Assembly: GCA_015075175.1 (NCBI GenBank)
Contig: JABTUV010000011.1
Coordinates: 62,001-126,000 of the forward strand
Source: a bacterium
GTDB taxonomy: Bacteria; Hinthialibacterota; Hinthialibacteria; H5-UNCL2
DNA length: 64,000 nucleotides
Direction of reading: 5' to 3'
Part shown: in pieces, positions 1 through 64,000 of the stretch
Layout: every line of letters begins with the position of its first letter
How positions within the stretch are numbered: the first letter of the stretch is position 1
The notes under the pieces: generated by a model
Told to the model about the DNA's origin: nothing
The model's database searches: none
Seen by the model: only the letters and a program-made list of their open reading frames with translations
Translations under genes and position numbers: made by a program

Positions 1-658
1 TGGTTTTGGCCTCCACGCCCATCGCCGTGACGACTTCCACTTCGGCGCGGATCAACTCGCGCGGCAGGCGATACTCGGGCACGCCGACGGCGAGCATCCC
101 CGCCAGCACCGGCTCCATCTCGTAGATGGTGACGGCGCAACCCAGGAGCGCCAGGTCGTGGGCGGCGGCCAGCCCCGCCGGTCCGCTGCCGATGATGCCG
201 ACGCTCCTGCCGTCGATCTTCGGCACGTCTGAACGAAGCAGCGCCTGAAGTAGCGGCAGCAGTTCATCGCGGTCCTGACATTGGCGGGGGGCATGGCGCT
301 GGGCGGCTTCTTTAAGGAACTCCACCAGCGTTCGGCCGCCGTCAATTCTGGCTTCGGGGCCGTACTTCTCGCACACGAAGCGCTTGAGGGCGCGGATGGC
401 GAGGGGCTTGTCCAAGTCGCCGCGGCGGCAGGCGGCTTCGCAAGGCGCGCCGCAGATGCGCCCGCAGATGGAGGCCAGCGGATTGGGGCCGCGCGCGATC
501 AGATAGGCCAGCTCATCGTCGCCGGCGGCGATCGCCCGTACGTAGCCGCGCGCGTCCGTCGCGACCGGGCAGGCGGCCTGGCACTTGATCTGCCCGCGCC
601 AGTAGTCGAAGTCGGGCGGTTGGACCGCATAACGACGCGGGGCGGGCGAGGCATTCAT
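1..658 (-). CDS. GltD-like FAD/NAD(P)-dependent oxidoreductase (N-terminal part, runs off window)
   Basis: Reading from the ATG at 656-658 gives 219 residues without a stop up to the window edge. The N-terminal Fe-S helical domain has the ligand pattern of glutamate synthase small subunits: KCQAACPVATDARGY near residue 25, then CGRICGAPCEAACRRG near residues 65-80. A Rossmann FAD fingerprint follows near residue 150 (GIIGSGPAGLAAAHDL), then GMLAVGVPEYRLPRELI, typical of GltD, NfnB and related NAD(P)H oxidoreductase subunits. The ATG overlaps the stop of the Rrf2 regulator (ATGA), so the two are co-translated. The substrate or partner cannot be told because the C-terminal half lies outside; GltD itself, an NfnB-like subunit or an electron-bifurcating partner are all possible. 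Confidence 0.88.
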   Translation of the reverse strand, partial: MNASPAPRRYAVQPPDFDYWRGQIKCQAACPVATDARGYVRAIAAGDDELAYLIARGPNPLASICGRICGAPCEAACRRGDLDKPLAIRALKRFVCEKYGPEARIDGGRTLVEFLKEAAQRHAPRQCQDRDELLPLLQALLRSDVPKIDGRSVGIIGSGPAGLAAAHDLALLGCAVTIYEMEPVLAGMLAVGVPEYRLPRELIRAEVEVVTAMGVEAKT

Positions 659-1116
659 GGATGGCCGCTCCCGGCGCAGACGTTGGCCATGCGGCAGAGG
701 TGCTGGTGCTTGCGCCGTCTGGGCGCGGGGGCGGCGGCCAGGTCCGCCAGCGTCCACTTGGAGAGAATCCGCAACAGCGCCTCGTGCACCTCCAGCATGG
801 CCGCGTGGAAGGCGCACACCTGGCGACGGTCCGAAACCTCGCGGCAGTAGTCGCCGACTACCTGCCCCTGGCAGGCCTCCACGATGGAGAGCAGGTTGAT
901 CTCGCCGGCCCGCCGGGCCAGCGTCACGCCGCCCTGCGCGCCACGATGCGCGCGCAGAATGTTGGCCTTGACCAGGAGGTTGTTGATCTTGGAGAGATAG
1001 CTCGGCGACAGCCCCAGCGCCTCGGCGATCTGGCGCGGCGGGACGGGTTCCGGCCGCTTGGCGAGCACCAGGTAAAGCAGCGTCTGGATGGCCGACTCGG
1101 TGGTCTTGGTGAGCAT
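655..1116 (-). CDS. Rrf2-family transcriptional regulator, putative Fe-S sensor
   Basis: A 153-residue protein of the usual Rrf2 size (IscR, NsrR, RirA group). Residues 1-65 form the winged helix (TESAIQTLLYLVLAK, PPRQIAEALGLSPSYLSKI, then an LRAHRGAQGGVTLA wing). Three cysteines at about 82, 91 and 101 lie in the region where this family binds an Fe-S cluster, though the spacing (8 and 9 residues between them) is wider than in IscR (5 and 5). The gene is first in a two-gene unit with the GltD-like oxidoreductase, so autoregulation and control of that enzyme are likely. A sigma70-like promoter overlapping an inverted repeat lies directly upstream. The signal sensed is unknown. Confidence 0.88.
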   Translation of the reverse strand: MLTKTTESAIQTLLYLVLAKRPEPVPPRQIAEALGLSPSYLSKINNLLVKANILRAHRGAQGGVTLARRAGEINLLSIVEACQGQVVGDYCREVSDRRQVCAFHAAMLEVHEALLRILSKWTLADLAAAPAPRRRKHQHLCRMANVCAGSGHP

Positions 1117-1132
1117 GGAAGCCTCGCTAATT

Positions 1133-1167
1133 CGGATATATAGTATCCCTTTTATCCGCTAAGTCAA
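1133..1167 (-). promoter_or_regulatory. Promoter and candidate Rrf2 operator
   Basis: On the minus strand TTGACT (1162-1167) and TACTAT (1140-1145) are 16 bp apart. The -10 region lies inside a perfect 5-bp inverted repeat GGATA-N5-TATCC (1134-1148). A second arm TATCCG at 1153-1158 pairs with CGGATA at 1133-1138. Rrf2 proteins usually bind such AT-rich dyads over their own promoter, so this is a likely autoregulatory site. This is inferred from position and symmetry only. Confidence 0.55.
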
Positions 1168-1188
1168 GGGGATTTTTTACGCAGCGGC

Positions 1189-1308
1189 GTAGGGTGCGCA
1201 CCGCGCACCGATGCCACTGTCATCGTCGCAGCCGCGCGTGATCGGCCAACTACGGCCACGAGTACGAGCCCATTGGGCGGGAGAATCGGTGCGCGGTGCG
1301 CACCCTAC
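1189..1308. repeat. Inverted pair of REP family B (GTAG + GGTGCGCACC palindrome)
   Basis: A copy at 1189-1210 and its exact inverse at 1287-1308 flank 76 bp without coding signal. The right copy supplies the TAG stop codon of the GH109-like gene. Other family B copies are at 14713-14734, 47041-47062 and 62604-62830. Confidence 0.8.
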
Positions 1309-2639
1309 GTCACGATTCCCAGCGGCGGTCGCGTCTTCCACGCCCCGCGCGTGAAGTCGGGAAAGTCCACCGGCCGGCTCCGCCGGGCGACCGAGCGCGC
1401 CGACAGCTCGACAATGCAGCTCCAGTCCGCCGCGTCGTAAACATCCATGTCCGGCGGCTGGCCCGACCGGAGGCACTCGATCAGGCGATAATCCTCGATG
1501 TAGTCCATCCCCCCGTGCCCTGCCCCCCGCGAGGCGTCCGCCATGCGCCGGTAGAGCGGATGGTCGAACTCGGGATAGTATTTCTCCGCCTCCTCCCAGC
1601 GGTGCTCGGGGCTGCGCCCTTCCAGATAGATGCGGTCGGGATAACCCTGGAAGATGCCTTTCGTGCCTTGAACGAGATTGATGCGGCTGTATGGGCGCGG
1701 CAGATTGCAGTCATGGCCCAGAATGATGGTCTTGCCCGACTTGGTTTGGATGAGACTCGTGTTCACGTCGCCCTGGCGTTAACGGTGCAGACGGCGGGGA
1801 TCGTCGGGCCGCAGATGCTCCTGCGCGTAGAGATTGAGTCCCAGCGGCGGGCTGCTCATGGAGACGAGAAAGTCGAAGGCGTCGCCGCGGTTGATGTTCA
1901 TGCACTGGGCGACCGGTCCCAGCCCGTGGGTAGGATAGTTGTTGCCGTTCATGTCGATGGAGAACTTCCAGCGCCAGTCCCCCTCGCCGCCGGGCGCCAG
2001 CTTGATGGCCCGCAGGTCGTGCATGTAGCCGCACTCCGCGTGCACGATCTCGCCCAGCATCCCCTTGCGCGCCAGATGCAGGACCAACAGTTCGGGACGC
2101 CCGTAGCAACAGTTCTCCATCATGATGCAGTAGAGGCCGGTCTTTTCGGCGGTTTCCACCAGCTTCCAGCAGTCCTCGACGGTGAGGGCGGCGGGGACCT
2201 CGGTCGCCGCGTGCTTGCCGTTCTTCATCGCCGAAAGGCAGATGGGGACGTGCCAGTTCCACGGGGTGGCATTGTAGACGAGATCCAGGTCTTCGCTTTC
2301 ACACAGGCGGACGAAGTCGGTCTCGCCCCGGGAGTAGCCGGTGGGGCGCGGCTGACCTGCCTGTTCCACCCAGTCCTGGGCGCGTTTGACGCGCGCCTCG
2401 ACGATGTCGCAGACCGCGGTGATGCGGGCGCCGGGGATACGCAAGAGGTTGCGCACGTGGCCGCTGCCCATGCCGCCCACGCCCACAAAACCGATACGAA
2501 CCTCCGACAGGGGCCGGGCGTTGCGCCCGTAGGGCAGAGTTTTGGCCGCGCGCGCCTCGCGCAGTCCCGCCGCCAATGTCACTCCGGCTGCTGCCGTGCC
2601 CAGGAGAAACTCGCGCCGTGTGGTGTCGTCGTGCATCAT
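1305..2639 (-). CDS. GH109-like (Gfo/Idh/MocA) glycoside hydrolase, Tat-exported, frameshifted once as sequenced
   Basis: Two reading frames make one protein: 286 residues from 2639 to 1779, then about 150 more from 1766 to 1305. The N-terminus has a Tat motif (TRREFLLGTAAAGVTLAAG), then a Rossmann NAD-binding domain (VRIGFVGVGGMGSGHVRNLL). Segments such as LDLVYNATPWNWHVP, GKHAATEVPAALTVEDCW, MMENCCYG, NYPTHGLGPVAQCMNI and, in the second frame, NTSLIQTKSGKTIILGHD with NLPRPYSRINLVQGTKG, match the GH109 group, which uses NAD+ in a redox-assisted cleavage of alpha-N-acetylgalactosaminides. Specificity here is not proven. The first frame ends near 1779 and the second resumes at once, so a single small indel is the simplest explanation. 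The ribosome site GGAGGTG precedes two consecutive ATGs; either may be the start. The stop is provided by a family B repeat. Confidence 0.85.
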
Positions 2640-3032
2640 CCCACCTCCGAGGAAAGGTCGCGCCGCAGCATCGCGGCTAATTCAAGAATGTTCCCATGCC
2701 CGAACTCAAGTCAAGCCATTTGGCGGAGTTCAACCGCGTCGCCCGATCCGCCCGAGTACAGGCCCTTCAGCCTGCGGCCTACTCGGGGCAAGGCGCCGCG
2801 CAACTGCGGAAGAGAGAAAAAACTTGCGTTTAAACAACTAAATCATTTATGGTGTTAACAATTCGCCGCACTTGTCGGTCGGACGCCGCTTTCAGCATGC
2901 TATGTGTCAATTCCGACCGGGCCTGTGATTCCTCCTGCGGCGAAGGCAACGAGAAACTCGGCAAGGGGTGCCCTTGGGCGCCGAACTTCATGGCCGCCGG
3001 CGCCGCCGGCGCCGTGTCCGTCTGGGAAAAGC
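2640..3032. other. Divergent intergenic region, possible promoter
   Basis: No convincing gene. An AT-rich island at about 2815-2868 contains a weak plus-strand promoter candidate, TTGCGT (2824-2829) and TATGGT (2848-2853), 18 bp apart, which would read towards the respiratory cluster. Confidence 0.3.
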
Positions 3033-3956
3033 ATGGCGAACTGGGCCCACGTGTTCAAGATCTTCGCGCTGCTCGTGGCAGCTCTGCTGGTGTTTCTCGC
3101 CGCGCAGCGCATGTTGCGTCCCGCCGACTACGGTAAGCTCGGCAATTACCGCGCCGGCGCCCTCAACGACCTCTTCGCCCAGGCGCCCCGCCACGAGGGG
3201 CCGGCGTCTGCGCCCAGTGCCATGAAGACATCGTGGGCCTGCACGAAAAAGACGTCCACCGCCGTCAACTGCGAGGACTGCCACGGCCCCGCCCACCTGC
3301 ACGTCAAGTTCTTTCTGGGCGAAGGCGGAGACGAGATCGCCGAGGCTTCCGCCGTTCTGCCCAGGGAGTACACGCTGGAGGGCTGCCTTTTCTGCCATCG
3401 CAAGCTGGCGGCGCGCCCCAGGAACTTTCCCCAGGTCGATCCCGAGGAACACTTCGCCTTTCTCCACGTCAACGACGCAACCACGCCTTGCATCGAGTGC
3501 CACGGCCCGCATGAGCCGCTGTTTCTTCTCACCCGCGTCAGCGAGGCGCGCATCCATCCCATCATCCAGGAGTGCCGGCAGTGCCACGCCACGCCGGTCG
3601 AGGGGGATCATCGCGCCGTGGCCGGCCATCCCGTCATCTTCGAGTGCCGGGACTGCCATCGCAAGGTCGTCGAGGACTTCGCCGGCCGCGAGCACGCCTT
3701 CCTGCGATGCACCGCCTGCCATCTCTTCTACCAGGAGAACGAGTCGGCGGGCCGCATCTTCAAGAACGGCAACCAGCGCTTCTGCCTCCTCTGCCATGAG
3801 AAAAAAGACTGGAAAAACGGCGAGGGCTGGCCGCAGATCGTTCCCGCCAACCATCCCGAGGGCGTGGAAATGGACCGCGACGACCCCACGCTGTGTCTCG
3901 CCTGCCACCTGGAGAACATCCACGGCGAGGAGGCGATGGAAAGAGGCGCGCCGTAG
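3033..3956 (+). CDS. Membrane-anchored multihaem cytochrome c, N-terminal anchor (8-9 haems)
   Basis: From the ATG at 3033 the protein opens with one transmembrane helix (VFKIFALLVAALLVFLAAQ) that would anchor a periplasmic cytochrome. Eight CxxCH motifs are readable in frame: CEDCH, CLFCH, CIECH, CRQCH, CRDCH, CTACH, CLLCH and CLACH. A ninth, VCAQCHEDI, appears in another frame at about 3202-3230, bracketed by two compensating shifts (near 3200 and 3265), so the native protein probably binds nine haems. It is the first gene of a cluster with Rieske, cytochrome b, a second multihaem protein, an Fe-S subunit and NrfD, and so is likely an electron-accepting or -delivering subunit of that complex. 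The family is not resolved further. A GTAG-type REP supplies the TAG stop. Longer in-frame starts exist upstream (2904) but lack a ribosome site and a signal-like sequence. Confidence 0.85.
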   Translation: MANWAHVFKIFALLVAALLVFLAAQRMLRPADYGKLGNYRAGALNDLFAQAPRHEGPASAPSAMKTSWACTKKTSTAVNCEDCHGPAHLHVKFFLGEGGDEIAEASAVLPREYTLEGCLFCHRKLAARPRNFPQVDPEEHFAFLHVNDATTPCIECHGPHEPLFLLTRVSEARIHPIIQECRQCHATPVEGDHRAVAGHPVIFECRDCHRKVVEDFAGREHAFLRCTACHLFYQENESAGRIFKNGNQRFCLLCHEKKDWKNGEGWPQIVPANHPEGVEMDRDDPTLCLACHLENIHGEEAMERGAP

Positions 3957-3974
3957 TTGCGCAGCGCGCTGCGC
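3953..3974 (+). repeat. REP family A (GTAG + TTGCGCAGC palindrome)
   Basis: GTAG followed by the near-palindrome GCGCAGCGCGCTGCGC. The TAG is the stop of the preceding cytochrome gene. Other copies: 13435-13483 (two), 39972-39993, 40697-40718, 44132-44153 and 47063-47084. Confidence 0.85.
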
Positions 3975-4018
3975 CTGCCCACCCAGGGCAGGTGTTTCAT
4001 GGCCGCGATAGTAAGAGC

Positions 4019-4113
4019 GGGACTAGGATTAAGAGCAAGATTAAGAGCAAGAGCAAGAGCAAGATTACGAGTAAGATTAAGATTAAGATTAAGATTAAGA
4101 TTAGAATTAAGAA
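4019..4113 (+). repeat. Purine-rich hexanucleotide microsatellite
   Basis: Degenerate tandem hexamers of the types GATTAA, GAGCAA and GATTAC fill about 95 bp just before the Rieske gene. A related tract is at 30258-30300 and short versions at 7304-7320 and 28462-28482. It is open in several frames but the encoded Lys/Ile/Ser repeats look non-functional. Confidence 0.7.
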
Positions 4114-4140
4114 TCGCATTCGTCATGGAGGGAGGCGGAG

Positions 4141-4602
4141 ATGCACGAGGCCGGTTCCAATGACCCGCGGCCGTCGCGGAGAGGGTTCCTCGATCTCTTC
4201 ATCGCGGGCGGTTTTCTGTCCTGGCTGGGGATGGTCGTCTATCCCATAATCGCCTATCTGACTCCTCCCCGCGATACCGAGGCCAAGGCGACCAGCGCCA
4301 AGGTTCCGAAACCCGTTTCGGAGTTTCCCCCCAACAGCAGCCTCATCTTCGCCTTCGGGGGCGATCCCGCGCTTGTGGTGCGCAGTCCAGCGGGGACTTT
4401 CACCGCCTTTTATGCTACCTGCACGCACCTGGATTGCACCGTGCAATATCGCGCCGATCAGGGCGTGATCTGGTGCGCGTGCCACAACGGCAAGTACGAC
4501 CTGGCGGGCAAGAACGTCTCCGGTCCGCCCCCAAGACCGCTCGCGCCGCTGCAAGTCCACGTGAGAGGAGACGAGATCTATGTCTCAAGAGAAGTCTCCT
4601 GA
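4141..4602 (+). CDS. Rieske [2Fe-2S] protein of a cytochrome bc/b6f-type complex
   Basis: A 153-residue protein with a Tat-type motif (SRRGFLDLF, residues 12-20) and one uncleaved-looking transmembrane helix (about 20-41), the normal topology of Rieske subunits. Box 1 is C94-T-H96-L-D-C99 and box 2 is C112-A-C114-H115. By analogy C94, H96, C112 and H115 bind the cluster and C99-C114 form the disulfide. Box 1 has Asp where most high-potential Rieske proteins have Gly, which may lower the potential (inference). A strong ribosome site (GGAGGCGGAG) precedes the ATG. The end overlaps the cytochrome b start by 23 nt, so the two are translationally coupled. It would take the first electron from quinol and pass it to the flanking cytochromes c. 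Confidence 0.95.
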
Positions 4603-5799
4603 AACGCCGCGGCAGCCGCCAGCCGCATCCCATACTCCCCCCTTAACAAGGGGGGCCGGGGGAGATGACCCGCGGCAGCAAGCAGCCGCACTCCACACGG
4701 AATCGCGGCAGCAAGCAGCCGCAGTCCAGAAAGGTTCGCGGCTGCACGCCTGGTTGGACGAACGCTATCATCTGGACGACCTGGTCGCGTTCGCGCGCAA
4801 GAAGACCGTGCCCCTGCACGGCGCCACCTTCTGGTACTACTGCGGCGGGGCCGCCATGTTCTTCTTTCTGGTGCAGGTGGTCACCGGCATCCTCCTGATG
4901 ATGTATTACATCCCCAGCGCAGACAGCGCGTACGAGAGCGTGCAATTCATCATGTCCAAGGTCCAGTTCGGATGGTTGATCCGCTCCATCCACAGCTGGT
5001 CCGCCAACCTGATGATCCTTTTCGCCTTCATTCATCTCTTCAGCGTCTTTTTCACCGTTTCCTATCGTCCGCCGCGGGAGTTGACGTGGATTTCAGGCAT
5101 GTGCCTCCTGTTCCTGGCGCTGGGATTCGGATTCTCGGGTATCTTCTGCCCTGGAACCAGTTGGCGTTTTGCCACCAAGGTGGGAACCGACATCGTGGGC
5201 AAGACGCCGCTTTTGGGCGAAATGCTCCTGCGCATCGTGCGCGGAGGCGAGCAGGTGACGGGGGCTACCCTGACGCGCTTCTTCGGTCTGCACGTGGCCA
5301 TCCTGCCCGCCGCCTTCACGGCGCTGCTGGGCCTTCATCTCCTGTTTGTACAGCGGCAGGGAATCAGCGAACCGCTGGAGTGGCGGCACACGCCCCCGCA
5401 CCGCCGCCGCAGCATGCCCTTCTTCCCCGACTTTCTCCTGCGCGACCTGCTTCTGTGGCTCATTCTGGTCAACCTCCTGGCGATCCTGGCGGTGTTCTTC
5501 CCCTGGGAGCTGGGAGTCAAGGCCGATCCCTTCCAGCCCGCGCCCGCAGGCATCAAGCCCGAGTGGTATTTCATGTTCATGTTTCAGACGCTGAAGATGA
5601 TGCCGGCGCACGTGCTGACCTTCGAGGGCGAGGCGCTGGCCATCCTGGCCTTCATGCTGGCCGGCCTGGCCGCCCTCTTCCTGCCCTTCTGGGACTGGAA
5701 AGCCCGGGCCGGCCGCCGCAACTGGACCCTGACCGTGCTGGGCATCGCCGCCCTCATCTACATGATCGCCATGACCATCGGAGGGTATCTGGGTCATAA
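4580..5799 (+). CDS. Cytochrome b (b6 plus subunit-IV fused), with compensating indels as sequenced
   Basis: Haem histidines are H138/H152 in helix B ([15 protein letters not shown]) and H238/H253 in helix D. The H-X14-H spacing in helix D is the cytochrome b6 signature, but subunit-IV sequence follows in the same chain and carries the Qo motif PEWYF (near 5560). Between 5137 and 5170 the frame reads [13 protein letters not shown], whereas the next frame reads [10 protein letters not shown]; two small deletions therefore hide the canonical GYLLPWNQ motif. Residues 19-50 are encoded by inserted palindromic repeats and are not typical of the family. As sequenced the frame runs on to 6823, but conservation stops at about 5790 and a TAA one frame over (5797-5799) is the likely native end. 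It is the membrane core of the quinol-oxidising module, coupled to the Rieske gene. Confidence 0.9.
4637..4728 (+). repeat. Palindromic repeats inside the cytochrome b N-terminus
   Basis: A CCCCCC-TTAACAA-GGGGGG hairpin (4637-4655) is followed by two near-identical 25-bp units (4671-4695 and 4704-4728) with core GCGGCAGCAAGCAGCCGC. All are in frame. Related C/G hairpins occur at 7460-7480, 14190-14215 and 44072-44090, and the GCGGCAGCAAGCAGCCGC core recurs at 44103-44120. Confidence 0.75.
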
Positions 5800-5827
5800 G
5801 TCCATCCGTTCCTCCGTTCACGCAAAC

Positions 5828-6005
5828 ATATTCATCTCTGCGCTCTCTGCGGCTCCGCGCGGAAGGCTCGCGCAGAGTCGCGGAGGACGCAGAGTCAGCA
5901 TTATCAACCATGTTCATCTCTGCGCTCTCCGTGGGGCAGGGTGCAGAGGCGCGGAGGACGCAGAGTCAGCATTATCAACCATATTCGACTGCGCTCTCTG
6001 CAGGC
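5828..6005. repeat. Tandem CTCTGCGCTCTC / GCGGAGGACGCAGAG repeats
   Basis: Units start at 5831, 5912 and 5984 and end in CAGCATTATCAACCAT. They separate the cytochrome b domain from the next cytochrome gene. The same family fills 18964-19175. Confidence 0.75.
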
Positions 6006-6012
6006 TCCGCGC

Positions 6013-7276
6013 GATCATTTCACCGTCCTCCTGTTCGCCCTCTTTCTGCGGCGCGGCGCGCGCCTCGGGGCAGAGCGACCTGGCTGACAACCAGTGCTTC
6101 TGTCTGCCATCAGACCCTCAGCCAGGAGCTCACGACAAGCCGCTCTTTACTACCGCCGGAGCCAATCTTCCATCGACATTCATCTCGCCAAGGGCATCCC
6201 AGTGCCAGCATTGCCACGGCGGGGACGCCACCCAGGCGGACGCCGAGGCGGGTATGGGCCCCGCCAAGGGCTACATCGGTTTCGCCCACGCCGGCGGCGG
6301 TCCCCGACTTCTGCGGCCGCTGCCACAGCGCGACGCCGCCTACATGGCCATAATCCAGCGCCTGCCGGTCGACCAGGTGCAGAAATATTCCACCAGCCAT
6401 CACGCGAGCGGCTGGCGGCGGCGACGAGAAGGTCGCTACCTGCGTGAGTTGCCACGGCGCCCACGGCATGTACGAGGTGCAAACGTCAACTCGCCCGTCT
6501 ATCACTTCAACATCGTCAACACCTGCGCCAGGTGCCATGCGGATCCCTCTGCGGCCGGCTATGACATCCCGACCGACCAGTACAAGAAGTACGTGGGCAG
6601 CGTGCGTGGCGTGGCGCTCCTGGAGAAGCACGATCGCGGCTCGCCCGCCTGCAACGACTGCCACGGCAACCACGGCGCGACGCCGCCGGGCGTCGAGTCT
6701 GTCGCCCATATCTGCAGCGTCTGCCATGCCCTGATCGCCGAGCATTTCGCCGCCAGTCCGCACAAACCGGTGTTCGACCAGAACAACTGCCTGAGGCACC
6801 CAGTGCCACGGCGCGCGACGTGAGTCCGCCTGGCGATTTCATGCTCGGCGGCCAGCCGCCTCCGTCTGCATCACCTGTCACAAGCAGACCAAGAGGACCA
6901 GGGGTTTCGGGTCGCGGTCGCCATGAAGGCGGCCCTGGACGAGCTCGCCGCCGCCCAGGCCGCCGCCGCGGCCAAGTACCAGGACGCCCACAACAAGGGC
7001 ATGGAAGTGAACGAAATCGAAATGATCCTGCGCGACGTCAACCAGCAGCGTATCAAGGCGCGCGCGCTGGTGCATACCATCGACATGGGGCGCGTGACGG
7101 CGGAGGCCGAGGCGGGCAGGCGCCAGGCCGAGCGCGCCCTCGCACTCGCGGACGCCGCCCTCGCCGAGTACGTCTTCCGCCGCCAGGGCCTGGGCGTCTC
7201 CACGCTGATCATTACACTGTTGGCGATTCTCCTGTACGTGAAGATTCGCCTCATCAGCGCGCGCCGGGAGGAGTAA
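6013..7276 (+). CDS. Multihaem cytochrome c with C-terminal membrane anchor (about 9 haems), several frameshifts as sequenced
   Basis: Reading across frames gives a signal-peptide-like start ([10 protein letters not shown], near 6016-6050), then haem motifs CFVCH, CQHCH, CGRCH, CVSCH, CARCH, CNDCH, CSVCH, a damaged TQCH (near 6795) and CITCH (near 6867). Conserved spacers such as [25 protein letters not shown] and HICSVCH are typical of periplasmic multihaem cytochromes. After the haem domain comes an Ala/Glu-rich helical segment (about 6923-7190) and one C-terminal transmembrane helix ([14 protein letters not shown]). Breaks lie near 6075-6110, 6290-6350, 6390-6470, 6790 and 6860. The exact start is not clear. 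With the N-terminally anchored cytochrome at 3033 it brackets the Rieske/cytochrome b pair, and probably forms the periplasmic wire of the complex. Confidence 0.8.
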
Positions 7277-7341
7277 TTCGCGGCACGGCCGTCCTGCCTG
7301 TGCGATTACGATTACGCTTGCTTCGCAATCGAGGAGACAAA

Positions 7342-8139
7342 ATGTCTGACAACGATTTGACTCACAGCCGGCGCAGATTCCTTCGCCTCACGCTCTGCAG
7401 CGCCGCGGGCGCGTCGGTCGGATAGCTTTATGCCTTCGGGCAGGTCGTATCCCCCCCATCCCCCCTTGGCAAGGGGGGAGCGGAGGCCTTGCCTTCGCCC
7501 GAGGAGCTGGTGAAGCTGGAATGGGGCTACATCGTGGATACCACGCGCTGCATCGGCTGCGGCTCGTGCGTGCGCGCCTGCAAGCTGGAGAACGACGTGC
7601 CCGACCGCTACTTTCGCACCTGGGTCGAGCGCTACGAGATCGGCCGCGACGAAACCGTCCACGTGGACAGTCCCAACGGCGCCCTGGAAAGCTTCAAGTC
7701 CGACCGCCTCGCCGACGCCTCCGCCGTCAAGGCCTTCTTCGTGCCCAAGCTCTGCAACCACTGCCGCAATTCCGCCTGCACCCAGGTCTGCCCCGTGGGC
7801 GCCTCCTTCCACTCGCCCGACGGGGTGGTGCTGATCGACAAGCAGCGCTGCATGGGCTGCGGCTACTGCGTGCAGGCCTGCCCCTACGCCTGCCGCTACA
7901 TCGACCACGCCAAGGGCACGGCGGACAAGTGCACCCTCTGCTACCATCGCATCCATCGCGGACTTCCCCCCGCCTGCGTGCAGGCCTGCCCCCGCCAAGC
8001 CCGCCTCTATGGAAACCTCGCCGATCCCGACAGCCCCATCCGCCGCGTGTTGCACGAACGCCGCTACTACCTGCTCAAGCCCGACATGGGGACCAACCCC
8101 AAGTGCTACTATCTCGGCCTCGACCTGGAGGTGAAGTGA
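7342..8139 (+). CDS. Tat-exported NrfC/PsrB-type ferredoxin with four [4Fe-4S] sites, broken after the signal
   Basis: The ATG at 7342 (ribosome site GAGGAG) starts a Tat signal with SRRRFLRLTLCSAAGA, which ends at a TAG (7423-7425). After a C/G palindrome (about 7448-7485) the mature domain resumes in another frame, with an alternative TTG at 7489. The 216 residues carry 16 cluster cysteines in four groups: CIGCGSCVRAC, CNHCRNSACTQVC, CMGCGYCVQAC and CTLC with CVQAC. This is the architecture of NrfC, PsrB, QrcC and the Fe-S part of ActB. No molybdopterin subunit is nearby. The stop overlaps the NrfD start (TGATG), so the two subunits are coupled. It should relay electrons between the cytochromes c and the NrfD quinone site at the periplasmic face. 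Confidence 0.9.
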
Positions 8140-9293
8140 TGGACGGATTCGTCTTCCCCAATGAACAGCACGTCACCTGGACGGTCATGATCGTGCTCTA
8201 TCCCTACATCACGGGCCTCGTGGCGGGCGCCTTCATCGTCTCCTCGCTCTATCACGTGTTCGGCTTTAAGAACCTGCGTCCCATCGCGCGCTTCTCGCTG
8301 GTCTCCTCGTTCGCGTTTCTCCTCTTCGCCGCCGTCCCCCTCCTCAACCACCTGGGACGGCCCGAGCGCGCCGCCAACATCATGATCACGCCCAACTTCC
8401 ACTCCGCCATGAGCGGCTTCGGATTCGTGTATACCACTTACATCGTGATCGTCTTCCTGGAAATCTGGTTCATGTATCGGCCCGACTTCACGCTGCACTG
8501 GGAAAAGTCGCGCGGCCTGGTGCGCGCCATGTTCTACCTCCTGCTCCTTGGCGACACGCGCCACACCCCCGAGGCCCTCGCCGTCGACCGCAAGATGGTC
8601 AAAATCCTCGCCGGCATCGGCATCCCCGTCGCCTGCGTCCTGCACGGCTACGTCGGCTTCCTCTTCGGCTCCATCAAGGCCAACCCATGGTGGTCCACGC
8701 CCTTGATGTTCATCATCTTCATCTTCTCCGCCATCGTGTCCGGCATCGCCGTATTGATCTTTCTCTACCAGTTCGTCAAGTGGCTCAAGAAGATTCCCTA
8801 CAGCCAGGAGACGCTGGAGACCATGGCCCGCTTCCTGTGGGGCTTCATGATCATCGCCGTGGTGCTGGAGTTGATGGAGGTGCTGTCGCTGGCCTACGAA
8901 CAGACCGAGGAGTGGGCGGTGCTGAAAAGCCTGCTTCTGGGCAAGCTCTACTGGACCTACGTGGTGCTGCAACTGCTCGTGTGCTCGGTCGTGCCGTTCT
9001 TTCTCCTCTCCTTCGCGTGCCTCGTGCGGCTGCCGACGAAACTGTTCAACGGGCTGGTGTTCGCCTCCTCGGTACTCCTGCTGTGCCAGGTTCTCCTGAT
9101 GCGCTGGAACGTGGTGGTCGGCGGACAGCTTTTGTCCAAGAGCTACCGGGGATTCACCAGCTACCTGCCCGGCATCTTCGAGAAAGAAGGGCTGTTGGTG
9201 GCGGCGCTGATCTTCATCGTGCCGTTTCTCCTCCTGCGCCAGTTCGACAAGGTGTTTCCGTTCTTCGAGCAGCCGGGACGGGAGAGGGCATAA
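8139..9293 (+). CDS. NrfD/PsrC-family quinone-interacting membrane subunit
   Basis: A 384-residue polytopic protein with about nine to ten hydrophobic helices (for example WTVMIVLYPYITGLVAGAFI, MFIIFIFSAIVSGIAVLIFL, LVAALIFIVPFLLL). Family marks include HLGRPERA after helix 3 and NPWWSTPLMFIIF. NrfD proteins have no haem and bind quinone next to a partner four-cubane ferredoxin, as in NrfCD, PsrBC, QrcCD and alternative complex III. Here the partner is the adjacent ferredoxin, whose stop overlaps the ATG. It would give the cluster a second quinone site besides cytochrome b. The protein is intact, unlike its upstream neighbours. Confidence 0.93.
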   Translation: MDGFVFPNEQHVTWTVMIVLYPYITGLVAGAFIVSSLYHVFGFKNLRPIARFSLVSSFAFLLFAAVPLLNHLGRPERAANIMITPNFHSAMSGFGFVYTTYIVIVFLEIWFMYRPDFTLHWEKSRGLVRAMFYLLLLGDTRHTPEALAVDRKMVKILAGIGIPVACVLHGYVGFLFGSIKANPWWSTPLMFIIFIFSAIVSGIAVLIFLYQFVKWLKKIPYSQETLETMARFLWGFMIIAVVLELMEVLSLAYEQTEEWAVLKSLLLGKLYWTYVVLQLLVCSVVPFFLLSFACLVRLPTKLFNGLVFASSVLLLCQVLLMRWNVVVGGQLLSKSYRGFTSYLPGIFEKEGLLVAALIFIVPFLLLRQFDKVFPFFEQPGRERA

Positions 9294-9299
9294 GACGCG

Positions 9300-9700
9300 C
9301 GGTCTCACAAGCTGCTCGCGTCCATGCCGTCCTCTCGATACGCGGCCCGAAGTAACAGCTCGCACCTCAAGCGGGCGATTCGTCGGGCCGCTACTCGAGG
9401 ACTCGGTTTTTCTTTTACGTGGGATCATCCACGGGCGTCTGTCTTCAGAGCAAAAGGCGGAAATGCAAGCCGTGTCCTCGAGTAGGCCCCGCCGACGCAC
9501 TCCCATAAGAGGCAACAAGTAACTTCGGGGCCGTATCGAGAGGCACGGCGACTCGCATGTGCCGGCGCCGCGTCCATGCCGTCCTCTCGATATCCCTCGA
9601 TACGCTCTGGGGGCTTACTCGGGACAAGGCGCGGCCCGAAGCGACGGCTCGCACCGCGGCGAAGCACTCGTCGGGCCGCTCCCTGTGGACTCGGTTCCTT
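9300..9700. repeat. REP-like array, family F (CTCGAGGACACGGC / CCTCTCGATACGGCCC)
   Basis: No gene. Contains inverted copies of CTCGAGGACACGGC (near 9393 and 9465) and repeated CCTCTCGATA blocks (9331, 9527 in reverse, 9582). The same family occurs at 24240-24655, 31836-31856 and 48755-48945. Confidence 0.7.
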
Positions 9701-9771
9701 CTTTCCCACTCTTGGGAGCGCCCGTTTTCAGCCCGGACGCGGAACGGCGACGTTCCCGCGTGCCGCCGCCT

Positions 9772-11535
9772 TCACCGGTCGAAGACGATGCGCAAGCGAT
9801 GCGGGTTGAACACGTCCGGGTGAGTCCAATCGTCGCCCACCGGCGAGAGCGGCAGCCAGGCGGTCCTTTCGCCGTCGTCCAGTTGAAAGCGCCCCCCTCC
9901 ATCGTGGAGCGGCCTGCCGTCGGCGTCCGTGACGAGCCGCCAGGCGCGCGAAACGTCCGCGTCCGCGCTGGACAAAGCCAGGCACAAGGGGCCGTCAAAC
10001 AGCGCCACCTTGCCCGGAGGCAGGTTGGGCGCCGGCACGATCCGCAATCCGCCGTCGAACACGAGCTGCAGCACGTCACCCGACTTCCAGCGCCGCGACA
10101 CGACCAGCCGGCCCGACTCGCGCCTGGGCTTGATCTTCTTTCCATTCAGCAGAACCGTCACGCTTTCCGCCCAGGCCGGCGCGCGCAGGCGCACGGCGAA
10201 CGTCCGCGCGCGGCTGCATTCCACGGCGACACCGGCGCAGCTGAGCCGCGGATAGTCGCTCGTGATCTCCAGGCGCACGCCCCGCTCGGGAAAAGCGACC
10301 GTCGCCTCCGGATAGAGATTGACTTCGTAACCCTCCGGCCCATGCGTGATGATGTACCGTCCCAGCTGCCCCAGCGCCCAGGCCCCCCACAACGAACAGC
10401 ACCCGGGATTCTCGCTGCCGAAGCGCCCGTCCCAGCCCTGCCAAACCTTCCCGCCCACCACCTCCGCGTCGTAACCGCGATGCCCGAACCCGCCGGTGCA
10501 AAACTGGTTCATGGCGAAGTGGTTGACCAGCACGTGCTCGGCGTCGTCGAGAAATTCATCCTCGCCGGTCGCGTGGAACATCATCAGATTGACGATCACG
10601 TAATCGGCCAGCGCGCAACCCTCGTCCTGCTCGGAACGGGGCATGCCCTCGGAAATGGCGCCGTCAACCAACCGCACCGCCTTGCACCAGGCGAGATAGT
10701 CGCGCGCGGGGTCAAGACACGTGGGATCGCCGGTCGCCTGATGAAGGTCGATGAGGCCGCGAATAAGCGAGAGGCTGTGGTGGGCGTGGCTGGTGCGACC
10801 CGCACGGCGGGCGAGACGTTGGGCCAGCGCCAGGGCGCGGCGGTCTCCGGCCTGGGAGTAGAGCGCGACCAGCCCGTCCAGGCAATGCCCGTAGAATTCA
10901 TGCAGACAGCCGGTAGCGGAAGCGGGACGCTCCGCCGGCTCTCCGGGAACGCCCAGGCCCGCCACGTGGCGCTGCGCGCGACCGGCCGTCTCCCACGTGG
11001 GCGCCGTTTTCTCGAAGTACTCCGCCAGGCGCCGCGCCGCCAGAAGGCAGCGCCTATCGCCCGTGTCCGCGTAGGCGTCCATCATGCCGCGCAGGGCGAA
11101 GCCGGCCCCCGAGGGGATGCGCGCATCCTTCTGCTCCAGCGGCCTCTCGGGACCAAAGCATCCTTGAGCACTCTGGAAGAGCAGCGATTGATCGAGCGCG
11201 AGTGCCCGCAGAGCGGGGACGCCCGGCCGCCCGCACGCCTCCGCGACCGAGAGAACCGACAGCCAGCGACCCACCTGGTCTCCCGGCCAGTCCCACCACA
11301 GTGCGCCCGGTGTTCCGCTCGCGCTGGCACGGAAACTCTCGGCGTTGTAGCGGTCGCCGCGCCCGAGCACGTTTTCAAAGGCGGCGTTGCGGCGCGCCGA
11401 CAGTTCGCCTTCCAGCTTCACGTCCGGCAGCGCCGGCGTCTCACGCCGGCCGTACGCAATCGGCGACACCATGGCGCCCACGTGTAGAACGCCCGCCAGC
11501 GTGGCGGACGGGAAAATCGACGCGCGCGACCCCAT
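9772..11535 (-). CDS. GH127/DUF1680-like glycoside hydrolase (beta-L-arabinofuranosidase-type)
   Basis: A 587-residue protein with an alpha-helical (alpha/alpha)6 toroid in its first two thirds and a beta-sandwich tail. Family features include LWWDWPGDQVGRWL near the start, repeated helical hairpins (GMMDAYADTGDRRCLLAARRL), DEGCALADYVIVNLMMFHATGE and the cysteine pair SENPGCCSLWG, at the position where GH127/GH146 enzymes place zinc-binding and nucleophilic cysteines. Later segments (EVNLYPEATVAF, FAVRLRAPAWAESVTVLLNG) match the C-terminal domain. GH127 and GH146 members remove L-arabinofuranose from plant glycans; substrate here is not proven. No clear signal peptide is seen at the chosen ATG. 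It is co-oriented with the serine hydrolase upstream. A paralogue lies at 41265-43516. Confidence 0.82.
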   Translation of the reverse strand: MGSRASIFPSATLAGVLHVGAMVSPIAYGRRETPALPDVKLEGELSARRNAAFENVLGRGDRYNAESFRASASGTPGALWWDWPGDQVGRWLSVLSVAEACGRPGVPALRALALDQSLLFQSAQGCFGPERPLEQKDARIPSGAGFALRGMMDAYADTGDRRCLLAARRLAEYFEKTAPTWETAGRAQRHVAGLGVPGEPAERPASATGCLHEFYGHCLDGLVALYSQAGDRRALALAQRLARRAGRTSHAHHSLSLIRGLIDLHQATGDPTCLDPARDYLAWCKAVRLVDGAISEGMPRSEQDEGCALADYVIVNLMMFHATGEDEFLDDAEHVLVNHFAMNQFCTGGFGHRGYDAEVVGGKVWQGWDGRFGSENPGCCSLWGAWALGQLGRYIITHGPEGYEVNLYPEATVAFPERGVRLEITSDYPRLSCAGVAVECSRARTFAVRLRAPAWAESVTVLLNGKKIKPRRESGRLVVSRRWKSGDVLQLVFDGGLRIVPAPNLPPGKVALFDGPLCLALSSADADVSRAWRLVTDADGRPLHDGGGRFQLDDGERTAWLPLSPVGDDWTHPDVFNPHRLRIVFDR

Positions 11536-11563
11536 GCCCTGCCTTCCCTCCAGAGTACAACCT

Positions 11564-11614
11564 GGAGTTCAAACTTCAGTTTGCCTGTAAGCCAAGCTGA
11601 AGCTGGTACTCCGG
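11564..11614. repeat. REP family G (GGAGTTCAAACTTCAG palindrome)
   Basis: Imperfect hairpin running from GGAGTTCAAACTTCAG to AGCTGAAGCTGGTACTCC between the GH127-like and beta-lactamase-fold genes. Two further copies are embedded in the reading frame starting at 17850. Confidence 0.75.
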
Positions 11615-11618
11615 GGAC

Positions 11619-13385
11619 CTAATGCCCCGCCGGGCCTTCGCGCGTTCCGCCCGCAAGCGGAGCCGGCGAAGCGTCCACGCGCTGGAAGCGCAGGTTTTGC
11701 ACCCGCCCCGCGTGCAGCTTGAAGCCCTCCACGCCGCCCTGCGCATCGCGCAGGAATGCGTACTGGGTCCCGCCCAGGCGGAACACGTCCGACGGCTCCG
11801 GCCGCTCCGTCGGCGCCGGTTGCAGGGGACCCCGTCGATATTCCCCCTGGCGCACGAACAACTGGTCGTCCTCCACCTCGAATCGATAGACGACCTCCAG
11901 TTCGTCGTTGTAGTACTCGCCCGCGAATTGCAGCAGGTCGTCGGGCGTATGCTCGACGGTATACTGGGGCACGAGCAGCCACTCGCGCCGCCCGTCGTAG
12001 AGCGCCTGCACGTGGTAGCCGCCCTCCGGCTGCGGCTTCCACTCGAAGCGATAGTAGCGGTCGGTCGGCGTATTCACCCCCACAAACAACGTGTCGCTGA
12101 CCGCCGCCAGGTCGAAGCGCGCCGACCGCGTCGACACCGACAAGGTCGCGCCCCGGATATAGAAGCGATAGATGCTGCCCGTCTCAGTGTTGCGGTAGCT
12201 GCCGACCTTGTCCTCCAACGCACTCCGCGGCAACTCCACGAATTTCAGGTCGGGCGGCGGCTTCTGCCCGCTCTCCTCCTCCCGGAAACGGTCCGACAGG
12301 CAGATGTCCGCGATCCGGTACACGAAATTGCCCGGATTGACCTCGGAATAATTGGCCAGCACGATCACGGAGAAGTTCGCCTCCGGGAATTGCACCCACT
12401 CGGAGCGGAACGCCCCGAACGCCCCCGAATGGCCGATCGTGCGCAGCCCGTTGTAACGCGACAGGTACAGCCCCAGCCCGTAGTTGCACTCGCGCCCGTC
12501 GTTCAGCTTGCCGGGAACCTGCATCTCGGCGATGAGACTCGCGTCCCCCACAATCGGATGGTAGAAGTTCCGGTCCCAGAGCAGCAGGTCTCGCACCGTG
12601 GACATCATGCCCCCGCAGCCCATCACCAGGTTGGAAGGCTCAAAGCTGAGGCCGAACTCCGTCTCCTGATCGTTCTTGGTGTAATAACCCCAAGCGCGAT
12701 ACGGCACGACCTCGGTGTAATCGTCGTGAAAGTGCGTCTGCTTCATGCCCAGGGGTTTGAAGATGCGCCGGTCCGCGAACTCGCGCAGCGTCAGTCCCGA
12801 AACCCGCTCCACGACCAGCGACAAGAGCAGGTAGCCCGAGTTGGTGTACGAGTGCTCTTCGCCTACGGGGAAGTTGAGGTCCTTCTGGCGAGCCAGGAGC
12901 GGCAGCACGCCCTCCTCAGTGCGATAGAGCTGCGTGTTCTTGCCCGCCATGTAGACCAGCGCCAGGTAGTCGCGCAAGCCCGCCGTGTGGTGGCAGAGAT
13001 GGCGGAGCGTGATGGGCCGTCCGTAGTCCGGCATCTCGGGGATGTACTTGCGCACGTCGTCGTCCAACGAGAGCCGGCCCTCCCGGGCCAAAAGCAGGAT
13101 GCAAAACGCCGTGAACTGCTTGGACATCGAGTAGATGTGGAAGGGCGTGGTCACGTCGTTGGGCAGGCCGCTCTCCAGGCTGGCCATGCCGAAGCCTCTT
13201 TCATAAACAAGAGTACCGTCTTGAATGATACCGACCGCGCAGCCGGGGATGTCGGGATAGTTGAGGGGGGCGAAGAGGCGGTCGATGCGGCGGATTTGAT
13301 CGCGGGTCAATCCTGCGTGGGCGGAGATAATCGAAAGGCCGCCCAGAAGGGCCAGGGAGACAAGCGAGCGCACGGTCAGTCGCAT
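11619..13385 (-). CDS. Secreted class C beta-lactamase-fold serine hydrolase (PBP4*/esterase type)
   Basis: A 588-residue protein with a Sec signal (residues 1-24, ending AHAG). The catalytic motifs of the family are in order: S86-M-S-K89 (SxxK), Y180-T-N182 (YxN) and H319-S-G321 at the KTG position. The catalytic domain ends near 370; the last 200 residues form two beta-rich modules (VGSYRNTETGSIYRF..., FAGEYYNDELEVVYRF...) like the lipocalin-type domains often fused to these hydrolases. Such proteins act as D-aminopeptidases, peptidoglycan hydrolases or esterases, and rarely as true beta-lactamases. It is periplasmic or secreted. The neighbours are polysaccharide enzymes, but a link is not shown. 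Confidence 0.9.
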   Translation of the reverse strand: MRLTVRSLVSLALLGGLSIISAHAGLTRDQIRRIDRLFAPLNYPDIPGCAVGIIQDGTLVYERGFGMASLESGLPNDVTTPFHIYSMSKQFTAFCILLLAREGRLSLDDDVRKYIPEMPDYGRPITLRHLCHHTAGLRDYLALVYMAGKNTQLYRTEEGVLPLLARQKDLNFPVGEEHSYTNSGYLLLSLVVERVSGLTLREFADRRIFKPLGMKQTHFHDDYTEVVPYRAWGYYTKNDQETEFGLSFEPSNLVMGCGGMMSTVRDLLLWDRNFYHPIVGDASLIAEMQVPGKLNDGRECNYGLGLYLSRYNGLRTIGHSGAFGAFRSEWVQFPEANFSVIVLANYSEVNPGNFVYRIADICLSDRFREEESGQKPPPDLKFVELPRSALEDKVGSYRNTETGSIYRFYIRGATLSVSTRSARFDLAAVSDTLFVGVNTPTDRYYRFEWKPQPEGGYHVQALYDGRREWLLVPQYTVEHTPDDLLQFAGEYYNDELEVVYRFEVEDDQLFVRQGEYRRGPLQPAPTERPEPSDVFRLGGTQYAFLRDAQGGVEGFKLHAGRVQNLRFQRVDASPAPLAGGTREGPAGH

Positions 13386-13434
13386 GGACGTTGGTACTCC
13401 GATGTGGAATTGGGGAAGGCGCGCCTACTGGTCG

Positions 13435-13483
13435 GCGCAGCACGCTGCGCAAGCGCCGAACGCGCAGCACGCTGCGCAACTAC
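13435..13483 (-). repeat. Two REP family A copies
   Basis: GCGCAGCACGCTGCGC at 13435-13450 and again at 13462-13477, the second followed by AACTAC (GTAG on the minus strand). They lie upstream of the serine hydrolase gene, not at a stop codon. Confidence 0.85.
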
Positions 13484-13576
13484 GGGGCACAACCTCCCAC
13501 TCTACTAAACGCGCGTCCACGGATTGGTTACGCAGCCGGCGCAAAAACCTCCCCCCCCGTCGGATGTCATAACATC

Positions 13577-13867
13577 CTATCGAGGCGCGGCTTGCGGTGA
13601 GGCGGCGGCCGGCATGTCGTGGATCGCCTCGCTGTAAACCACGCCCCGCAAGGCCGGCACATGCTGGTCCAACGCCGGATCGGAGACGGCATGGTCGAAC
13701 CACGGATCGGGCGGCCGGGGGCTGGCGGGAACCTCCGGCAGGAGACCCAGGCGCCCGCTGGGGGCCGCCGCCGGCGCGTTCGCCGGCGCACCCACCATCA
13801 GGTACGCCGCCAGGAAAACCATTGCGAACAACGCGTAGAACAGGATAAGGTGGTGGGAACGTTTCAC
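13577..13867 (-). CDS. Small single-pass membrane protein of unknown function
   Basis: A 96-residue frame from a GTG (13865-13867) with GGGGAG 8 nt upstream. Residues 6-26 form one hydrophobic helix (LILFYALFAMVFLAAYLMV) and the rest is Ala/Pro-rich and probably exported. I do not recognise a family. It lies upstream of the serine hydrolase in the same direction, but 190 bp of repeats separate them. The length, start signal and membrane helix support a real gene; the low-complexity tail is the main doubt. Confidence 0.5.
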   Translation of the reverse strand: MKRSHHLILFYALFAMVFLAAYLMVGAPANAPAAAPSGRLGLLPEVPASPRPPDPWFDHAVSDPALDQHVPALRGVVYSEAIHDMPAAASPQAAPR

Positions 13868-14234
13868 CGGACGAACTCCCCGCAGTTTGGCATGGTCTTA
13901 TTCTGCCTCGTGGCGACTTCCTGTCAAGCAGGATGCGGCCTCGGGAGACCGCCCTTCGACACGGACGGCCTGAAGCGAAGGAGGTCATCCGCATCAACAT
14001 AGACTTTGCGCGCGCTTCAGGCCATCCTGCTCAGGGCTGTCGGGTCGGTTGTCCGATGGACTTGTAGACCGACGATAACCGGAACCGACTGGGCTGAGCA
14101 GCTGCATAAACAGAAACCGAAGGCCCTGAGTCCGCCGCGGCGGATCGAAGGGCCGGCTTGGACGCTCTCGACCCCCTTGATACGGCCGTCGGCTCCCCCC
14201 TTGTTAAGAGGGGAAGGATTCAGGCAGGAACCGC
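13868..14234. repeat. Non-coding stretch with a repeat shared with 43970-44090
   Basis: The order GGGCTGAGCAGCTGC, then a CGGCTTG block, then a C/G hairpin (CTCCCCCCTTGTTAAGAGGGG) occurs here (14092-14218) and again at 44002-44090 (imperfect). No gene seen. Confidence 0.55.
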
Positions 14235-15725
14235 GTGACACTTACAACCGCGCTTCATCGTCCCGTCCCGCAGGCGCACCTCGCGCTGGTCGCCATCGTG
14301 CTCCTGGGCGCCGGTTTGCGCCTGCCCGGCCTTTTCAGCGAAAGCCTCTGGTCCGACGAGGCCATCAGCGTGCGCCTGGCGCGCCTGCCCGCGCTCGAGC
14401 TGATCAGGACGACCGCCGAGGACGTGCATCCGCCGCTCTACTATCTCCTGTTGAAACTCTGGATGCAGATGTTCGGCGAGAGCGAGGCGGCGCTGCGCTC
14501 GCTCTCCTGGGTCTTGGGCGTGGCCGCGCTGCCCCTCGCCTACCGCGTCTTTCGCAGGTTGGCCCCGGACGAGCACGGCCTGGCGCCGGCGACGACCGCC
14601 CTCCTGGCGTTCGGCGACATGCACGCTTACTACAGCCTGGAGGTCCGTAATTACGCGCTGGTCGCGTTTCTGGGGCTTTTGGCGACGGACTTTCTCGTCA
14701 CGGCCCGCGGGGCGGTGCGCGGTGCGCACCCTACCGTGGCGTATGCAGTAGTGATGGGGGCGGCGCTCTATACACACTACTTCGCGGGGTTTCTCTGGCT
14801 GGCTCATGTCGCCTGGATGACGTGGGAACGGCCCACCGGCGGCTCGCGGCGGCTCTCTTTGCGCCGGATCATCCTGCTGGCCTCTCCCCTGGCGCTCTTT
14901 GCGCCGTGGAGCCTCGTGGTACTGCATCAGGTGCGGCTGGGCGACATGGCCTGGATGGCGGGTCAACTCGTGCCGGTCTCGCCCCAGTTCATGTTCTGGA
15001 CGGCGGGACGGCTGACGTATTTCGGCGAGGCGCCCGCCGTCTGTTGGCCGGCGGTGGGATTCTTCGCCGTGGCCATCCTGCCGGCGCTGCTTTTGGGCGC
15101 CGCAGCGGCCCTCCGGCCCGGACCGCGGCGCGCCGCGGCCCGGCTGTGCCTGGCCGCCGGCCCCGGCGTGCTGCTCTTCGTTTTCATCATTTCACTGTGG
15201 AAACGCATCTACCTCTCGCGCTTCTTCACGCTCACGACTCCCTTCTGGTTCGGATTGATCGTGTGCGGCCTCTGGACGCTGCCCCGGCCGGGATTGCGGC
15301 GCGCTTGGCTGGCGCTGCTGCTGGTCGGGACGCTCTACTACTCGATTGACGCCCGGCTCTTGCCGCGCCGGCCGCAATGGCGGCAAGCGGCCGCGCTCGT
15401 CCTCCGCCAAGGTCCGCCCGAGGCCCTCGTAGTCCTGCACGCCGGTTTCACCCAGGACCTCTGGAACTACTACGCCCCCGACTGGCGCGGCCATGTCTTT
15501 CCCACCCGGCCCCTCGCGCCCGGACAGGACTGGGAGGCGGTCGCCCGGCAAATCGTGGACGCGGCAGGAGGGCGGCCGGTGTGGCTCATCCTTTCGGGCA
15601 CGGGCATCCTGGATCCCGCCTGGCAGCTGGAGCCGCTGCTCCTGCAGCGTAGCCGCGACGCGCGCGTGTATCGCTTCGGCGGCGACCTGGCCGTAGTACG
15701 CCTGGGACCGCTTTCCGGCCCCTGA
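14235..15725 (+). CDS. GT39/ArnT-like polytopic glycosyltransferase
   Basis: A 496-residue integral membrane protein from a GTG start. The first extracytoplasmic loop has the family motif SLWSDEAIS (D41-E42), where GT-C enzymes of the PMT/ArnT group place the catalytic acid. DVHPPLYYLLLKLW follows, then about ten transmembrane helices and a soluble C-terminal domain. These enzymes move a sugar from a polyprenyl-phosphate donor to lipid or protein on the outer face of the inner membrane. The acceptor cannot be read from sequence. A family B repeat (14713-14734) lies in frame and encodes AVRGAHPT in the loop after helix 5, which would be an unusual insertion tolerated in a loop. The neighbours give no pathway. 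Confidence 0.85.
   Translation: MTLTTALHRPVPQAHLALVAIVLLGAGLRLPGLFSESLWSDEAISVRLARLPALELIRTTAEDVHPPLYYLLLKLWMQMFGESEAALRSLSWVLGVAALPLAYRVFRRLAPDEHGLAPATTALLAFGDMHAYYSLEVRNYALVAFLGLLATDFLVTARGAVRGAHPTVAYAVVMGAALYTHYFAGFLWLAHVAWMTWERPTGGSRRLSLRRIILLASPLALFAPWSLVVLHQVRLGDMAWMAGQLVPVSPQFMFWTAGRLTYFGEAPAVCWPAVGFFAVAILPALLLGAAAALRPGPRRAAARLCLAAGPGVLLFVFIISLWKRIYLSRFFTLTTPFWFGLIVCGLWTLPRPGLRRAWLALLLVGTLYYSIDARLLPRRPQWRQAAALVLRQGPPEALVVLHAGFTQDLWNYYAPDWRGHVFPTRPLAPGQDWEAVARQIVDAAGGRPVWLILSGTGILDPAWQLEPLLLQRSRDARVYRFGGDLAVVRLGPLSGP
14713..14734 (-). repeat. REP family B copy inside a coding frame
   Basis: CGGTGCGCGGTGCGCACC followed by CTAC, the same sequence as at 1287-1308, read through in frame by the GT39-like gene. 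Confidence 0.85.
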
Positions 15726-15827
15726 CCGCATGCGCCGTCGCCCCAACCGGCCCGTGGCCGACTTCAGTTGACCCGACCACCCATTCTGCTACCATCGCCC
15801 CACGTCCACCAACTGCCCTGAAGCACG

Positions 15828-16025
15828 ATGGAAGGCACGCCGCTCTTCACGTTCCTGTATCACTACGGCCTGGGAGGCCTCCTCTTCCTGGCCGGAATGC
15901 TCCTGGCCTGGCGGGCCGGCGCGCTCGAATTCTCCACCCGCAGCCAGCGCGTCTGGGTCATCGTGCTGCTCGTGGGACTGCTTCTCTACCTGGCCGGCCA
16001 CGCCTTCTTCCAGTTCTTCACCTGA
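15828..16025 (+). CDS. Small two-helix membrane protein
   Basis: A 65-residue frame with two hydrophobic helices (LYHYGLGGLLFLAGMLLAW and VWVIVLLVGLLLYLAGHAFF). It lies 54 bp before the likely SSS symporter start and in the same direction, so it may be an accessory subunit, as small proteins commonly accompany such transporters. No clear ribosome site is seen and I do not recognise a family. Confidence 0.5.
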   Translation: MEGTPLFTFLYHYGLGGLLFLAGMLLAWRAGALEFSTRSQRVWVIVLLVGLLLYLAGHAFFQFFT

Positions 16026-16078
16026 GGCCCCTCCCTTGCCCGACCACCATCAACCTGGGGACCGGACTCGACCTGGCC

Positions 16079-17869
16079 GTGGTCGTCATCTACTTCCTCG
16101 CCATCCTCGGCTTCGGCGCCTTCTTCGGCAGGTACACCAAGACCACCAAGGACTTCTTTTTGGCCGGCCAGAAGTTCAGCTGGTGGTTGATCGCGACCAG
16201 TTGCGTGGCCAGCCTCGTCGGCTCCTACTCGTTCGTGAAGTACAGCGAGATGTCCTTCAAGCATGGATTTTCCGGGACCTACGGCTATCTCAACGACTGG
16301 TTCTGGATGCCGTTCTGGATTCTGGGCTGGCTGCCGATCATCTACTTCACGCGCACCACGTCGGTTCCGGAATATTTCGAGCGGCGTTTCGGGAGAGACG
16401 CGCGCGCCGCGGCGACCGTCATCATACTGCTCTACATGATCGGCTACATCAGCATCAACCTGGTGACCATGGCGACGGCCTTGGACCCGCTGCTGGGATG
16501 GGGCAAGTTCAACCTGGCCGTGATCGTGGCCGTCATCTGCGCGATTTACGTGACGGCGGGCGGGCAGACTTCGGTCATCATGACCGATCTGGCGCAGGGA
16601 TTCCTGCTCCTCATTGCGGGGGTCGCCATTCTCTTTCTGGGCGTGGCCTACGTGGGCGGATGGCAGAGTTTCTGGAACGCCTTGCCCGGTTCGTTCAAGC
16701 ACGCCCTGCCCAACTTCGCCGCCGATCCTAACTTCTCGACCGCGGGCGTGTTCTGGCAGGACGGCATGGCCAACAGCGCCGCCTTCTGGTTCATGAACCA
16801 GGGCATCATCCTGCGCTTTCTGTCGGCCAAGAGCGTGGAGGACGGACGCAAGGCGGCGACCGCCACGCTGCTGGTGCTGATGCCTTTGGCGGCGATTGCC
16901 GTCTGCGACGCGGGCTGGATCGGCCGCGCCATGGTCAATCTCAACCTGGGCCAGATCCCCGCCGACGTGGATCCGCGGCAGATCTTCGTAGTCGTCACCG
17001 AGCGCATCTGCCGCCCCGGCGTCTTCGGGCTGGTGCTGGCGGCGCTGACCGCCGCCCTCATGTCGACCATCGATACCCTCATCAACGCGGTGTCCGCGGT
17101 GACCGTCAACGACCTGTATCGCCCCTATCTCGCGCGCAACCGGAGCGACCGGCACTATCTGGCCGCGGCGCGCTGGATCAGCCTGGCCGCGGCCGGCCTG
17201 GGCGTCGCGCTCTATCCGGTCTTCAACCAGAAGTCGCTCTACGTGGCCCACGGCGCCTTCACCGCCGCCATCACCCCGCCCATGGTCGTCGCCATCGTCT
17301 TGGGCATGGCCTGGAGGCGCTACAATCGCTGGGGCGTGCTGGCGACGCTGATCGGCGGCGCCCTGGCCATTTTCGCCAGCTTCGCCCGGCCCGGCCTGCT
17401 CTCGCCCTTCCGCATCGGCGCCGTGGGAGATGAATACATCCGCGCCTATTACGGTCTCGTGGTGTGCCTCGTGCTGGGGGTCGCCGCGTCGCTCTTGTCG
17501 AGACGGCCCGAACCCCAGCGACTGGCCGGCTACGTGTGGGGACCGCAGCGCGCGCTGATGCGCATGTTCAAAGGCTCCGAGCCCAACCTGGCCAAGGGCG
17601 AGGTAGCCGCCTGCACGACCCAGCTGGATGAACAACTTGCGGAAGGCACGGTGCGCGCGCCGGCTTCGGCCATGCGCACCATGCAGGCCCGCCCCGGCGA
17701 CCTCGTACTGGTCTCGCGCCCGGGCTGGTGGCATGGAGGCGTCCTGGCCGCCCACGCCCGCCTCGGCGAACCGTTGCCCGACGGCGAGCCCATGCGTATT
17801 CCCAGGGACGTACTGGCGCAACTGAGCATCCCGGAAGGACGAACCGCGCATGTGGAAAAGATTTTTTGA
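16079..17869 (+). CDS. Sodium:solute symporter (SSS/SLC5 family)
   Basis: A 596-residue protein with about 13 helices and SSS marks: DFFLAGQKFSWWLIATSCVASLVGSYSFV near the start, SVPEYFERRFG, YVTAGGQTSVIMTDLAQ and AALTAALMSTIDTLINA (the sodium-site helix 8). The GTG at 16079 cuts into helix 1; the upstream bases 16036-16078 read INLGTGLDLAVV in frame, so the native start is probably near 16037 and hidden by a small indel. Substrate is unknown; SSS members import sugars, carboxylates, amino acids or urea with sodium. The last 90 residues form a soluble cytoplasmic tail. The end overlaps the next gene by 20 nt. Given the glycosidases around, a sugar is plausible but unproven. Confidence 0.9.
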   Translation: MVVIYFLAILGFGAFFGRYTKTTKDFFLAGQKFSWWLIATSCVASLVGSYSFVKYSEMSFKHGFSGTYGYLNDWFWMPFWILGWLPIIYFTRTTSVPEYFERRFGRDARAAATVIILLYMIGYISINLVTMATALDPLLGWGKFNLAVIVAVICAIYVTAGGQTSVIMTDLAQGFLLLIAGVAILFLGVAYVGGWQSFWNALPGSFKHALPNFAADPNFSTAGVFWQDGMANSAAFWFMNQGIILRFLSAKSVEDGRKAATATLLVLMPLAAIAVCDAGWIGRAMVNLNLGQIPADVDPRQIFVVVTERICRPGVFGLVLAALTAALMSTIDTLINAVSAVTVNDLYRPYLARNRSDRHYLAAARWISLAAAGLGVALYPVFNQKSLYVAHGAFTAAITPPMVVAIVLGMAWRRYNRWGVLATLIGGALAIFASFARPGLLSPFRIGAVGDEYIRAYYGLVVCLVLGVAASLLSRRPEPQRLAGYVWGPQRALMRMFKGSEPNLAKGEVAACTTQLDEQLAEGTVRAPASAMRTMQARPGDLVLVSRPGWWHGGVLAAHARLGEPLPDGEPMRIPRDVLAQLSIPEGRTAHVEKIF

Positions 17870-18968
17870 TTCCCGGAGTTCAAACTTCAGTTTGTGGGCG
17901 GACAATCTCAAGCTCGTACTCCGGAGTTCAAATTTCAGTTTATGGGCGGACAAGCTGAAGATTGTGCTCCCCCTCGCGCTTTTCGCCGCGTCCAGCGTTC
18001 CCGCGCCCGCCGTGAAATGGATTCTCCCCGACCCGCCCGCGCGGCAATACTGGGGCGTCGCGGGCGGCACGGTCTTCACCGTCTGGCCCGGCTCGCTCTA
18101 CCACCGCGACCGGAGGGGGCTTGGGGGGCCGCGCGGCCTCGTGCGCGTCGGTTATGAAGAGGACGGCGACGTCTTCATGGTCAATTACCTCGCCGTCGAG
18201 CCGGTGGTCGAGGGGCCGCGCGGCTACTCCGAGCTGGAAGTCTCGCAGTTGGACCAGGTGCGCGGCAAGCGCTTCTGGCCCGTACATCCGCTCTTGGGGC
18301 CGGATGTCGAGCCGCGCGAGCCCGAGTTCCGGCCCGAGTTCACGCGCCTCTTCCGCCATCCTGAGGGCCACGAGGTGCTGGAAGTGGGGATCGGGGTGGA
18401 ACCCTTCCGCAACGGCGCCAGGCCCTTTCTCGTGCTTGCCATCGACAGCCGGCGACCGGAGGAGTTGGTCGTGCGCGAGCTGGCCGCCAGTGACAGCGCG
18501 CACATCCGCCAGTGCATCATTACGGCGACCATGGGAAACTACATCCGCGCGCGGCGGCTCTGGCTGGCGGGCGAGGTAGTCGAGAGCTCGAAGCTCTACC
18601 CCAACTTCAGCGGCAACGGCTTCGCTCCGCCCACCGTCTTTACGCGCGACCGACTCTTACTCAAGGACGGTTTCCGCTGGGTCGCCATCACGCCCGACGA
18701 GGCTGATCCGGCCGGCGTCTGGCCCATGCCGGGCGGCGGCTGGCATTATGCCGGCGCCCCCGTCACGCAGTACTGGCGCGCGCGCGACGACCATCCCGAA
18801 GAAGACCTGTTGGCAAACGTCAACGGCCGCGCCACTTACTGGGCGGTCCACGTGCCCATCCCGGGCGGAATCGCCTTCGAGAACTTCGAGCTGATCCGGC
18901 CGTTTCATACGGGGCAGGAGTTCATCTTCGGGATTACCCGCAAGACGCCGCAGGAACTGGGATGGTGA
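17850..18968 (+). CDS. Exported protein of unknown function with repeat-built N-terminus
   Basis: A 372-residue protein. Residues 8-39 are two copies of SSNFSLWADNLKLVLR, the translation of two family G palindromes (17873-17970). A Sec-like core (LPLALFAASSVPAPA) follows, so the native signal peptide was probably shorter and the repeats were inserted between the start region and its hydrophobic core. The mature part has Trp/Pro-rich beta segments (RQYWGVAGGTVFTVWPG, FENFELIRPFHTGQEFIFGI). Similar sequences are often found beside glycosidases, but I do not recognise a family. The ATG overlaps the end of the symporter gene, which suggests coupling. Confidence 0.7.
   Translation: MWKRFFDSRSSNFSLWADNLKLVLRSSNFSLWADKLKIVLPLALFAASSVPAPAVKWILPDPPARQYWGVAGGTVFTVWPGSLYHRDRRGLGGPRGLVRVGYEEDGDVFMVNYLAVEPVVEGPRGYSELEVSQLDQVRGKRFWPVHPLLGPDVEPREPEFRPEFTRLFRHPEGHEVLEVGIGVEPFRNGARPFLVLAIDSRRPEELVVRELAASDSAHIRQCIITATMGNYIRARRLWLAGEVVESSKLYPNFSGNGFAPPTVFTRDRLLLKDGFRWVAITPDEADPAGVWPMPGGGWHYAGAPVTQYWRARDDHPEEDLLANVNGRATYWAVHVPIPGGIAFENFELIRPFHTGQEFIFGITRKTPQELGW
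17873..17970. repeat. Two tandem REP family G copies inside the reading frame
   Basis: Units run from 17873 and 17921, each beginning CCGGAGTTCAAA and ending AAGCTCGTACTCC or AAGATTGTGCTCC. They are in frame and encode a duplicated 16-residue block. Confidence 0.8.
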
Positions 18969-19175
18969 AGCTCGCGCAGAGCCGCAGAGAGCGCAGAGAG
19001 TTCATACATGGCATCCGTCCTACAGGTCCTATAGGTGGAAGGGACCGCGCAGAGGAAGCTCGCGCAGAGCCGCAGAGAGCACAGAGAGTTCATACATTCT
19101 GTACGTCCCGTAGGTCCCATAGATCCTATAGGTCCTATGCTCTCCGCGTCCTCTGCGCCTCTGCGCGAGCTCTCT
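18964..19175. repeat. Repeat cluster (CGCGCAGAGCCGCAGAGAG and GGTCCTATAGG)
   Basis: Two copies of GCTCGCGCAGAGCCGCAGAGAG (near 18970 and 19060), an inverse copy near 19145-19172, and several GGTCCTATAGG-type palindromes (19024, 19127). The last motif also occurs near 40025 and 50268. No gene. Confidence 0.7.
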
Positions 19176-19178
19176 CCC

Positions 19179-22100
19179 CTACTCCCAGTACACCGCCGAC
19201 AACAGCGCGTTCTTGGGGAAGCAGTCGCGGTTGCGCGAGAGCACGACGCGCACGTCGCCGGCGACATCGAAGCTGACGTAGCGCGTCTCGCCGCGCGGCG
19301 CGGCTACCCACGCGCGGCACAGGAGCGTCTCGTAGTGGGGATCCCATATCTCGATGCCCGAGTTGCAGCCCTGCCCGGACGCAAACGCCAGCGTCATGCG
19401 ATGCGCGCGCCGATCCTTGGCCGTCACGTGCAGCATGATCTGATCGAACGCGCAGGTATAGGACCCCGAGAGAACGCCGTCGCGCCAGTTGACGCGCTCG
19501 CCGGTCGCCGTGGCCGAGGCGATAAAGGCCGGCAAGTGCACCACGTCGGCAGGACCGTCCGGCCCGCCGGCAAAGAGTACGTAGCCCGCCTTGCCGTAAA
19601 CGTTCTGCCAGTTCGATCCCGTATCGCGGTCGGCGCCAAGCCACTCGGCCCGGGCGGGCGCGGGGAAACGGGCGACGAAGCTCGCCGGCTCGCCCAGCGG
19701 CGCGCCGACGCCGTCGTGATTACGCGCCTCCACGCTCCAGCGATAGCTTTTTCCCGCCGACAAACCCTTCACTTCGTAGGAGGTCTCCCTGAGCACCTCG
19801 TCCACGACTGAGTTTCCCTTGCCGTCAAAGACCAGCAACCGATAGAACTCCGCGCCGGGCGACGGCTCCCACGACAGGCGATAGGCTCGCTCGGCGGCGA
19901 GTTGGGGTTCGTGCAAGCGGAAGGCCTGCGGCGGGCGCGGGGTCGGTGAGTCGAAAAACACGCCCGACAACACCGCGTTGCGCGCGGAATCATACGGCGC
20001 CAGGTTGGTGAGACGGACAATCGCCGAGCCGGAGATCACGACCTCGGCGTAGACGCCCTCCTGGAAGTCCTCCAGCGTGGCGGCGGGCGAGATGGGCCGC
20101 AGCGTGCCGGGGTCCAGGACCACGAGGCGCTGGCGGCGACCGCGGCGGTCGAAGTCCACGCAGTAGAGCGTAACCGCGTGAGGCGCGCGGTCGGTCGTCT
20201 CGATATAAACATCCAGCGTATTGCGTGCGAAGACGGCGCCCAGCCGCCGGCCCGAGGCGTCCGGAAGCGGCAGGGCGCGCGCGTCCGACGTTGCGCGGGC
20301 AAAGACCCATCCCGCCGCGTTCTCCCCCCAATGGACGGCGGAGATGTACGTGGGCAGCCGGACCGCATCTTCGCCCTCGCCGTTGTAACTGGGCAGGAGA
20401 TAGCCCTGCCGGCCGCATCGTCCCTGCCAATCGCCGTCGCCCGGTTGGATGGAGGTCAACCTCGCGCTCGGCGGCTCCAGATTGGGCGCAGGTTCACCTT
20501 GCGAGGCTTGCGCGGGCGCCGGCGCAGGCGAAGGGGCCTCGGCCAGCGCGAACTTCACACTCCAGGCCAGCCGCGCATTCTCCGGCGAGTCGATGGAGAG
20601 CTCGACCCACGCCGCCTGCCGGTCGTGCCGCAGCTGCCGGCCCACGGCGTCGGACGCCTCCAGCGTCCACTCGGAGACCTGCCAGCGGCTGTCGGGCAGC
20701 TTGAGGACGGCCCGGTAGCGATCGCGCGCGACCACGTCGAAGGCGCCCGAGAGCGTCCTGGTCGCCTCGTCCCAGGTCACGCTATGCGCGTCGATTTCGC
20801 CCTGCAGGACGTGGCGGTTGGTGGAAAGCAGGTAGGGATGCGGGCGGACGGGCCGCAGCATGAGCGTCTTCATCTCCGCCGGTCGCACCGACAGGGTAAG
20901 CGTGTTGCGGCCGGCCACGCGCCCCACGTAGCGCCAGTCCCAGAAGTCCCACACATCGTAATCGAGGTCGCTCTGCACCTCCACGCCGCCGAAGGCGGGC
21001 GGTCGGCCCAGCTCGGCGCGGATGTAGTTGTCGCTCTCGCCGCTGTGGTTCCAGAACAGGAGGATATGGTCGTCGCCGCCGCAGGCGTAGTGATAGACCT
21101 CGGGATTGGGCGCGCCCTCTTCGTCGCAGCCGGCAAATAGGCCCACCGGCCGCGCCGACCGGCCCGTCATGGGCATGGGCAGCGAGCGCCCGATGATTTC
21201 GACCACCTCCGGCGGGTAGCGCGTCACCGACGAACCCAGCATCAGCTTGCCGAACATGAGCGCCATCCCCGTGACCTGCGCCTGGAGCAGGTCGCCCGGG
21301 CGCGTGGCGAAGTTCTACACGTCCGGGTCGATCTGCTTGGTCACCCGGTTGCGATACCACTCGCGCACTCCCCGGCGCACGACCGACTGCGTGAAGGTGA
21401 CCTTGTCGTCCTCGGAGCGCTTGGCGTCGATCACGCCCGTCGCTACCTCGGCGCCGTTGCCGTAGGTAAACGGGTTTTCGGTAATCAGGAACTCCGGCCC
21501 CATCACCTCCTTGGCGATGCTGAAGATGCGCCGGTAGGCGGCCACGGCGGTACTCTTGTCGTCCTCAAAGCCCCCGAGACGTTCATGTACTGCGCGCTGT
21601 AGTCACGAAGACCCGCGCGTCCGCCGCCCGCAGGCGCTCGTACACCTGTCGCATGTGCGCGACGAAGTCGGATCCGTGTAATCCGGTCCCGCTTCGGATC
21701 ATTTCCAGCATGTGGCCGGAAACGCTTCGCAATCGATCGTCCGAGCGATGGGTCGGCTGCGGCGTAATCGCCGTGCCGCCGCTCCATAAAGCAGGCGGCG
21801 GTCCGCTTGGCGAGCGTTTCATAGGGTTCGGTGAGATGGACGAACTTCTGCCAGTGCGGTTCATCCCACCAGAGTTGCTCGTTGGGTTGGTGTACTCGTC
21901 GGGGACGAGGCGGATCAGGGCGGGGCGTAGCGGGCGATGCCGGAGTCGATCATGCGCGCGGCCTCGGCGACCGCGCCGGTCGAGGTATTGGCCATGCGCC
22001 CGCCCCGCTGCCAGGCCCACACGTACCACAGGCACTCGGGAATGTAGTCGTTGTAGTTGGCCAGCCTGACGTTCATGGCTTCCGCCACGCGCCGCGCGTA

Positions 22101-22919
22101 GGCTTCCAGCGAGTGGTACGGATCACGTTCCAGACAATCGACGTAAACCGGATCGGCCAGGTACTCCTCGTCCGGATCGACGCGCCGCCCGGTGCGATCA
22201 AAAACGCGCACCCAGCCGTCGATGCTTTTCCGGCCGTCCTTTTTCAGGCACGTGGCGCGCGTGTACTCTACGGCGGCGCGATGCTGGAAGTCGAAGGTCG
22301 AAAGACCGCCCAATACAAGCGTCTCCACGTCGGGTTCGTCCAGCCAGGTCACGGAGAGAAGGTTGGCGCTCTCCGCATCGATGCGGCGGGAGAGGGCGGG
22401 ACAGACAAAATCGCCTTCGCCGGTGAGGGCGCGATGATCTTTTTCCGGATCGGGGCCGACGAAGAGGCCGCCGCCCTGCGCCGCCCGCGCCCAGACGGGA
22501 TGGAGCTCCCTGAGCCGAATGGGCTGCGTGGTCGTATTGATGATGCCGGCGCGGATGAGGAGAAACGGACGCAGCGTGAAGACGACGACGAGAGCGGGCG
22601 CGCCGACGCGTCGGCCCACGATGCGCAGGCTCGGGCCGCCCTCCGGCTGCTGCTCTCGCGTAACCGTGAAGCGATAGCCCCGCCGGCTGTCCCATTCTCC
22701 CACGCGCAGGGCGCTTCGCCAGACGAAGATGCGCCCATCCGACGCTCTCCGCAGGCTGTAAACTCCCTTTTCACAATCGAATTGCAGCTGGGACAAGCCA
22801 TCGGAAAGCGTAGCGATGCGCATGTCGGCCTCCTCCGCCGGCAAGGTAGTCGAAAAGAGTAAGGCGGCTGCCAGGAGAAACCCAGCGCCCCTCGCAGCAG
22901 AATAGCGAGCCGGAACCAT
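19179..22919 (-). CDS. Large secreted clan GH-D (GH27/GH36-like) glycosidase with duplicated beta-domains, broken as sequenced
   Basis: Frames 22919-21915, roughly 22035-21503, 21545-21315 and 21312-19179 join into one chain of about 1240 residues. The ATG at 22919 has GGGAGGAG upstream and a Sec signal. An N-terminal beta-domain (FVWRSALRVGEW..., RAGIINTTTQPIRLRELHPV) precedes a TIM-barrel-like part. Features resembling alpha-galactosidases are EVMGPEFLITENPF, QIDPDV, ATRPGDLLQAQVTGMALMFGKLMLGSS and LSTNRHVLQG. The tail has two homologous modules (about 20440-19960 and 19650-19179, DGDWQGRCGRQGYLLPSYN and GSNWQNVYGKAGYVLF) around a fibronectin type III domain. Indels cluster at 21915-21545, and an in-frame TAG sits at 21315-21317. 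The substrate is unknown, probably an alpha-linked sugar. Confidence 0.72.
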
Positions 22920-22960
22920 GAGAACTCCTCCCAACTGAGATCGCTACAAACGCACCACGC

Positions 22961-23071
22961 GTAACGGCGACATCCTGTCGCCGGTCTCGGCGGCGTCCCC
23001 GCCGCCGATACTGCTTGGCAACCGGTTCCGGCAGGATGCCGACACGACCGGCGACCACACGCCGCCGTTAC
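22961..23071. repeat. Repeat family J hairpin (GTAACGGCGACATCCTGTCGCC)
   Basis: GTAACGGCG at 22961 pairs with CGCCGTTAC ending at 23071. A related copy follows the TAA of the gene ending at 31655. Fills most of the gap before the outer-membrane gene. Confidence 0.65.
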
Positions 23072-23116
23072 GGCCGCCGCCAGCATGGGCGGAGCGCGCG
23101 AGTCCGTCAAGGCCGG

Positions 23117-23145
23117 CTTGACAGCGCCCGCGCGCCTGCCTATGG
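23117..23145 (+). promoter_or_regulatory. Sigma70-type promoter for the outer-membrane barrel gene
   Basis: TTGACA (23117-23122), exact 17-bp spacer, TATGGT (23140-23145), 51 bp upstream of the ATG. The ribosome site AGGAGGT follows. Confidence 0.7.
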
Positions 23146-23196
23146 TGCTGGCAACTGCTCCACCTTTGCCATCAACCCTCGACCAGGAGGTCCCTC

Positions 23197-24216
23197 ATGT
23201 TTCGTCTTCTGTGTTCCACCCTCTTCGTCATTTGTTTGCCGGTCGCGCTGAGCCAGGAGTTTGCCGGGCTGTTGCGCGACGAAATGGCCCTTGGCCTGCG
23301 TCCCACCGCCGCGTCGGCGGGCATGGGCGGCGCCTACGTGGGCGTGGCCGGCCCGGACAGCATGAACCCCGCCGCGCTCGGCGCCATGGAGGGCTGGCAG
23401 GCCCTCTTCCAGTATCTCCACACCGGCTGGGACGACGCCCCCGACGCCGACAACCTGCGCGCCGACCTCTTCGTCCCCGTGCCGCGCATCGGGGGAACCT
23501 TGCGCCTCATGGTTGAAGGCTACGAGTCCGACGACTATGAGCTGACCCGGCTGGGACTCGAAACCGAGTTTCAGTCGCGCACGCTGGGCTTCCAGTACGG
23601 CCGCACCATCCTGGACGAGCGCCTGCGCATCGGTCTGGGCGGCTATCCCTATGAGAAGGCGGAAATCGACTTTCGCGTCCCCGGCGGCCCCAAGGCGCTC
23701 TCCGGCGACGCCTTCTCCCAGATCGGCAGCCTGGACGGCGGGGTGCAGTTCGACGTGTGCAAGTACGCCACCCTGGGCCTGCGCGGCATCTACATCATCG
23801 ACGAATTGGACGGCACGCTCTATCCCCCCGCGACCGGCGGACCCAAGGTGGACGTGGGCGACCACGACTATTACATCCACTACCTGGCCCCAGGCGTCGC
23901 ACTGCGGCCGTTTGAAGGCACCCTGGTTGCGATTGATTACTGGAACGGCGAGATCGAGGGCCACGCGGCGGACGACTCGCACTTCGACATGGACGTGGAT
24001 CGCTGGAGTTTCGGAGTCGAGCAGCGGTTATTTGAGGACCGGCTGATCCTGCGCGCGGGCGGCTGGAACGGCGGCTTCACGGCGGGCATCGGCACCCGCC
24101 TTCTGGAGGGCCGGCTGAGCCTGGATTACGCCTTCGTGGACGAGGCTTACAACGACATTTCGGACGTGTTCGGGGATGCAGAGTCGCACTATGCCACGGT
24201 GAAGTGGAGCTGGTAA
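23197..24216 (+). CDS. Outer-membrane beta-barrel protein (PorV/FadL-like)
   Basis: A 339-residue protein with a Sec signal (1-18) and a strong ribosome site. The mature N-terminus has the hallmark ALGLRPTAASAGMGGAYVGVAGPDSMNPAAL of the PorV/UPF0164 and FadL-type barrels, where a Gly-rich hatch segment is followed by an Asn-Pro-Ala turn. Alternating amphipathic strands fill the rest and the chain ends in Trp-Ser-Trp, an aromatic C-terminus typical of BamA substrates. It could import hydrophobic molecules (FadL-like) or serve a secretion system (PorV-like); the sequence does not decide. It stands alone, with its own promoter. Confidence 0.82.
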   Translation: MFRLLCSTLFVICLPVALSQEFAGLLRDEMALGLRPTAASAGMGGAYVGVAGPDSMNPAALGAMEGWQALFQYLHTGWDDAPDADNLRADLFVPVPRIGGTLRLMVEGYESDDYELTRLGLETEFQSRTLGFQYGRTILDERLRIGLGGYPYEKAEIDFRVPGGPKALSGDAFSQIGSLDGGVQFDVCKYATLGLRGIYIIDELDGTLYPPATGGPKVDVGDHDYYIHYLAPGVALRPFEGTLVAIDYWNGEIEGHAADDSHFDMDVDRWSFGVEQRLFEDRLILRAGGWNGGFTAGIGTRLLEGRLSLDYAFVDEAYNDISDVFGDAESHYATVKWSW

Positions 24217-24239
24217 GGGGGCGGGTCGGATGCAGGCCG

Positions 24240-24655
24240 CCGTGCCTCTTGATACGGCCGGTCGCTGGCGCGTACGGCCTACTCGAGGACACGGCTCACC
24301 TTCTTGCGTGCGTCGGTAAGTCGAGGACACGGCGCACGTTTTCGCGTTCTGGTCTGGAAAGAGATGGTTAAAAACAGTTCCGAAAGAAAGAAGAGCCGCG
24401 TCCTCGAGTAGCGGCGGGCCGGCTCCCCCCTCAAGTGCGAAATCACACTTCGCGCCGCGTATCGAGAGGACGGCATGAGCGCGGGCGTGCCGCGTCCATG
24501 CCGCCGTGCCTCTCGATAGCTCTCCCGAGTAGCGAAGCGTATCGAGGGACGGCCCCGAAGGGACGTCTTCGCATCCAAGGGAGTGCGGCGGCGGGGCCTA
24601 CTCGTGGACACGGCTCACGTTCCCCACGTACCGGTGAGTCGAGGACATCGCTTAT
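24240..24655. repeat. REP-like array, family F
   Basis: Alternating CCTACTCGAGGACACGGCTCAC blocks (24280, 24598), an inverse copy (24393-24412) and CCTCTCGATA blocks (24506). No gene between the outer-membrane gene and the protease. Confidence 0.75.
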
Positions 24656-24664
24656 TGTTTCCGC

Positions 24665-27600
24665 TCAGCGCAGCCGCTGCCAGCCTTCGGCGGGGACCGC
24701 CGTGGCCCGCGCGACCACCAGTTGCAGGCGGGTCACGGCCGCGTTGCCGTGCGCGTCCTCGACCCGCAGGACGACCCAGCTCCCGCCCGTCCCACTGCCC
24801 ACGACGACCACGGACAACATCCCTGCTGACGATACGCTCGCCGATACGACCGCCGGATGGGACTGCGAGACGATGCTGAAGACCAGGCCCCCGACGGGCG
24901 TGTCGTCGTCGCTGGCGTGTTTCTTGAGGTCCAGCACGTCGGGATGCGCGCCGGAGCCGGCGGAAAAGAGCAGCGCCTCGGGCGCAAACCACACCGGCGG
25001 CAGATCCACGACCGGAGCCGGCGTGGGCGTCGCCGTTGGCGTCCACGTTGGCGTCCACGTGGGCGTCCACGTGGATGTGGCCGTCGGCGTGCCGGTTTTT
25101 GTCGGGGTGCTTGTCCAGCTGGCCGTGAACGTGTAAGTGGGCGTCGGCGTATCGGTGGGCGTAAAGGCAACCGTGTCCGTCGCCGTCGGCGTGGCCGTAT
25201 CCGTGGGCGTATCTGTCGGCGTAAGCGTATGAGTCGTCGTGGGCGTGCCTGTATCCGTCGGAGTGAACGTATAAGTCGGCATGGGAGTATCCGTATCCGT
25301 GGGCGTGGGCGTGTAAGTCGCCGTGGGCGTGTCCGTGTCGGTCGGGGTAGGGTGGTAGGTCGCGGTCGGCGCATCGGTATCCGTCGGCGTGGGCGTGTCC
25401 GTGTCGGTCGGGGTGGGAGTGTAAGTCGCGGTCGGCGTATCCGTGTCCGTGGGAGTAAACGTATAAGTCGCGGTCGGCGTATCCGTGTCCGTGGGCGTGG
25501 GCGTTGCGGTTGCAGTCGGAGTATCCGTATCCGTAGGCGTGAACGTCTGGGTCGCCGTGGGCGTGCCTGTATCCGTCGGAGTGAACGTATAAGTCGCCGT
25601 GGGAGTATCCGTGTCGGTCGGCGTCGGGTCTGCGCGGTCGGCGTATCCGTGTCTGTGGGCGTCGCGGTTGCAGTCGGGGTATCCGTATCTGTAGGCGTGG
25701 GTGTGTAAGTCGCCGTGGGCGTACCGGTATCCGTGGGAGTGAAAGTGTAAGTCGGCGTGGGAGTGTCCGTGTCGGTCGGCGTCGGCGTATGAGTCGCAGT
25801 CGGCGTATCGGTCACCGTGGGCGTGGGCGTGTAAGTCGCCGTGGGCGTGCCTGTATCCGTCGGAGTGAACGTATAAGTCGGCGTGGGAGTATCCGTCTCC
25901 GTGGGCGTAGGCGTGTAAGTCGCCGTGGGTGTATCGCTATCCGTCGGTGGGTGGCGCGTCGCTGTAGGCGTATCCGTCACCGTGGGCGTGGGCGTGTAAG
26001 TCGCCGTGGGTGTATCCGTGTCGGTCGGCGTCGGCGTATAAGTCGCAGTAGGCGTATCCGTCACCGTGGGCGTGGGCGTATCCGTCTCGTCGGGCGTAGG
26101 TCGCAGTCGGCGTATCGGTATCCGTGAACGTGGGCGTAGCGGTTGCGGTCGGCGTGTCCGTGGGGTCGGGAGGAACGTATAAGTCGGGGCGTCGCCCGTG
26201 GGAGTATCGGTCGGCGGGAATCCGTGTGTCGGTCGGAGTAGGCGTGTAAGTCGCCGTGGGCGTGCCCGTATCCGTGGGCGTGGGGTGTTTGTGCTGGTCG
26301 GCGTGGGCGTGGGCGTCAGCTCTCCAGCGTCTGCGCCGCGGCGAGCACGTTGATGAGGCCCCAGCCAGAGTTGTCGTTAGGCAGAGCGGCATCCGCGGCC
26401 GTTGACGTGAGAAGATCGCGCAACTGGGCCGGCGACAGCGTCGGGTTGGCCTCCAGCAGCAGCGCCGCCGCCCCCGCCGCCATGGGACAGGCCATGCTGG
26501 TCCCCTGCATCACGTAATACTGGGCCGGCCCGCTGCCGTTAAGATTGAGCCCGTCGTTGTCGATGATCAGCGCGTTGGTGGTAGCCAGCGCGGCGTCGCG
26601 CGTCGAGATGGTCGCCGAAACGGGCGCGGCGATCTCGAGCTTGCGCAAGAGGTCGATGCGCGGCCCCGGCTGCTCAGGTCGCCAGCGTGTTCACCGTCTG
26701 GTCGGGCACAAACTGCCAACTGTTGCCCTGATAGTCCGTCCACGCTTGCGTTGCACCCAGGCGGCGACCGCGATGGCGCTGTCCGCCAAGCGCCGGGTCG
26801 CCGACCGTGTGCTGGAGTCGGGACTGTTGAACGTGCCCGGCCGGAACCATGTGAGATGCACCCGCGGGTCGTCCCGCCGCCCGCGCCGTTGGTGAGCGTG
26901 AACTGATAGGTCTTGCTGCTGTTGCCGGGCACGTTGGGCGTGAGCGTATAGCGCTTGCCCTCGGTATCGCGGCTGCTCGTGCCGGAGAAGGCTTCCGTCA
27001 GGGTCTCGCCCCCGCCCAGGTTGCTGCAGGAGAGCGTCATCTGCCGGTCGGCGGGATTGTCGTCGCGCCAAATCACCCGGATGTGTTGCACCGTCTTGAA
27101 GGCCGGACTGCCGGTGTTGTTGATGGTGAAACCAATCACGCCCGAGGTGGCGCCGGGCGCCAGCGTGAGCGAGGCGTGGTACGCCTGGGCGGCCTCGCGT
27201 TGCCCGCCGAGATGAACACCGCCATGCCTGCGGAGACCGCCGCGTCGATGGCCTGGCAGGTCAGCGACGAGCCGTCCATGAACGTGTCGTAGCCGCCGTA
27301 GCTCATGGTAAAGATGCGGCAGCCGGTCGCCAGCGCGCGATTGACGGCCTCGATTTCGTCCGCCGCCGCCGCCCCCGCGGTGGAGTCGTCGCCGATCTTG
27401 TAAAAGTGCAGCGTCGCTCCGGGCGCCGCCCCCTTGTACTGCCCCCCCGACTGCGTCCCCCTCCCCAGCACCGTGCCGGTCACGTGGGTGCCGTGGGGCG
27501 TGACCAGGTTGGTCACGTCCGTCCCCCAACTGGCCGGGTCCGTGCCGTCGGTCATGTCGTAGGCTTCCGCGGGCGTGGGGATGTCGGGATGGGTCAGGTC

Positions 27601-28161
27601 CAGACCGCTGTCGGCGACGGCGATCTTGATGCCTGCGCCGGTGCGAGCCGTCACGCCGGCGCCCGCGTGCACGTCGTCGGCGTTGATCATGACCGCGCCC
27701 AGATCGTTCTTGGGGCAGCTCTGATACTCGGCGGAGACCAGGCTCAGGATGCGCGCGTCCGCCTCCACCAGGGGCAGGGCGGAATAACGCACGCGAGCCA
27801 GGTAGAAACCGCGCGGATGGCGGCCGGGAACCGGCGGAACATAGTTCGAGCGCGAGATGACGATGCCGGAGGCGGCCAGTTGGGCGATTTCCACCTCAGA
27901 GAGGGGGGAGGAAACGTAAAGGCCGCAATCCTCGGCCAGGAGTTCCGGGCCGGCGATGCCCAAGGCCGAAAGACGCGCCCGCGCCTCGCCCCGCGGCAAT
28001 CCGAGGAGCGCCGCCTTCTCGCGCTGGTGGAAGTGAATCTCAGGGCTGACCTTCCCCGCCCGGCCGTCCGGCTGGCCCCACGCCGACAGACCCAAGAGGA
28101 GGCCCAAAAGCGCCCCCACCATCCATCCGCGCGCCCATCGCCCGCGCCCGTCCTCGCTCAA
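24665..28161 (-). CDS. Secreted subtilisin-like (S8) protease with long Pro/Thr linker and C-terminal beta-domain, frameshifted as sequenced
   Basis: Pieces from four frames align into one protein. A TTG (28161) or an ATG (28119) starts a Sec signal ([15 protein letters not shown]). The catalytic Asp lies in [14 protein letters not shown], His in [12 protein letters not shown], the oxyanion Asn in ISAGN and Ser in [22 protein letters not shown] (near 26495). A beta-rich insert of about 150 residues (27190-26750) sits between Asn and Ser, as in many large extracellular subtilases. The catalytic domain ends near 26316, where a one-base shift joins it to roughly 430 residues of [14 protein letters not shown] repeats, followed by a final domain ([14 protein letters not shown]..., 25020-24665). 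Breaks lie near 27210, 26880-26640, 26316 and several times in the repeats. The linker type matches the cohesin protein at 44150. Confidence 0.82.
25020..26318 (-). repeat. Coding Pro/Thr minisatellite
   Basis: Degenerate 6-, 12- and 36-nt units encoding [12 protein letters not shown] blocks, with alternating GTATCCGT and GTGGGCGT words on the plus strand. Long open frames on the opposite strand are by-products of the repeat. Confidence 0.9.
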
Positions 28162-28354
28162 GCCTGCCTTCCCTTCCCGTGGGCGGCCGTCTCACCCCAG
28201 CCCCCTTCGAGAAATCCACCTCCCAAGCAAGCCGGAAAAAATCGCGAAAAATTCGTATTCAGTTATCGGCATACTACAGACAAGGTCCACCGGCGGCAAG
28301 GCCGGACTGCATCCGGCCCGGCAGGGGGCCCTCGACCTTCGGGCCATGTCGTAT

Positions 28355-28482
28355 GTCATTTCGACCGAAGGGAGAAATCCTCCGCTGCGCGCCGGTCGCT
28401 GCCGGAAGTACGGGGGAGGATTTCTCCCTGCGGTTGAAATGACAGCTGGTTGCTCGTGGTCGATTGCGAGCACGAGCACGAA
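28355..28482. repeat. Composite repeat K, copy 1
   Basis: An 89-bp hairpin bounded by GTCATTTC (28355) and GAAATGAC (28443), followed by GCTCGTGGTCGATTGCGAGCACGAGCAC. The same two-part unit in the same orientation occurs at 30150-30302, so the sugar-transferase gene lies between direct repeats. Confidence 0.85.
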
Positions 28483-28587
28483 TCGTTGGCGGCGGACTCC
28501 GAGCTTGACGAATCCGCGCCGCTCTTACTATGCTGTTGGTCTGGAGTTGCGCAACTCTCTCCGGTGATCATGGATCGGGGGCACTGA

Positions 28588-29994
28588 ATGCATTCGGGCA
28601 AGGACCGCTACTGTCTACCTCTGTTGATACTCGTGGCCGCCGACGCGGCCGTGTTCTTTACCTCCATTCTGGCGGCCTATCAACTCCGCTTTGGATCCCC
28701 CATCGCCGACCTGATCCACCCCTTGGATCCTCAGCCCAACTACCTCATGTACCTGCGCCTGGCCGCCTGGAGCACGCTCTTGGGGCTGTTCGTGTTCTAC
28801 TACTCGGGGTTTTACCGGCGGCGCGACGGCATGGTGCGGCAGACCCGCCCCGTGTTCCTCGTGCTGGGGGTGCTGGTCTCGTATATCTTTCTCATGTGCC
28901 TCCTGTTCTGGTACCGGGGTTTCAGCTACTCGCGGCTGACGGTCGCGCTCTCGGCGGTGTGGTGCAGCGGGGCGATCCTGGTCGCCTCCTACGCCCTGCG
29001 GGGGGTGCAAGCGTGGATGATCGCGCGCGGCATCGGCTTCCGCAAGACGCTTCTGGTCGTGGATGAGGCGGGTTGCGCCAGTGTCATCGCCCGCCTGCGC
29101 AGCAACCACGGCTCGCAATACCAGATCGTCGGCTGCGTGGCGACCAACGGCTACGTGGGCCGGCAGATGGCCGGCCTGCCGGTCTTGGGGCGGGCCAGCC
29201 GCTTGGGGCGCATCTTGAAACGCACCCGGGTGGATTGCGTGATCGTGGCGACCCGCAAGGAGCACGCCGCCAACATCCTGGACCTCGCCCGCACCTGCCA
29301 GACCTTCAGCGCCACCTGCTGCTACATCCCCGACGTGTACGAGCAGGTGGCCCGCCAGATGGACGTGGGCGAAGAGGGGCCGCTACCCATCGTCACCATC
29401 GGCGAGACCCCCCTGGCGGGCGGCAATCGCCTGCTCAAGGATGCCATGGACTTCGTCATCGCCTCGCTGGTCCTGGCGATTCTGGCCGTTCCCATGCTGC
29501 TCATCGCGCTCATCGTCAAGCTGGACTCGCGCGGGCCGGTGTTCTACCGCCAAGCGCGGCTCTCCAGCTCCGGACGAGTGTTTTACATCTACAAGTTCCG
29601 CTCCATGCGCGAAGATGCGGAGAATCCCAATGCGCCCGTCTGGGCCAGCCGCGACGACCCCCGCTGCACCCGCGTGGGCCGCCTCATCCGCAAGCTCAAC
29701 CTGGACGAACTGCCCCAGCTCTTCAACGTGCTGCGCGGCGAGATGTCCCTGGTCGGCCCCCGCCCCGAGCGGCCCTACTTCATCAACCAGTTCAAGACCG
29801 ACATCCCCGCCTACATGCGCCGCTACCTGGTCAAGCCCGGCATTACCGGCTGGGCCCAGGTCAACGGCCTGCGCGGCGACACCTCCGTCGAGCAGCGCAT
29901 CCGCTACGACATGTACTACATCGAGAACTGGTCGCTGCTTTTGGATCTGGTGATCCTCCTGCGCACCCCCTTCGCCTTTACCAATGCGCATTAG
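28588..29994 (+). CDS. Polyprenyl-phosphate hexose-1-phosphate transferase (WcaJ/WbaP type)
   Basis: A 468-residue protein with the standard three parts: four to five N-terminal helices (about 10-145), a Rossmann-like cytoplasmic domain (about 150-270) and the catalytic bacterial sugar transferase domain. Marks of the last are SRGPVFYRQARLSSSGRVFYIYKFRSM, LNLDELPQLFNVLRGEMSLVGPRPE and LVKPGITGWAQVNGLRG. It starts exopolysaccharide or O-antigen synthesis by linking a sugar-1-phosphate to undecaprenyl phosphate. No other polysaccharide genes are adjacent, which is unusual because these enzymes normally head a cluster. The TAG stop abuts an inverted repeat. Confidence 0.95.
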   Translation: MHSGKDRYCLPLLILVAADAAVFFTSILAAYQLRFGSPIADLIHPLDPQPNYLMYLRLAAWSTLLGLFVFYYSGFYRRRDGMVRQTRPVFLVLGVLVSYIFLMCLLFWYRGFSYSRLTVALSAVWCSGAILVASYALRGVQAWMIARGIGFRKTLLVVDEAGCASVIARLRSNHGSQYQIVGCVATNGYVGRQMAGLPVLGRASRLGRILKRTRVDCVIVATRKEHAANILDLARTCQTFSATCCYIPDVYEQVARQMDVGEEGPLPIVTIGETPLAGGNRLLKDAMDFVIASLVLAILAVPMLLIALIVKLDSRGPVFYRQARLSSSGRVFYIYKFRSMREDAENPNAPVWASRDDPRCTRVGRLIRKLNLDELPQLFNVLRGEMSLVGPRPERPYFINQFKTDIPAYMRRYLVKPGITGWAQVNGLRGDTSVEQRIRYDMYYIENWSLLLDLVILLRTPFAFTNAH

Positions 29995-30105
29995 TGCCGT
30001 TTCTCAAAAAGTAGTTGCAGGAAGGGAGAAACCGGGTCCGGCAGTAGCGGTACTCCGCGTATCAAGAGGACGACCGGGGCGCTACAACTTTTCTTGAAAC
30101 GGCAC
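29994..30105. repeat. 112-bp inverted repeat after the sugar transferase gene
   Basis: GTGCCGTTTCTCAAAAAGTA (29994) pairs imperfectly with CTTTTCTTGAAACGGCAC (ending 30105). It could act as a terminator or be a small non-autonomous element; no transposase is linked. Confidence 0.65.
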
Positions 30106-30149
30106 CAGCGTCCCCAAAGACGGGGCGGCGCCCGTTATCGTAGTCGCAT

Positions 30150-30302
30150 GTCATTTCGACCCAAGGGAGAAATCCTGCGCTACGGGCCAGGCGCTGCTGG
30201 AAACGCGGCGCAAGATTTCTCCCTTCGGTCGAAATGACAGATGCTTGCTCGTGGTCGATTACGAGCACGATTACGATTAAGATTACGATTACGTTTACGA
30301 AC
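30150..30302. repeat. Composite repeat K, copy 2, with hexanucleotide tail
   Basis: Hairpin 30150-30238 (GTCATTTC to GAAATGAC), then GCTCGTGGTCGATTACGAGC and a GATTACGATTAAG tract reaching the start of the next gene. Confidence 0.85.
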
Positions 30303-31655
30303 ATGGGCATGACTTGCCCCGACTATCGCGTCAGGCTTCCGCTCCTCGTCCTCGCGCTGGCTATGCTATGCGCCTGTCAACCGGCGCCGGAATCGGAATA
30401 CCGCGCGGCGGAGGGGCTGTTGGCGCGGGGCCGGACCGACCTGGCCCAGGCCAAGTTGGAGCGGCTGGCCGCGGACTGCCCCGAGTTCGCCAGCGCCAAC
30501 CTGCTCTTGGGCAAGCTCCATCTGTCGCGGGGCAATTTTCCCGAGGCGGAACGGCGGCTGGCGGCGGGCCTGGCGGGAAGGACGGGAGATTTCGACCACT
30601 GGATCGCGCTGGCGCGGGCGCGTCTGGCGCTGGAGCAGTATCCTCCCGCCCTGGAAGCGCTGGACTGCGCCCAAGCAGTCGCGCGCGGCCCCTTGGAGCC
30701 CCTGATGGCCCGCCGCTGGATCGCCGAAACTTCCCGCCTCGCCCAACTCAACCGGGAGATGGCCGAAGTCGCCCTCCGTTTCGGGCGGTTCGCCGACCAT
30801 GTCGCCGCCCTGGACGTGTTCGCTGCAGCTGCTTTTGAACGCTTCGACGCCGACCTGGTCGCGCTCATCAACCTGCACCTCGCCATGATCGAGAGCTTCA
30901 CCCGGCTCAACCTGCCCACGCGCGTCGAGTCCGCCTGGAACCAGGTGTTTCGCCTCAACAACCGCCGCATCCAGGAGTTGGAGGCGCGGTTGCGGGCACG
31001 GCCCGACGACCTTTCACGCCGCATGGAGCTGGCCTCGGCGCATCTTTCCGCCGCCAAACGCTGGGCGGTAGTGCGCAAGAACCAGGAGAAAATGGAGGAG
31101 CATCTCCTGCGCGCCGACCCGCTGCTGAGCTCGATCATCGCACTGGCGACGGAGACCCCCTCACTACGCGCGCGCGCCGCGGAGGGGGCGGTCTCGCTCT
31201 ATCTCATGCGCAATCGCCTGGACGACGCCGAGCTGTGGATCACCAAGGCCATCGAGTGGGACGCGCAGAAGCCCGAGTATCGCTACACGCGCGCGCAGAT
31301 CGAGGAGCAGCGCGGCCGGCCCGAGGCCGCGCTGGCAAGCATGCAGGCCTACCTGGCCGAGGCTTCGCCCACGGCTTCCGCCGACGCCTGGCTCTTCTGG
31401 GCGCGCCTCTTGCGCGGGGCGGGCCGCGTCGAGGAGGCGCTCGCCGCCGCCGACCAGGCAGTCGCGCGCGCCTCCGAGGAATTCCAACCCCGCTTGGTCC
31501 GCATCCAACTGCTGCTCTCCGCCGGTCGTACCGGCCCGGCCCGCCAGGCCATCGTCGAACTGGCCCGCCGCGACCTGGACCCGCCCGAGATGAAGCAACT
31601 CCACGAACTGCAACAGCTCCTGCTCAAACTCGAGGCGGTTCCACCGCCGCCGTAA
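30303..31655 (+). CDS. TPR-repeat lipoprotein
   Basis: A protein of about 450 residues. The chosen ATG (30303) leads to a lipoprotein signal (PLLVLALAMLCAC) with the lipidated Cys after LCA. The frame is open upstream through the repeat, but that part is repeat translation. The mature part is almost all helical, with TPR-like hairpins such as AAEGLLARGRTDLAQAKLERL, ANLLLGKLHLSRGNFPEAERRLAAGL and PEYRYTRAQIEEQRGRPEAALASM. TPR lipoproteins usually scaffold envelope or polysaccharide-export complexes; the upstream sugar transferase makes the latter possible. No ribosome site is evident, perhaps because the repeat insertion removed it. Confidence 0.82.
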   Translation: MGMTCPDYRVRLPLLVLALAMLCACQPAPESEYRAAEGLLARGRTDLAQAKLERLAADCPEFASANLLLGKLHLSRGNFPEAERRLAAGLAGRTGDFDHWIALARARLALEQYPPALEALDCAQAVARGPLEPLMARRWIAETSRLAQLNREMAEVALRFGRFADHVAALDVFAAAAFERFDADLVALINLHLAMIESFTRLNLPTRVESAWNQVFRLNNRRIQELEARLRARPDDLSRRMELASAHLSAAKRWAVVRKNQEKMEEHLLRADPLLSSIIALATETPSLRARAAEGAVSLYLMRNRLDDAELWITKAIEWDAQKPEYRYTRAQIEEQRGRPEAALASMQAYLAEASPTASADAWLFWARLLRGAGRVEEALAAADQAVARASEEFQPRLVRIQLLLSAGRTGPARQAIVELARRDLDPPEMKQLHELQQLLLKLEAVPPPP

Positions 31656-31760
31656 CGGCGACCTCCAGGTCAAGCGCCGGTCAACGACATTTTGTCGCCC
31701 CAGCCTGCACCATTAGGGACGGGACGTTTCCGGGACCGGCGCGACAGGATGTCGCCGCCA
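31653..31760. repeat. Repeat family J copy after a stop codon
   Basis: TAACGGCGACCTCCAGG begins with the TAA stop of the TPR lipoprotein, and GCGACAGGATGTCGCC follows near 31739. A family F fragment (CACTCGAGGACGCGGC) is at about 31841. Confidence 0.55.
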
Positions 31761-31884
31761 CGGCCAGCCCGCGCACCAATTTGGTTGCGCCTGCCGCAGG
31801 CTTTGATAGGCTTCCCGTATCGCAATCCCAGGCGCGCCGCCCACTCGAGGACGCGGCTGCCTGCACAGAGGAGGATGCACCGCG

Positions 31885-33078
31885 ATGTCCGTCCTAGGTC
31901 TGGCCGTTTCTGCACTGCTCCTGTCCGCCACGGCGGATGAACCGGTCGCGCCGCCGTCGCAGCTCTTTCCCCCGTTGGTTCCCCCGGCAACCGGCATCCA
32001 CAGCCTCGCCCTGCCCGACGCGACCGGCGCCGGCTTCGAGCTGACCGAGGTGCATTTTCTCATGGGCGCGGCAGTGCGCGACGCGGCCACCTCGACCTTC
32101 AGCGGACGCCTGCGGCGCATCGGCGAGGCCACCAGCGTGCGCCTGCGCGCGGGCATCGTGCGCAATACCACCCTGCCCGGACCCACTCCCTGGGTCTGGC
32201 AGGACTCGCAGGTCTTCCAGGCTACGGGAACCGAACCCACGGCGGTCGAAGTGGGCGTCTCCGTGCCGTCCCTGCTGCCGGAGGGACTCGCACGGCGGTT
32301 CTATCGACCGCACGTCGAACTGGAGCCGCCCGAGGGGGCGGCGGTGGTGGCCGCCGCGCCCATCACCTTTCCCGTAACCGTCGAGTCGCGGCTGGGACTG
32401 GTCTTGGAGGACGTCCAGGTCACTCTGACCGCGCCGGGCACCCCGCACAACGATGCCGTCTTCACCGGCCGCATGCTGCAAAAGGGAATCGAGGCACGCG
32501 TCACGCTGCGCGGCGGTTTCGTACGCGCCGCCGGCCAGGTCTGGGACCAGGTCTGGTTTCTCCGCAAGGAGCAGGACTTTCCCACCCCCGCCCGCGAGCG
32601 CACCCTCGAATTCGAGATGGCGATGGACGCGCCTCCTATGCTCCACATCGGCGTGGCCAATGGTGTCTACGTGCCCATGCTGGAAATCGTCGCCGAACCG
32701 GAACCGTCCTTGCCGTCGTCCTCCGAAGTCGTCTTGACGGCCTCCGACGGCCTGTCGCTGGTGCACTGGGAGTACACCCTTACCGCGCCGGAAATGGCCG
32801 GCAATACCGCGGTATTCTCCGGCACGCTGGAAAACACTACTTCCAAGGCGATGGATGTCATCGTGCGGGCGGGCTTTCAACCCACGCAACCACTGCTCGT
32901 GGAAGGGCGGCTGCGCTCGGTCGCCTATTGGCCCTGGAGCGGTGAGCAGCGCGTTTCCCATCTCGAGCCGGGCAAGCCCACCCCCTTCCGCGTCGAATTC
33001 GCCGCGCCCCCCAAGATGGGACTGTATCTCTCGATCCCCAGCTATAAACCGGCGATTCAGCTCCTGGCGGCCCCGTAG
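31885..33078 (+). CDS. Secreted protein with three internal beta-repeats, function unknown
   Basis: A 397-residue protein with a good ribosome site (GAGGAGG) and a short Sec signal (1-18). Three homologous segments of about 110 residues can be aligned, with cores STFSGRLRRIGEATSVRLRA, AVFTGRMLQKGIEARVTLRG and AVFSGTLENTTSKAMDVIVRA, each preceded by a strand like LEDVQVTLTAP or LVHWEYTLTAP. The pattern suggests three Ig-like or FxLD-type beta-sandwiches that bind something outside the cell. I do not recognise a family. It follows the TPR lipoprotein in the same direction after 229 bp of repeats, so co-transcription is uncertain. Confidence 0.75.
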   Translation: MSVLGLAVSALLLSATADEPVAPPSQLFPPLVPPATGIHSLALPDATGAGFELTEVHFLMGAAVRDAATSTFSGRLRRIGEATSVRLRAGIVRNTTLPGPTPWVWQDSQVFQATGTEPTAVEVGVSVPSLLPEGLARRFYRPHVELEPPEGAAVVAAAPITFPVTVESRLGLVLEDVQVTLTAPGTPHNDAVFTGRMLQKGIEARVTLRGGFVRAAGQVWDQVWFLRKEQDFPTPARERTLEFEMAMDAPPMLHIGVANGVYVPMLEIVAEPEPSLPSSSEVVLTASDGLSLVHWEYTLTAPEMAGNTAVFSGTLENTTSKAMDVIVRAGFQPTQPLLVEGRLRSVAYWPWSGEQRVSHLEPGKPTPFRVEFAAPPKMGLYLSIPSYKPAIQLLAAP

Positions 33079-33109
33079 CCTCCCCCGATCGCGCCGGCTT
33101 GGGGGGCCG

Positions 33110-33805
33110 TCAACCGCCCCGCGTTTTACGCATGCCGTTGACTTCCGCGTGAGCCTGGCGGATCGGCTCGGGCAGGCGGTAGGCAGTCGCACAGCGTAGG
33201 ACCAGCGCCCTGGCGGCATGGAAATCGATGCGATGGCCCGGCGAGACGTACACCGGCGCCACGCCGTGCCGGGTTCGCAGCGTCATGCCGATGCGCTCGC
33301 CGCCGTCCACCAACCAGGTGAACCGTCCGCGCTCGCGGGCCGGCTGTCTCTCTTCTCCACACAGCCGGCTCTTGGCGCAGCCGACGGTTGGGATGCCCAG
33401 CACGAGTCCTGCCATGCACGCCAATCCCATGCGCCGGGGATGCGCGTAACCCTGGCCGTCGCACAAGAGCACCTCGGGCATGACCTGCAGCGTGGCAAAC
33501 GCGGCTTGTATCAACGGAACTTCCCGGAAGGCCAGCAGGCCGGGAACGTAGGGAAAGGTCAGCCGCCCCTCCGCGCGGCCTACGTCCAGCGTCTCCCCAC
33601 TCTCAAGGTCCAGCACCACGATGGCGGCGAAGCCGTAGTCGCCGTGACATTCCATCGACAGGTCGGCGCCGGCGACCAGCCGGACGCGGCGCGGATCAAG
33701 CTCCCGCTCCAGCCGCAGCCGCTTCCGCCAGGCCGTCTGCAAGGCCATCGCCTGCCGGGGAGAGAGGCCCGACGGGAGGACAAGGCGGCTGCTGCGCTCC
33801 GGCAT
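33110..33805 (-). CDS. nfi: Endonuclease V
   Basis: 231 residues from the ATG at 33805. All conserved blocks are present: GADLSM (catalytic Asp), FPYVPGLLAFREVP with its Tyr wedge, LLCDGQGYAHPRRMGLA (second metal Asp and His) and PTVGCAKSRLCG. The enzyme nicks DNA or RNA near deaminated adenine (inosine). Longer in-frame starts up to 34024 only translate the repeat array and are rejected. It is intact and stands alone. Confidence 0.95.
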   Translation of the reverse strand: MPERSSRLVLPSGLSPRQAMALQTAWRKRLRLERELDPRRVRLVAGADLSMECHGDYGFAAIVVLDLESGETLDVGRAEGRLTFPYVPGLLAFREVPLIQAAFATLQVMPEVLLCDGQGYAHPRRMGLACMAGLVLGIPTVGCAKSRLCGEERQPARERGRFTWLVDGGERIGMTLRTRHGVAPVYVSPGHRIDFHAARALVLRCATAYRLPEPIRQAHAEVNGMRKTRGG

Positions 33806-33869
33806 AATGGATGCTAGACTGAATGAAACTTTCGCCGCCCGCAAGCGTTTACATGAGAGCAGGGGTTCT

Positions 33870-34420
33870 GCACCTCCCTGAGGGAGAGGTCGGCGCGTTC
33901 TGCCTCTCCCTGAGGGAGGGTCGGCGCGTTCTGCACCTCTCCCTGAGGGAGAGGTCGGCGCGTAGCGCCGGGTGAGGGGAAGGTCGCCTGGGCGCGACGC
34001 ATCGATGCAGCGCGCTCGTCCCACGCTCCCTCACCCTGCCCCTCCCCAGGGAGGTCCAACCGAACTCCCTGAGGGAGGGTCGGCGCGTCCTGCACCTCTC
34101 CCTGAGGGAGAGGTCGGCGCGTCCTGCACCTCTCCCATCTGAGGGAGAGGTCGGCGCGTAGCGCCGGGTGAGGGGAAGGTCGCCTGGAGCGCGACGCATC
34201 GATGCAGCGCGCTCGTCCCTCCCCCCTCACTAACCCTCTCCCCAGGGAGGGGACGAACCTCCCCTGAGGGGAGAGGTCGGCGCGTAGCGCCGGGTGAGGG
34301 AAGGTCGCCTGGGCGCGACGCATCGATGCAGCGCGCACTCGTCCCACGACCCTCACCTAACCCTCTCCCAGGGGAGAGGGGACCGAACCTCCCGAGGGAG
34401 AAGTGCAGAACGTCGCCCAT
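33870..34420. repeat. Repeat array, family L (CTCCCTGAGGGAGAGGTCGG)
   Basis: At least six copies of a CCTGAGGGAGAGGTCGGCGCG palindrome mixed with three longer units that include GCGCGACGCATCGATGCAGC and CTCACCCTGCCCCTCCCC. Reads as Pro/Arg-rich open frames on both strands, but no gene is supported. A short relative is at 41272-41315. Confidence 0.8.
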
Positions 34421-34481
34421 GGAATCTCAGCGTCAACTTGGCAGGAAGCAACCATCGGTATTTCCAGGAGAGTCCGTAACC

Positions 34482-37400
34482 ATGTTTGCAAGAACGATTA
34501 TCGCCATGATCTTGTGTCTCGCGTCACCGCTCAGGCAGCCGCCGCCCCGAGTGGGCGGCTGAAAGCCGACCGCCGCTACGCCGAGAAGTCCCTACGTTCA
34601 GGCGGAGGGAGCAGTACCGGCGCCTCCTGGCCGAACATCAGGGGACGCCGCCACGCCCGAGTGGACGCTGCGGCTGGCCGACTGCCTGTGGCGGCCGGAC
34701 CGGAGCGACAACCGCGCCAAGGCGGAGGAGATGCTCGCAACGCTCATCAAGGCCGGCGGCGACCCGCTGCTCTTGGCGCGCGCCCGACGTGGCCATGGCC
34801 GACCTCCTCGCCCAACAGGACCTCAACCGCGCCGTCGCCGAGCTGGATGCCGCCATCGCCTACTTCGGCGGTCCCACCGACATGCCGCTGGAGGAAGCGC
34901 GCAGCGAACTCATCGCGCTCCTCTACCGCAAGGCGGAATTCGTCTCCCGCCATCAATGGCGCGGCGACCAACGGTTCCTGGGAACTTACAAGACGCTTCT
35001 GAAAGTCGCAAAAGACAAGCAACACAAGGAGGACGCGCTCTTCGGAATCGGCGAAGCCTACCGGCATCAGGGCAACCACAAGGAGGCGCTCGAATATTAT
35101 CTGCAACTGCTGGAGATGGAAGAGACCGACCGGGCCCTCTATTTCGCCGCGGCTTCCCACCAGAATCTCGGCCAACTCGTGCCGGCGGTGAAATACTACC
35201 GGAGACTTGTCGATAAGTACACCAAGGCCACCTCGCGTTGGTACGAAGACTCTGAAGGGCGCCTGCGCGACATCGTCCAGCCGCGCCTCACCGCGCGCGT
35301 CCACAACGGCTACAATCCCGGCGCCACCGTCGAGCTCTTTCTGGACTGGCGCAATCTCTCCGAAGCGAAAATCTCCATCCATCGCATCGACCTGGCGGGC
35401 GCCTTGCCCCAAACTCTGAGTTCCGACCACGCGCCCGACCGCTTGCTGTCCGTCGCTGACGACGACACGTTGCGCAAGTTCAAGCGCAGCACCGTCCGCT
35501 CCTGGACCGAAAAACTCGAGGACAAGGGCGACTATCAGCCCCACGACCGGCGCATCTTCGTCGACGCCCTGCCGGGCGGGCGTCTATCTCATCGAGGCCG
35601 ACGCGGTCGGCAAGGCGACCGGCTACGCCCCGCTTCTTCGTCTCCAAAACGGCCCTCGTGGTGCGGCAGGATCAGGGGGGTTCGTGGCGTTTACCTGTGA
35701 TGGCGTCACCAGTCGCCCCATGCCCGGCGTCATAGTTTACTACCTGGTCGCAACCGACCGCCGCAACCGCGAGCCTAACCAGCCGCGTTGGCAATGGACG
35801 CGCTACAAGACCACCACCGGCGACGACGGCCTGGCCCGCGCCTCCGTCGCCGCCGACGGTCGCATCGCCGTTCTCTGGGTCGCCGTCTCCGGCGACGAGA
35901 CCGCCGTGGCCGCGCACACGCACTACGGCGGCGCGCGCGGGGCTTGGCAACGCAAGGTCTACGGCGTCACCGATCGCCCCGTGTATCGTCCCGGCGAGAC
36001 GCTGCATTGGAGCCTGCTCTTGCGGGAAGTAGAAGAAGCTGAAACGCGCACGCTCGCCGATCATACCACGACCGTCCGCATCAGGAATCCGCGCGGCGAG
36101 GACATCTGGAAAAAGCAGATGCAAAGCGACGCCTTCGGACAACTGTCGGGCGACTATGAGCTCTCCGTGCTGGGAGACGAGCCGCCATTGGGCGAGTATC
36201 ACATCCAGCTGGTCGAAGGCGAGCGCGAATACCACGCCGTCACGTTTCGCATCGAGGAGTACAAGCTGCCCGAGTTCAACGTCACCGTCGAACCGCAAAA
36301 AGGCAAGTTCCTTCCCGGCGACGCGCTGGTGGCCCACGTGACCGCCGAATATTACTTCGGCGGACCGGTCGCCAACGCGCAACTGGTCTATGTCATCAAA
36401 GAGTCGCCCATGTATGTCATGTTCCGGCCCCATCGCAAGTATGATTGGTACTACGAGGACCTCTACGCCCGCGAGCGGGGCTGGTGGGGCGGAGGGCGGA
36501 CCATCGCGCAGGAGACCGTCCAGACGGACGCCGACGGACGCGCGCGCATCGAGTGGAAGAGCAACAAGGATGCAAACACGAATCTGCGCTATGACATCGA
36601 GGTGCGCGTGACGGACGCCTCGCGCCGCGAGATCGTCGGTAGCGGCCAGGTGAAGGTGGGGACGCAGCTCTATACGCTCCATCTGGACCCGAAACGCCAC
36701 GTCTACCGCCCGCTGGACCGCGCCGAGGTCACGCTGCTCGTGAAAGACGTCAACGACCAGCCCGTCGCCGCAACCGGCACGATCTTTTTGTACAAGCTGC
36801 GCTGGCGCGACGACCGGCAGCAGAATGAACCGATTCGACTCTTCGAGGAGGACTGGCAGGTCGGCGAGAAGGGCGAGCTGGACTACTCCATCACCCTGAC
36901 GGACGTCGGATACCTGGCTGGTCTTCGCCTCCGCCCGAGCGCGGCCCCTGCCGTGCAGGCCGAGACCACGCTGTGGCATTGAGGGCGCCGGCGAAAAGCA
37001 CCTGGACGTCCGGCCGGGGCGGTTGCAGATCATTCCGGAGAAGGACACCTTCAGCGTGGGCGAGACGGCGCGGCTGTTGGTCGTCGGCTTCCACGCCGAT
37101 ACACACGTTCTGTTTACGCGCGAGGCGGGGAGATCGTCGAGGCCCGCGTGGTCACGCTCTCCGGCCGCAGTGCGTTGATCGAGATCCCGTCACCCGCGCC
37201 ATGGTCCCCAACGTGTTCTTTTCCGCCACGGCGGTCCGCGACAATCAGGTCTACGCAGATACAAAGCAGGTGATCGTGCCGCCGGAATCACAGTTTATCA
37301 CCGTCGAGTTGTCGCCCAGCGCGGAGGACTACCCGCCCGGCGGCGAGGGCGCTTATGACGTGAAGGTGACGGATGCGTCGGGCGCGCCGGTAGAGGCGCG

Positions 37401-39975
37401 GCTCATGCTGAGCGTGGCGGACGAGGCGGTTTACGCGATCGCGCCGGAGTACGCTCCCGACGTCCGGCGCTTCTTTGCGACGGAGAGAAACGACGCGTCA
37501 GCAGACGAGGCGCGACCGGGTCACACCAGCGGCTGCAATTCCTGTCCGCGCAGGCGTTCGAGGAGCGACGCCGGGAGGAGGAGCGCGATAAGGCGCGCCG
37601 ACTCCTGGAGGCCGACGAGAAACGCCAAGCCGGAGTCGCGGGCGCGCGCTGACGAGGGATCGCCTCTACCGTTCAAGGCGGCGCTGGCGGGTCGTCGCGC
37701 CGGCGCCCGCGGCGGCTGAGCAGGAAGTCGCGCTCCAGGGCATGGAGGCGGTTGCCATTCGGCTCCGGCGGCCGGCACGCATTTTCTCGGCCGCGTCGTC
37801 GCGGGCATGCCGGCCCGGGCAGAAAAGGCCGTCTCGGCGGGCGAGCCGCCGCTCTCCGCCGCCGCCGTGCGCGCCGACTTCCGCAGTACTATCTTCTGGA
37901 GTCCCATGATAGAGACCGACAGCGCGGGCATGGCCAGGGTCCCCCTCAAGTACGCCGAATCGCTCACGCAATGGCGCGCCACGGCCCGCGCATTCACCGC
38001 CGACACGCGCGTGGGAGAGGTTTTCGTGAAAACGCGCACGCGCAAGAACGTGATGATCCGCCTCCAGGCCCCGCGCTTCTTCGTCGAGCGCGACCTCGTT
38101 ACGCTTTCCGCCAACGTGCACAACGAGTTTGCCGAACCGTTGCGCGTCAAAGTGTCCATCACAGTTGCGGCCGCGACGGACAACGAGGAGGCGCCTCTTC
38201 AGCTGTCGGGCGAATCCGTCCGGTGGGTCGAGGTCGGCCCGCGCGCGCAACAGCGCGTGGACTGGACGGCCCGCGCAACTCGTCCCGCACCCGTCAACAT
38301 CACGGTAACGGCGGAGTCCGGCAGGGAGTCCGACGCCATGATGCGCACCTATCCCGTGATGGTCCACGGCGCGCCCAAGATGCTCACCGCCGCAGGCTCC
38401 TTCAAGAACAAGTGGACCTTCTCTTTCAAGCTCCCCGAGGAGCGCAGTCCGGAGGTCAGCCGCCTCAAGATCATCGTGACGCCCAGCCTGGCGGCGAGTC
38501 TTTTCGACTGTCTGTCTTATCTTGCCGACTATCCCTACGGCTGCGTGGAGCAAACCATGAGCCGCTTCCTGCCGTCGGCCATCGTGGCGCGGACGCTGGA
38601 GCGCCAGGGCCTGTCGAGAGACGACGTGGATCCGCAACTAAGTGAGAAACTGAGAGACGGTCTCGCGCGGTTGGCGGGCTTCCAACACAACGACGGCGGC
38701 TGGGGTTGGTGGACTGCGGACGACTCGAATCCCTGGATGTCCACCTATGTCTGCTTCGGCCTGCAGCTGCTCGGCGACGCGGACTATAACATCGACCGCA
38801 ACATGCTGGACCGCGGACTTAATTATCTGCGAAATGAATTGTTGAAGCAGGGGGACAACCCCGATATGGCGGCCTTCATGCTCTACGTGTTGGGGAAAGC
38901 CGGCCGCTCGGACGCGGAGATGGACAAGCTGTCAGCGGCTCTCTATGAGCGGCGGGAAAAACTCTCCCCCTCCACGCTGGCGCTCCTGGGGCTTTACTAT
39001 CATAGTAAAAAGGACCTGGAAAAGTCCGGCGTGATCGGGCGCAATCTGGTCGGCTTCGCCAAAGTCGAGAAGAGCAACGATACGGCGCAATTCGGTCGCA
39101 CGGGCGTTGTAGTCCGCTGGAGCGAGGCGGCGGTGGAGGCGACGGCGCTGTCGCTCTATGCGTTGGCCGAGATCGCCCCCGAGGAGCCGGTAGTCAGGCA
39201 GGCGGTGCGTTGGCTGGTGTACAACCGCCGCGGCAACCGCTGGAACAGCACGCGCGACACCGCGCTGGCGGTGCTTGCGCTCAACGCCTATCTGGAGAAG
39301 AGCGGCGAACAGAAGTCGGCCGGCACGCTCACGCTCTCGCGCGCGGGTCGCGTGATGGACACCTGGCGGATCGAGGCCGAGACCCGCGTCCGGCCGCGTG
39401 AACTGACGCTCGCCGAGGGCGAGTGGCTGGCGGCGGGCAACAACCGCTATGAACTGGCGTGGGACGGCGGCGGCGAGGTGTACGCTTTCGCCTATCTTAC
39501 TTTCTTCACCAAGGAGGAGGACATCACCGCCGCCGGCAATGAGGTCTTCGTCTCGCGCAAGTACTATCGCGTGGTACCCAAGGAGACGCTGCTCCAGGGC
39601 GTGTACGAGACCAAAGTTGAACTCGAACCGGGCGAGTCGGTTAGGAGCGGCGAGCGCCTCGAAGTCGAGCTCTCCATCGACTGCAAGAACAACTATGAGT
39701 ATCTTGTGTTCGAGGATTACAAGCCGGCGGGGTGCGAGCCGATTGCGCAGGTGTCGGGGCCGGCGTGGGGCGCGGTCTACACGCAAATGGAGTTGCGCGA
39801 CGAGAAGGTCGCCTTCTTCGTGTCGCGCATGAACCAGGGCAGGCACGAGATTCGTTACCAACTCAGGGCGGAGGTTCCGGGCGCATTTCACGTCCTGCCG
39901 CACCAGGCGCACGCCATGTACGTGCCCGAAATCCGCGCCAACAGCGCGGAGGGCCGGCTGGAGATCGCGCCGTAG
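34482..39975 (+). CDS. Bacterial alpha-2-macroglobulin-family protein with thioester and N-terminal TPRs, several frameshifts as sequenced
   Basis: The parts line up in order across frames, giving about 1830 residues: Sec signal (34482-34545), TPR segment (FGIGEAYRHQGNHKEALEYYLQL, near 35040), MG1-MG2 domains (VYGVTDRPVYRPGETLHWSLLL, near 35960), further MG domains, a bait-like junction (about 37480-37800), the alpha-2-macroglobulin core (ADFRSTIFWSPMIETDSAGM, near 37880) and the thioester region YPYGCVEQTMSRFLP (near 38530), followed by the helical TED barrel and receptor-type tail. CxEQ with Val is a usual bacterial variant. Such proteins trap proteases in the envelope. Frame breaks lie near 34550, 34780, 35580-35690, 36920-37200 and 37500-37800. 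There is no linked PBP1C gene, unlike the classical arrangement. A family A repeat supplies the stop. Confidence 0.88.
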
Positions 39976-39993
39976 TTGCGCAGCGTGCTGCGC
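39972..39993 (+). repeat. REP family A supplying a stop codon
   Basis: GTAG-TTGCGCAGCGTGCTGCGC; its TAG is the stop of the alpha-2-macroglobulin gene. Confidence 0.85.
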
Positions 39994-40121
39994 CGCTTGG
40001 GCGGCATGGGACGTATGCGACCAATGCGACCTATAGGACCCATTGGGCCGATGGGGCGACCTTCGGGCTGGCGATTTTCGGCAATGCCGTCCCACGGGTC
40101 CCATTCCCCCGGATTTCCCGC

Positions 40122-40150
40122 TTGACAGCCCTTGGCGTTTCCGCTATGAA
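40122..40150 (+). promoter_or_regulatory. Sigma70-type promoter for rplM-rpsI
   Basis: TTGACA (40122-40127), 17-bp spacer, TATGAA (40145-40150), about 84 bp upstream of the rplM ATG. One of the best promoter matches in the window, fitting a highly expressed operon. Confidence 0.75.
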
Positions 40151-40163
40151 GGCGTTTCTGTCT

Positions 40164-40189
40164 ACCCCGCCCGGGGAGGGGGTCTTTTT
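40164..40189 (+). promoter_or_regulatory. Terminator-like hairpin in the rplM leader
   Basis: ACCCC (40164-40168) pairs with GGGGT (40179-40183), followed by five T. It lies between promoter and start codon, so it could attenuate transcription of the ribosomal protein operon. The stem is short and alternative GC pairings exist. Confidence 0.4.
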
Positions 40190-40233
40190 GTGCGTCCCCC
40201 CTGGAGCGGGTCATGGAAAGGTATAATTTTATT

Positions 40234-40687
40234 ATGAAGACGTACACCGCCAAGCCCAGCGAAATCAACAAGCAATGGCATCTCGTGGATGCCGCCGGGC
40301 AGACTTTGGGGCGCCTGGCCAGCGAGGTCAGCCGGCTGCTTTGGGCAAGCACAAGCCCATGTACAACGCCCACCTGGATACGGGCGATTTCGTGGTCGTG
40401 GTGAACGCCGAGAAGGTCATGACGGGGACCAAGACCGACAGCAGCTTCTACCGCCACCACTCGAACCATCCCGGCGGGCTGACCCACGAGGACCTTTATG
40501 GAGCAGATGGCCAAGGCGCCGACGCGCATCATCGAGAACGCGGTGCGCGGATGATGCCAAGGGTTCGCTGGGCCAGGCGCAGATGAAAAGATTGAAAGAT
40601 TTACGTCGGGCCGCAGCATCCGCATCGAGGGCGCAGGCGCCGCAGCCCTACGTCCTGGACCCCGCGCCGGCCGCGGTCGCGGGATGA
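40234..40687 (+). CDS. rplM: Ribosomal protein L13, several indels as sequenced
   Basis: The ATG at 40234 begins [20 protein letters not shown], then [15 protein letters not shown]. In the next frame [25 protein letters not shown] and [21 protein letters not shown] continue L13; after further shifts come a [17 protein letters not shown]-like stretch, MMPKGSLGQ, VGPQHPH and [13 protein letters not shown] up to TGA (40685-40687). At least four small indels are needed (near 40341, 40498, 40550 and 40605-40650). L13 is an early 50S assembly protein, essential and single copy, so these are most likely sequence errors. The rpsI gene follows, the usual operon order. Confidence 0.92.
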
Positions 40688-40696
40688 CGTCGCGGC

Positions 40697-40718
40697 GTAG
40701 TTGCGCAGCGTGCTGCGC
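40697..40718 (+). repeat. REP family A between rplM and rpsI
   Basis: GTAG-TTGCGCAGCGTGCTGCGC sits in the 132-bp gap of the rplM-rpsI operon. In the frame reading IYVGPQHPH its TAG would be the next stop, so it may be the native end of rplM. Confidence 0.8.
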
Positions 40719-40819
40719 GCGTATGGAGTGCGGCCTGGCACTGCCGCGACGCTTTGCGGCAGGGCGCAGGATGAAGCCTGTTCTCCGGCGGTACGAAAGA
40801 AACACACGAGGAGAGAAGC

Positions 40820-41209
40820 ATGGCGGATACGTGTCTGGCATACGGAACCGGGCGGCGCAAGACCAGCGTGGCGCGGGTGCGTATCTATCCGGCGACGGCA
40901 CGATCATCGTGAACGGGCGTCCGTCGCAGACGTATTTCCACCGTCCCACGCTGGGATGGTCATCCGGCAGCCCCTGGAGTTGACGGGAACGGCGGGGCGC
41001 TACACCATCGTGGCGCTGTTGGACGGGGGCGGGTGGCCTCGCAGGCGGGTGCGCTGCGGCACGGCTTGTCGCGCGCGCTGGAGGCGCTGGACCCTGGCTG
41101 CGCGTCCCGCTCAAACAAGCCGGTTTCCTGGGCGCGACGCCCGCATGGTCGAGCGCAAGAAATACGGCGCTCCGGCGCCGCAAACGCTTCCAGTTTTCCA
41201 AGCGGTAGG
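40820..41209 (+). CDS. rpsI: Ribosomal protein S9, several indels as sequenced
   Basis: Ribosome site GAGGAGAG and an ATG at 40820 begin ADTCLAYGTGRRKTSVARVR. Continuing through shifted frames gives GDGTIIVNGRPSQTYF, then MVIRQPLELTG and RYTIVALLDGGG, then SQAGALRHGLSRALEALDP, then ARMVERKKYGAP and the signature tail KRFQFSKR before TAG (41207-41209). The C-terminal SKR contacts P-site tRNA. Four or five small indels (near 40885, 40958, 41030, 41095-41125 and 41180) break the frame. As for L13, loss of function is not credible. Confidence 0.92.
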
Positions 41210-41236
41210 TCGTCTGCGCACTTTCTCGAAGAACCT

Positions 41237-41267
41237 CACAGGCCCCGGCGACGGGGCCTGTGCTTTA
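41237..41267 (+). terminator. Intrinsic terminator after rpsI
   Basis: A perfect 10-bp stem, CACAGGCCCC (41237-41246) with GGGGCCTGTG (41253-41262), 6-nt loop, then CTTTAT. It lies 28 bp after the S9 stop. Confidence 0.85.
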
Positions 41268-43516
41268 TCGCCCCTCACCCTGCCCTCTCCCGGAGAGAGA
41301 GGGTGCAGAGGGTTTCACCTCCAACTCGCCGCAGCTCACGAAGTTGCGCGAGGCGTCCGGCCCGCACGACGGCGCTCCCACCACCCGCACCGCGACGACC
41401 GTTATGGGCGCGAAGCGCAGCTCGTGGCGACTGAACGGTTGCACGGAACCCCGTTCCGTCGCCGTGGTCGCGGGATAATCCAACACGCCGAGCTTCCTCC
41501 AGGGTCCGCCGGCGCGCGTTCTCGCCTCCACGACGACCGGCACGCGGTCCGTCGCCCACCAGCCCCCGCCGGAAGTGAAGTCGCCGTGATGAAAGACCAC
41601 GCCCTCGATGCGCGTGGGACGGGCGAAGTGGACGGCGAACCAGTCCTCCTGGGCGGCGCGCCGTCGTCGGTGTTGCAGTAGACGCGGGGTTCGCCGTCGA
41701 CCAGCGAGCCGCGCGCGCGGCCCGCGCGCGAAGTCCACTGCTCGTAGGGCGGCGTAAAGGCGCGCGAGACTTCCGGTCGGGCCAGAATGCCCCCACACAC
41801 CGGCATCCACACGGACATGAGCGAGCCGCCCGTCCCCGCCTCACAGTACGGCCGATAGATCAAGCGACCGCCTCCTACCGCGGGCACGGCAAGCGTGTGA
41901 GCCTGTGCGTTGAACTCGCACTCGCGTAACCGCTTCACGTCCGGGCGCGCCGCTCCCAGGTCAACTCCATGATTGTCGGCGGCGTCGCAGGCGAAAAAGA
42001 CCGGCCCGCGCGACAGCGCCGTCCGCCCCCCCTGCTCGTGGGCCACTACCGGCATCTCGAAACGCAACGACAGCGTCGCGCTCCCCCGCCACTCGCGCGA
42101 GAGCTCCGCGTATGCGCCGGGTTTGACTCTTATTCGTTTGCCATCAAGCGCCGCCCGCTCGGCGAAGAAGGGTATCAACAGCTTGAGCGTGAACGTGGCC
42201 GGACGTTCGGCCTTCACGGTCACCGCCACGGTCCCGTCCCACGGATACTGCGTCGCCATCGTCAACGTGACGGGCACGCCCGACATCCGCGTCCTGTACT
42301 CGCAGTTTTCATACAGGTTCACGACCAGCGCGTCGCTGCCCTCCATGACCGCGAATTGCCGCATCAATTCAATGCCCCGGATTCCCGAAGAACCGCAGCA
42401 GTTCATCTCGCGCGCGTAGGGCTTGCGGCCCTCCAGAGGCGTGAAATAGCACCACAGGAGGCCGTCCGGATGCTGGGCGGCCAGGAGATGGTTGTAGACG
42501 TGGCGATGCAGTTCGTCGGCGTAGCGCGGCTCTCCGGTCGCGCGCAGGAGCTGTAGGTTGAGCTGCTCCCAGGTGACCTGCACGCAGGTCTCGGCGCAAC
42601 GGCCGGAGGGAACCAGCGTATCGGGGACGGCGAAGTGCTCGTGGCCGTCGATGGAGCCGGTAAGAAAACGATAATGCGAGGCCAGGTCGGCCTGCGCCAG
42701 TTGCGCGACGCGCAGAGCGCGCGCATCGCCCGTGCAGCGCCAGTATTCGACCAGGCCCACGTAGTTGCTCATGGTCTCGTAGGCCTTGCCATTGCCGACG
42801 CCGTGGATCATGCCGGTGTTTTCGGGAATCGACAGAAGCCCGTTGCGCTCATCGACGCGCTCGATGAGATAGCGGCAGAAACTCAGATAGCGGGCGTCGC
42901 CGGTGCGCCGATAAAGCAGGCACATGGCTTCGAGGATGCTGGTCGCCGCCAGGCCCTGGTGCGTGCCGGCGGCGATGATGTCGCGCCTGCCGGGTCCGAA
43001 GGTCTCGACTAGGAGATCGCCGATCCGCTTGCAGGCGGACAGCGCCCCGGCGTCGCCGGTCGCCGCATGATACTCGAGCAGTCCCAGCAGCACGTACTTG
43101 TGGACCCAGACGTCCCACGAAGTCCAACGATCCTGGTCGAGATACGTGCCCAGGTAGCCGTCGGGCTGCTGCGTCTCCATCAGTGCACTCGCCAGGCGGT
43201 CCAGGCGTCCGCGCAGCGCCTCATCGTCCGGACACGCCTCCAGTCCCAGATCGGCGGCGTGCAGCCACTTGCCCACATGCTCGCCGATCCACTCCTGCGA
43301 ACCGGGCCGATGCTGAAAACCTGAGAGGAGCATCTCGTCGCTGGGAAAGGTCAGGAGCCGCTGGTCGCGGTTGGCCGCCAGCCGCTGGCCCAGAAGGCCG
43401 GAGAGCTGCAGTTGCTCGGTGCGCGCCGGTGAGAGTGAGTCTCGCTCCCCTCCCGCTGCGGCGCTTCCCGACGTCCACATGATCGTCAGCATAACCACGA
43501 TGAGTCCCGTTTGCAT
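41265..43516 (-). CDS. Secreted GH127/DUF1680-like glycoside hydrolase with C-terminal carbohydrate-binding-like domain, one frameshift
   Basis: The ATG at 43516 (GGGAG upstream) opens a Sec signal (MQTGLIVVMLTIMWTSGSAAA). The (alpha/alpha)6 core carries LLSGFQHRPGSQEWIGEHVGKWLHAA, QQPDGYLGTY, THQGLAATSILEAMCLLYRRTGD, GRCAETCVQVTWEQLNLQLL and MNCCGSSGIRGIELM, with the paired cysteines where GH127 enzymes bind zinc. After residue 615 the frame shifts near 41665 and the product continues as EDWFAVHFARPTRIEGVVFHHGDF..., which resembles an F5/8-type C (discoidin) domain. The last residues come from repeat DNA, so the native end may be near 41310. It probably hydrolyses L-arabinofuranosides or related sugars outside the cell. 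It is a distant paralogue of the gene at 9772. Confidence 0.85.
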
Positions 43517-44131
43517 GACTTTTCTCCCAAGGGCGGTACCGGCATCATGCCACAGTTTCGCGGCTCCGTCAATCGGGCGGGAATTTCCGCCGGGTTTTGT
43601 CGTACTACGACTGGGGCCATGAATCACCGGGCTTCTTCCGGCGCTCGCGGGCGCAGCACCCCTCGATACGGCCTTCGACCATCCCTCCAAGCCAGATATT
43701 CCCTGGCCGCCATAGTATGGGCCGACTTACTTCCAGCGGGCGACCATGGCGCTGCAACGCTGGCGCAGGCGACCGCGGAGTCATACTCTGGCATGTGGGG
43801 AAACGTCGGCTACTACCGGGCGGCGCGGGCGTGGGCGGAAGGAAAGGGACCGCATCCCACGTTGGACCAGGGGAACCGGTAAGCCCCAGCACCGCAAGCA
43901 CGCGTGATTCACTCGCGGTCCCGCGACTCCGAAACCCCGTGCCGTCCGTGACGCCGGACCACAAGGCCAACCCCAAAGATGGGCGGGGGAAGCGACAGGG
44001 CTGAGCAGCTGCGAAGCAGCGTGTCGAAGCCCGGCTTGATGCTGAGGACCTGCTTAACGCGGCCATCCGCTCCCCCCCTTAATAAGGGATGATGATGCGC
44101 GCGCGGCAGCAAGCAGCCGCACTACACATCC
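43517..44131. other. 615-bp region without a supported gene
   Basis: Short frames here lack start signals and family features. The right half (44002-44090) repeats the layout of 14092-14218 (GGGCTGAGCAGCTGC, a CGGCTTGATGCTGAGGACC block, a C/G hairpin) and then carries a GCGGCAGCAAGCAGCCGC element (44103-44120). Confidence 0.5.
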
Positions 44132-44153
44132 GCGCAGCACGCTGCGCAACTAC
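44132..44153 (-). repeat. REP family A supplying a stop codon
   Basis: Minus-strand GTAG-TTGCGCAGCGTGCTGCGC; its TAG ends the frame LLRFLSR of the cohesin-type protein. Confidence 0.8.
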
Positions 44154-46743
44154 CGGGAAAGGAACCGCAACAGCTCCTCCGTGCTCATCTGCATCGGCTT
44201 GGGCCGCGCGAACTGGTCTCCAGCGGCGTGGGCGTGGGCGTAAACGTCCTGGTCGCCGTGTGTGTGGGCGTACCGGTATTGGTCGGCGTGGGCGTGGGCG
44301 TGGGCGTAAACGTCCTGGTCGCCGTGTGTGTGGGCGTACCGGTATTGGTCGGCGTCCCCGTAGGCGTGCCCGTGTTGGTCGGCGTCCCCGTATCCGTCGG
44401 CGTGGCCGTAAACGTCGGCGTGGCCGGCGCAAACGTCGCCGTGGGCGTGGGTGTCGCGGTAGCAATCGGCGTCCGTGGATCGTACACCATCTGCAGGGCC
44501 ATCACGTCTTGATAGTCCACGATCAGGTCGTTGTTGATGTCCAAGGGAATCGGGGTAGGCGTGGCCTGCGCCTCTACGCCCTTCACCAAGAGCGCCCACT
44601 CCGACACCTGGCCCGTGCCCGCCACGCGCATGTCGACCGTCTTCAAAACCCACGTCCCCTCGGTCGCATCTCCGAAGAAATCGGACAGGCTGCCCGGCCC
44701 ATCCACCACAAGATCATCCCCGAAGGTCCCGATGATGTTGCGCGGAAAGCCCGGAAGCGGGTTGGTGATGGGATTGCGCAGGACGATGGACCGCCCGTTG
44801 GGTCCGACCAGCGACAGGAACAGGTCGGAGGCGGCGGTGTGGGGAATCTGCACCCGCACCTTGATGTCGGTGATGGTGAAGTTGCGCGGGAAGTAGAGCG
44901 GCGTCTCTAGTCCCGCGGGATCGTTGTCGGGAATCGCCTTGCCGGGAAAGACTACCATCACCTCGCTGGCCGAGGCGACCAGCGGGGTATGCGTAGGCGT
45001 GGGGGTGTAGCTGGCGACCGCGCCGCGCGCCAGGTCGTAACGCGACAGGAACGGGCGCAGCGGGAAGCCGTCCGCCATGATGAGCACATCGGCCAGATTG
45101 ATCACGCTGTCGCGGTTCAGGTCCGCCCGCTGCCGGAAGAGTTCCGCCGTCGGAATGGCCGACGGGCTGATGGTGAAGTAGCGATAGTTGCTGTATCCGC
45201 CGGAAACCCCCATCGCGTTGACGCCGGCGGCCCGCCAACGGTAAGTGAGCGCGTTAGGGAACGTGCGGATATAGGTCGTATCGGAGAGGATGAAGGTGTT
45301 GCCGTAAGGCGCGGCCCCGCCCGCGATCTCGATCTGCAAGCGGTACGAGACCGCTCCCAGGCCGGCGAACTGGAAGAACACCGGCCCCGGCGGCAGGACC
45401 GCGTTGTTGGCGGGCGACAGGAGCAGCGGCGGCGGCGGCGCGGCCGGCGTGTCCGTGGGCGTGGGCGTAAACGTGCGCGTGTGGGTCTCGGTGGGCGTGG
45501 CCGTAAATGTCCAGGTCGGCGTCGCCGTGGGCGTGGGCGTCCCCGTATCGGTCGGCGTATCGGTCGGGACCGCCGGCGTCGTCGGCGTCGGCGTGAGCGT
45601 ATCGGTCGGCGTGTCAGTCGGCGTCCCCGTGTCCGTGGGAACACCCGTCGGCGTCGCGGTAGGCGTGAACGTAGGCGTGAAGGTCCGCGTGGGCGTGTTC
45701 GTCGGGGGCACGACCACCTGCACCTGTGCGCCTTGGAAGGTGACGGCCGAAATCGCCGCGCCCTCGGCGTCGGTAATCTCGCTCCCCGGCGCGAACGCCA
45801 GGTCGACCAGCCCTGCCGCGCCCGCATCCACCACGTAGGTGACCGCGAAGATGAGCGCCCCCGCCGGCACGGGGAAGACATCCGGGCTGGCCGTCACGTG
45901 CACCGAGCCAGCGCCCAATTCGACCATGACGCCGCTCAAAGCGCCCACCACCACGTTTTCCAGGTCCGTATTGAGCGCCGATTCGGGCAGGTTGAGCAGC
46001 TCCAGATCGCAGCCGAAGAAGGGTACGCTGCTGGTGACCTGGGCCACGACCGGCTCGCCGGGGGAGGCGGTGGTCTTGTTCAGGAGTACACGGACGACTG
46101 CGGGCACGGGCGTGTTGGTCGCCGTGGGGAGTCGCCGTCGGCGTATTGGTTGGAATCCCCCCGTCGGGGTGGGCGTCGGCGTACCCGTGGGAGTGCCCGT
46201 GGGCGTCACCGTGGGCGTGTAGGTCGGAGTCCGAGTGTTGGTCGGGGTGCCGGTCGCCGTCGGCGTAGGGGTATCCTGTGCGCCGATCAAGAGCTGGGCC
46301 GTGCCCAGCACGAGTCCATCGATGGGCGAGCCGTCCCCCCCATATAACATGCCGGACGCCTCAAACGAGAAGTCTACCGCTCCCGTCGCCCCGTCCTCGA
46401 CCGTGTAGGTCACGAGAAAGATGGTCTCCCCGGGTTCGATGACGGCGACATCGGCGGCGGCGGCCACGTGGACCGAGCCTTCACTTACTTCCACCTCGGG
46501 ATTGAAGAGATCGCCCAACGTAATGTCGGCGACGGAAGTGCTCAGGTACGCGGCCGGATCGTGTTGCAGCGTAAGGTCCCCGCCCATTACCTGAGCGTCG
46601 CAGACGACCCGCGCCTGCACCTGTTCGCCGGGCAGGGCGGCGCTGCGATTGAGTCTGATGCTGACGGTCGCCGCCCCCGCTGCGCTGAGGGCAATGACAA
46701 CATAAGCGGCCCAGGTCAGGATGGGGCGAATGATACGGCGCAT
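44150..46743 (-). CDS. Secreted protein with two cohesin-like domains, P-domain, dockerin-like loops and Pro/Thr linkers
   Basis: The ATG at 46743 (GAGGAG upstream) starts a Sec signal (residues 1-24). Two cohesin-like beta-sandwiches follow (about 25-155, VSIRLNRSAALPGEQVQARV; and 210-345, VRVLLNKTTASPGEPVVAQV), separated by TPT linkers. Next come a fibronectin-like domain, a calcium loop ADLNRDSVINLADVLIMADG, a proprotein-convertase P-domain (ITDIKVRVQIPHTAASDLFLSLVGPNG to GTWVLKTVDM) and a second loop LDINNDLIVDYQDVMALQMV. The loops are the two halves of a type I dockerin, here split by the P-domain. Compensating shifts near 46140 alter a linker. As sequenced the frame ends at 44185, but the frame ending QMSTEELLRFLSR at 44150 looks like the native C-terminus. 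A role in assembling extracellular enzymes is inferred. Confidence 0.8.
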
Positions 46744-47104
46744 GAAGACGACTCCTCTGCGGGTGGAACACCCATCGGGCGCAAAGGCGCCAAAATGCAT
46801 GAACTCCGGCGATTCTGCCGGCAACTGGGAAGTGTAGTGTAACCCGCCACTTGCTTCAACAAAAATACACCGCCCGCGCCTTTCCTCTGCCACCCTGCAC
46901 AGATTATTTTTTCGACAAAAAAACCGGGAATTCCCGAATCTCGGCGATAACGGTCGCCGGCGGAGGTCGATGGGGTTAGAATAAGGATGTGGACTGCGGC
47001 GGCTTGCCGGCGCGCGCCGCACGCGGAGCACAACTGCCGCGTAGGATGCGCACCGCGCACCGGCGCAGCACGCTGCGCAACTACGGGCGGGTCGCGTTTG
47101 CACC
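46744..47104. other. Intergenic region with adjacent REP B and A copies
   Basis: AT-rich 46840-46935, probably the promoter area of the cohesin-type gene. Family B (47041-47062) and an inverted family A copy (47063-47084) abut each other. Confidence 0.6.
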
Positions 47105-47134
47105 TTGACGCGCCCCCGGCAGAATTGATAGTTT
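47105..47134 (+). promoter_or_regulatory. Possible promoter for the TPR membrane protein
   Basis: TTGACG (47105-47110), 18-bp spacer, TAGTTT (47129-47134), about 110 bp before the start codon. The -10 is weak. Confidence 0.4.
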
Positions 47135-47245
47135 GTGGTTTAGTGGCGGTTGCGACCAAGAACCCGTAACCGCCCCTTAGCTTGGGCTCTGTCCCGTCCG
47201 ATATTAAACTTACAGCAATTGCAAGAGGAGCGCGCCCGGCTGCCC

Positions 47246-48611
47246 ATGATGCGCCACCCCGGTCAAGGAAGCAACGAGAAGACCCCCGAGCGCGACGCCC
47301 TCACCTTCCTCGTGCGCAAGGACGTCGAAGCGCTACCTGGAGGCGGGAAAGCGCTTCTTCGACTCCGGCCAGCCCGAGCGCGCCATCGAGAAGTACATGC
47401 AGGCGCTGGCCGCCGATCCCAACTGCGCCCTCATCCACTTCAACCTCGGCTTCGCCTATCACGAAGAAGGCAACGTGGCCGAGGCGCGTCGCAACTACGA
47501 GCGCGCCATCGAGCTGGAACCCAACTGCAGCCTCTTTCTGGAACACCTGGCCCGCCTCCATTTTGAACTGGAGGAGTACCACGAGGCCATCGACCTCTTC
47601 AACCAGGCCGCCATGGTGGGACAGATGCTGCCCATCAGCCACGGACTGCTGGGCCGCGCCTACTTCGAGATCGGCGAGCACGGCCGGGCGTTGTCCGCGC
47701 TGCGCCTGATGGTGGAAGGCGAGTCGAACCCGGGGCTGGTGTGCGTGGCCAAGAGTTACATGGTGCGGGCGCTCCTGGAGACCTCGCGCGCCTACGAGGC
47801 GCGTCAGATCGCCCGGCAGGTGCTGCGCAACGAGGACGCCGAGGTGCGGGTGCTCTTGGAGCTGGGGGAAGCCTTCCTACGCGCCCGCGGCATCGACATC
47901 GCGCGCGAGTTCTTCGAGAAAGTCGTCCTGCGGCGCGAGGAGGCGCTGGCCGCGCGCCGCCGCCTGGAGGAAATCCTCAAGATCGACCGCCAGATCGACG
48001 AGTTCCTGCCCCAGCTCTACCACGCCGACGAAGAGAAGCTCTTGCGCTACATCAACGTCTTGATGAAGGTCGGCTCGGCCCGCGTGGCCCAGACCCTGGT
48101 CGACGGCTTCCGCAACTCCGTCTCCCCCATGGTCCGCGAGGCCGTCATCGAGTACCATCGCCGCTACGGGCTGGAGCAGTTCGAGCTCCTCTCCGCCGCT
48201 GAGAGCGATCCGGTCGATTTCGTGCGCCAGAAGTACGTCGAGTACGTGGCCGACTGCCGCTACGCGGACAAGCGGCGCTTCATGGAGAAGTGCCTGCGGA
48301 GCGAGTCGGAGAAGACGCGAGGATTGGCAGCGCGCTACTTCGAGGACATCGGGAGCATGGACCTCCTGCCCACGCTGGAGGCGGCCTATGACGCGGAGGA
48401 GAGCGAAGCGGTGCGAACCGCGCTGCGTTCCGCCATCCTGGCCATCAAGCGCCGCGGCCAGGACGCCATCGAGGAGATGTACGCCCAGTTGCCCGCCCCG
48501 CGCTACGCCGCCGCCTCCCGCTTCTGGCGCAAGGCTCTCTACCTTCTGGCCGTGCTGCTGTCCGTCTACCTGGTCGTCCATCTCCTCCTGCGCGGCGTGG
48601 ACGCGCTTTGA
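47246..48611 (+). CDS. TPR protein with C-terminal membrane anchor, one frameshift
   Basis: Start chosen at the ATG 47246; the first 30 residues (GSNEKTPERDALTFLVRKDVE) are in one frame and join, after a break near 47335, to YLEAGKRFFDSGQPERAIEKYMQALAADPN in the main frame (intact from 47397). TPR hairpins cover about 35-200 (HFNLGFAYHEEGNVAEARRNYERAIELEPN). HEAT-like helices follow (YFEDIGSMDLLPTLEAAYDAEESEAVRTALRSA), and a single transmembrane helix (LYLLAVLLSVYLVVHLLL) ends the chain, so the TPR part is cytoplasmic and tail-anchored. It is likely a scaffold; no partner is evident. The downstream GlmU-like gene is separated by repeats. Confidence 0.82.
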
Positions 48612-48657
48612 TTTCCCTTCCCAGGGCGGCGTTGGGACTGCAATGGCCGCAAATAAA

Positions 48658-49030
48658 GAAAATCCGAGTTCTCGAGTAGTCCGAGAAAAAGAAAACCCGA
48701 GTTCTCGAGTAGTCCGCGAAAAAGAAAACCCGAGTTCTCGAGTAGTCCGCGGCAGCGGACGTATCGAGAGAACGGCTTGGGCGCGGGATTGACGCCTGCC
48801 AGCCGCCGTGCCTCTCGATACGGCCCCGAAGTTACCTTTCCGTCCCAATGTGAGTCATGCGGCGGGGCCTACTCGAGGACACGGCTTACTTTTTTCCGCA
48901 TAGCGAGACTGGAGGACACGGCTTGCTTTTTCGAGTTCTCGAGTAGTTTGCAAGAAAAAAATCCGAGTTCTCGAGTAGTCCGAGAAAAAGAAAACCCGAG
49001 TTCTCGAGTAGTCCGAGAAAAAGAAACCGG
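48658..49030. repeat. Tandem 33-bp repeats with CTCGAG core, and family F fragments
   Basis: Units with CGAGTTCTCGAGTAGTCCG start at 48665, 48698 and 48731 (33-bp period) and again at 48932, 48964 and 48997. The two arrays flank a family F block (CGATACGGCCCCGAAG, CTACTCGAGGACACGGC). No gene. Confidence 0.85.
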
Positions 49031-49109
49031 AGCTTCGAACCGCGCAGCCATCGAGAGAACGGCGATGACCGCCCGTGCATTTCGTGACCCGCCGGCATGT
49101 TGCGCCAAC

Positions 49110-50267
49110 ATGCGCGGATTTCGAGGACGAGACCGTCGCCGTGACTCGCATGTTGACCTTTCGAGGACGACCGCGTCCCAAACCTCATCCCCACTTACAC
49201 GCGCCACGTCTCAGATCTGGTGTGCGGAGGCGGCTCCCTGGGCGAGCGGATCGCGCTCGCCTATGGGCCACAACCTGTCGCCGCCTGGTGCAAATCCTGC
49301 GCCGCTGGCGCCCCGTAGCTGAAGTCAACCAGGTCAATGATGCCTGGCGCCCGGGCATGCTGGCCGCTGGAGCATCGCGCGAGCTGCTGCGTCGGGAACT
49401 CACGCAAAGCTGGCCCAAGTTCCTTCAGATCGCTCACGGCGTACCGGCTACTCGACGCGCTCATCGACAATCCCTGTCCGAACTCATGCCGCCGAGGGCG
49501 GACCGCGCCTGGGTCTGCCGCGGCGCGGTCGGCCCTGACCTGGGCGCGCACGTCCTGGCGCTGACCACGGGTTTTGTTGATCCCACCGCCCGCGCGTGAT
49601 GGCCGGCGGTCCTCAACGGCGAGCGGGTGCATCCGGATCGGCCTGGCGCGCCCGCGTCGCCGCCCGTGTTTGTTGACGCCCACCTGGAAGGGCCCGCTGA
49701 GTCATCGGCGAAAATCCCATCATCGGCCGGCGCCAAATCTACGGCCATACCTACATCGGCCCTGTTCCCTCGTCGGCGGCGCCAAGTCGAGGCCATATCA
49801 TCCACGGTTTCACCAACAAGCAGCAGAAGTCGACGGTTTCATCCGGCCACAGCGTTTTGGGCGAATGGGTCAACCTGGGGCGGACACCAACAACAGCGAC
49901 CTGAAAAAACAACTACAGCCCCGGCGTGACGCTGCCCGGCGGCGAGATCGAAACCGGCTGCCAATTCCTGGACTCGATCGATCATCGGCGACCATACCAA
50001 GACGGCGCCATCGGCACGCTGCTGAATACCGGCAGCATCATCGTGGGTGAAAACATTCAATATCTTGGGCTTCACCCCGAAGTACGCGCCCAGTTTCAAC
50101 CAGCGGCGGCGGCAGGGGCTGTCGGAGTACGCCTTCGAGAAGTTTCCCCGACCGCTGAGCGCGTCCTGGCACGGCGCGGCCGGGGCCTGTCACCGGCGAT
50201 GGCCAACCTCCTCCGCCGCGTGTTCGAGACGACCGCCGCCGAACGCCGAAAAGAATGGGACCGATAA
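49110..50267 (+). CDS. GlmU-like putative sugar nucleotidyltransferase (GlgS_N/left-handed beta-helix), heavily frameshifted
   Basis: Fragments in all three frames lie in the correct order for this family. Near 49130 is FEDETVAVT, then HVSDLVCGGGSLGERIALAYG-like sequence (about 49205-49265), EVNQVNDAWRPGMLAAG, then the beta-helix part: GENPIIG, IYGHTYIGP, HGFTNKQ, GHSVLGEWVNLGADTNNSDLKNNYSPG, GCQFLDSI, IGTLLNTGSIIVGENI, FTPKYAPSF, LSEYAFEKF and finally ERVLARRGRGLSPAMANLLRRVFETTAAERRKEWDR, in frame to the stop. The conserved EWVNLGADTNNSDLKNNY block makes the call firm. A dozen or more indels are needed in 1.1 kb. Known relatives are uncharacterised sugar-phosphate nucleotidyltransferases. 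It could be a true pseudogene, but the damage is like that in rpsI. Confidence 0.8.
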
Positions 50268-50300
50268 GTCCTATAGGACCTTTGGGATATGCGACGCGCG

Positions 50301-50329
50301 TTGACGGGCGGAACCACGCTGGGCATAAT
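50301..50329 (+). promoter_or_regulatory. Promoter for the MFP-ABC exporter operon
   Basis: TTGACG (50301-50306), 17-bp spacer, CATAAT (50324-50329), 50 bp before the ATG of the membrane fusion gene. Confidence 0.6.
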
Positions 50330-50379
50330 GCGGTTGTCCTTGCTGCCGGCGAGGCGAAGCCCTGCCGCGGAGACGCGCC

Positions 50380-51513
50380 ATGATCCCGATCCGTCCCCTG
50401 GCTCTTGCACTGTCGCTTCTCTTTACTACCGCTGCCTGCGAATACCGCAATGGACCGTTGATCGTTTCCGGGCGCGTGGAAGTGGACGACATCCACGTGG
50501 GTTCCAAGCTGGGCGGGCGGGTCAAGGAGGTGTGCTTCGAGGAAAGCCAGTCCGTGGCGGCGGGCAGCGCCGTCGTACTCTTGGACGACGAGGAGCTCTT
50601 GGCGCAGCTGGCGGCGGCGCGCGCCGAACTGGCGGCGGCCAGCGCCCAGCTCGACCTGCTTCTGGCGGGCACGCGATTCGAGGACATCCTGCGCGCTGAA
50701 GGCGTGGTCGAGGCGGCTCGGGCCGAACTGCTCCTGCGTCAGAAGGGTTTCCGCGTCGAGGAGGTCGCCGAAGCCGAGGCCCAGGTCGCCCAGGCCTCCA
50801 GTGAACTGGCGCAGGCGCGCCGCGAATGGGAGCGCGCGCTGGGTCTGGCCCGCGACGACGCCTTGGCCCGCAACGAACTGGACAAGAAACGCACGCTCTT
50901 TGAAACCGCGCGGGCCAAGCTGGACATGGCCCGGCAGCGCGAGGCGCTGGTGAAGAGCGGCTCGCGACCCGAGGAGATCGCCATGGCCGAGGCCCGCCTC
51001 AAACAGGCCGAGGCCGAGCTCCTGCGCCTGCGCCGCGGCCCCCGCGACGAGGAGATCGCCGCCGCCCGCGCCGCCCGCGCCGCCGCCGCCGCCCACCTCG
51101 AACGCCTCCAGGTGCAACTCGCCGAAACCCGCATCCTCGCCCCCCTGCCCGCCGTGGTCGAAGTGCTGGACCTCGAGCCCGGCGACCTGGTCCGCGCCGG
51201 ACAGACCGTCGCCGTGCTCAACCTCCTGAACAACCCCTGGGTCCGCTGCTACGTGCCCGAGAACCGCCTGGGATGGGTCAAGCCCGGCGATGAAGTCCGG
51301 ATCACCGTCGATTCCTTCCCCGGCCGCGTCTTTTCCGGCAAGGTGCGGCGCCTGGCCGCCGAGGCCGAGTTCACCCCCCGCAACGTGCAGACCAGCGAGA
51401 AGCGCGCCGAACTGGTGTTCGAGATGAAGGTGGACGTACTCGACGCGGACGGCGATCTGCGCGCCGGCATGTACGCCGACGTGACCATCCCGCCCCCCAC
51501 TTCGCGCCCATGA
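50380..51513 (+). CDS. HlyD/YbhG-type membrane fusion lipoprotein
   Basis: 377 residues with a lipoprotein signal (ALSLLFTTAACEYRN, lipid on Cys20). A beta-barrel/lipoyl half (VSGRVEVDDIHVGSKLGGRVKEV) is followed by about 180 residues of Ala/Glu/Leu heptads forming the coiled-coil hairpin, then the second lipoyl half (ETRILAPLPAVVEVLDLEPGDLV) and the barrel domain. This is the periplasmic adaptor of an ABC-2 type exporter; the ATPase gene overlaps its stop (ATGA) and the permease follows. The set resembles ybhGFSR/yhiI-rbbA systems for drugs or lipophilic compounds. No outer-membrane channel gene is present, so a separate TolC is presumed. Confidence 0.92.
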   Translation: MIPIRPLALALSLLFTTAACEYRNGPLIVSGRVEVDDIHVGSKLGGRVKEVCFEESQSVAAGSAVVLLDDEELLAQLAAARAELAAASAQLDLLLAGTRFEDILRAEGVVEAARAELLLRQKGFRVEEVAEAEAQVAQASSELAQARREWERALGLARDDALARNELDKKRTLFETARAKLDMARQREALVKSGSRPEEIAMAEARLKQAEAELLRLRRGPRDEEIAAARAARAAAAAHLERLQVQLAETRILAPLPAVVEVLDLEPGDLVRAGQTVAVLNLLNNPWVRCYVPENRLGWVKPGDEVRITVDSFPGRVFSGKVRRLAAEAEFTPRNVQTSEKRAELVFEMKVDVLDADGDLRAGMYADVTIPPPTSRP

Positions 51514-52469
51514 ACGACCGTCCGCCGCCGGCCATACAGTTGCGCCAGCTGACGCGCCGTTTCGGCCGCTTCACCGCCGTGGACCGCGTCAGCTTCGACG
51601 TGGCGCGCGGCGCCGTCTTCGGCTTCCTGGGTCCCAACGGCTCCGGAAAATCCACCGTCATCCGCATGTTGTGCGGACTGCTTGCCCCCTCGGAAGGGAC
51701 CGCCGTCCTGGACGACATCGATGTGAGGAAGAACCCGGAGGCCATCAAGCGCCGCATCGGATACATGTCGCAGATGTTCTCGCTCTACGAAGACCTGACG
51801 GTGGAGGAGAACATCCTGTTTTTCGGGCGCATCTACGGACTGTCGGGCGCGCCGCTCCGGTCGCGGCGCGATGAGGTGATGGGGCTGGTGGGCATCGAGC
51901 CTTACGCCGGCCGGCTGGCGGGACGACTGTCGGGCGGCTGGAAGCAGCGCCTCTCCGTCGCCTGCGCGCTTCTGCACGAGCCGGGCATCCTCTTTCTGGA
52001 TGAACCCACCGCCGGCATCGATCCCGTCGCGCGGCGCGACCTCTGGGACCTGCTCTTTCGCCTCTCCTCGCGCGGGGCCACGCTCTTTGTGACCACCCAT
52101 TACATGGACGAAGCCGAGCGTTGCACCGAGGTCGGCTACATCTACAATTCCAAGCTCATCATGTGCGGCCGTCCCGCCGAATTGAAAAAGTTGCCCGAGG
52201 TGACGCCCGCCGGCCACAAGCGCTGGCTGGTCGAGTGCGAGGAGTCGCGCCGCGCGCTGGAGACTCTGCGCGCGCGTCCCGGCGTCGCCGACGCCACTCT
52301 CTTCGGACAGAGCATCCATGCGCTGGTGCGACAGGAACTGGACGAGCACGCCATCGCCCGCGAACTCTCCGACGCGGGACTGGGTTGCTCGGAAGTGCGC
52401 GAGATCGAACCCACGCTGGAGGACGTGTTCGTAATGCTCACCCGCGCCCGGGCGAGAAGTGAAGGGTAG
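51510..52469 (+). CDS. ABC transporter ATPase (CcmA/YbhF-type)
   Basis: 319 residues with Walker A GPNGSGKST, signature LSGGWKQRLSV, Walker B GILFLDEP, then TAGIDPVARRDLW and the switch His in TTHYMDE. The extra C-terminal 100 residues are of the DrrA type. The ATG overlaps the stop of the fusion-protein gene. It powers the export complex with the permease downstream. Confidence 0.95.
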   Translation: MNDRPPPAIQLRQLTRRFGRFTAVDRVSFDVARGAVFGFLGPNGSGKSTVIRMLCGLLAPSEGTAVLDDIDVRKNPEAIKRRIGYMSQMFSLYEDLTVEENILFFGRIYGLSGAPLRSRRDEVMGLVGIEPYAGRLAGRLSGGWKQRLSVACALLHEPGILFLDEPTAGIDPVARRDLWDLLFRLSSRGATLFVTTHYMDEAERCTEVGYIYNSKLIMCGRPAELKKLPEVTPAGHKRWLVECEESRRALETLRARPGVADATLFGQSIHALVRQELDEHAIARELSDAGLGCSEVREIEPTLEDVFVMLTRARARSEG

Positions 52470-52613
52470 CGCCGGCGTCTCGCCGGCTTGCGTGGAGGGC
52501 GTTCCGCCCCCACGCTTCGTGCGCGACCTGACAAACCGCCGAAGCGTGTGTGCAGGATGCCCACACGCGAGCCGACGGGACGCCGCCGCTGCGAGAGATA
52601 GAAAGGTCCCTCT

Positions 52614-53714
52614 ATGCACGGTCTCCTAGCTATCATTTACAAAGAGATCCTCCAGGTCCGCCGCGACCCGTCGACCCGCTTTGTCTTTCTCATTCCCGTC
52701 ATTCAGACCATCATCTTCGGTTTCGCCATCGACATGGACGTGCAGCACGTGCCCACGGCGGTCTTCGACATGGACCGGAGCCGCGACAGCCGCCGTCTGG
52801 TCGAGAGTTTCCACAACACCGGCACCTTCAACGTGTGCGAGGAGGTCGCCAGCGAGCCCGAGTTGCGGCGGCGCATCGTAGCCGGCGCGGTGCGCGTGGG
52901 GATCCTCATACCCCCCGACTACAGCGCCGATCTGGTCTCGGGGCGATCCGCCACCGTACAGGTTCTCGTGGACGGCTCCGACAGCACGACCGCCATGAGC
53001 GCCCTGCAGACCTCGCGCGCGGTGGGACAGGTCTTCGCTCTGGAAAAAACCAATCTCGATATCACAGAGCTGCCGGTCGAAGTGCGACCGCGCGTGCTCT
53101 TCAATCCCGACCTCCTCAGCGCCAACTTCTACGTCCCCGGCCTGATCGGCATCATCCTGCAGGTCGTCACCATGCTCCTCACAGCGTTCGCCATCGTGCG
53201 CGAGCGCGAGCGGGGCACGCTGGAGCAACTGGTCGTCACCCCGGTCTCGCGGGGCGCCCTGATCGTGGGCAAACTCGTCCCCTACGCCGTGATCGGGGTT
53301 CTCCAGACCATCTTCGTACTCCTGCTAATGCGCTATCTCTTCGGCATCCACGTGGCGGGCAGCATCCTTCTGCTCTTCGCCCTCTCGGTCCTCTTTCTCC
53401 TGCCCGCGCTGTCGATGGGGATCCTGATTTCCACGCTTTCGACCAACCAGGCGCAGGCCATGCAGTTGTCGCTGCTCTTCATGCTGCCGTCGGTGCTCCT
53501 GTCGGGCTTCGCGTTTCCGCGCGAGACCATGCCCCTGCCCATCTACGCGGTGACCTTTCTGATTCCGGCTACCTATTTCGTGCAGATTCTTCGAGGGATC
53601 ATCCTGCGGGGGGCGGGGCTGTGGGCGCTGTGGCCGCAGGCGCTGGCGCTGGCCATCTTCGCCGTGGCGCTCGTACTGATCTCGACCATGCGCTTCCAGA
53701 AACGGATCGGGTGA
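52614..53714 (+). CDS. ABC-2 type permease (YbhS/YbhR-like)
   Basis: 366 residues: one N-terminal helix (FVFLIPVIQTIIFGFAIDM), a large periplasmic domain (about 50-190), then five helices including IVRERERGTLEQLVVTPVSR, the coupling segment of ABC-2 exporters. It forms a homodimer or pairs with a second permease that is not seen here. It lies 144 bp after the ATPase gene, with a GAAAGG ribosome site. The gap holds another palindrome (TAGCGCCGGCGTCTCGCCGG) that begins at the ATPase stop codon. Confidence 0.93.
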   Translation: MHGLLAIIYKEILQVRRDPSTRFVFLIPVIQTIIFGFAIDMDVQHVPTAVFDMDRSRDSRRLVESFHNTGTFNVCEEVASEPELRRRIVAGAVRVGILIPPDYSADLVSGRSATVQVLVDGSDSTTAMSALQTSRAVGQVFALEKTNLDITELPVEVRPRVLFNPDLLSANFYVPGLIGIILQVVTMLLTAFAIVRERERGTLEQLVVTPVSRGALIVGKLVPYAVIGVLQTIFVLLLMRYLFGIHVAGSILLLFALSVLFLLPALSMGILISTLSTNQAQAMQLSLLFMLPSVLLSGFAFPRETMPLPIYAVTFLIPATYFVQILRGIILRGAGLWALWPQALALAIFAVALVLISTMRFQKRIG

Positions 53715-53808
53715 GGAAAAATTAGGGTCAGCGCCTATTTTTGCTGGAACGTAGGCAGGAACAGCCGCGCGCACCGGCAAAAATAGGCGCTGACCCTAAT
53801 TTTTCCTC
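53713..53808. repeat. Perfect 32-bp inverted repeat, family C (AATTAGGGTCAGCGCC), convergent terminator
   Basis: Arms 53713-53744 and 53777-53808 are perfectly complementary. The element starts within the permease stop codon, and its right arm supplies the TAG of the convergent macro-domain gene. A second copy is at 59651-59741. Confidence 0.9.
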
Positions 53809-54314
53809 AGCGCCTCTTCGTAAATCTCGCGCGTGCGCGCGTCGAAACAGACGAAGATCACTTTCTCCGGCAGCTCGCCGGCCGCCAAATGCGCCGTGAC
53901 GGTCTTGACGGCGATAGCCGCGGCGCGGTCGGGCGGAAACCCATAGGCGCCCGTGCTGATGGCGGGGAAGGCCACGCTGGCGGCGCCGAGTTGCACGGCC
54001 AGGACCAGGCTGTTGCGATAACAGGAGGCGAGCAGTTCGTCTTCGCTATGTTGGCCGTCGCGCCAGATGGGACCGACGGTGTGGATGATCCACTTGGCGG
54101 GCAGGTTGTAAGCGCGGGTCGCCTTGGCCTCGCCGGTGCGACAGCCCCCCAGCGCGGCGCACTCGGCGCGCAACTGCGGCCCCGCGGCGCGATGAATGGC
54201 GCCGTCCACGCCGCCCCCGCCCAAAAGCGACTTGTTGGCGGCGTTGACGATGGCGTCCACGTGAAAGGTCGTGATGTCGCCGAGGCGGACCTGAATGCGT
54301 TGCGAGAGCGTCAT
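53796..54314 (-). CDS. Macro-domain protein (YmdB-type O-acetyl-ADP-ribose deacetylase)
   Basis: 172 residues covering one macro domain. Marks are [41 protein letters not shown] at the start (with the NAAN and GGGGVDGAI loops), the [11 protein letters not shown]-like [18 protein letters not shown] and [13 protein letters not shown], which match MacroD/YmdB enzymes that remove ADP-ribose esters. Its ATG overlaps the stop of the second Maf gene (ATGA), so it is the last gene of the fliW-csrA-maf-maf unit, an unusual setting. The final AAT-TAG comes from a family C repeat. Confidence 0.93.
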
Positions 54315-56020
54315 GAATGCGAGCCTCCCGGAGCGTCGCGGCGGCGCAGGCGGCGGGCCAGGCGCAAAAGGAGCGCGCGCAGGCGGCGGTGCGCCGCCGC
54401 CAGCCCGGCTTCCTCATGCGCGGTCGCCGCCGCCGCCATCTCCGCGCGCCGTCCCCCGCCGGGCGCCCACTCGGCTTCCTGCCGCAGCCGCGCCGCCTCC
54501 CATCGCACCCGCTGCGCCAACAATGCGAACAGCCCCGACAGCGATGGAATCGGATAATCTCCCGGATGATACAACTCGGCGTCGATTTCTTCCAGGAGGC
54601 GCTCGACCCGCGACGGGCGGAAGCGCGCGAACACGTCCGCCAACCGGCGATGCAACTGGGGGCCGTCGGCCCAGGAAGCGGTGAGCGCCTCGGCCAGCGA
54701 AAGCGCTGGAAGGCCGGGCCAGGGGGCGTTGCGGGCCACCCCCACGACCTCCGCGGCCTGCTCCGCCGCCCAGCGGGCGACCTGCCGCCGTCCCGCGAGG
54801 AGCACCGCCTCACGGTCCGGCGCCAGTCGTGGCGCGACGCCCAGCGGACCGGCGAATCGCGGCGTACCCAGACCGGGATGCTCGGGATCAGGCTCCAGCA
54901 TGAGGACCATGCGCGCGCCCAGATGCACGGCCAGTGCCGCCATGGTGAGAGCGAGATTGGCGGTCCCCAACAGTTCTCCCCGCGCCCCCAGCGTGCGTTC
55001 CAGCCAGGCGCCCGCGGGAGGATGCGGTTGCGGCGGTCCCCAGCGGTCGGAAAAGACTCCCGCCAACCGCCGCCCCTCCGCCCGCCGCCAGGTCAGGGGC
55101 GAGACGCGCGGTTCCAGGATCAGCGCCGTCTCCTCCGGCGCCTCCAGCTGCTGAAAGGCCCGGTCCGCGGTGGGACGGGCGTCGGTCACGACCACGAAAT
55201 CCGGCGCCAGGCCCGCCGCCAGGCAGGGGCGCAACGCTCCCGCAGAGGCTAACACCGCGACTCGATGTCGATAGCGCACGAGCGTGCCGAGCGCCTCCGA
55301 GAGCGAGTCTCCCTCGGTCGCCACGAGCACCGACTGGCCCGACAGGATTCCCGCCAGCATTCCGATTCCCGGCGTACATGCATACGCGGCGACGTTCTCC
55401 AATGTGTGCTCGACGATATGTTCGTTCTCCGACAATTCCCCCCGCAGCGCGAGATGAAGCAGCCGCGCGCGATGCTCCAGTTCGCGCTCCAGCTCTTCCG
55501 CCCAACCCGGTTCCAGCCATTCGAGGTCGGGATGCGCCAGGGTTTCGACAGGATGGCCCTCGCGTCGCACGGGAGACCAGAGCGACTCGACGCCGGACGC
55601 GAGGGCGCCCACGTCGCCCACGAGAAGGTGCGTATTGGGGCGCGACAGGAAATCCGCGAGGTCCACGGTCGACAAGACGAGCCAGGCCAGTGCCGGGGAA
55701 GGTTCGAGGATGAAGAGTTGCGCGTGGGGAGAGAGGCGGGCCGCCAATAGCGGCAGATGGGCGCCGTCGGCCAGGCCGAAGGCGAAGACCGCACCGCAGC
55801 CCGTGCGCTCGAGCGGATGCTCCCACAGCCAGCGGCGCGTCTCGTCGGGCGAGGCCAGGCCGACGCGGCGCTCGCCCTCGGCCGTCGTCGCCAGGATGGT
55901 GTCGCCCTCGCGGTGAAACCGTCCCGTCGGCGCAGCCTCCAGGAGGCCGAGTAGCTCGCTCTGATGGGTCGCCAGCGCCGCGCGATTGCGGGCGAGGGCG
56001 TCGGACACGGCCCGCATCAT
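54311..56020 (-). CDS. Second Maf-like (DUF115) glycosyltransferase family protein
   Basis: A 569-residue protein from the ATG at 56020, which overlaps the stop of the preceding maf gene (ATGA). The reading frame is open further upstream to 56830, but that is a shadow of the first Maf gene. The N-terminal part ([40 protein letters not shown]) and the central domain ([54 protein letters not shown]) correspond in order to the DUF115/MAF_flag10 blocks, but the key GPSL and GQD signatures are replaced (EGDSL, EPD). It may be a divergent or inactive partner of the first Maf. It probably works on flagellin glycosylation with it. Confidence 0.72.
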
Positions 56021-57813
56021 GATGACGTTATCTTGCCCGCGGCCGCCCTCATCGCCGCCGCCATCTCTACCGCGCCCGCCTCGATGCCTGACAACAGATC
56101 CAGGTACCGGCGCCGGTTCAGCGCCAATCGCTCCTCTGCATCGGAACATCTTGCCACTTCGAGGTCCTGATCGTGGAAGCGGTCCAAGGCCAGACCCAGA
56201 AGGGGCACGGCCAGGGTGAGCGCCTGGGCGCGCGAGAAGAGCGCATCGGCCACGCGCCGCCCCTCGGTCGCAAAGTCGGCGGCGGCATAGACACGCGCGT
56301 GACCCTCCCGCGCCAGGCGCGCCATCGCCTCCACCTCGTCGGCCATCGCCGCCATGCGCCGGCCGACCCCGCTCGCGTCCCCTGCCGGCGGTCCGTGGTG
56401 GAGCGCGCACAGTCGCTCGTAGATGCCGGCCGGCGTCTGCGCGGCATGTTGTGAAAGAAACCGGCCCAGCGGCTCTTCGCGCGTGCCCTCGATCCGCGCG
56501 CCGCCTTCGGTCGCATTGACGATTTCGACTCCGTGCTCGCGGATGAAACCCTCCAGGTTGGCCTTGAAGAAGTAGAAGAGGTGACTGGTTTCGACTTCTC
56601 CACCGCCGACGGCGGGCACGCGGCGGGTAGCCGGCGCGCGTTGCGCCGTCAATCCCGCCTCCTCCTGCATCGCCCCGGGCGCGTACTGCCGCCCGCCCGT
56701 GAACGCCAGGTCCTGTCCTACCAGCGCGATGGGCTTGCAGCCCAGCTTCATGCCCAGATGCAGGCACGAAATCGACGTGGTGGAGATTCCCGTCAGAAAT
56801 CCCTTGTCCTCGGTCGCTTGCATCAACCACCCGCCGACGCCGTTCGGGTATCGGCCCAGCTCTTCGTTCGCGCCGGCGCGGAAGAAGAATCGTTGCGTGG
56901 GAAAGACCGGCGGGATGCGGGGGTCCACCTGCGGCTCGACCACGAGAAAGGCCTGGGGCGAGGGGACCAGCCCGTCGAAGTGCTTGTAGTTGAGTTCGGT
57001 GAAGTCCAGCGCGACCACGAGATCCGCGTGGATGCCCTCGCGCGCCAGGATGCGATAGGCGGTATCGACGGCGATGATGACCACGCGATCGCGATAGTCG
57101 CCGAGAAGATGCATGTTTTTGCGCAGGGAGGGGCCGGCGGCGACCACCACGGCGGGCAGGTCGGAAAATCGCCCGAAGAGGCGCGCGACACCGGGGGAGC
57201 CCAGGAGAGCGGGGGCGTTGGCCAGGGTATTCAGTCCCTGCGCGCGGGCCTCGAAAGCGCGCGTGCAGCGGTTGCTGCCGACCAGGAGATGGGCCAGGTC
57301 CAACTCCCGCTTCATGCGCGCCACGTAGTCGGGAAACAGCTTGCCGAAGGGGGGAAAGATCAGCGCCGAAAATCCGTTGGCCATGACCGTGGGTGGATGC
57401 AGGAGCGCCGCCAGCGCCGGATACTGGTGCGACGGATCGGCCATGACGGCAATCTGAAAGCGGGGATTGTCCCAGAGGGGCGACAGATCCACGTAATGGC
57501 AGGCCAGGGCCAGCAGGTCGAGGTCCTTTTCGATGCAGAGCAGGCGGGTCTCCCGCCCGCTTTTGGCCAGGAACACGATGGGATGGTAGCCGAGGCCGAA
57601 ACCCAATAGGGCGACCTGCCTGCCCGACAGGCCGTCCATGTTGGGGCCGGAGAGCCAGCCGTCCATCTCGCGCACGGGGTTTTGGGCGTTCATGAGGAGA
57701 TAGCCGCGGCCGTGGTCGTCGCGATAGGAGAGCGAGGGAGCGCCGGAGGGAGTGGGTACGACGGCGTAGCGGGCGCGACCGCGGGGCGAAGGCGCCGCCA
57801 CCGCCGCCGCCAA
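56017..57813 (-). CDS. maf: Maf family flagellin glycosyltransferase (DUF115)
   Basis: 598 residues from a TTG at 57813. In-frame bases upstream (57862-57814) read SFFEKNLSGLGARFPQ, like a normal Maf N-terminus, so the true start is probably nearer 57867, where ATA overlaps the csrA stop. The DUF115 core has AVVVAAGPSLRKNMHLL (nucleotide-binding GPSL), IIAVDTAYRILAREGIHADLVVALDFTELNYKHF and ALVGQDLAFTGGRQYAPGA. Maf enzymes transfer pseudaminic or legionaminic-type nonulosonic acids onto flagellin before export. It lies directly after fliW-csrA, which control flagellin level, so the operon links flagellin amount and glycosylation. No nonulosonic acid synthesis genes are in the window. Confidence 0.9.
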   Translation of the reverse strand: MAAAVAAPSPRGRARYAVVPTPSGAPSLSYRDDHGRGYLLMNAQNPVREMDGWLSGPNMDGLSGRQVALLGFGLGYHPIVFLAKSGRETRLLCIEKDLDLLALACHYVDLSPLWDNPRFQIAVMADPSHQYPALAALLHPPTVMANGFSALIFPPFGKLFPDYVARMKRELDLAHLLVGSNRCTRAFEARAQGLNTLANAPALLGSPGVARLFGRFSDLPAVVVAAGPSLRKNMHLLGDYRDRVVIIAVDTAYRILAREGIHADLVVALDFTELNYKHFDGLVPSPQAFLVVEPQVDPRIPPVFPTQRFFFRAGANEELGRYPNGVGGWLMQATEDKGFLTGISTTSISCLHLGMKLGCKPIALVGQDLAFTGGRQYAPGAMQEEAGLTAQRAPATRRVPAVGGGEVETSHLFYFFKANLEGFIREHGVEIVNATEGGARIEGTREEPLGRFLSQHAAQTPAGIYERLCALHHGPPAGDASGVGRRMAAMADEVEAMARLAREGHARVYAAADFATEGRRVADALFSRAQALTLAVPLLGLALDRFHDQDLEVARCSDAEERLALNRRRYLDLLSGIEAGAVEMAAAMRAAAGKITSS

Positions 57814-57863
57814 TTGGGGAAAGCGCGCCCCCAGTCCCGACAGGTTTTTCTCAAAAAACGAGA

Positions 57864-58109
57864 CTATGGCTGCGCACCCTCTTTCCTCTTCAGGGCCGCC
57901 GCCAACCGCACCAAGTCGTGGGCCGGCGCCTGCGCCGCCCGCAGATTCTCCGCCTGGATGGCCTCGAACACTTCCTTGCGATGTACCGCCACCTCCGCCG
58001 GCGCCTGCACTCCCAACTTCACCTGCCCTCCCCGCACCTCCACGACCGTGACCTCCACGTTGCTCCCGATCACGATGCTTTGGTCCTTCTTACGGGTGAA
58101 GATCAACAT
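57864..58109 (-). CDS. csrA: Carbon storage regulator / flagellin translational repressor CsrA
   Basis: 81 residues starting [37 protein letters not shown], which covers the five-strand CsrA dimer fold, with R6 and the VHRKEV segment (about residues 42-47) that form the RNA-binding site. An Ala-rich helical tail of about 25 residues follows, as in FliW-regulated CsrA proteins. The gene overlaps the 3' end of fliW by 7 nt. CsrA blocks translation of flagellin mRNA and is itself held by FliW. Confidence 0.97.
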
Positions 58110-58579
58110 GACGGTTCGCGCGCCGTTGGGCTGGACGTCTCGGCTTCGGCCGCCGGAAACAGCCGATGCTTGGTGGTGTAGGTCTCGCCCACGAGCACCA
58201 GTTGCTTGGCCAGCCGCTTCTCGGTATTGACTACCAGCGGCCCCTGCAGGTTGGCGGTCATTTCGGCGGGATTGTCGGGAATGACGAGAATCACCAGCAC
58301 GCGGGCCTTCTCGACCTCGGTGAGTTGGATGGAGGCCAGTTCGGCGCGGGTCGACTGGATGCGATAGTCGGGGAAGAAGACCAGCGGATCGGCCGTCACG
58401 AAGCAGAGGTCGGGTTCGTCCAGCGATTGCATCCAGATGAAGGGGGCGTATTCGTCGCCTTCCAGGAGCACGAAGCGGCGGCAGTCGGGGAAGCCCGGAA
58501 GCCCCTCCGGCAGGGTCAGAACCTGGTCCGGATCGATCGCGATTTCGCCGAACCTTTGGGTGAAAAATTTCTCTATCAC
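58103..58579 (-). CDS. fliW: Flagellar assembly factor FliW
   Basis: 158 residues from a GTG. Family marks are [34 protein letters not shown], then [27 protein letters not shown] and the final [20 protein letters not shown] block. FliW binds CsrA and, alternatively, free flagellin, so flagellin use releases or traps CsrA. First gene of a five-gene unit reading fliW, csrA, maf, maf-like, macro. A good promoter lies upstream. Confidence 0.97.
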
Positions 58580-58637
58580 CGGCGCCCCGAAACGTCTAAA
58601 ATAGCTGCGTCAGCAGGCGTGCATTCGTTTGTGACGG

Positions 58638-58666
58638 AATTATCGCGGCTTGGCGCGAAAGGTCAA
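58638..58666 (-). promoter_or_regulatory. Sigma70-type promoter of the fliW operon
   Basis: Minus strand TTGACC (58661-58666), 17-bp spacer, ATAATT (58638-58643), 59 bp before the GTG of fliW. It is not a sigma28 or sigma54 flagellar consensus. Confidence 0.65.
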
Positions 58667-58759
58667 GCGAAAAGCCGGCCGGGGTGCGGCACTGAAGATT
58701 CCGGGGCGCGCGGCGCGTGGAAATGCCCCAGGCGGTTGTGTCGGCGCCGGCGGTATTGA

Positions 58760-59017
58760 GCTGTCGTTTCGACCGAAGGATGCTGTCGTTTGCAGGGAAG
58801 TACGCTGTCATTTCGACCGAAGGATACTGTCATTTGGAGAGTAGTACGCTGTCATTTCGACCGAAGGATGCTGTCATTTGGAGAGAAGTACGCTGTCATT
58901 TCGACCGAAGGATGCTGTCGTTTGGAGGGAAATGCGCTGTCATTTCCGACCGAAGAGAAATCTCCCGCCGTTACTGCGGGTCGAGTGCGGCGAAGATTTC
59001 CCGGTCGAAATGACAGC
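58760..59017. repeat. Four 44-bp head-to-tail REP units capped by a full hairpin
   Basis: Units start at 58760, 58804, 58848 and 58892, each exactly 44 bp with two half-sites (GCTGTCATTTCGACCGAAGG and TGCTGTCATTTGGAG). A fifth unit (58936-59017) is a complete 82-bp hairpin ending GGTCGAAATGACAGC. It is the same family as repeat K at 28355 and 30150. Confidence 0.9.
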
Positions 59018-59127
59018 CGCGGAGCCGCGTGAAACAAGCATCAGCATTCGCCGGCCGCGCGGCCGGCCCGGCACGGGTACATCAGCGCGTGGCACACCCC
59101 GCGCTTTATTTTCCATTGGAGGGGAGC

Positions 59128-59661
59128 ATGAAGATGAGTCTTTTCAAGTATGGCATCGTGTTGGCGATGGTCGTCGGGATGGCGGCGGGGCCGGCGTTCG
59201 CGCAGCGGCCGATCGGCGATTACGCCACGGCGGACAAGGCGACCACCGCCGTCGAAAGCGGCAGCGGCAGCATCGCCCTCAGCTACGCGGCGGTCTCCTA
59301 CAAGGCGGGAACCACCTTCACGCGCATGACCGAGGGGACCTATCCGGAGCAGTTCATGGCCATGCATCGCCCGCACATGAGACAGATGTGCACGCTGGTT
59401 GTGAAGGGAGCCGACTACAAGCTGTGCGGCGTGACGATTGCGCCGGGCACGTACAAGGGCGGATTCGATATCGCCGAGCCGGGCAAGTGGACCATGATTT
59501 TCATGGATGGCGACAAGGAGATCGCGCGGATACCCGTGATCATGCAGAAGGGCGAGACGGCCAGCCCGTCGCTGGTGATCGCGCTCCTGCCCACGGCCAA
59601 GGGACAGGCGGGCGTGATGGTGTGCTACGGGCCCAACTGCGCCGTCGTCACGGAAAATTAG
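59128..59661 (+). CDS. Small secreted protein, DUF2911-like, paralogue A
   Basis: 177 residues with ribosome site GGAGGGGAG and a clear Sec signal (LAMVVGMAAGPAFA). The beta-rich mature part has IAPGTYKGGFDIAEPGKWTMIFMDGDKEIARIPV, which resembles the PAGTYTLFTIP core of DUF2911 proteins; the match is by eye. Met, Cys and His residues in QFMAMHRPHMRQMC might bind a metal (speculative). It is followed by a paralogue in the same direction; a family C repeat between them supplies this gene's TAG stop. Confidence 0.78.
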   Translation: MKMSLFKYGIVLAMVVGMAAGPAFAQRPIGDYATADKATTAVESGSGSIALSYAAVSYKAGTTFTRMTEGTYPEQFMAMHRPHMRQMCTLVVKGADYKLCGVTIAPGTYKGGFDIAEPGKWTMIFMDGDKEIARIPVIMQKGETASPSLVIALLPTAKGQAGVMVCYGPNCAVVTEN

Positions 59662-59741
59662 GGTCAGCGCCTAATTTTTCGGGCAGCCTTGCTCGACGAA
59701 GTCAATCATCGGGAAAATTAGGCGGTGACCCTAATTTTCCG
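59651..59741. repeat. Family C inverted repeat supplying a stop codon
   Basis: CGGAAAATTAGGGTCAGCGCC on the left pairs with a slightly changed right arm ending ACCCTAATTTTCCG. The first TAG ends the upstream gene; the right edge lies just before the ribosome site of the next. Confidence 0.85.
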
Positions 59742-59757
59742 AGGGAGGTGGAGGACA

Positions 59758-60288
59758 ATGTACAAAGCATTATTCCTGACAACGGCGCTGGTGTTGGCGG
59801 GCGTGGCCGAGGCGCATAACGTTTACGCCGAAGCCCCCCACGTCTCGACCGGCATCGAGATCGGCGGCAAGCAGGTGACGCTGACCTACCAGTCCATCGA
59901 GCTGGGGCAGGGGCGCAGTTTCGGGCGCCTGACGGCGGGCGAAACGCAGAAGAACGCCACCGCCTACCAGCGCATTCTCTCCCGGCTCAAGCAGGTGGGG
60001 GAACTGGAAACGGGCGTCGCGCTCGTGTTCGGCGACAAGCGGGTCGAGCCGGGCAAGTATTACATGGGCTTTCACTGCGACGAAACCGGCGCCTACTCGA
60101 TTATCGTGAGTACCGCTGACGAGAAGATGACGGAAGTGGCCCGCCAGCCGCTGCCTTTGGCGGATACTCCCGACAAGGCGCCGTTTCTCTCGCAGGTACT
60201 GGGCCGGGCGATGGAGAAGAGCGAGATCGCGTACAGTGTACACTTCGGCGACAAGAAGGGCGGCGCAACGCTGAAGCTGGCGCCGTAA
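59758..60288 (+). CDS. Small secreted protein, DUF2911-like, paralogue B
   Basis: 176 residues with ribosome site GGAGGTGGAGG and a Sec signal (LFLTTALVLAGVAEA). The core VTLTYQSIELGQGRSFGRL and VEPGKYYMGFHCDETGAYSIIV aligns with VKGADYKLCGVTIAPGTYKGGFDIAEPGKWTMIF in the upstream paralogue, so the two arose by tandem duplication. Function is unknown. A family C repeat lies between the genes and may act as a partial terminator that sets their ratio. Confidence 0.78.
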   Translation: MYKALFLTTALVLAGVAEAHNVYAEAPHVSTGIEIGGKQVTLTYQSIELGQGRSFGRLTAGETQKNATAYQRILSRLKQVGELETGVALVFGDKRVEPGKYYMGFHCDETGAYSIIVSTADEKMTEVARQPLPLADTPDKAPFLSQVLGRAMEKSEIAYSVHFGDKKGGATLKLAP

Positions 60289-60363
60289 ATGCCGGCGATG
60301 GGACGTAGGTCGTTGCCGCCGCGCGGCACATTCCACTTTCCGCCAGGGTAAACTGGCAGGATT

Positions 60364-60391
60364 TCTCCCGACCGCCATCGCAGTCGGGAGA
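60364..60391 (+). promoter_or_regulatory. Hairpin covering the exbB ribosome-binding site
   Basis: A perfect 9-bp stem, TCTCCCGAC (60364-60372) with GTCGGGAGA (60383-60391), loop of 10 nt. The right arm contains the Shine-Dalgarno GGGAGAG, and the ATG is at 60399. It could sequester the site in the mRNA. Function is inferred. Confidence 0.5.
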
Positions 60392-60398
60392 GTTGCGC

Positions 60399-61052
60399 AT
60401 GGGCGTGCCCGAGTGGTCGTCCGCTCCGCGTCTCTGGGACCGCTTCCTGGAGGGCGGCCCGGTGATGTTCGTGATCCTGGCCTTCAGCATCCTGGGACTG
60501 TCGCTGTGGTTGCGCGTATGGGTGTCGCTGTCGCGGCTGCGGGGACGGGTCGCCGAATCGGCGCAGCGCGGCTACCTGGACCTCCTGCGCGAGGATCGCT
60601 TGGAGAGCCTGCGGCTGCGCGCCGAGTCCGCCGGCGATCTCCTGGGCCTCATCGCCCGCCGCCTCCTGGAGTTCGCCGGCGAATCCTCCGACGAACTCCG
60701 GCACCTGGCCCGCGTCGAGTCCGTCGCCTACTACCGCCCCCTCATGTCCAACGCCCGCTGGGTCCTCATCTCCAGCCGCGTGGCGCCGCTCCTCGGCCTC
60801 CTGGGGACCGTGCTGGGCATCTCCGCCTCGTTTAACCAAGTAGCGCAGGCCGGCGGCATCGGCGACTATGAAAAACTGGCCGCCGGCATCCATATCGCCC
60901 TCTATACCACTATCTTCGGCCTCATCGTCTCGATTCTGCTGTTTGTCCTCTACCAGGTGCTTTCGGGGCGCATCCAGCGACAGCTGGTGCTCCTTGAGGA
61001 CTACGCGGACGAATTCATCCTGCTACTCAAGCGGCGCGGGAGCGGACCGTGA
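60399..61052 (+). CDS. exbB: ExbB/TolQ/MotA-family proton channel protein
   Basis: 217 residues from the ATG at 60399 (a TTG 6 nt earlier is also open). Three helices: about 22-42 (VMFVILAFSILGLSLWLRVW), then the conserved pair in SRVAPLLGLLGTVLGISASFNQVA and IALYTTIFGLIVSILLFVLYQVL. The LGLLGTVxG motif and the Thr-containing last helix define the family. It forms the pentameric ring around ExbD and uses the proton gradient to move an envelope partner. The GTG of exbD overlaps its stop. Confidence 0.92.
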   Translation: MGVPEWSSAPRLWDRFLEGGPVMFVILAFSILGLSLWLRVWVSLSRLRGRVAESAQRGYLDLLREDRLESLRLRAESAGDLLGLIARRLLEFAGESSDELRHLARVESVAYYRPLMSNARWVLISSRVAPLLGLLGTVLGISASFNQVAQAGGIGDYEKLAAGIHIALYTTIFGLIVSILLFVLYQVLSGRIQRQLVLLEDYADEFILLLKRRGSGP

Positions 61053-61462
61053 GCACCCCTCTCTCCGAACCGCGCGAGAGCGGCGAGGACGTCTTCGACC
61101 TGACTCCGCTGATCGACGTGGTGTTCATTCTGCTCCTGTTCTTTCTCGTGGCGACGACCATGCAAGTGCGGGAGGAGGAGATTCCCATCCGGTTGCCGGA
61201 ATCGACCGCCGGGGCGCCGACCGAGCGGGCCGAGGAGACGCTGGTCGTCTCGGTGCAACCGGACGGGACGGTGTTTCTGGGCCAGGATGCGGTGGCGCTG
61301 GAGGCGCTGGTGGAGGCGCTCAAGGCGCGCCGCGCGCGCGCCGTGGTAGTGCGCGGCGATACGGAAACCGCGCTGGGCCGCGCCGTCCAGATCATCAACC
61401 TGTGCACCGAAGCGGGCGTGGAGAAGATCACCCTGGGCACGGTGCCCGAGAAGCGGCCATGA
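61049..61462 (+). CDS. exbD: ExbD/TolR-family protein
   Basis: 137 residues with the short cytoplasmic head, one helix beginning with the proton-carrying Asp (FDLTPLIDVVFILLLFFLVATTM, Asp of IDVVFILL) and a periplasmic domain (VVSVQPDGTVFLGQDAV..., VVVRGDTETALGRAVQIINLCTEAGVEKI). It pairs with ExbB. No TonB, TolA or OmpA-like gene is nearby; instead the next gene is a phosphodiester glycosidase-like protein whose ATG overlaps this stop (ATGA). Confidence 0.93.
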   Translation: MSTPLSEPRESGEDVFDLTPLIDVVFILLLFFLVATTMQVREEEIPIRLPESTAGAPTERAEETLVVSVQPDGTVFLGQDAVALEALVEALKARRARAVVVRGDTETALGRAVQIINLCTEAGVEKITLGTVPEKRP

Positions 61463-62607
61463 CCCGCGGACGCTGGGCGGTGGCTGCCCTTGTGGGACTG
61501 GCGGCGGTGGTGGGGGCGGCGCTCTTTCTGCCGCAGATGTTGGACGCGCCGGAGATGCTGGCGCCCGGCGTGCGCTGCGAAACCCGCGTGCTGGCTGGCC
61601 CCGTGCGCCTGCATCTCTTGACGCTGGACCTGAAAACCGCCGACGCCCGTCTGGCCGTGCGCACCGCCGGCCCCTCACTCGCCAACCTGGCGTCGCTCGC
61701 CCAGATTGCCGCGCCCCGTGACGCCACCCAGGAAGTACTGGCGGCCGTCAACGCCGGCCAGTTCGACCGCGACGGCACTCCCATCGGACTGCTCGTGGTC
61801 GACAAGGCCATGCTGCGCGGCGGCCTGGGCCGTCCCACGCTCACCCTCAACGAGGAAGGCTCGCCCTTCATCTCGCGCTTCAGCTCCAGCCTCACCTACG
61901 CCACCCAGCAGTTCAAGGTGGGCCTGGAGGTCGAACGCTACAACCGGCCGGGCGCCGGAACCGTCTGCCTCTACAGCGACGCCTATCCCTTCGAGATCCC
62001 CGCGCCCACCGGCAGCCTTTTTCTCACCGTGCGGGGACTCCTGGCCCATGGCATCTACGCCGCCAAACCCACCTACGGGAGAATCACCGCGGTGGATGTG
62101 ATCTCCGCCGCCACCACCATCGTGACTTCACCGGGACGACTTACCGTGCGCCTGGTGGGCCTGGATACCGACACGTTGTCCCAGATGCACTTCGTCAACC
62201 AGGTCGTCTCCATCAATCCCAGGATCGAGGGGCCGCTGTGGAGCGGGGAGATCACCTACGCCGTTGGCGGCAGCGACATTCTCCTCTCGGAGGGGCAGGT
62301 TCCGGCGGAATTGCGCGACGAGGAACGCATGGGGCTGGACAACCGGCGCGACGCCCGCACCGCGGTCGGTTACAGCCAGGACCACATGAAGATCTTTCTC
62401 GCCGTGGTCGAGGGTGGACACGCGGGCAGCGTGGGCATGACGCTCTCGGAGCTGGCGCGCTTGCTCTTGGAGGAGAAGGCGTGGGACGCGCTCAACCTGG
62501 ACGGCGGCGGCTCCTCGGGGCTGTGGGTCGCCGGTCGCGGCGTGGTCAGCGTCCCCGACTCCGCCCGCCCCATCAACAACGCCCTCGTGCTGGTCCGCAA
62601 ACCGTAG
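61459..62607 (+). CDS. NAGPA-type phosphodiester glycosidase family protein
   Basis: 382 residues: one N-terminal membrane or signal helix (WAVAALVGLAAVVGAALFL), then a periplasmic domain. The C-terminal block WDALNLDGGGSSGLWVAGRGVV and the AAVNAGQFDRDGTPIGLLV block are the two signatures of the NAGPA/exopolysaccharide glycosidase domain. Known members remove GlcNAc from phosphodiesters; bacterial members are found beside polysaccharide and cell-wall genes. Translational coupling to exbB-exbD is unusual and suggests the energised complex and this enzyme act together in the envelope. A family B repeat supplies the TAG stop. Confidence 0.88.
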   Translation: MTRGRWAVAALVGLAAVVGAALFLPQMLDAPEMLAPGVRCETRVLAGPVRLHLLTLDLKTADARLAVRTAGPSLANLASLAQIAAPRDATQEVLAAVNAGQFDRDGTPIGLLVVDKAMLRGGLGRPTLTLNEEGSPFISRFSSSLTYATQQFKVGLEVERYNRPGAGTVCLYSDAYPFEIPAPTGSLFLTVRGLLAHGIYAAKPTYGRITAVDVISAATTIVTSPGRLTVRLVGLDTDTLSQMHFVNQVVSINPRIEGPLWSGEITYAVGGSDILLSEGQVPAELRDEERMGLDNRRDARTAVGYSQDHMKIFLAVVEGGHAGSVGMTLSELARLLLEEKAWDALNLDGGGSSGLWVAGRGVVSVPDSARPINNALVLVRKP

Positions 62608-62830
62608 GGTGCGCACCGCGCACCGTCATTTGTCGGGTAAGTACGGATGGTGCGCCGTGCGCACCCTACGCTGGGCAGTCGGTGCGCCGTGCGCACCCTA
62701 CGCTGGGCAGTCGGTGCGCCGTGCGCGCCCTACGCTGGGCAGTCGGTGCGCAGTGCGCACCCTACGCTGGGCAGTCGGTGCGCCGTGCGCACCCTACGCT
62801 GGGGAGTCGGTGCGCCGTGCGCACCCTACG
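62604..62830. repeat. Family B repeat array with 32-bp period between convergent genes
   Basis: After a first copy (62604-62625), six units begin GGTGCGCC (one GGTGCGCA) at 62649, 62681, 62713, 62745, 62777 and 62809. Each is 32 bp: a 22-bp palindromic part and a constant 10-bp CTGGGCAGTC. The left end gives the stop of the NAGPA gene and the right end gives the stop of the convergent LABN gene. Confidence 0.92.
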
Positions 62831-63437
62831 CCTGCCGCCGGAGCAGCACGATGTTGCGCGCGTAGGGCACGACGGTGAAGAGATAGCCCAGGATAAACAC
62901 CAGGTCGCCCCGGATGAGGCTGTAAGCCAAGAGGATCGTCCCGCCCAGAAGGCTCACGTACCAGAACGACAACGGCAGCACGCTTCTTCCCTCCGACTCG
63001 CTCCTGACCCATTGGACGAAAAACCGGCTGCCGAAGACGGCGTTGCCCAGAAGCCCCAACCAGGTCCAGGCGTCCTTGACCGCTTCGTGCTCGTAGAACA
63101 CGAACACCGGCACGCATCCCAACACCACCGCCGCGGCCAGGATCAGCCCGATGGGGGCGGGATTGCTGCGCGGACGGTAGTGGAGGAGCAAGTTGCGCGT
63201 GTAGGGGACGAGCGTCACCGCGAAGCCCAAAACAAACGGCAGCTCGCCTCGCCGGTAAGCGTACACGATCATGATAATGCTGGCCAGCCAGCTCAACCAC
63301 CAGAACGCCACCGGCACGACCGAGCGCCGCTGGCGCTCGCTGGCGATCCATTGCAGCAGGACGCGGGCGGTGAAGAGCAGATTGCCGCAGAAGCCGAACA
63401 GCGTCCAGGCGGTGATCTCGAATCCGCCCATCGTCAT
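62826..63437 (-). CDS. Membrane protein with two tandem LABN (lipid A disaccharide synthase N-terminal) domains
   Basis: 203 residues, about six helices. The two halves are homologous: FGFCGNLLFTARVLLQWIASERQRRSVVPVAFWWLS with LVPYTRNLLL, and LGLLGNAVFGSRFFVQWVRSESEGRSVLPLSFWYVS with VVPYARNIVLL. The LABN domain occurs at the N-terminus of some LpxB proteins and alone next to glycosyltransferases for lipid-linked sugars. Here it follows a GT2 gene by 1 nt, so the two probably act together in lipid A or lipid-linked sugar modification. The stop comes from the family B array. Confidence 0.92.
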   Translation of the reverse strand: MTMGGFEITAWTLFGFCGNLLFTARVLLQWIASERQRRSVVPVAFWWLSWLASIIMIVYAYRRGELPFVLGFAVTLVPYTRNLLLHYRPRSNPAPIGLILAAAVVLGCVPVFVFYEHEAVKDAWTWLGLLGNAVFGSRFFVQWVRSESEGRSVLPLSFWYVSLLGGTILLAYSLIRGDLVFILGYLFTVVPYARNIVLLRRQA

Positions 63438-63438
63438 G

Positions 63439-64000
63439 TCAATCCTCGATCCTCCGGGCCACGATGCGGCGGTGGCGGCGGATCATCCATCGCACCGCCA
63501 ACACGTCCTGCCAGGTCACGAGCAGCCTGCCCAGGTTGGTGTACTTGGACTTTCCGCGCGCGCGGGGGCGATGGTTGACGGGGATTTCGACGACCGTCGC
63601 GCCCTCCAACCGGAGCAGCGTCGGCAGGAAGCGATGGATGCCGTTGAAGTATTTCAACCGCGTGACCTGGCTTTTACGCAGTCCCTTGACCGGGCAGCAG
63701 ATGTCGGCCAGATGCTCGCCGGTCAGGCGGTTGCGGACGGCGTTGGCCAGCCGGCTGCCCCAGCGCCGCCAGACGCTGTCCCTGCGCCGGGCGCGGATGC
63801 CGCAGACCACGTCTGCCCCCTGCATCGCTTTCAGCACGGCGAACACGTCGCGTGGATCGCTCTGGCCGTCGCCGTCCAGGGTCACCAAGGTCTCCGCCGC
63901 GGCGAACTGGAAACCCGTGAGCATCGCCGCCGACTGGCCCACGTTACACTCGTGCTCGACCAGCGTGATGCGCGCGTCCTTTTTTCTCCAGTCGTGCAAC
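63439..64000 (-). CDS. GT2 glycosyltransferase (DPM1/ArnC-like), N-terminus outside window
   Basis: 187 residues to the window edge; the first 60 or so (with the nucleotide-binding start of the GT-A fold) are missing. Visible marks are HECNVGQSAAMLTGFQFAAAETLVTLDGDGQSDPRDV (the DxD as DGDGQSDP), VVCGIRARRRDS, ICCPVKGLRKSQV, IHRFLPTLLRLEGATVVEIPVNHRPRARGKSKY. The last block is typical of dolichyl- or undecaprenyl-phosphate sugar synthases. No C-terminal helices are present, so the adjacent LABN protein may provide the membrane part. Confidence 0.92.
   Translation of the reverse strand, partial: LHDWRKKDARITLVEHECNVGQSAAMLTGFQFAAAETLVTLDGDGQSDPRDVFAVLKAMQGADVVCGIRARRRDSVWRRWGSRLANAVRNRLTGEHLADICCPVKGLRKSQVTRLKYFNGIHRFLPTLLRLEGATVVEIPVNHRPRARGKSKYTNLGRLLVTWQDVLAVRWMIRRHRRIVARRIED

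Follow-up and report, generated by a model that had tools for sequence, protein, structure and literature searches.

Linked Rieske/cytochrome b and NrfD modules with multihaem cytochromes in a six-gene bacterial locus

Gene content of the locus

Six genes lie in a row on the plus strand at positions 3033–9293 of the window, the 64,000 nucleotide stretch of DNA that was analysed; in the assembly this region corresponds to C3:65,000–71,300. They are those described in the initial annotation, here called CytA, Rieske, cytochrome b, Cyt2, FeS and NrfD, and the first two are separated by a repeat:

3033..3956, plus strand: CytA, 9-haem c-type cytochrome (9 CXXCH) with an N-terminal membrane anchor; multihaem subunit of the NrfD module
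4012..4112, no strand: A/G-rich low-complexity tandem repeat between CytA and Rieske (TRF period 6/12/18)
4141..4602, plus strand: Rieske [2Fe-2S] protein with an N-terminal helix (PF00355, E=7.1e-12)
4580..5808 (end approximate), plus strand: b6-type cytochrome b fused to subunit IV (PF00033, E=1.7e-42; PF00032, E=5.1e-8)
~5992..7276 (start approximate), plus strand: Cyt2, 9-haem c-type cytochrome with a helical linker and a C-terminal membrane anchor
~7342..8139, plus strand: FeS, NrfC-like Tat-exported ferredoxin with four [4Fe-4S] motifs (PF13247, E=1.1e-25)
8139..9293, plus strand: NrfD-like quinone-reactive membrane subunit, frame intact (PF03916, E=2.6e-37)

The CXXCH motifs of CytA are spread over positions 3209–3894 and, with its N-terminal helix, settle at nine an earlier count of eight or nine haems behind an N-terminal anchor. 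Cyt2 has seven exact motifs, two further sites whose alignment to CXXCH is broken up by frameshifts, and a C-terminal helix; about nine haems and a C-terminal anchor had been predicted, and the suggested total of up to 18 haems for the two cytochromes is likewise borne out. The genes overlap in pairs as described, Rieske and cytochrome b sharing 23 nt and FeS and NrfD sharing TGATG. Within the cluster at 3033–9293 there is no molybdopterin subunit, again in agreement with the initial annotation, and no further cytochrome gene, such as one for the catalytic pentahaem NrfA. Promoter and terminator scans gave no signal above chance.

The Rieske protein has both ligand pairs and the disulfide cysteines of its superfamily (CTHLDC...CACH), and its CACHNG has Gly at the position taken by Ser in the high-potential motif CPCHGS. 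The H-X14-H spacing, fused subunit IV and PEWY motif reported for cytochrome b are present in one frame (H238-X14-H253), which matches both Pfam Cytochrome_B and Cytochrom_B_C; it has no stop before a repeat at 5809–5990 and reads on through it. The other His pair, H138/H152, is spaced H-X13-H. Both pairs and PEWY are kept across 12 sequences, consistent with membership of the Rieske/cytochrome b superfamily. A Cys in WYYCGG raised the possibility of haem c_n, which was rejected because this Cys is shifted by one residue from the b6 position and the Ignavibacteria orthologues have Phe/Met instead. The FeS protein has a twin-arginine start and matches Fer4_11 and other Fer4 profiles.

CytA is 58% identical to a 9-haem cytochrome of a relative in the same class (G011), and FeS and NrfD are each 73% identical to their counterparts in that genome. 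Identities to the Ignavibacteria locus L114 are 47% for CytA (a 15-haem homologue), 46% for Rieske, 58% for cytochrome b (over 4724–5792) and 65% for both FeS and NrfD, the last without a frameshift. Cyt2 aligns end to end with the 11-haem C-anchored cytochrome of L114 (41%) and with that of L081 (35%).

One candidate for the missing molybdenum subunit was a NarG-like enzyme encoded upstream, on the other strand. It was rejected because it belongs to its own Rieske/cytochrome b/6-haem operon, which is conserved without the six genes in three genomes (G001, G002 and G004). A GltD-like protein is part of a separate minus-strand Rieske/b operon upstream of the locus.

Comparison with known systems

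The trio of CytA, FeS and NrfD is close to the known quinol dehydrogenases of the NrfBCD, CbcSTU and Melioribacter types. NrfBCD, Geobacter CbcSTU/Cbc4, Melioribacter roseus NrfCD and cluster 2 of MBNT15 SHF-111 likewise combine a multihaem cytochrome, an NrfC-like four-cubane protein and NrfD with no molybdenum subunit (PMC11434368, PMC3534657, PMC9386147, PMC8076601), and in the window these parts are clustered, with a Tat signal on the FeS protein. The window differs in that its trio is interleaved with a Rieske/cytochrome b module and in the nine haems of CytA. An NrfABCD nitrite reductase would have NrfA in the same locus, which is not the case here. Alternative complex III shares a multihaem cytochrome, cubanes and an NrfD-like membrane subunit with the window, but the cluster lacks the Mo-enzyme-like subunit and the second NrfD-like subunit of that complex, with one NrfD and no Mo-like protein in 3033–9293. 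This genome has an alternative complex III-like cluster beside Cox genes, separate from the locus.

The Rieske ligands, the b6-type H-X14-H and a subunit IV with PEWY are shared with cytochrome b6f/bc complexes. In the window, however, b6 and subunit IV are fused, the haem c_n cysteine is displaced, and a C-anchored 9-haem cytochrome is present with no gene for f or c1; the complex is not cytochrome b6f proper. Cyt2 occupies the place of cytochrome f/c1.

The anammox clusters Kuste4569-4574 and Kustd1480-1485 likewise have a b6-type cytochrome b, a subunit IV-like protein and a multihaem cytochrome for f (PMC12954380), and had been named in the initial annotation as the nearest arrangement. 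This was rejected because the anammox complexes include an NAD(P) oxidoreductase and have no NrfD (PMC12954380), whereas no NAD(P) oxidoreductase subunit is found in the six-gene cluster of the window. Of the arrangements found, those in Ignavibacteria come closest. In the Geobacter cluster extHIJKLMNOPQS, tied to selenite/tellurite reduction (PMC5877670), a Rieske protein and cytochrome b (ExtO/ExtP, GSU2933/2932) are also clustered with multihaem cytochromes and a porin (PMC5877670), but no NrfD or FeS genes are reported there. With the ExtP profile NF040969 the window cytochrome b reaches 194.5 bits, below the curated cut-off of 290. Rieske/cytochrome b genes are also clustered with two pentahaem cytochromes in Methanoperedens (MPEBLZ_00816-00823; PMC4683180), although this cluster is archaeal and no NrfD is reported in it.

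Distribution of the two modules

The locus is composed of two recurrent three-gene modules: multihaem cytochrome, FeS and NrfD, present in many phyla, and Rieske, b6/IV and C-anchored multihaem cytochrome, common in Ignavibacteria. A search for all six proteins together, as suggested with the initial annotation, found six Ignavibacteria-class genomes (L114 and L138–L142) in which the genes are contiguous and share a strand; in L138 the intact operon spans 6964–12676. Their order in these operons, within which there are gene overlaps, is CytA-FeS-NrfD-Rieske-cytb-Cyt2, whereas the window has CytA and FeS of the NrfD module on either side of the Rieske module; gene order is permuted between lineages. 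The arrangement is beyond chance, because a contiguous operon in another phylum matches all six along their full length. As judged from sequence, the pairing of the modules is real, because distant bacteria have the same six genes as an operon.

The two modules are also neighbours in Planctomycetota (L099) and in Myxococcota (L088, L090, L091, L098 and L100), which fall on separate cytochrome b branches. Co-location is found on separate branches of the cytochrome b tree as a whole, and the well-supported branches force at least four changes. Among 78 genomes chosen by NrfD alone, 7 of the 20 loci of the window's cytochrome b subfamily are within 10 kb of the NrfD gene and none of the 43 other cytochrome b loci is within that distance, but the subfamily line (E<1e-90) was chosen after the table had been inspected and two of the co-located sequences had seeded the profile. 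The most cautious figure therefore takes all 63 cytochrome b loci together, of which 7 are within 10 kb.

Each module is also found alone. Most of 80 NrfD loci, and a class relative of this genome, have the NrfD trio without Rieske/b, the order of multihaem cytochrome, FeS and NrfD being kept in nearly all of the 80. Many Ignavibacteria and class relatives of this genome have Rieske/b/multihaem genes without NrfD. An obligate supercomplex is therefore not supported. Of the single supercomplex of the initial annotation, the linkage of all six genes is supported, but an obligate assembly is not; homologues in unlinked operons, which had been named as evidence against it, are found in part, the modules being separate in many genomes and joined in others.

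Proposed function

The reading favoured here, with a probability of about 0.55, is that the locus encodes two co-inherited, probably co-expressed menaquinol:multihaem-cytochrome oxidoreductases that serve an extracellular electron transfer chain as its inner-membrane part. Gene content, module boundaries and recurrent linkage are established, as is the presence in the genome of other parts apart from a weakly called barrel. The Rieske module (Rieske, b6/IV and Cyt2) would be a bc-type Q-cycle complex with the C-anchored 9-haem cytochrome in the place of cytochrome f/c1. Quinol would be oxidised at the PEWY site, with one electron passing via Rieske to Cyt2 and the other across the b haems. The NrfD module would be a quinol dehydrogenase of the NrfBCD/CbcSTU type, lacking a molybdenum subunit, with electrons passing from quinol to NrfD, the four cubanes and the nine haems of CytA. 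Both modules may then feed shared periplasmic multihaem cytochromes and, through these, an outer-membrane porin-cytochrome. For this chain we infer the cofactors, the direction of flow, the shared acceptor and the extracellular endpoint. NrfCD modules without a molybdenum subunit have been proposed to supply electrons to periplasmic multihaem cytochromes and to Fe(III) reduction (PMC3534657, PMC9386147).

In Ignavibacteria without the NrfD trio, the genes after Rieske/b/Cyt2 encode a 4-haem cytochrome, then an outer-membrane barrel and a 14-haem cytochrome, and in L114 similar 4-haem/barrel/14-haem-type genes follow the whole six-gene set. Electron transfer to an external acceptor, as first suggested, is likely. 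No porin-cytochrome adjoins the six genes in this genome, and the other parts of the chain are on other contigs. Homologues of the L138 neighbours are found on contigs C45/C20 (21-haem, 49%; 11-haem with b561, 39%; NapC/NirT type, 40%), and contig C14 encodes a decahaem protein with a clear MtrC/MtrF domain (PF22113, E=3.3e-45). A barrel lies beside a 12-haem cytochrome on C45, although the barrel call is weak and there is no direct match to the Ignavibacteria barrel.

It is unlikely, although the interleaving of the modules in the window goes beyond mere adjacency, that all six products form one physical supercomplex, in which the two anchored cytochromes hold both membrane modules and an 18-haem wire joins two quinone sites. 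The contiguous Ignavibacteria operons with their gene overlaps and the anchors on both cytochromes are consistent with it, but gene order is permuted, and the modules are separate in many genomes, even in same-class relatives and Ignavibacteria, so that neither needs the other. Slightly more doubtful is an electrogenic form of it that would serve extracellular respiration by wiring a Q-cycle Rieske/b6 core to the NrfD quinol dehydrogenase, with two quinone sites on one haem wire and a 9–11-haem cytochrome replacing f.

There is little chance that the chain is reversed or two-way, with electrons entering from outside, the NrfD module reducing menaquinone and the Rieske module working as an oxidase or uphill. 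NrfD-type complexes with multihaem subunits are quinone reductases in Qrc and Nhc (PMC8076601) and multihaem conduits are reversible in principle, but in the literature the nearest named analogues act as quinol oxidases. The organism has alternative complex III and cytochrome oxidase and therefore probably respires oxygen too; the acceptor of the locus could be periplasmic. That the modules serve a periplasmic reductase of nitrite, tetrathionate or similar, not an extracellular acceptor, is improbable to much the same degree as a reversed chain. At four loci (L103, L104, L109 and L111) related trios have an octahaem cytochrome as a neighbour, and class relatives G007–G009 pair Rieske/cytochrome b with an 8-haem cytochrome of that family, but no octahaem protein of the family is present in the cluster, and the subfamily nearest the window, in Ignavibacteria, sits with barrel and 14-haem genes.

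Reading frames are broken in four of the six genes. CytA has two mutually compensating frameshifts (3201 and 3260), cytochrome b has two (near 5135 and 5167–5170), Cyt2 has 7–13 events, depending on the reference sequence, and FeS has one in-frame TAG at 7423, between the signal and the mature part. This amounts to at least 11 frameshifts and one stop, compared with none in five genes spanning 8.9 kb of the upstream operon. The frames read as assembly error, because 7 kb assembled twice, on contigs C20 and C45, differ by 25 clustered indel events against 9 mismatches; almost all are deletions in C45, whose frames are broken where those of C20 are intact. Despite the number of breaks, a decaying remnant or an accidental adjacency is very improbable, given this duplicate, the retained haem motifs, Rieske ligands and b-haem ligands, aligned frames without any other stop, and a gene association that recurs in several phyla. 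With the frames broken, there is a slight possibility that some of the locus is inactive in this genome.

To our knowledge, the quinol oxidases best known for extracellular electron transfer in model metal reducers (CymA, ImcH and CbcL) are not of the bc type. These three are surveyed in PMC6295460. If the proposed function is correct, a Q-cycle Rieske/b complex on a multihaem wire, together with an NrfD module, would be an energy-conserving coupling site in extracellular respiration, a question made testable by the conservation of the operon in the class Ignavibacteria.

The six genes and their reading frames

All six plus-strand genes of the initial annotation (3033-9293) are present where it had placed them, on the evidence of Pfam and frameshift-aware alignment to relatives. 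Pfam placed the Rieske protein, cytochrome b, the Fer4-type protein (FeS, an NrfC-like Tat four-cubane ferredoxin) and NrfD, with the N- and C-terminal domains of cytochrome b within one frame. Both cytochromes were recovered whole through the alignment.

Multihaem cytochromes of the locus, from frameshift-aware alignment
3033-3956, plus strand: CytA, N-anchored, 9 haem motifs
about 5992-7276, plus strand: Cyt2, haem motifs (7 exact, 2 interrupted), C-terminal anchor

The cytochrome b is of the b6 type, with H-X14-H and PEWY present. Short repeat copies (..GCGGAGGACGCAGAGTCAGCATTATCAACCAT..) are found at window 5809-5990, between cytochrome b and Cyt2, and the cytochrome b frame continues through them stop-free. 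The Rieske protein keeps all ligands. Like its Ignavibacteria orthologues, it has Gly at the position where high-potential Rieske proteins carry a potential-raising Ser (effects of Ser and Tyr: PMC12954380). This substitution suggests a low-potential, menaquinol-type chain.

CytA, cytochrome b, Cyt2 and FeS together carry at least 11 frameshifts plus an in-frame TAG. Rieske and NrfD are free of both, as are five genes of the upstream operon that were checked over 8.9 kb. The same 7 kb stretch has been assembled twice in this genome, at C20:1-7066 (L132) and C45:61,800-70,000 (L131), which allows local consensus error to be measured directly. The two copies are separated by 25 indel events versus 9 mismatches, almost every indel being a deletion in C45, and frames intact in C20 are broken in C45. 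Clustered deletion-type consensus errors are thereby shown for the assembly, and the frameshifts in the six-gene locus are probably of the same kind.

Association of the Rieske and NrfD modules

The window order, CytA-[Rieske-cytochrome b-Cyt2]-FeS-NrfD, means that the Rieske module is nested inside the NrfD module. In Ignavibacteria bacterium CRAIB_MAG89 (G016, locus L114) homologues of all six directly follow one another on a single strand as 15-haem CytA, FeS, NrfD, Rieske, cytochrome b and 11-haem C-anchored Cyt2, with 47, 65, 65, 46, 58 and 41% identity to the window proteins, respectively. Five more Ignavibacteria-class genomes (L138-L142) share this order, having an 8-haem CytA relative. 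The modules are also together in Planctomycetota (L099) and Myxococcota (L088, L090, L091, L098 and L100).

NrfD was the sole criterion for selecting a set of 78 genomes. Among them, 7 of the 20 loci in the close cytochrome b subfamily have NrfD within 10 kb, versus 0 of 43 for other cytochrome b loci (Fisher 1.4e-4). The boundary of this subfamily was set after the fact, two of the seven co-located loci served as seeds for the profile, and four of them are closely related. If the seven are treated as four lineages out of 17, with an assumed 1% chance for each locus, the binomial tail comes to 2e-5. The cytochrome b tree groups the window with Ignavibacteria (7-row set, 97/99), apart from its own class relatives, and the co-located state must have changed at least four times on well-supported branches. 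The window locus was likely acquired horizontally. Precedents exist for each half separately; a literature search, with most subscription journals outside it, found no description of both modules as one operon.

The modules apart

Named genomes scanned with an NrfD alignment gave 161 loci, the best 80 of which were kept. These 80 include Myxococcota, Ignavibacteriota, Planctomycetota, Thermodesulfobacteriota, Acidobacteriota, Lentisphaerota and others; nearly all have the order multihaem cytochrome-FeS-NrfD, the cytochrome mostly containing 4, 9, 13 or 15 CXXCH motifs. Within the window's phylum-level group, 3 of 14 genomes have NrfD of this kind: the window genome, G011 (cytochrome-FeS-NrfD, without Rieske/b) and G004 (a FeS-NrfD pair). 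A 4-haem-FeS-NrfD trio adjoins an octahaem cytochrome in L103, L104, L109 and L111, likely a direct quinol-to-reductase line. In distant bacteria, a many-helix membrane protein is beside the cytochrome-FeS-NrfD trio or its FeS-NrfD pair (L007:5965-7746, L140:11735-13378 and L008:6428-8185), with DUF2339 in the two tested.

Rieske-cytochrome b-multihaem cytochrome sets without NrfD are found in class relatives (with an 8-haem partner), Ignavibacteria and one Planctomycetota genome. The Rieske/b subfamily is present in 133 of 294 Ignavibacteria-class genomes. In class relatives G011, G012 and G013, cytochrome b carries a fused CXXCH domain at its C-terminal end (L028:7769-9310, L029:7287-8654 and L030:5151-6518).

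Electron-transfer surroundings and proposed function

In Ignavibacteria loci L145-L149, the genes before Rieske/b/Cyt2 encode 13- and 19-haem cytochromes that carry b-type domains, as well as a 6-haem protein of NapC/NirT-like type. After it come genes for a 4-haem cytochrome, an outer-membrane barrel and, in most cases, a 14-haem cytochrome. Similar genes surround the whole six-gene set in L114. Homologues of three such neighbours (49, 39 and 40% identity) and a putative barrel and 12-haem gene pair are on C45/C20 of the window genome, and an MtrC/MtrF-domain decahaem protein is on C14. The genome therefore appears to encode components of an extracellular electron transfer chain on separate contigs.

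A second respiratory operon is on the minus strand at window 1-1116 and upstream (C3:52,900-62,800; L011), encoding an Rrf2-like regulator, GltD-like NAD(P) oxidoreductase, Rieske, cytochrome b, 6-haem cytochrome c, NarG-like Tat molybdoenzyme and NarH-like protein. It is conserved in class relatives G001, G002 and G004. Between both respiratory operons, at window 1305-2639, is a Gfo/Idh/MocA-like Tat oxidoreductase gene, apparently split by a frameshift. An alternative complex III-like cluster, then cytochrome oxidase genes, is found at C2:17,600-29,700 (L010).

NrfCD modules without a molybdenum subunit have already been proposed to feed extracellular electron transfer chains (PMC3534657, PMC9386147), as has CbcSTU (PMC11434368). 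That the six proteins form a single supercomplex, as first proposed from the sequence, is unlikely. The best explanation is that two menaquinol oxidases with different energetics would feed one common multihaem network. Acceptors of different potential may each be served by their own menaquinol oxidase, as the analogy with Geobacter suggests.
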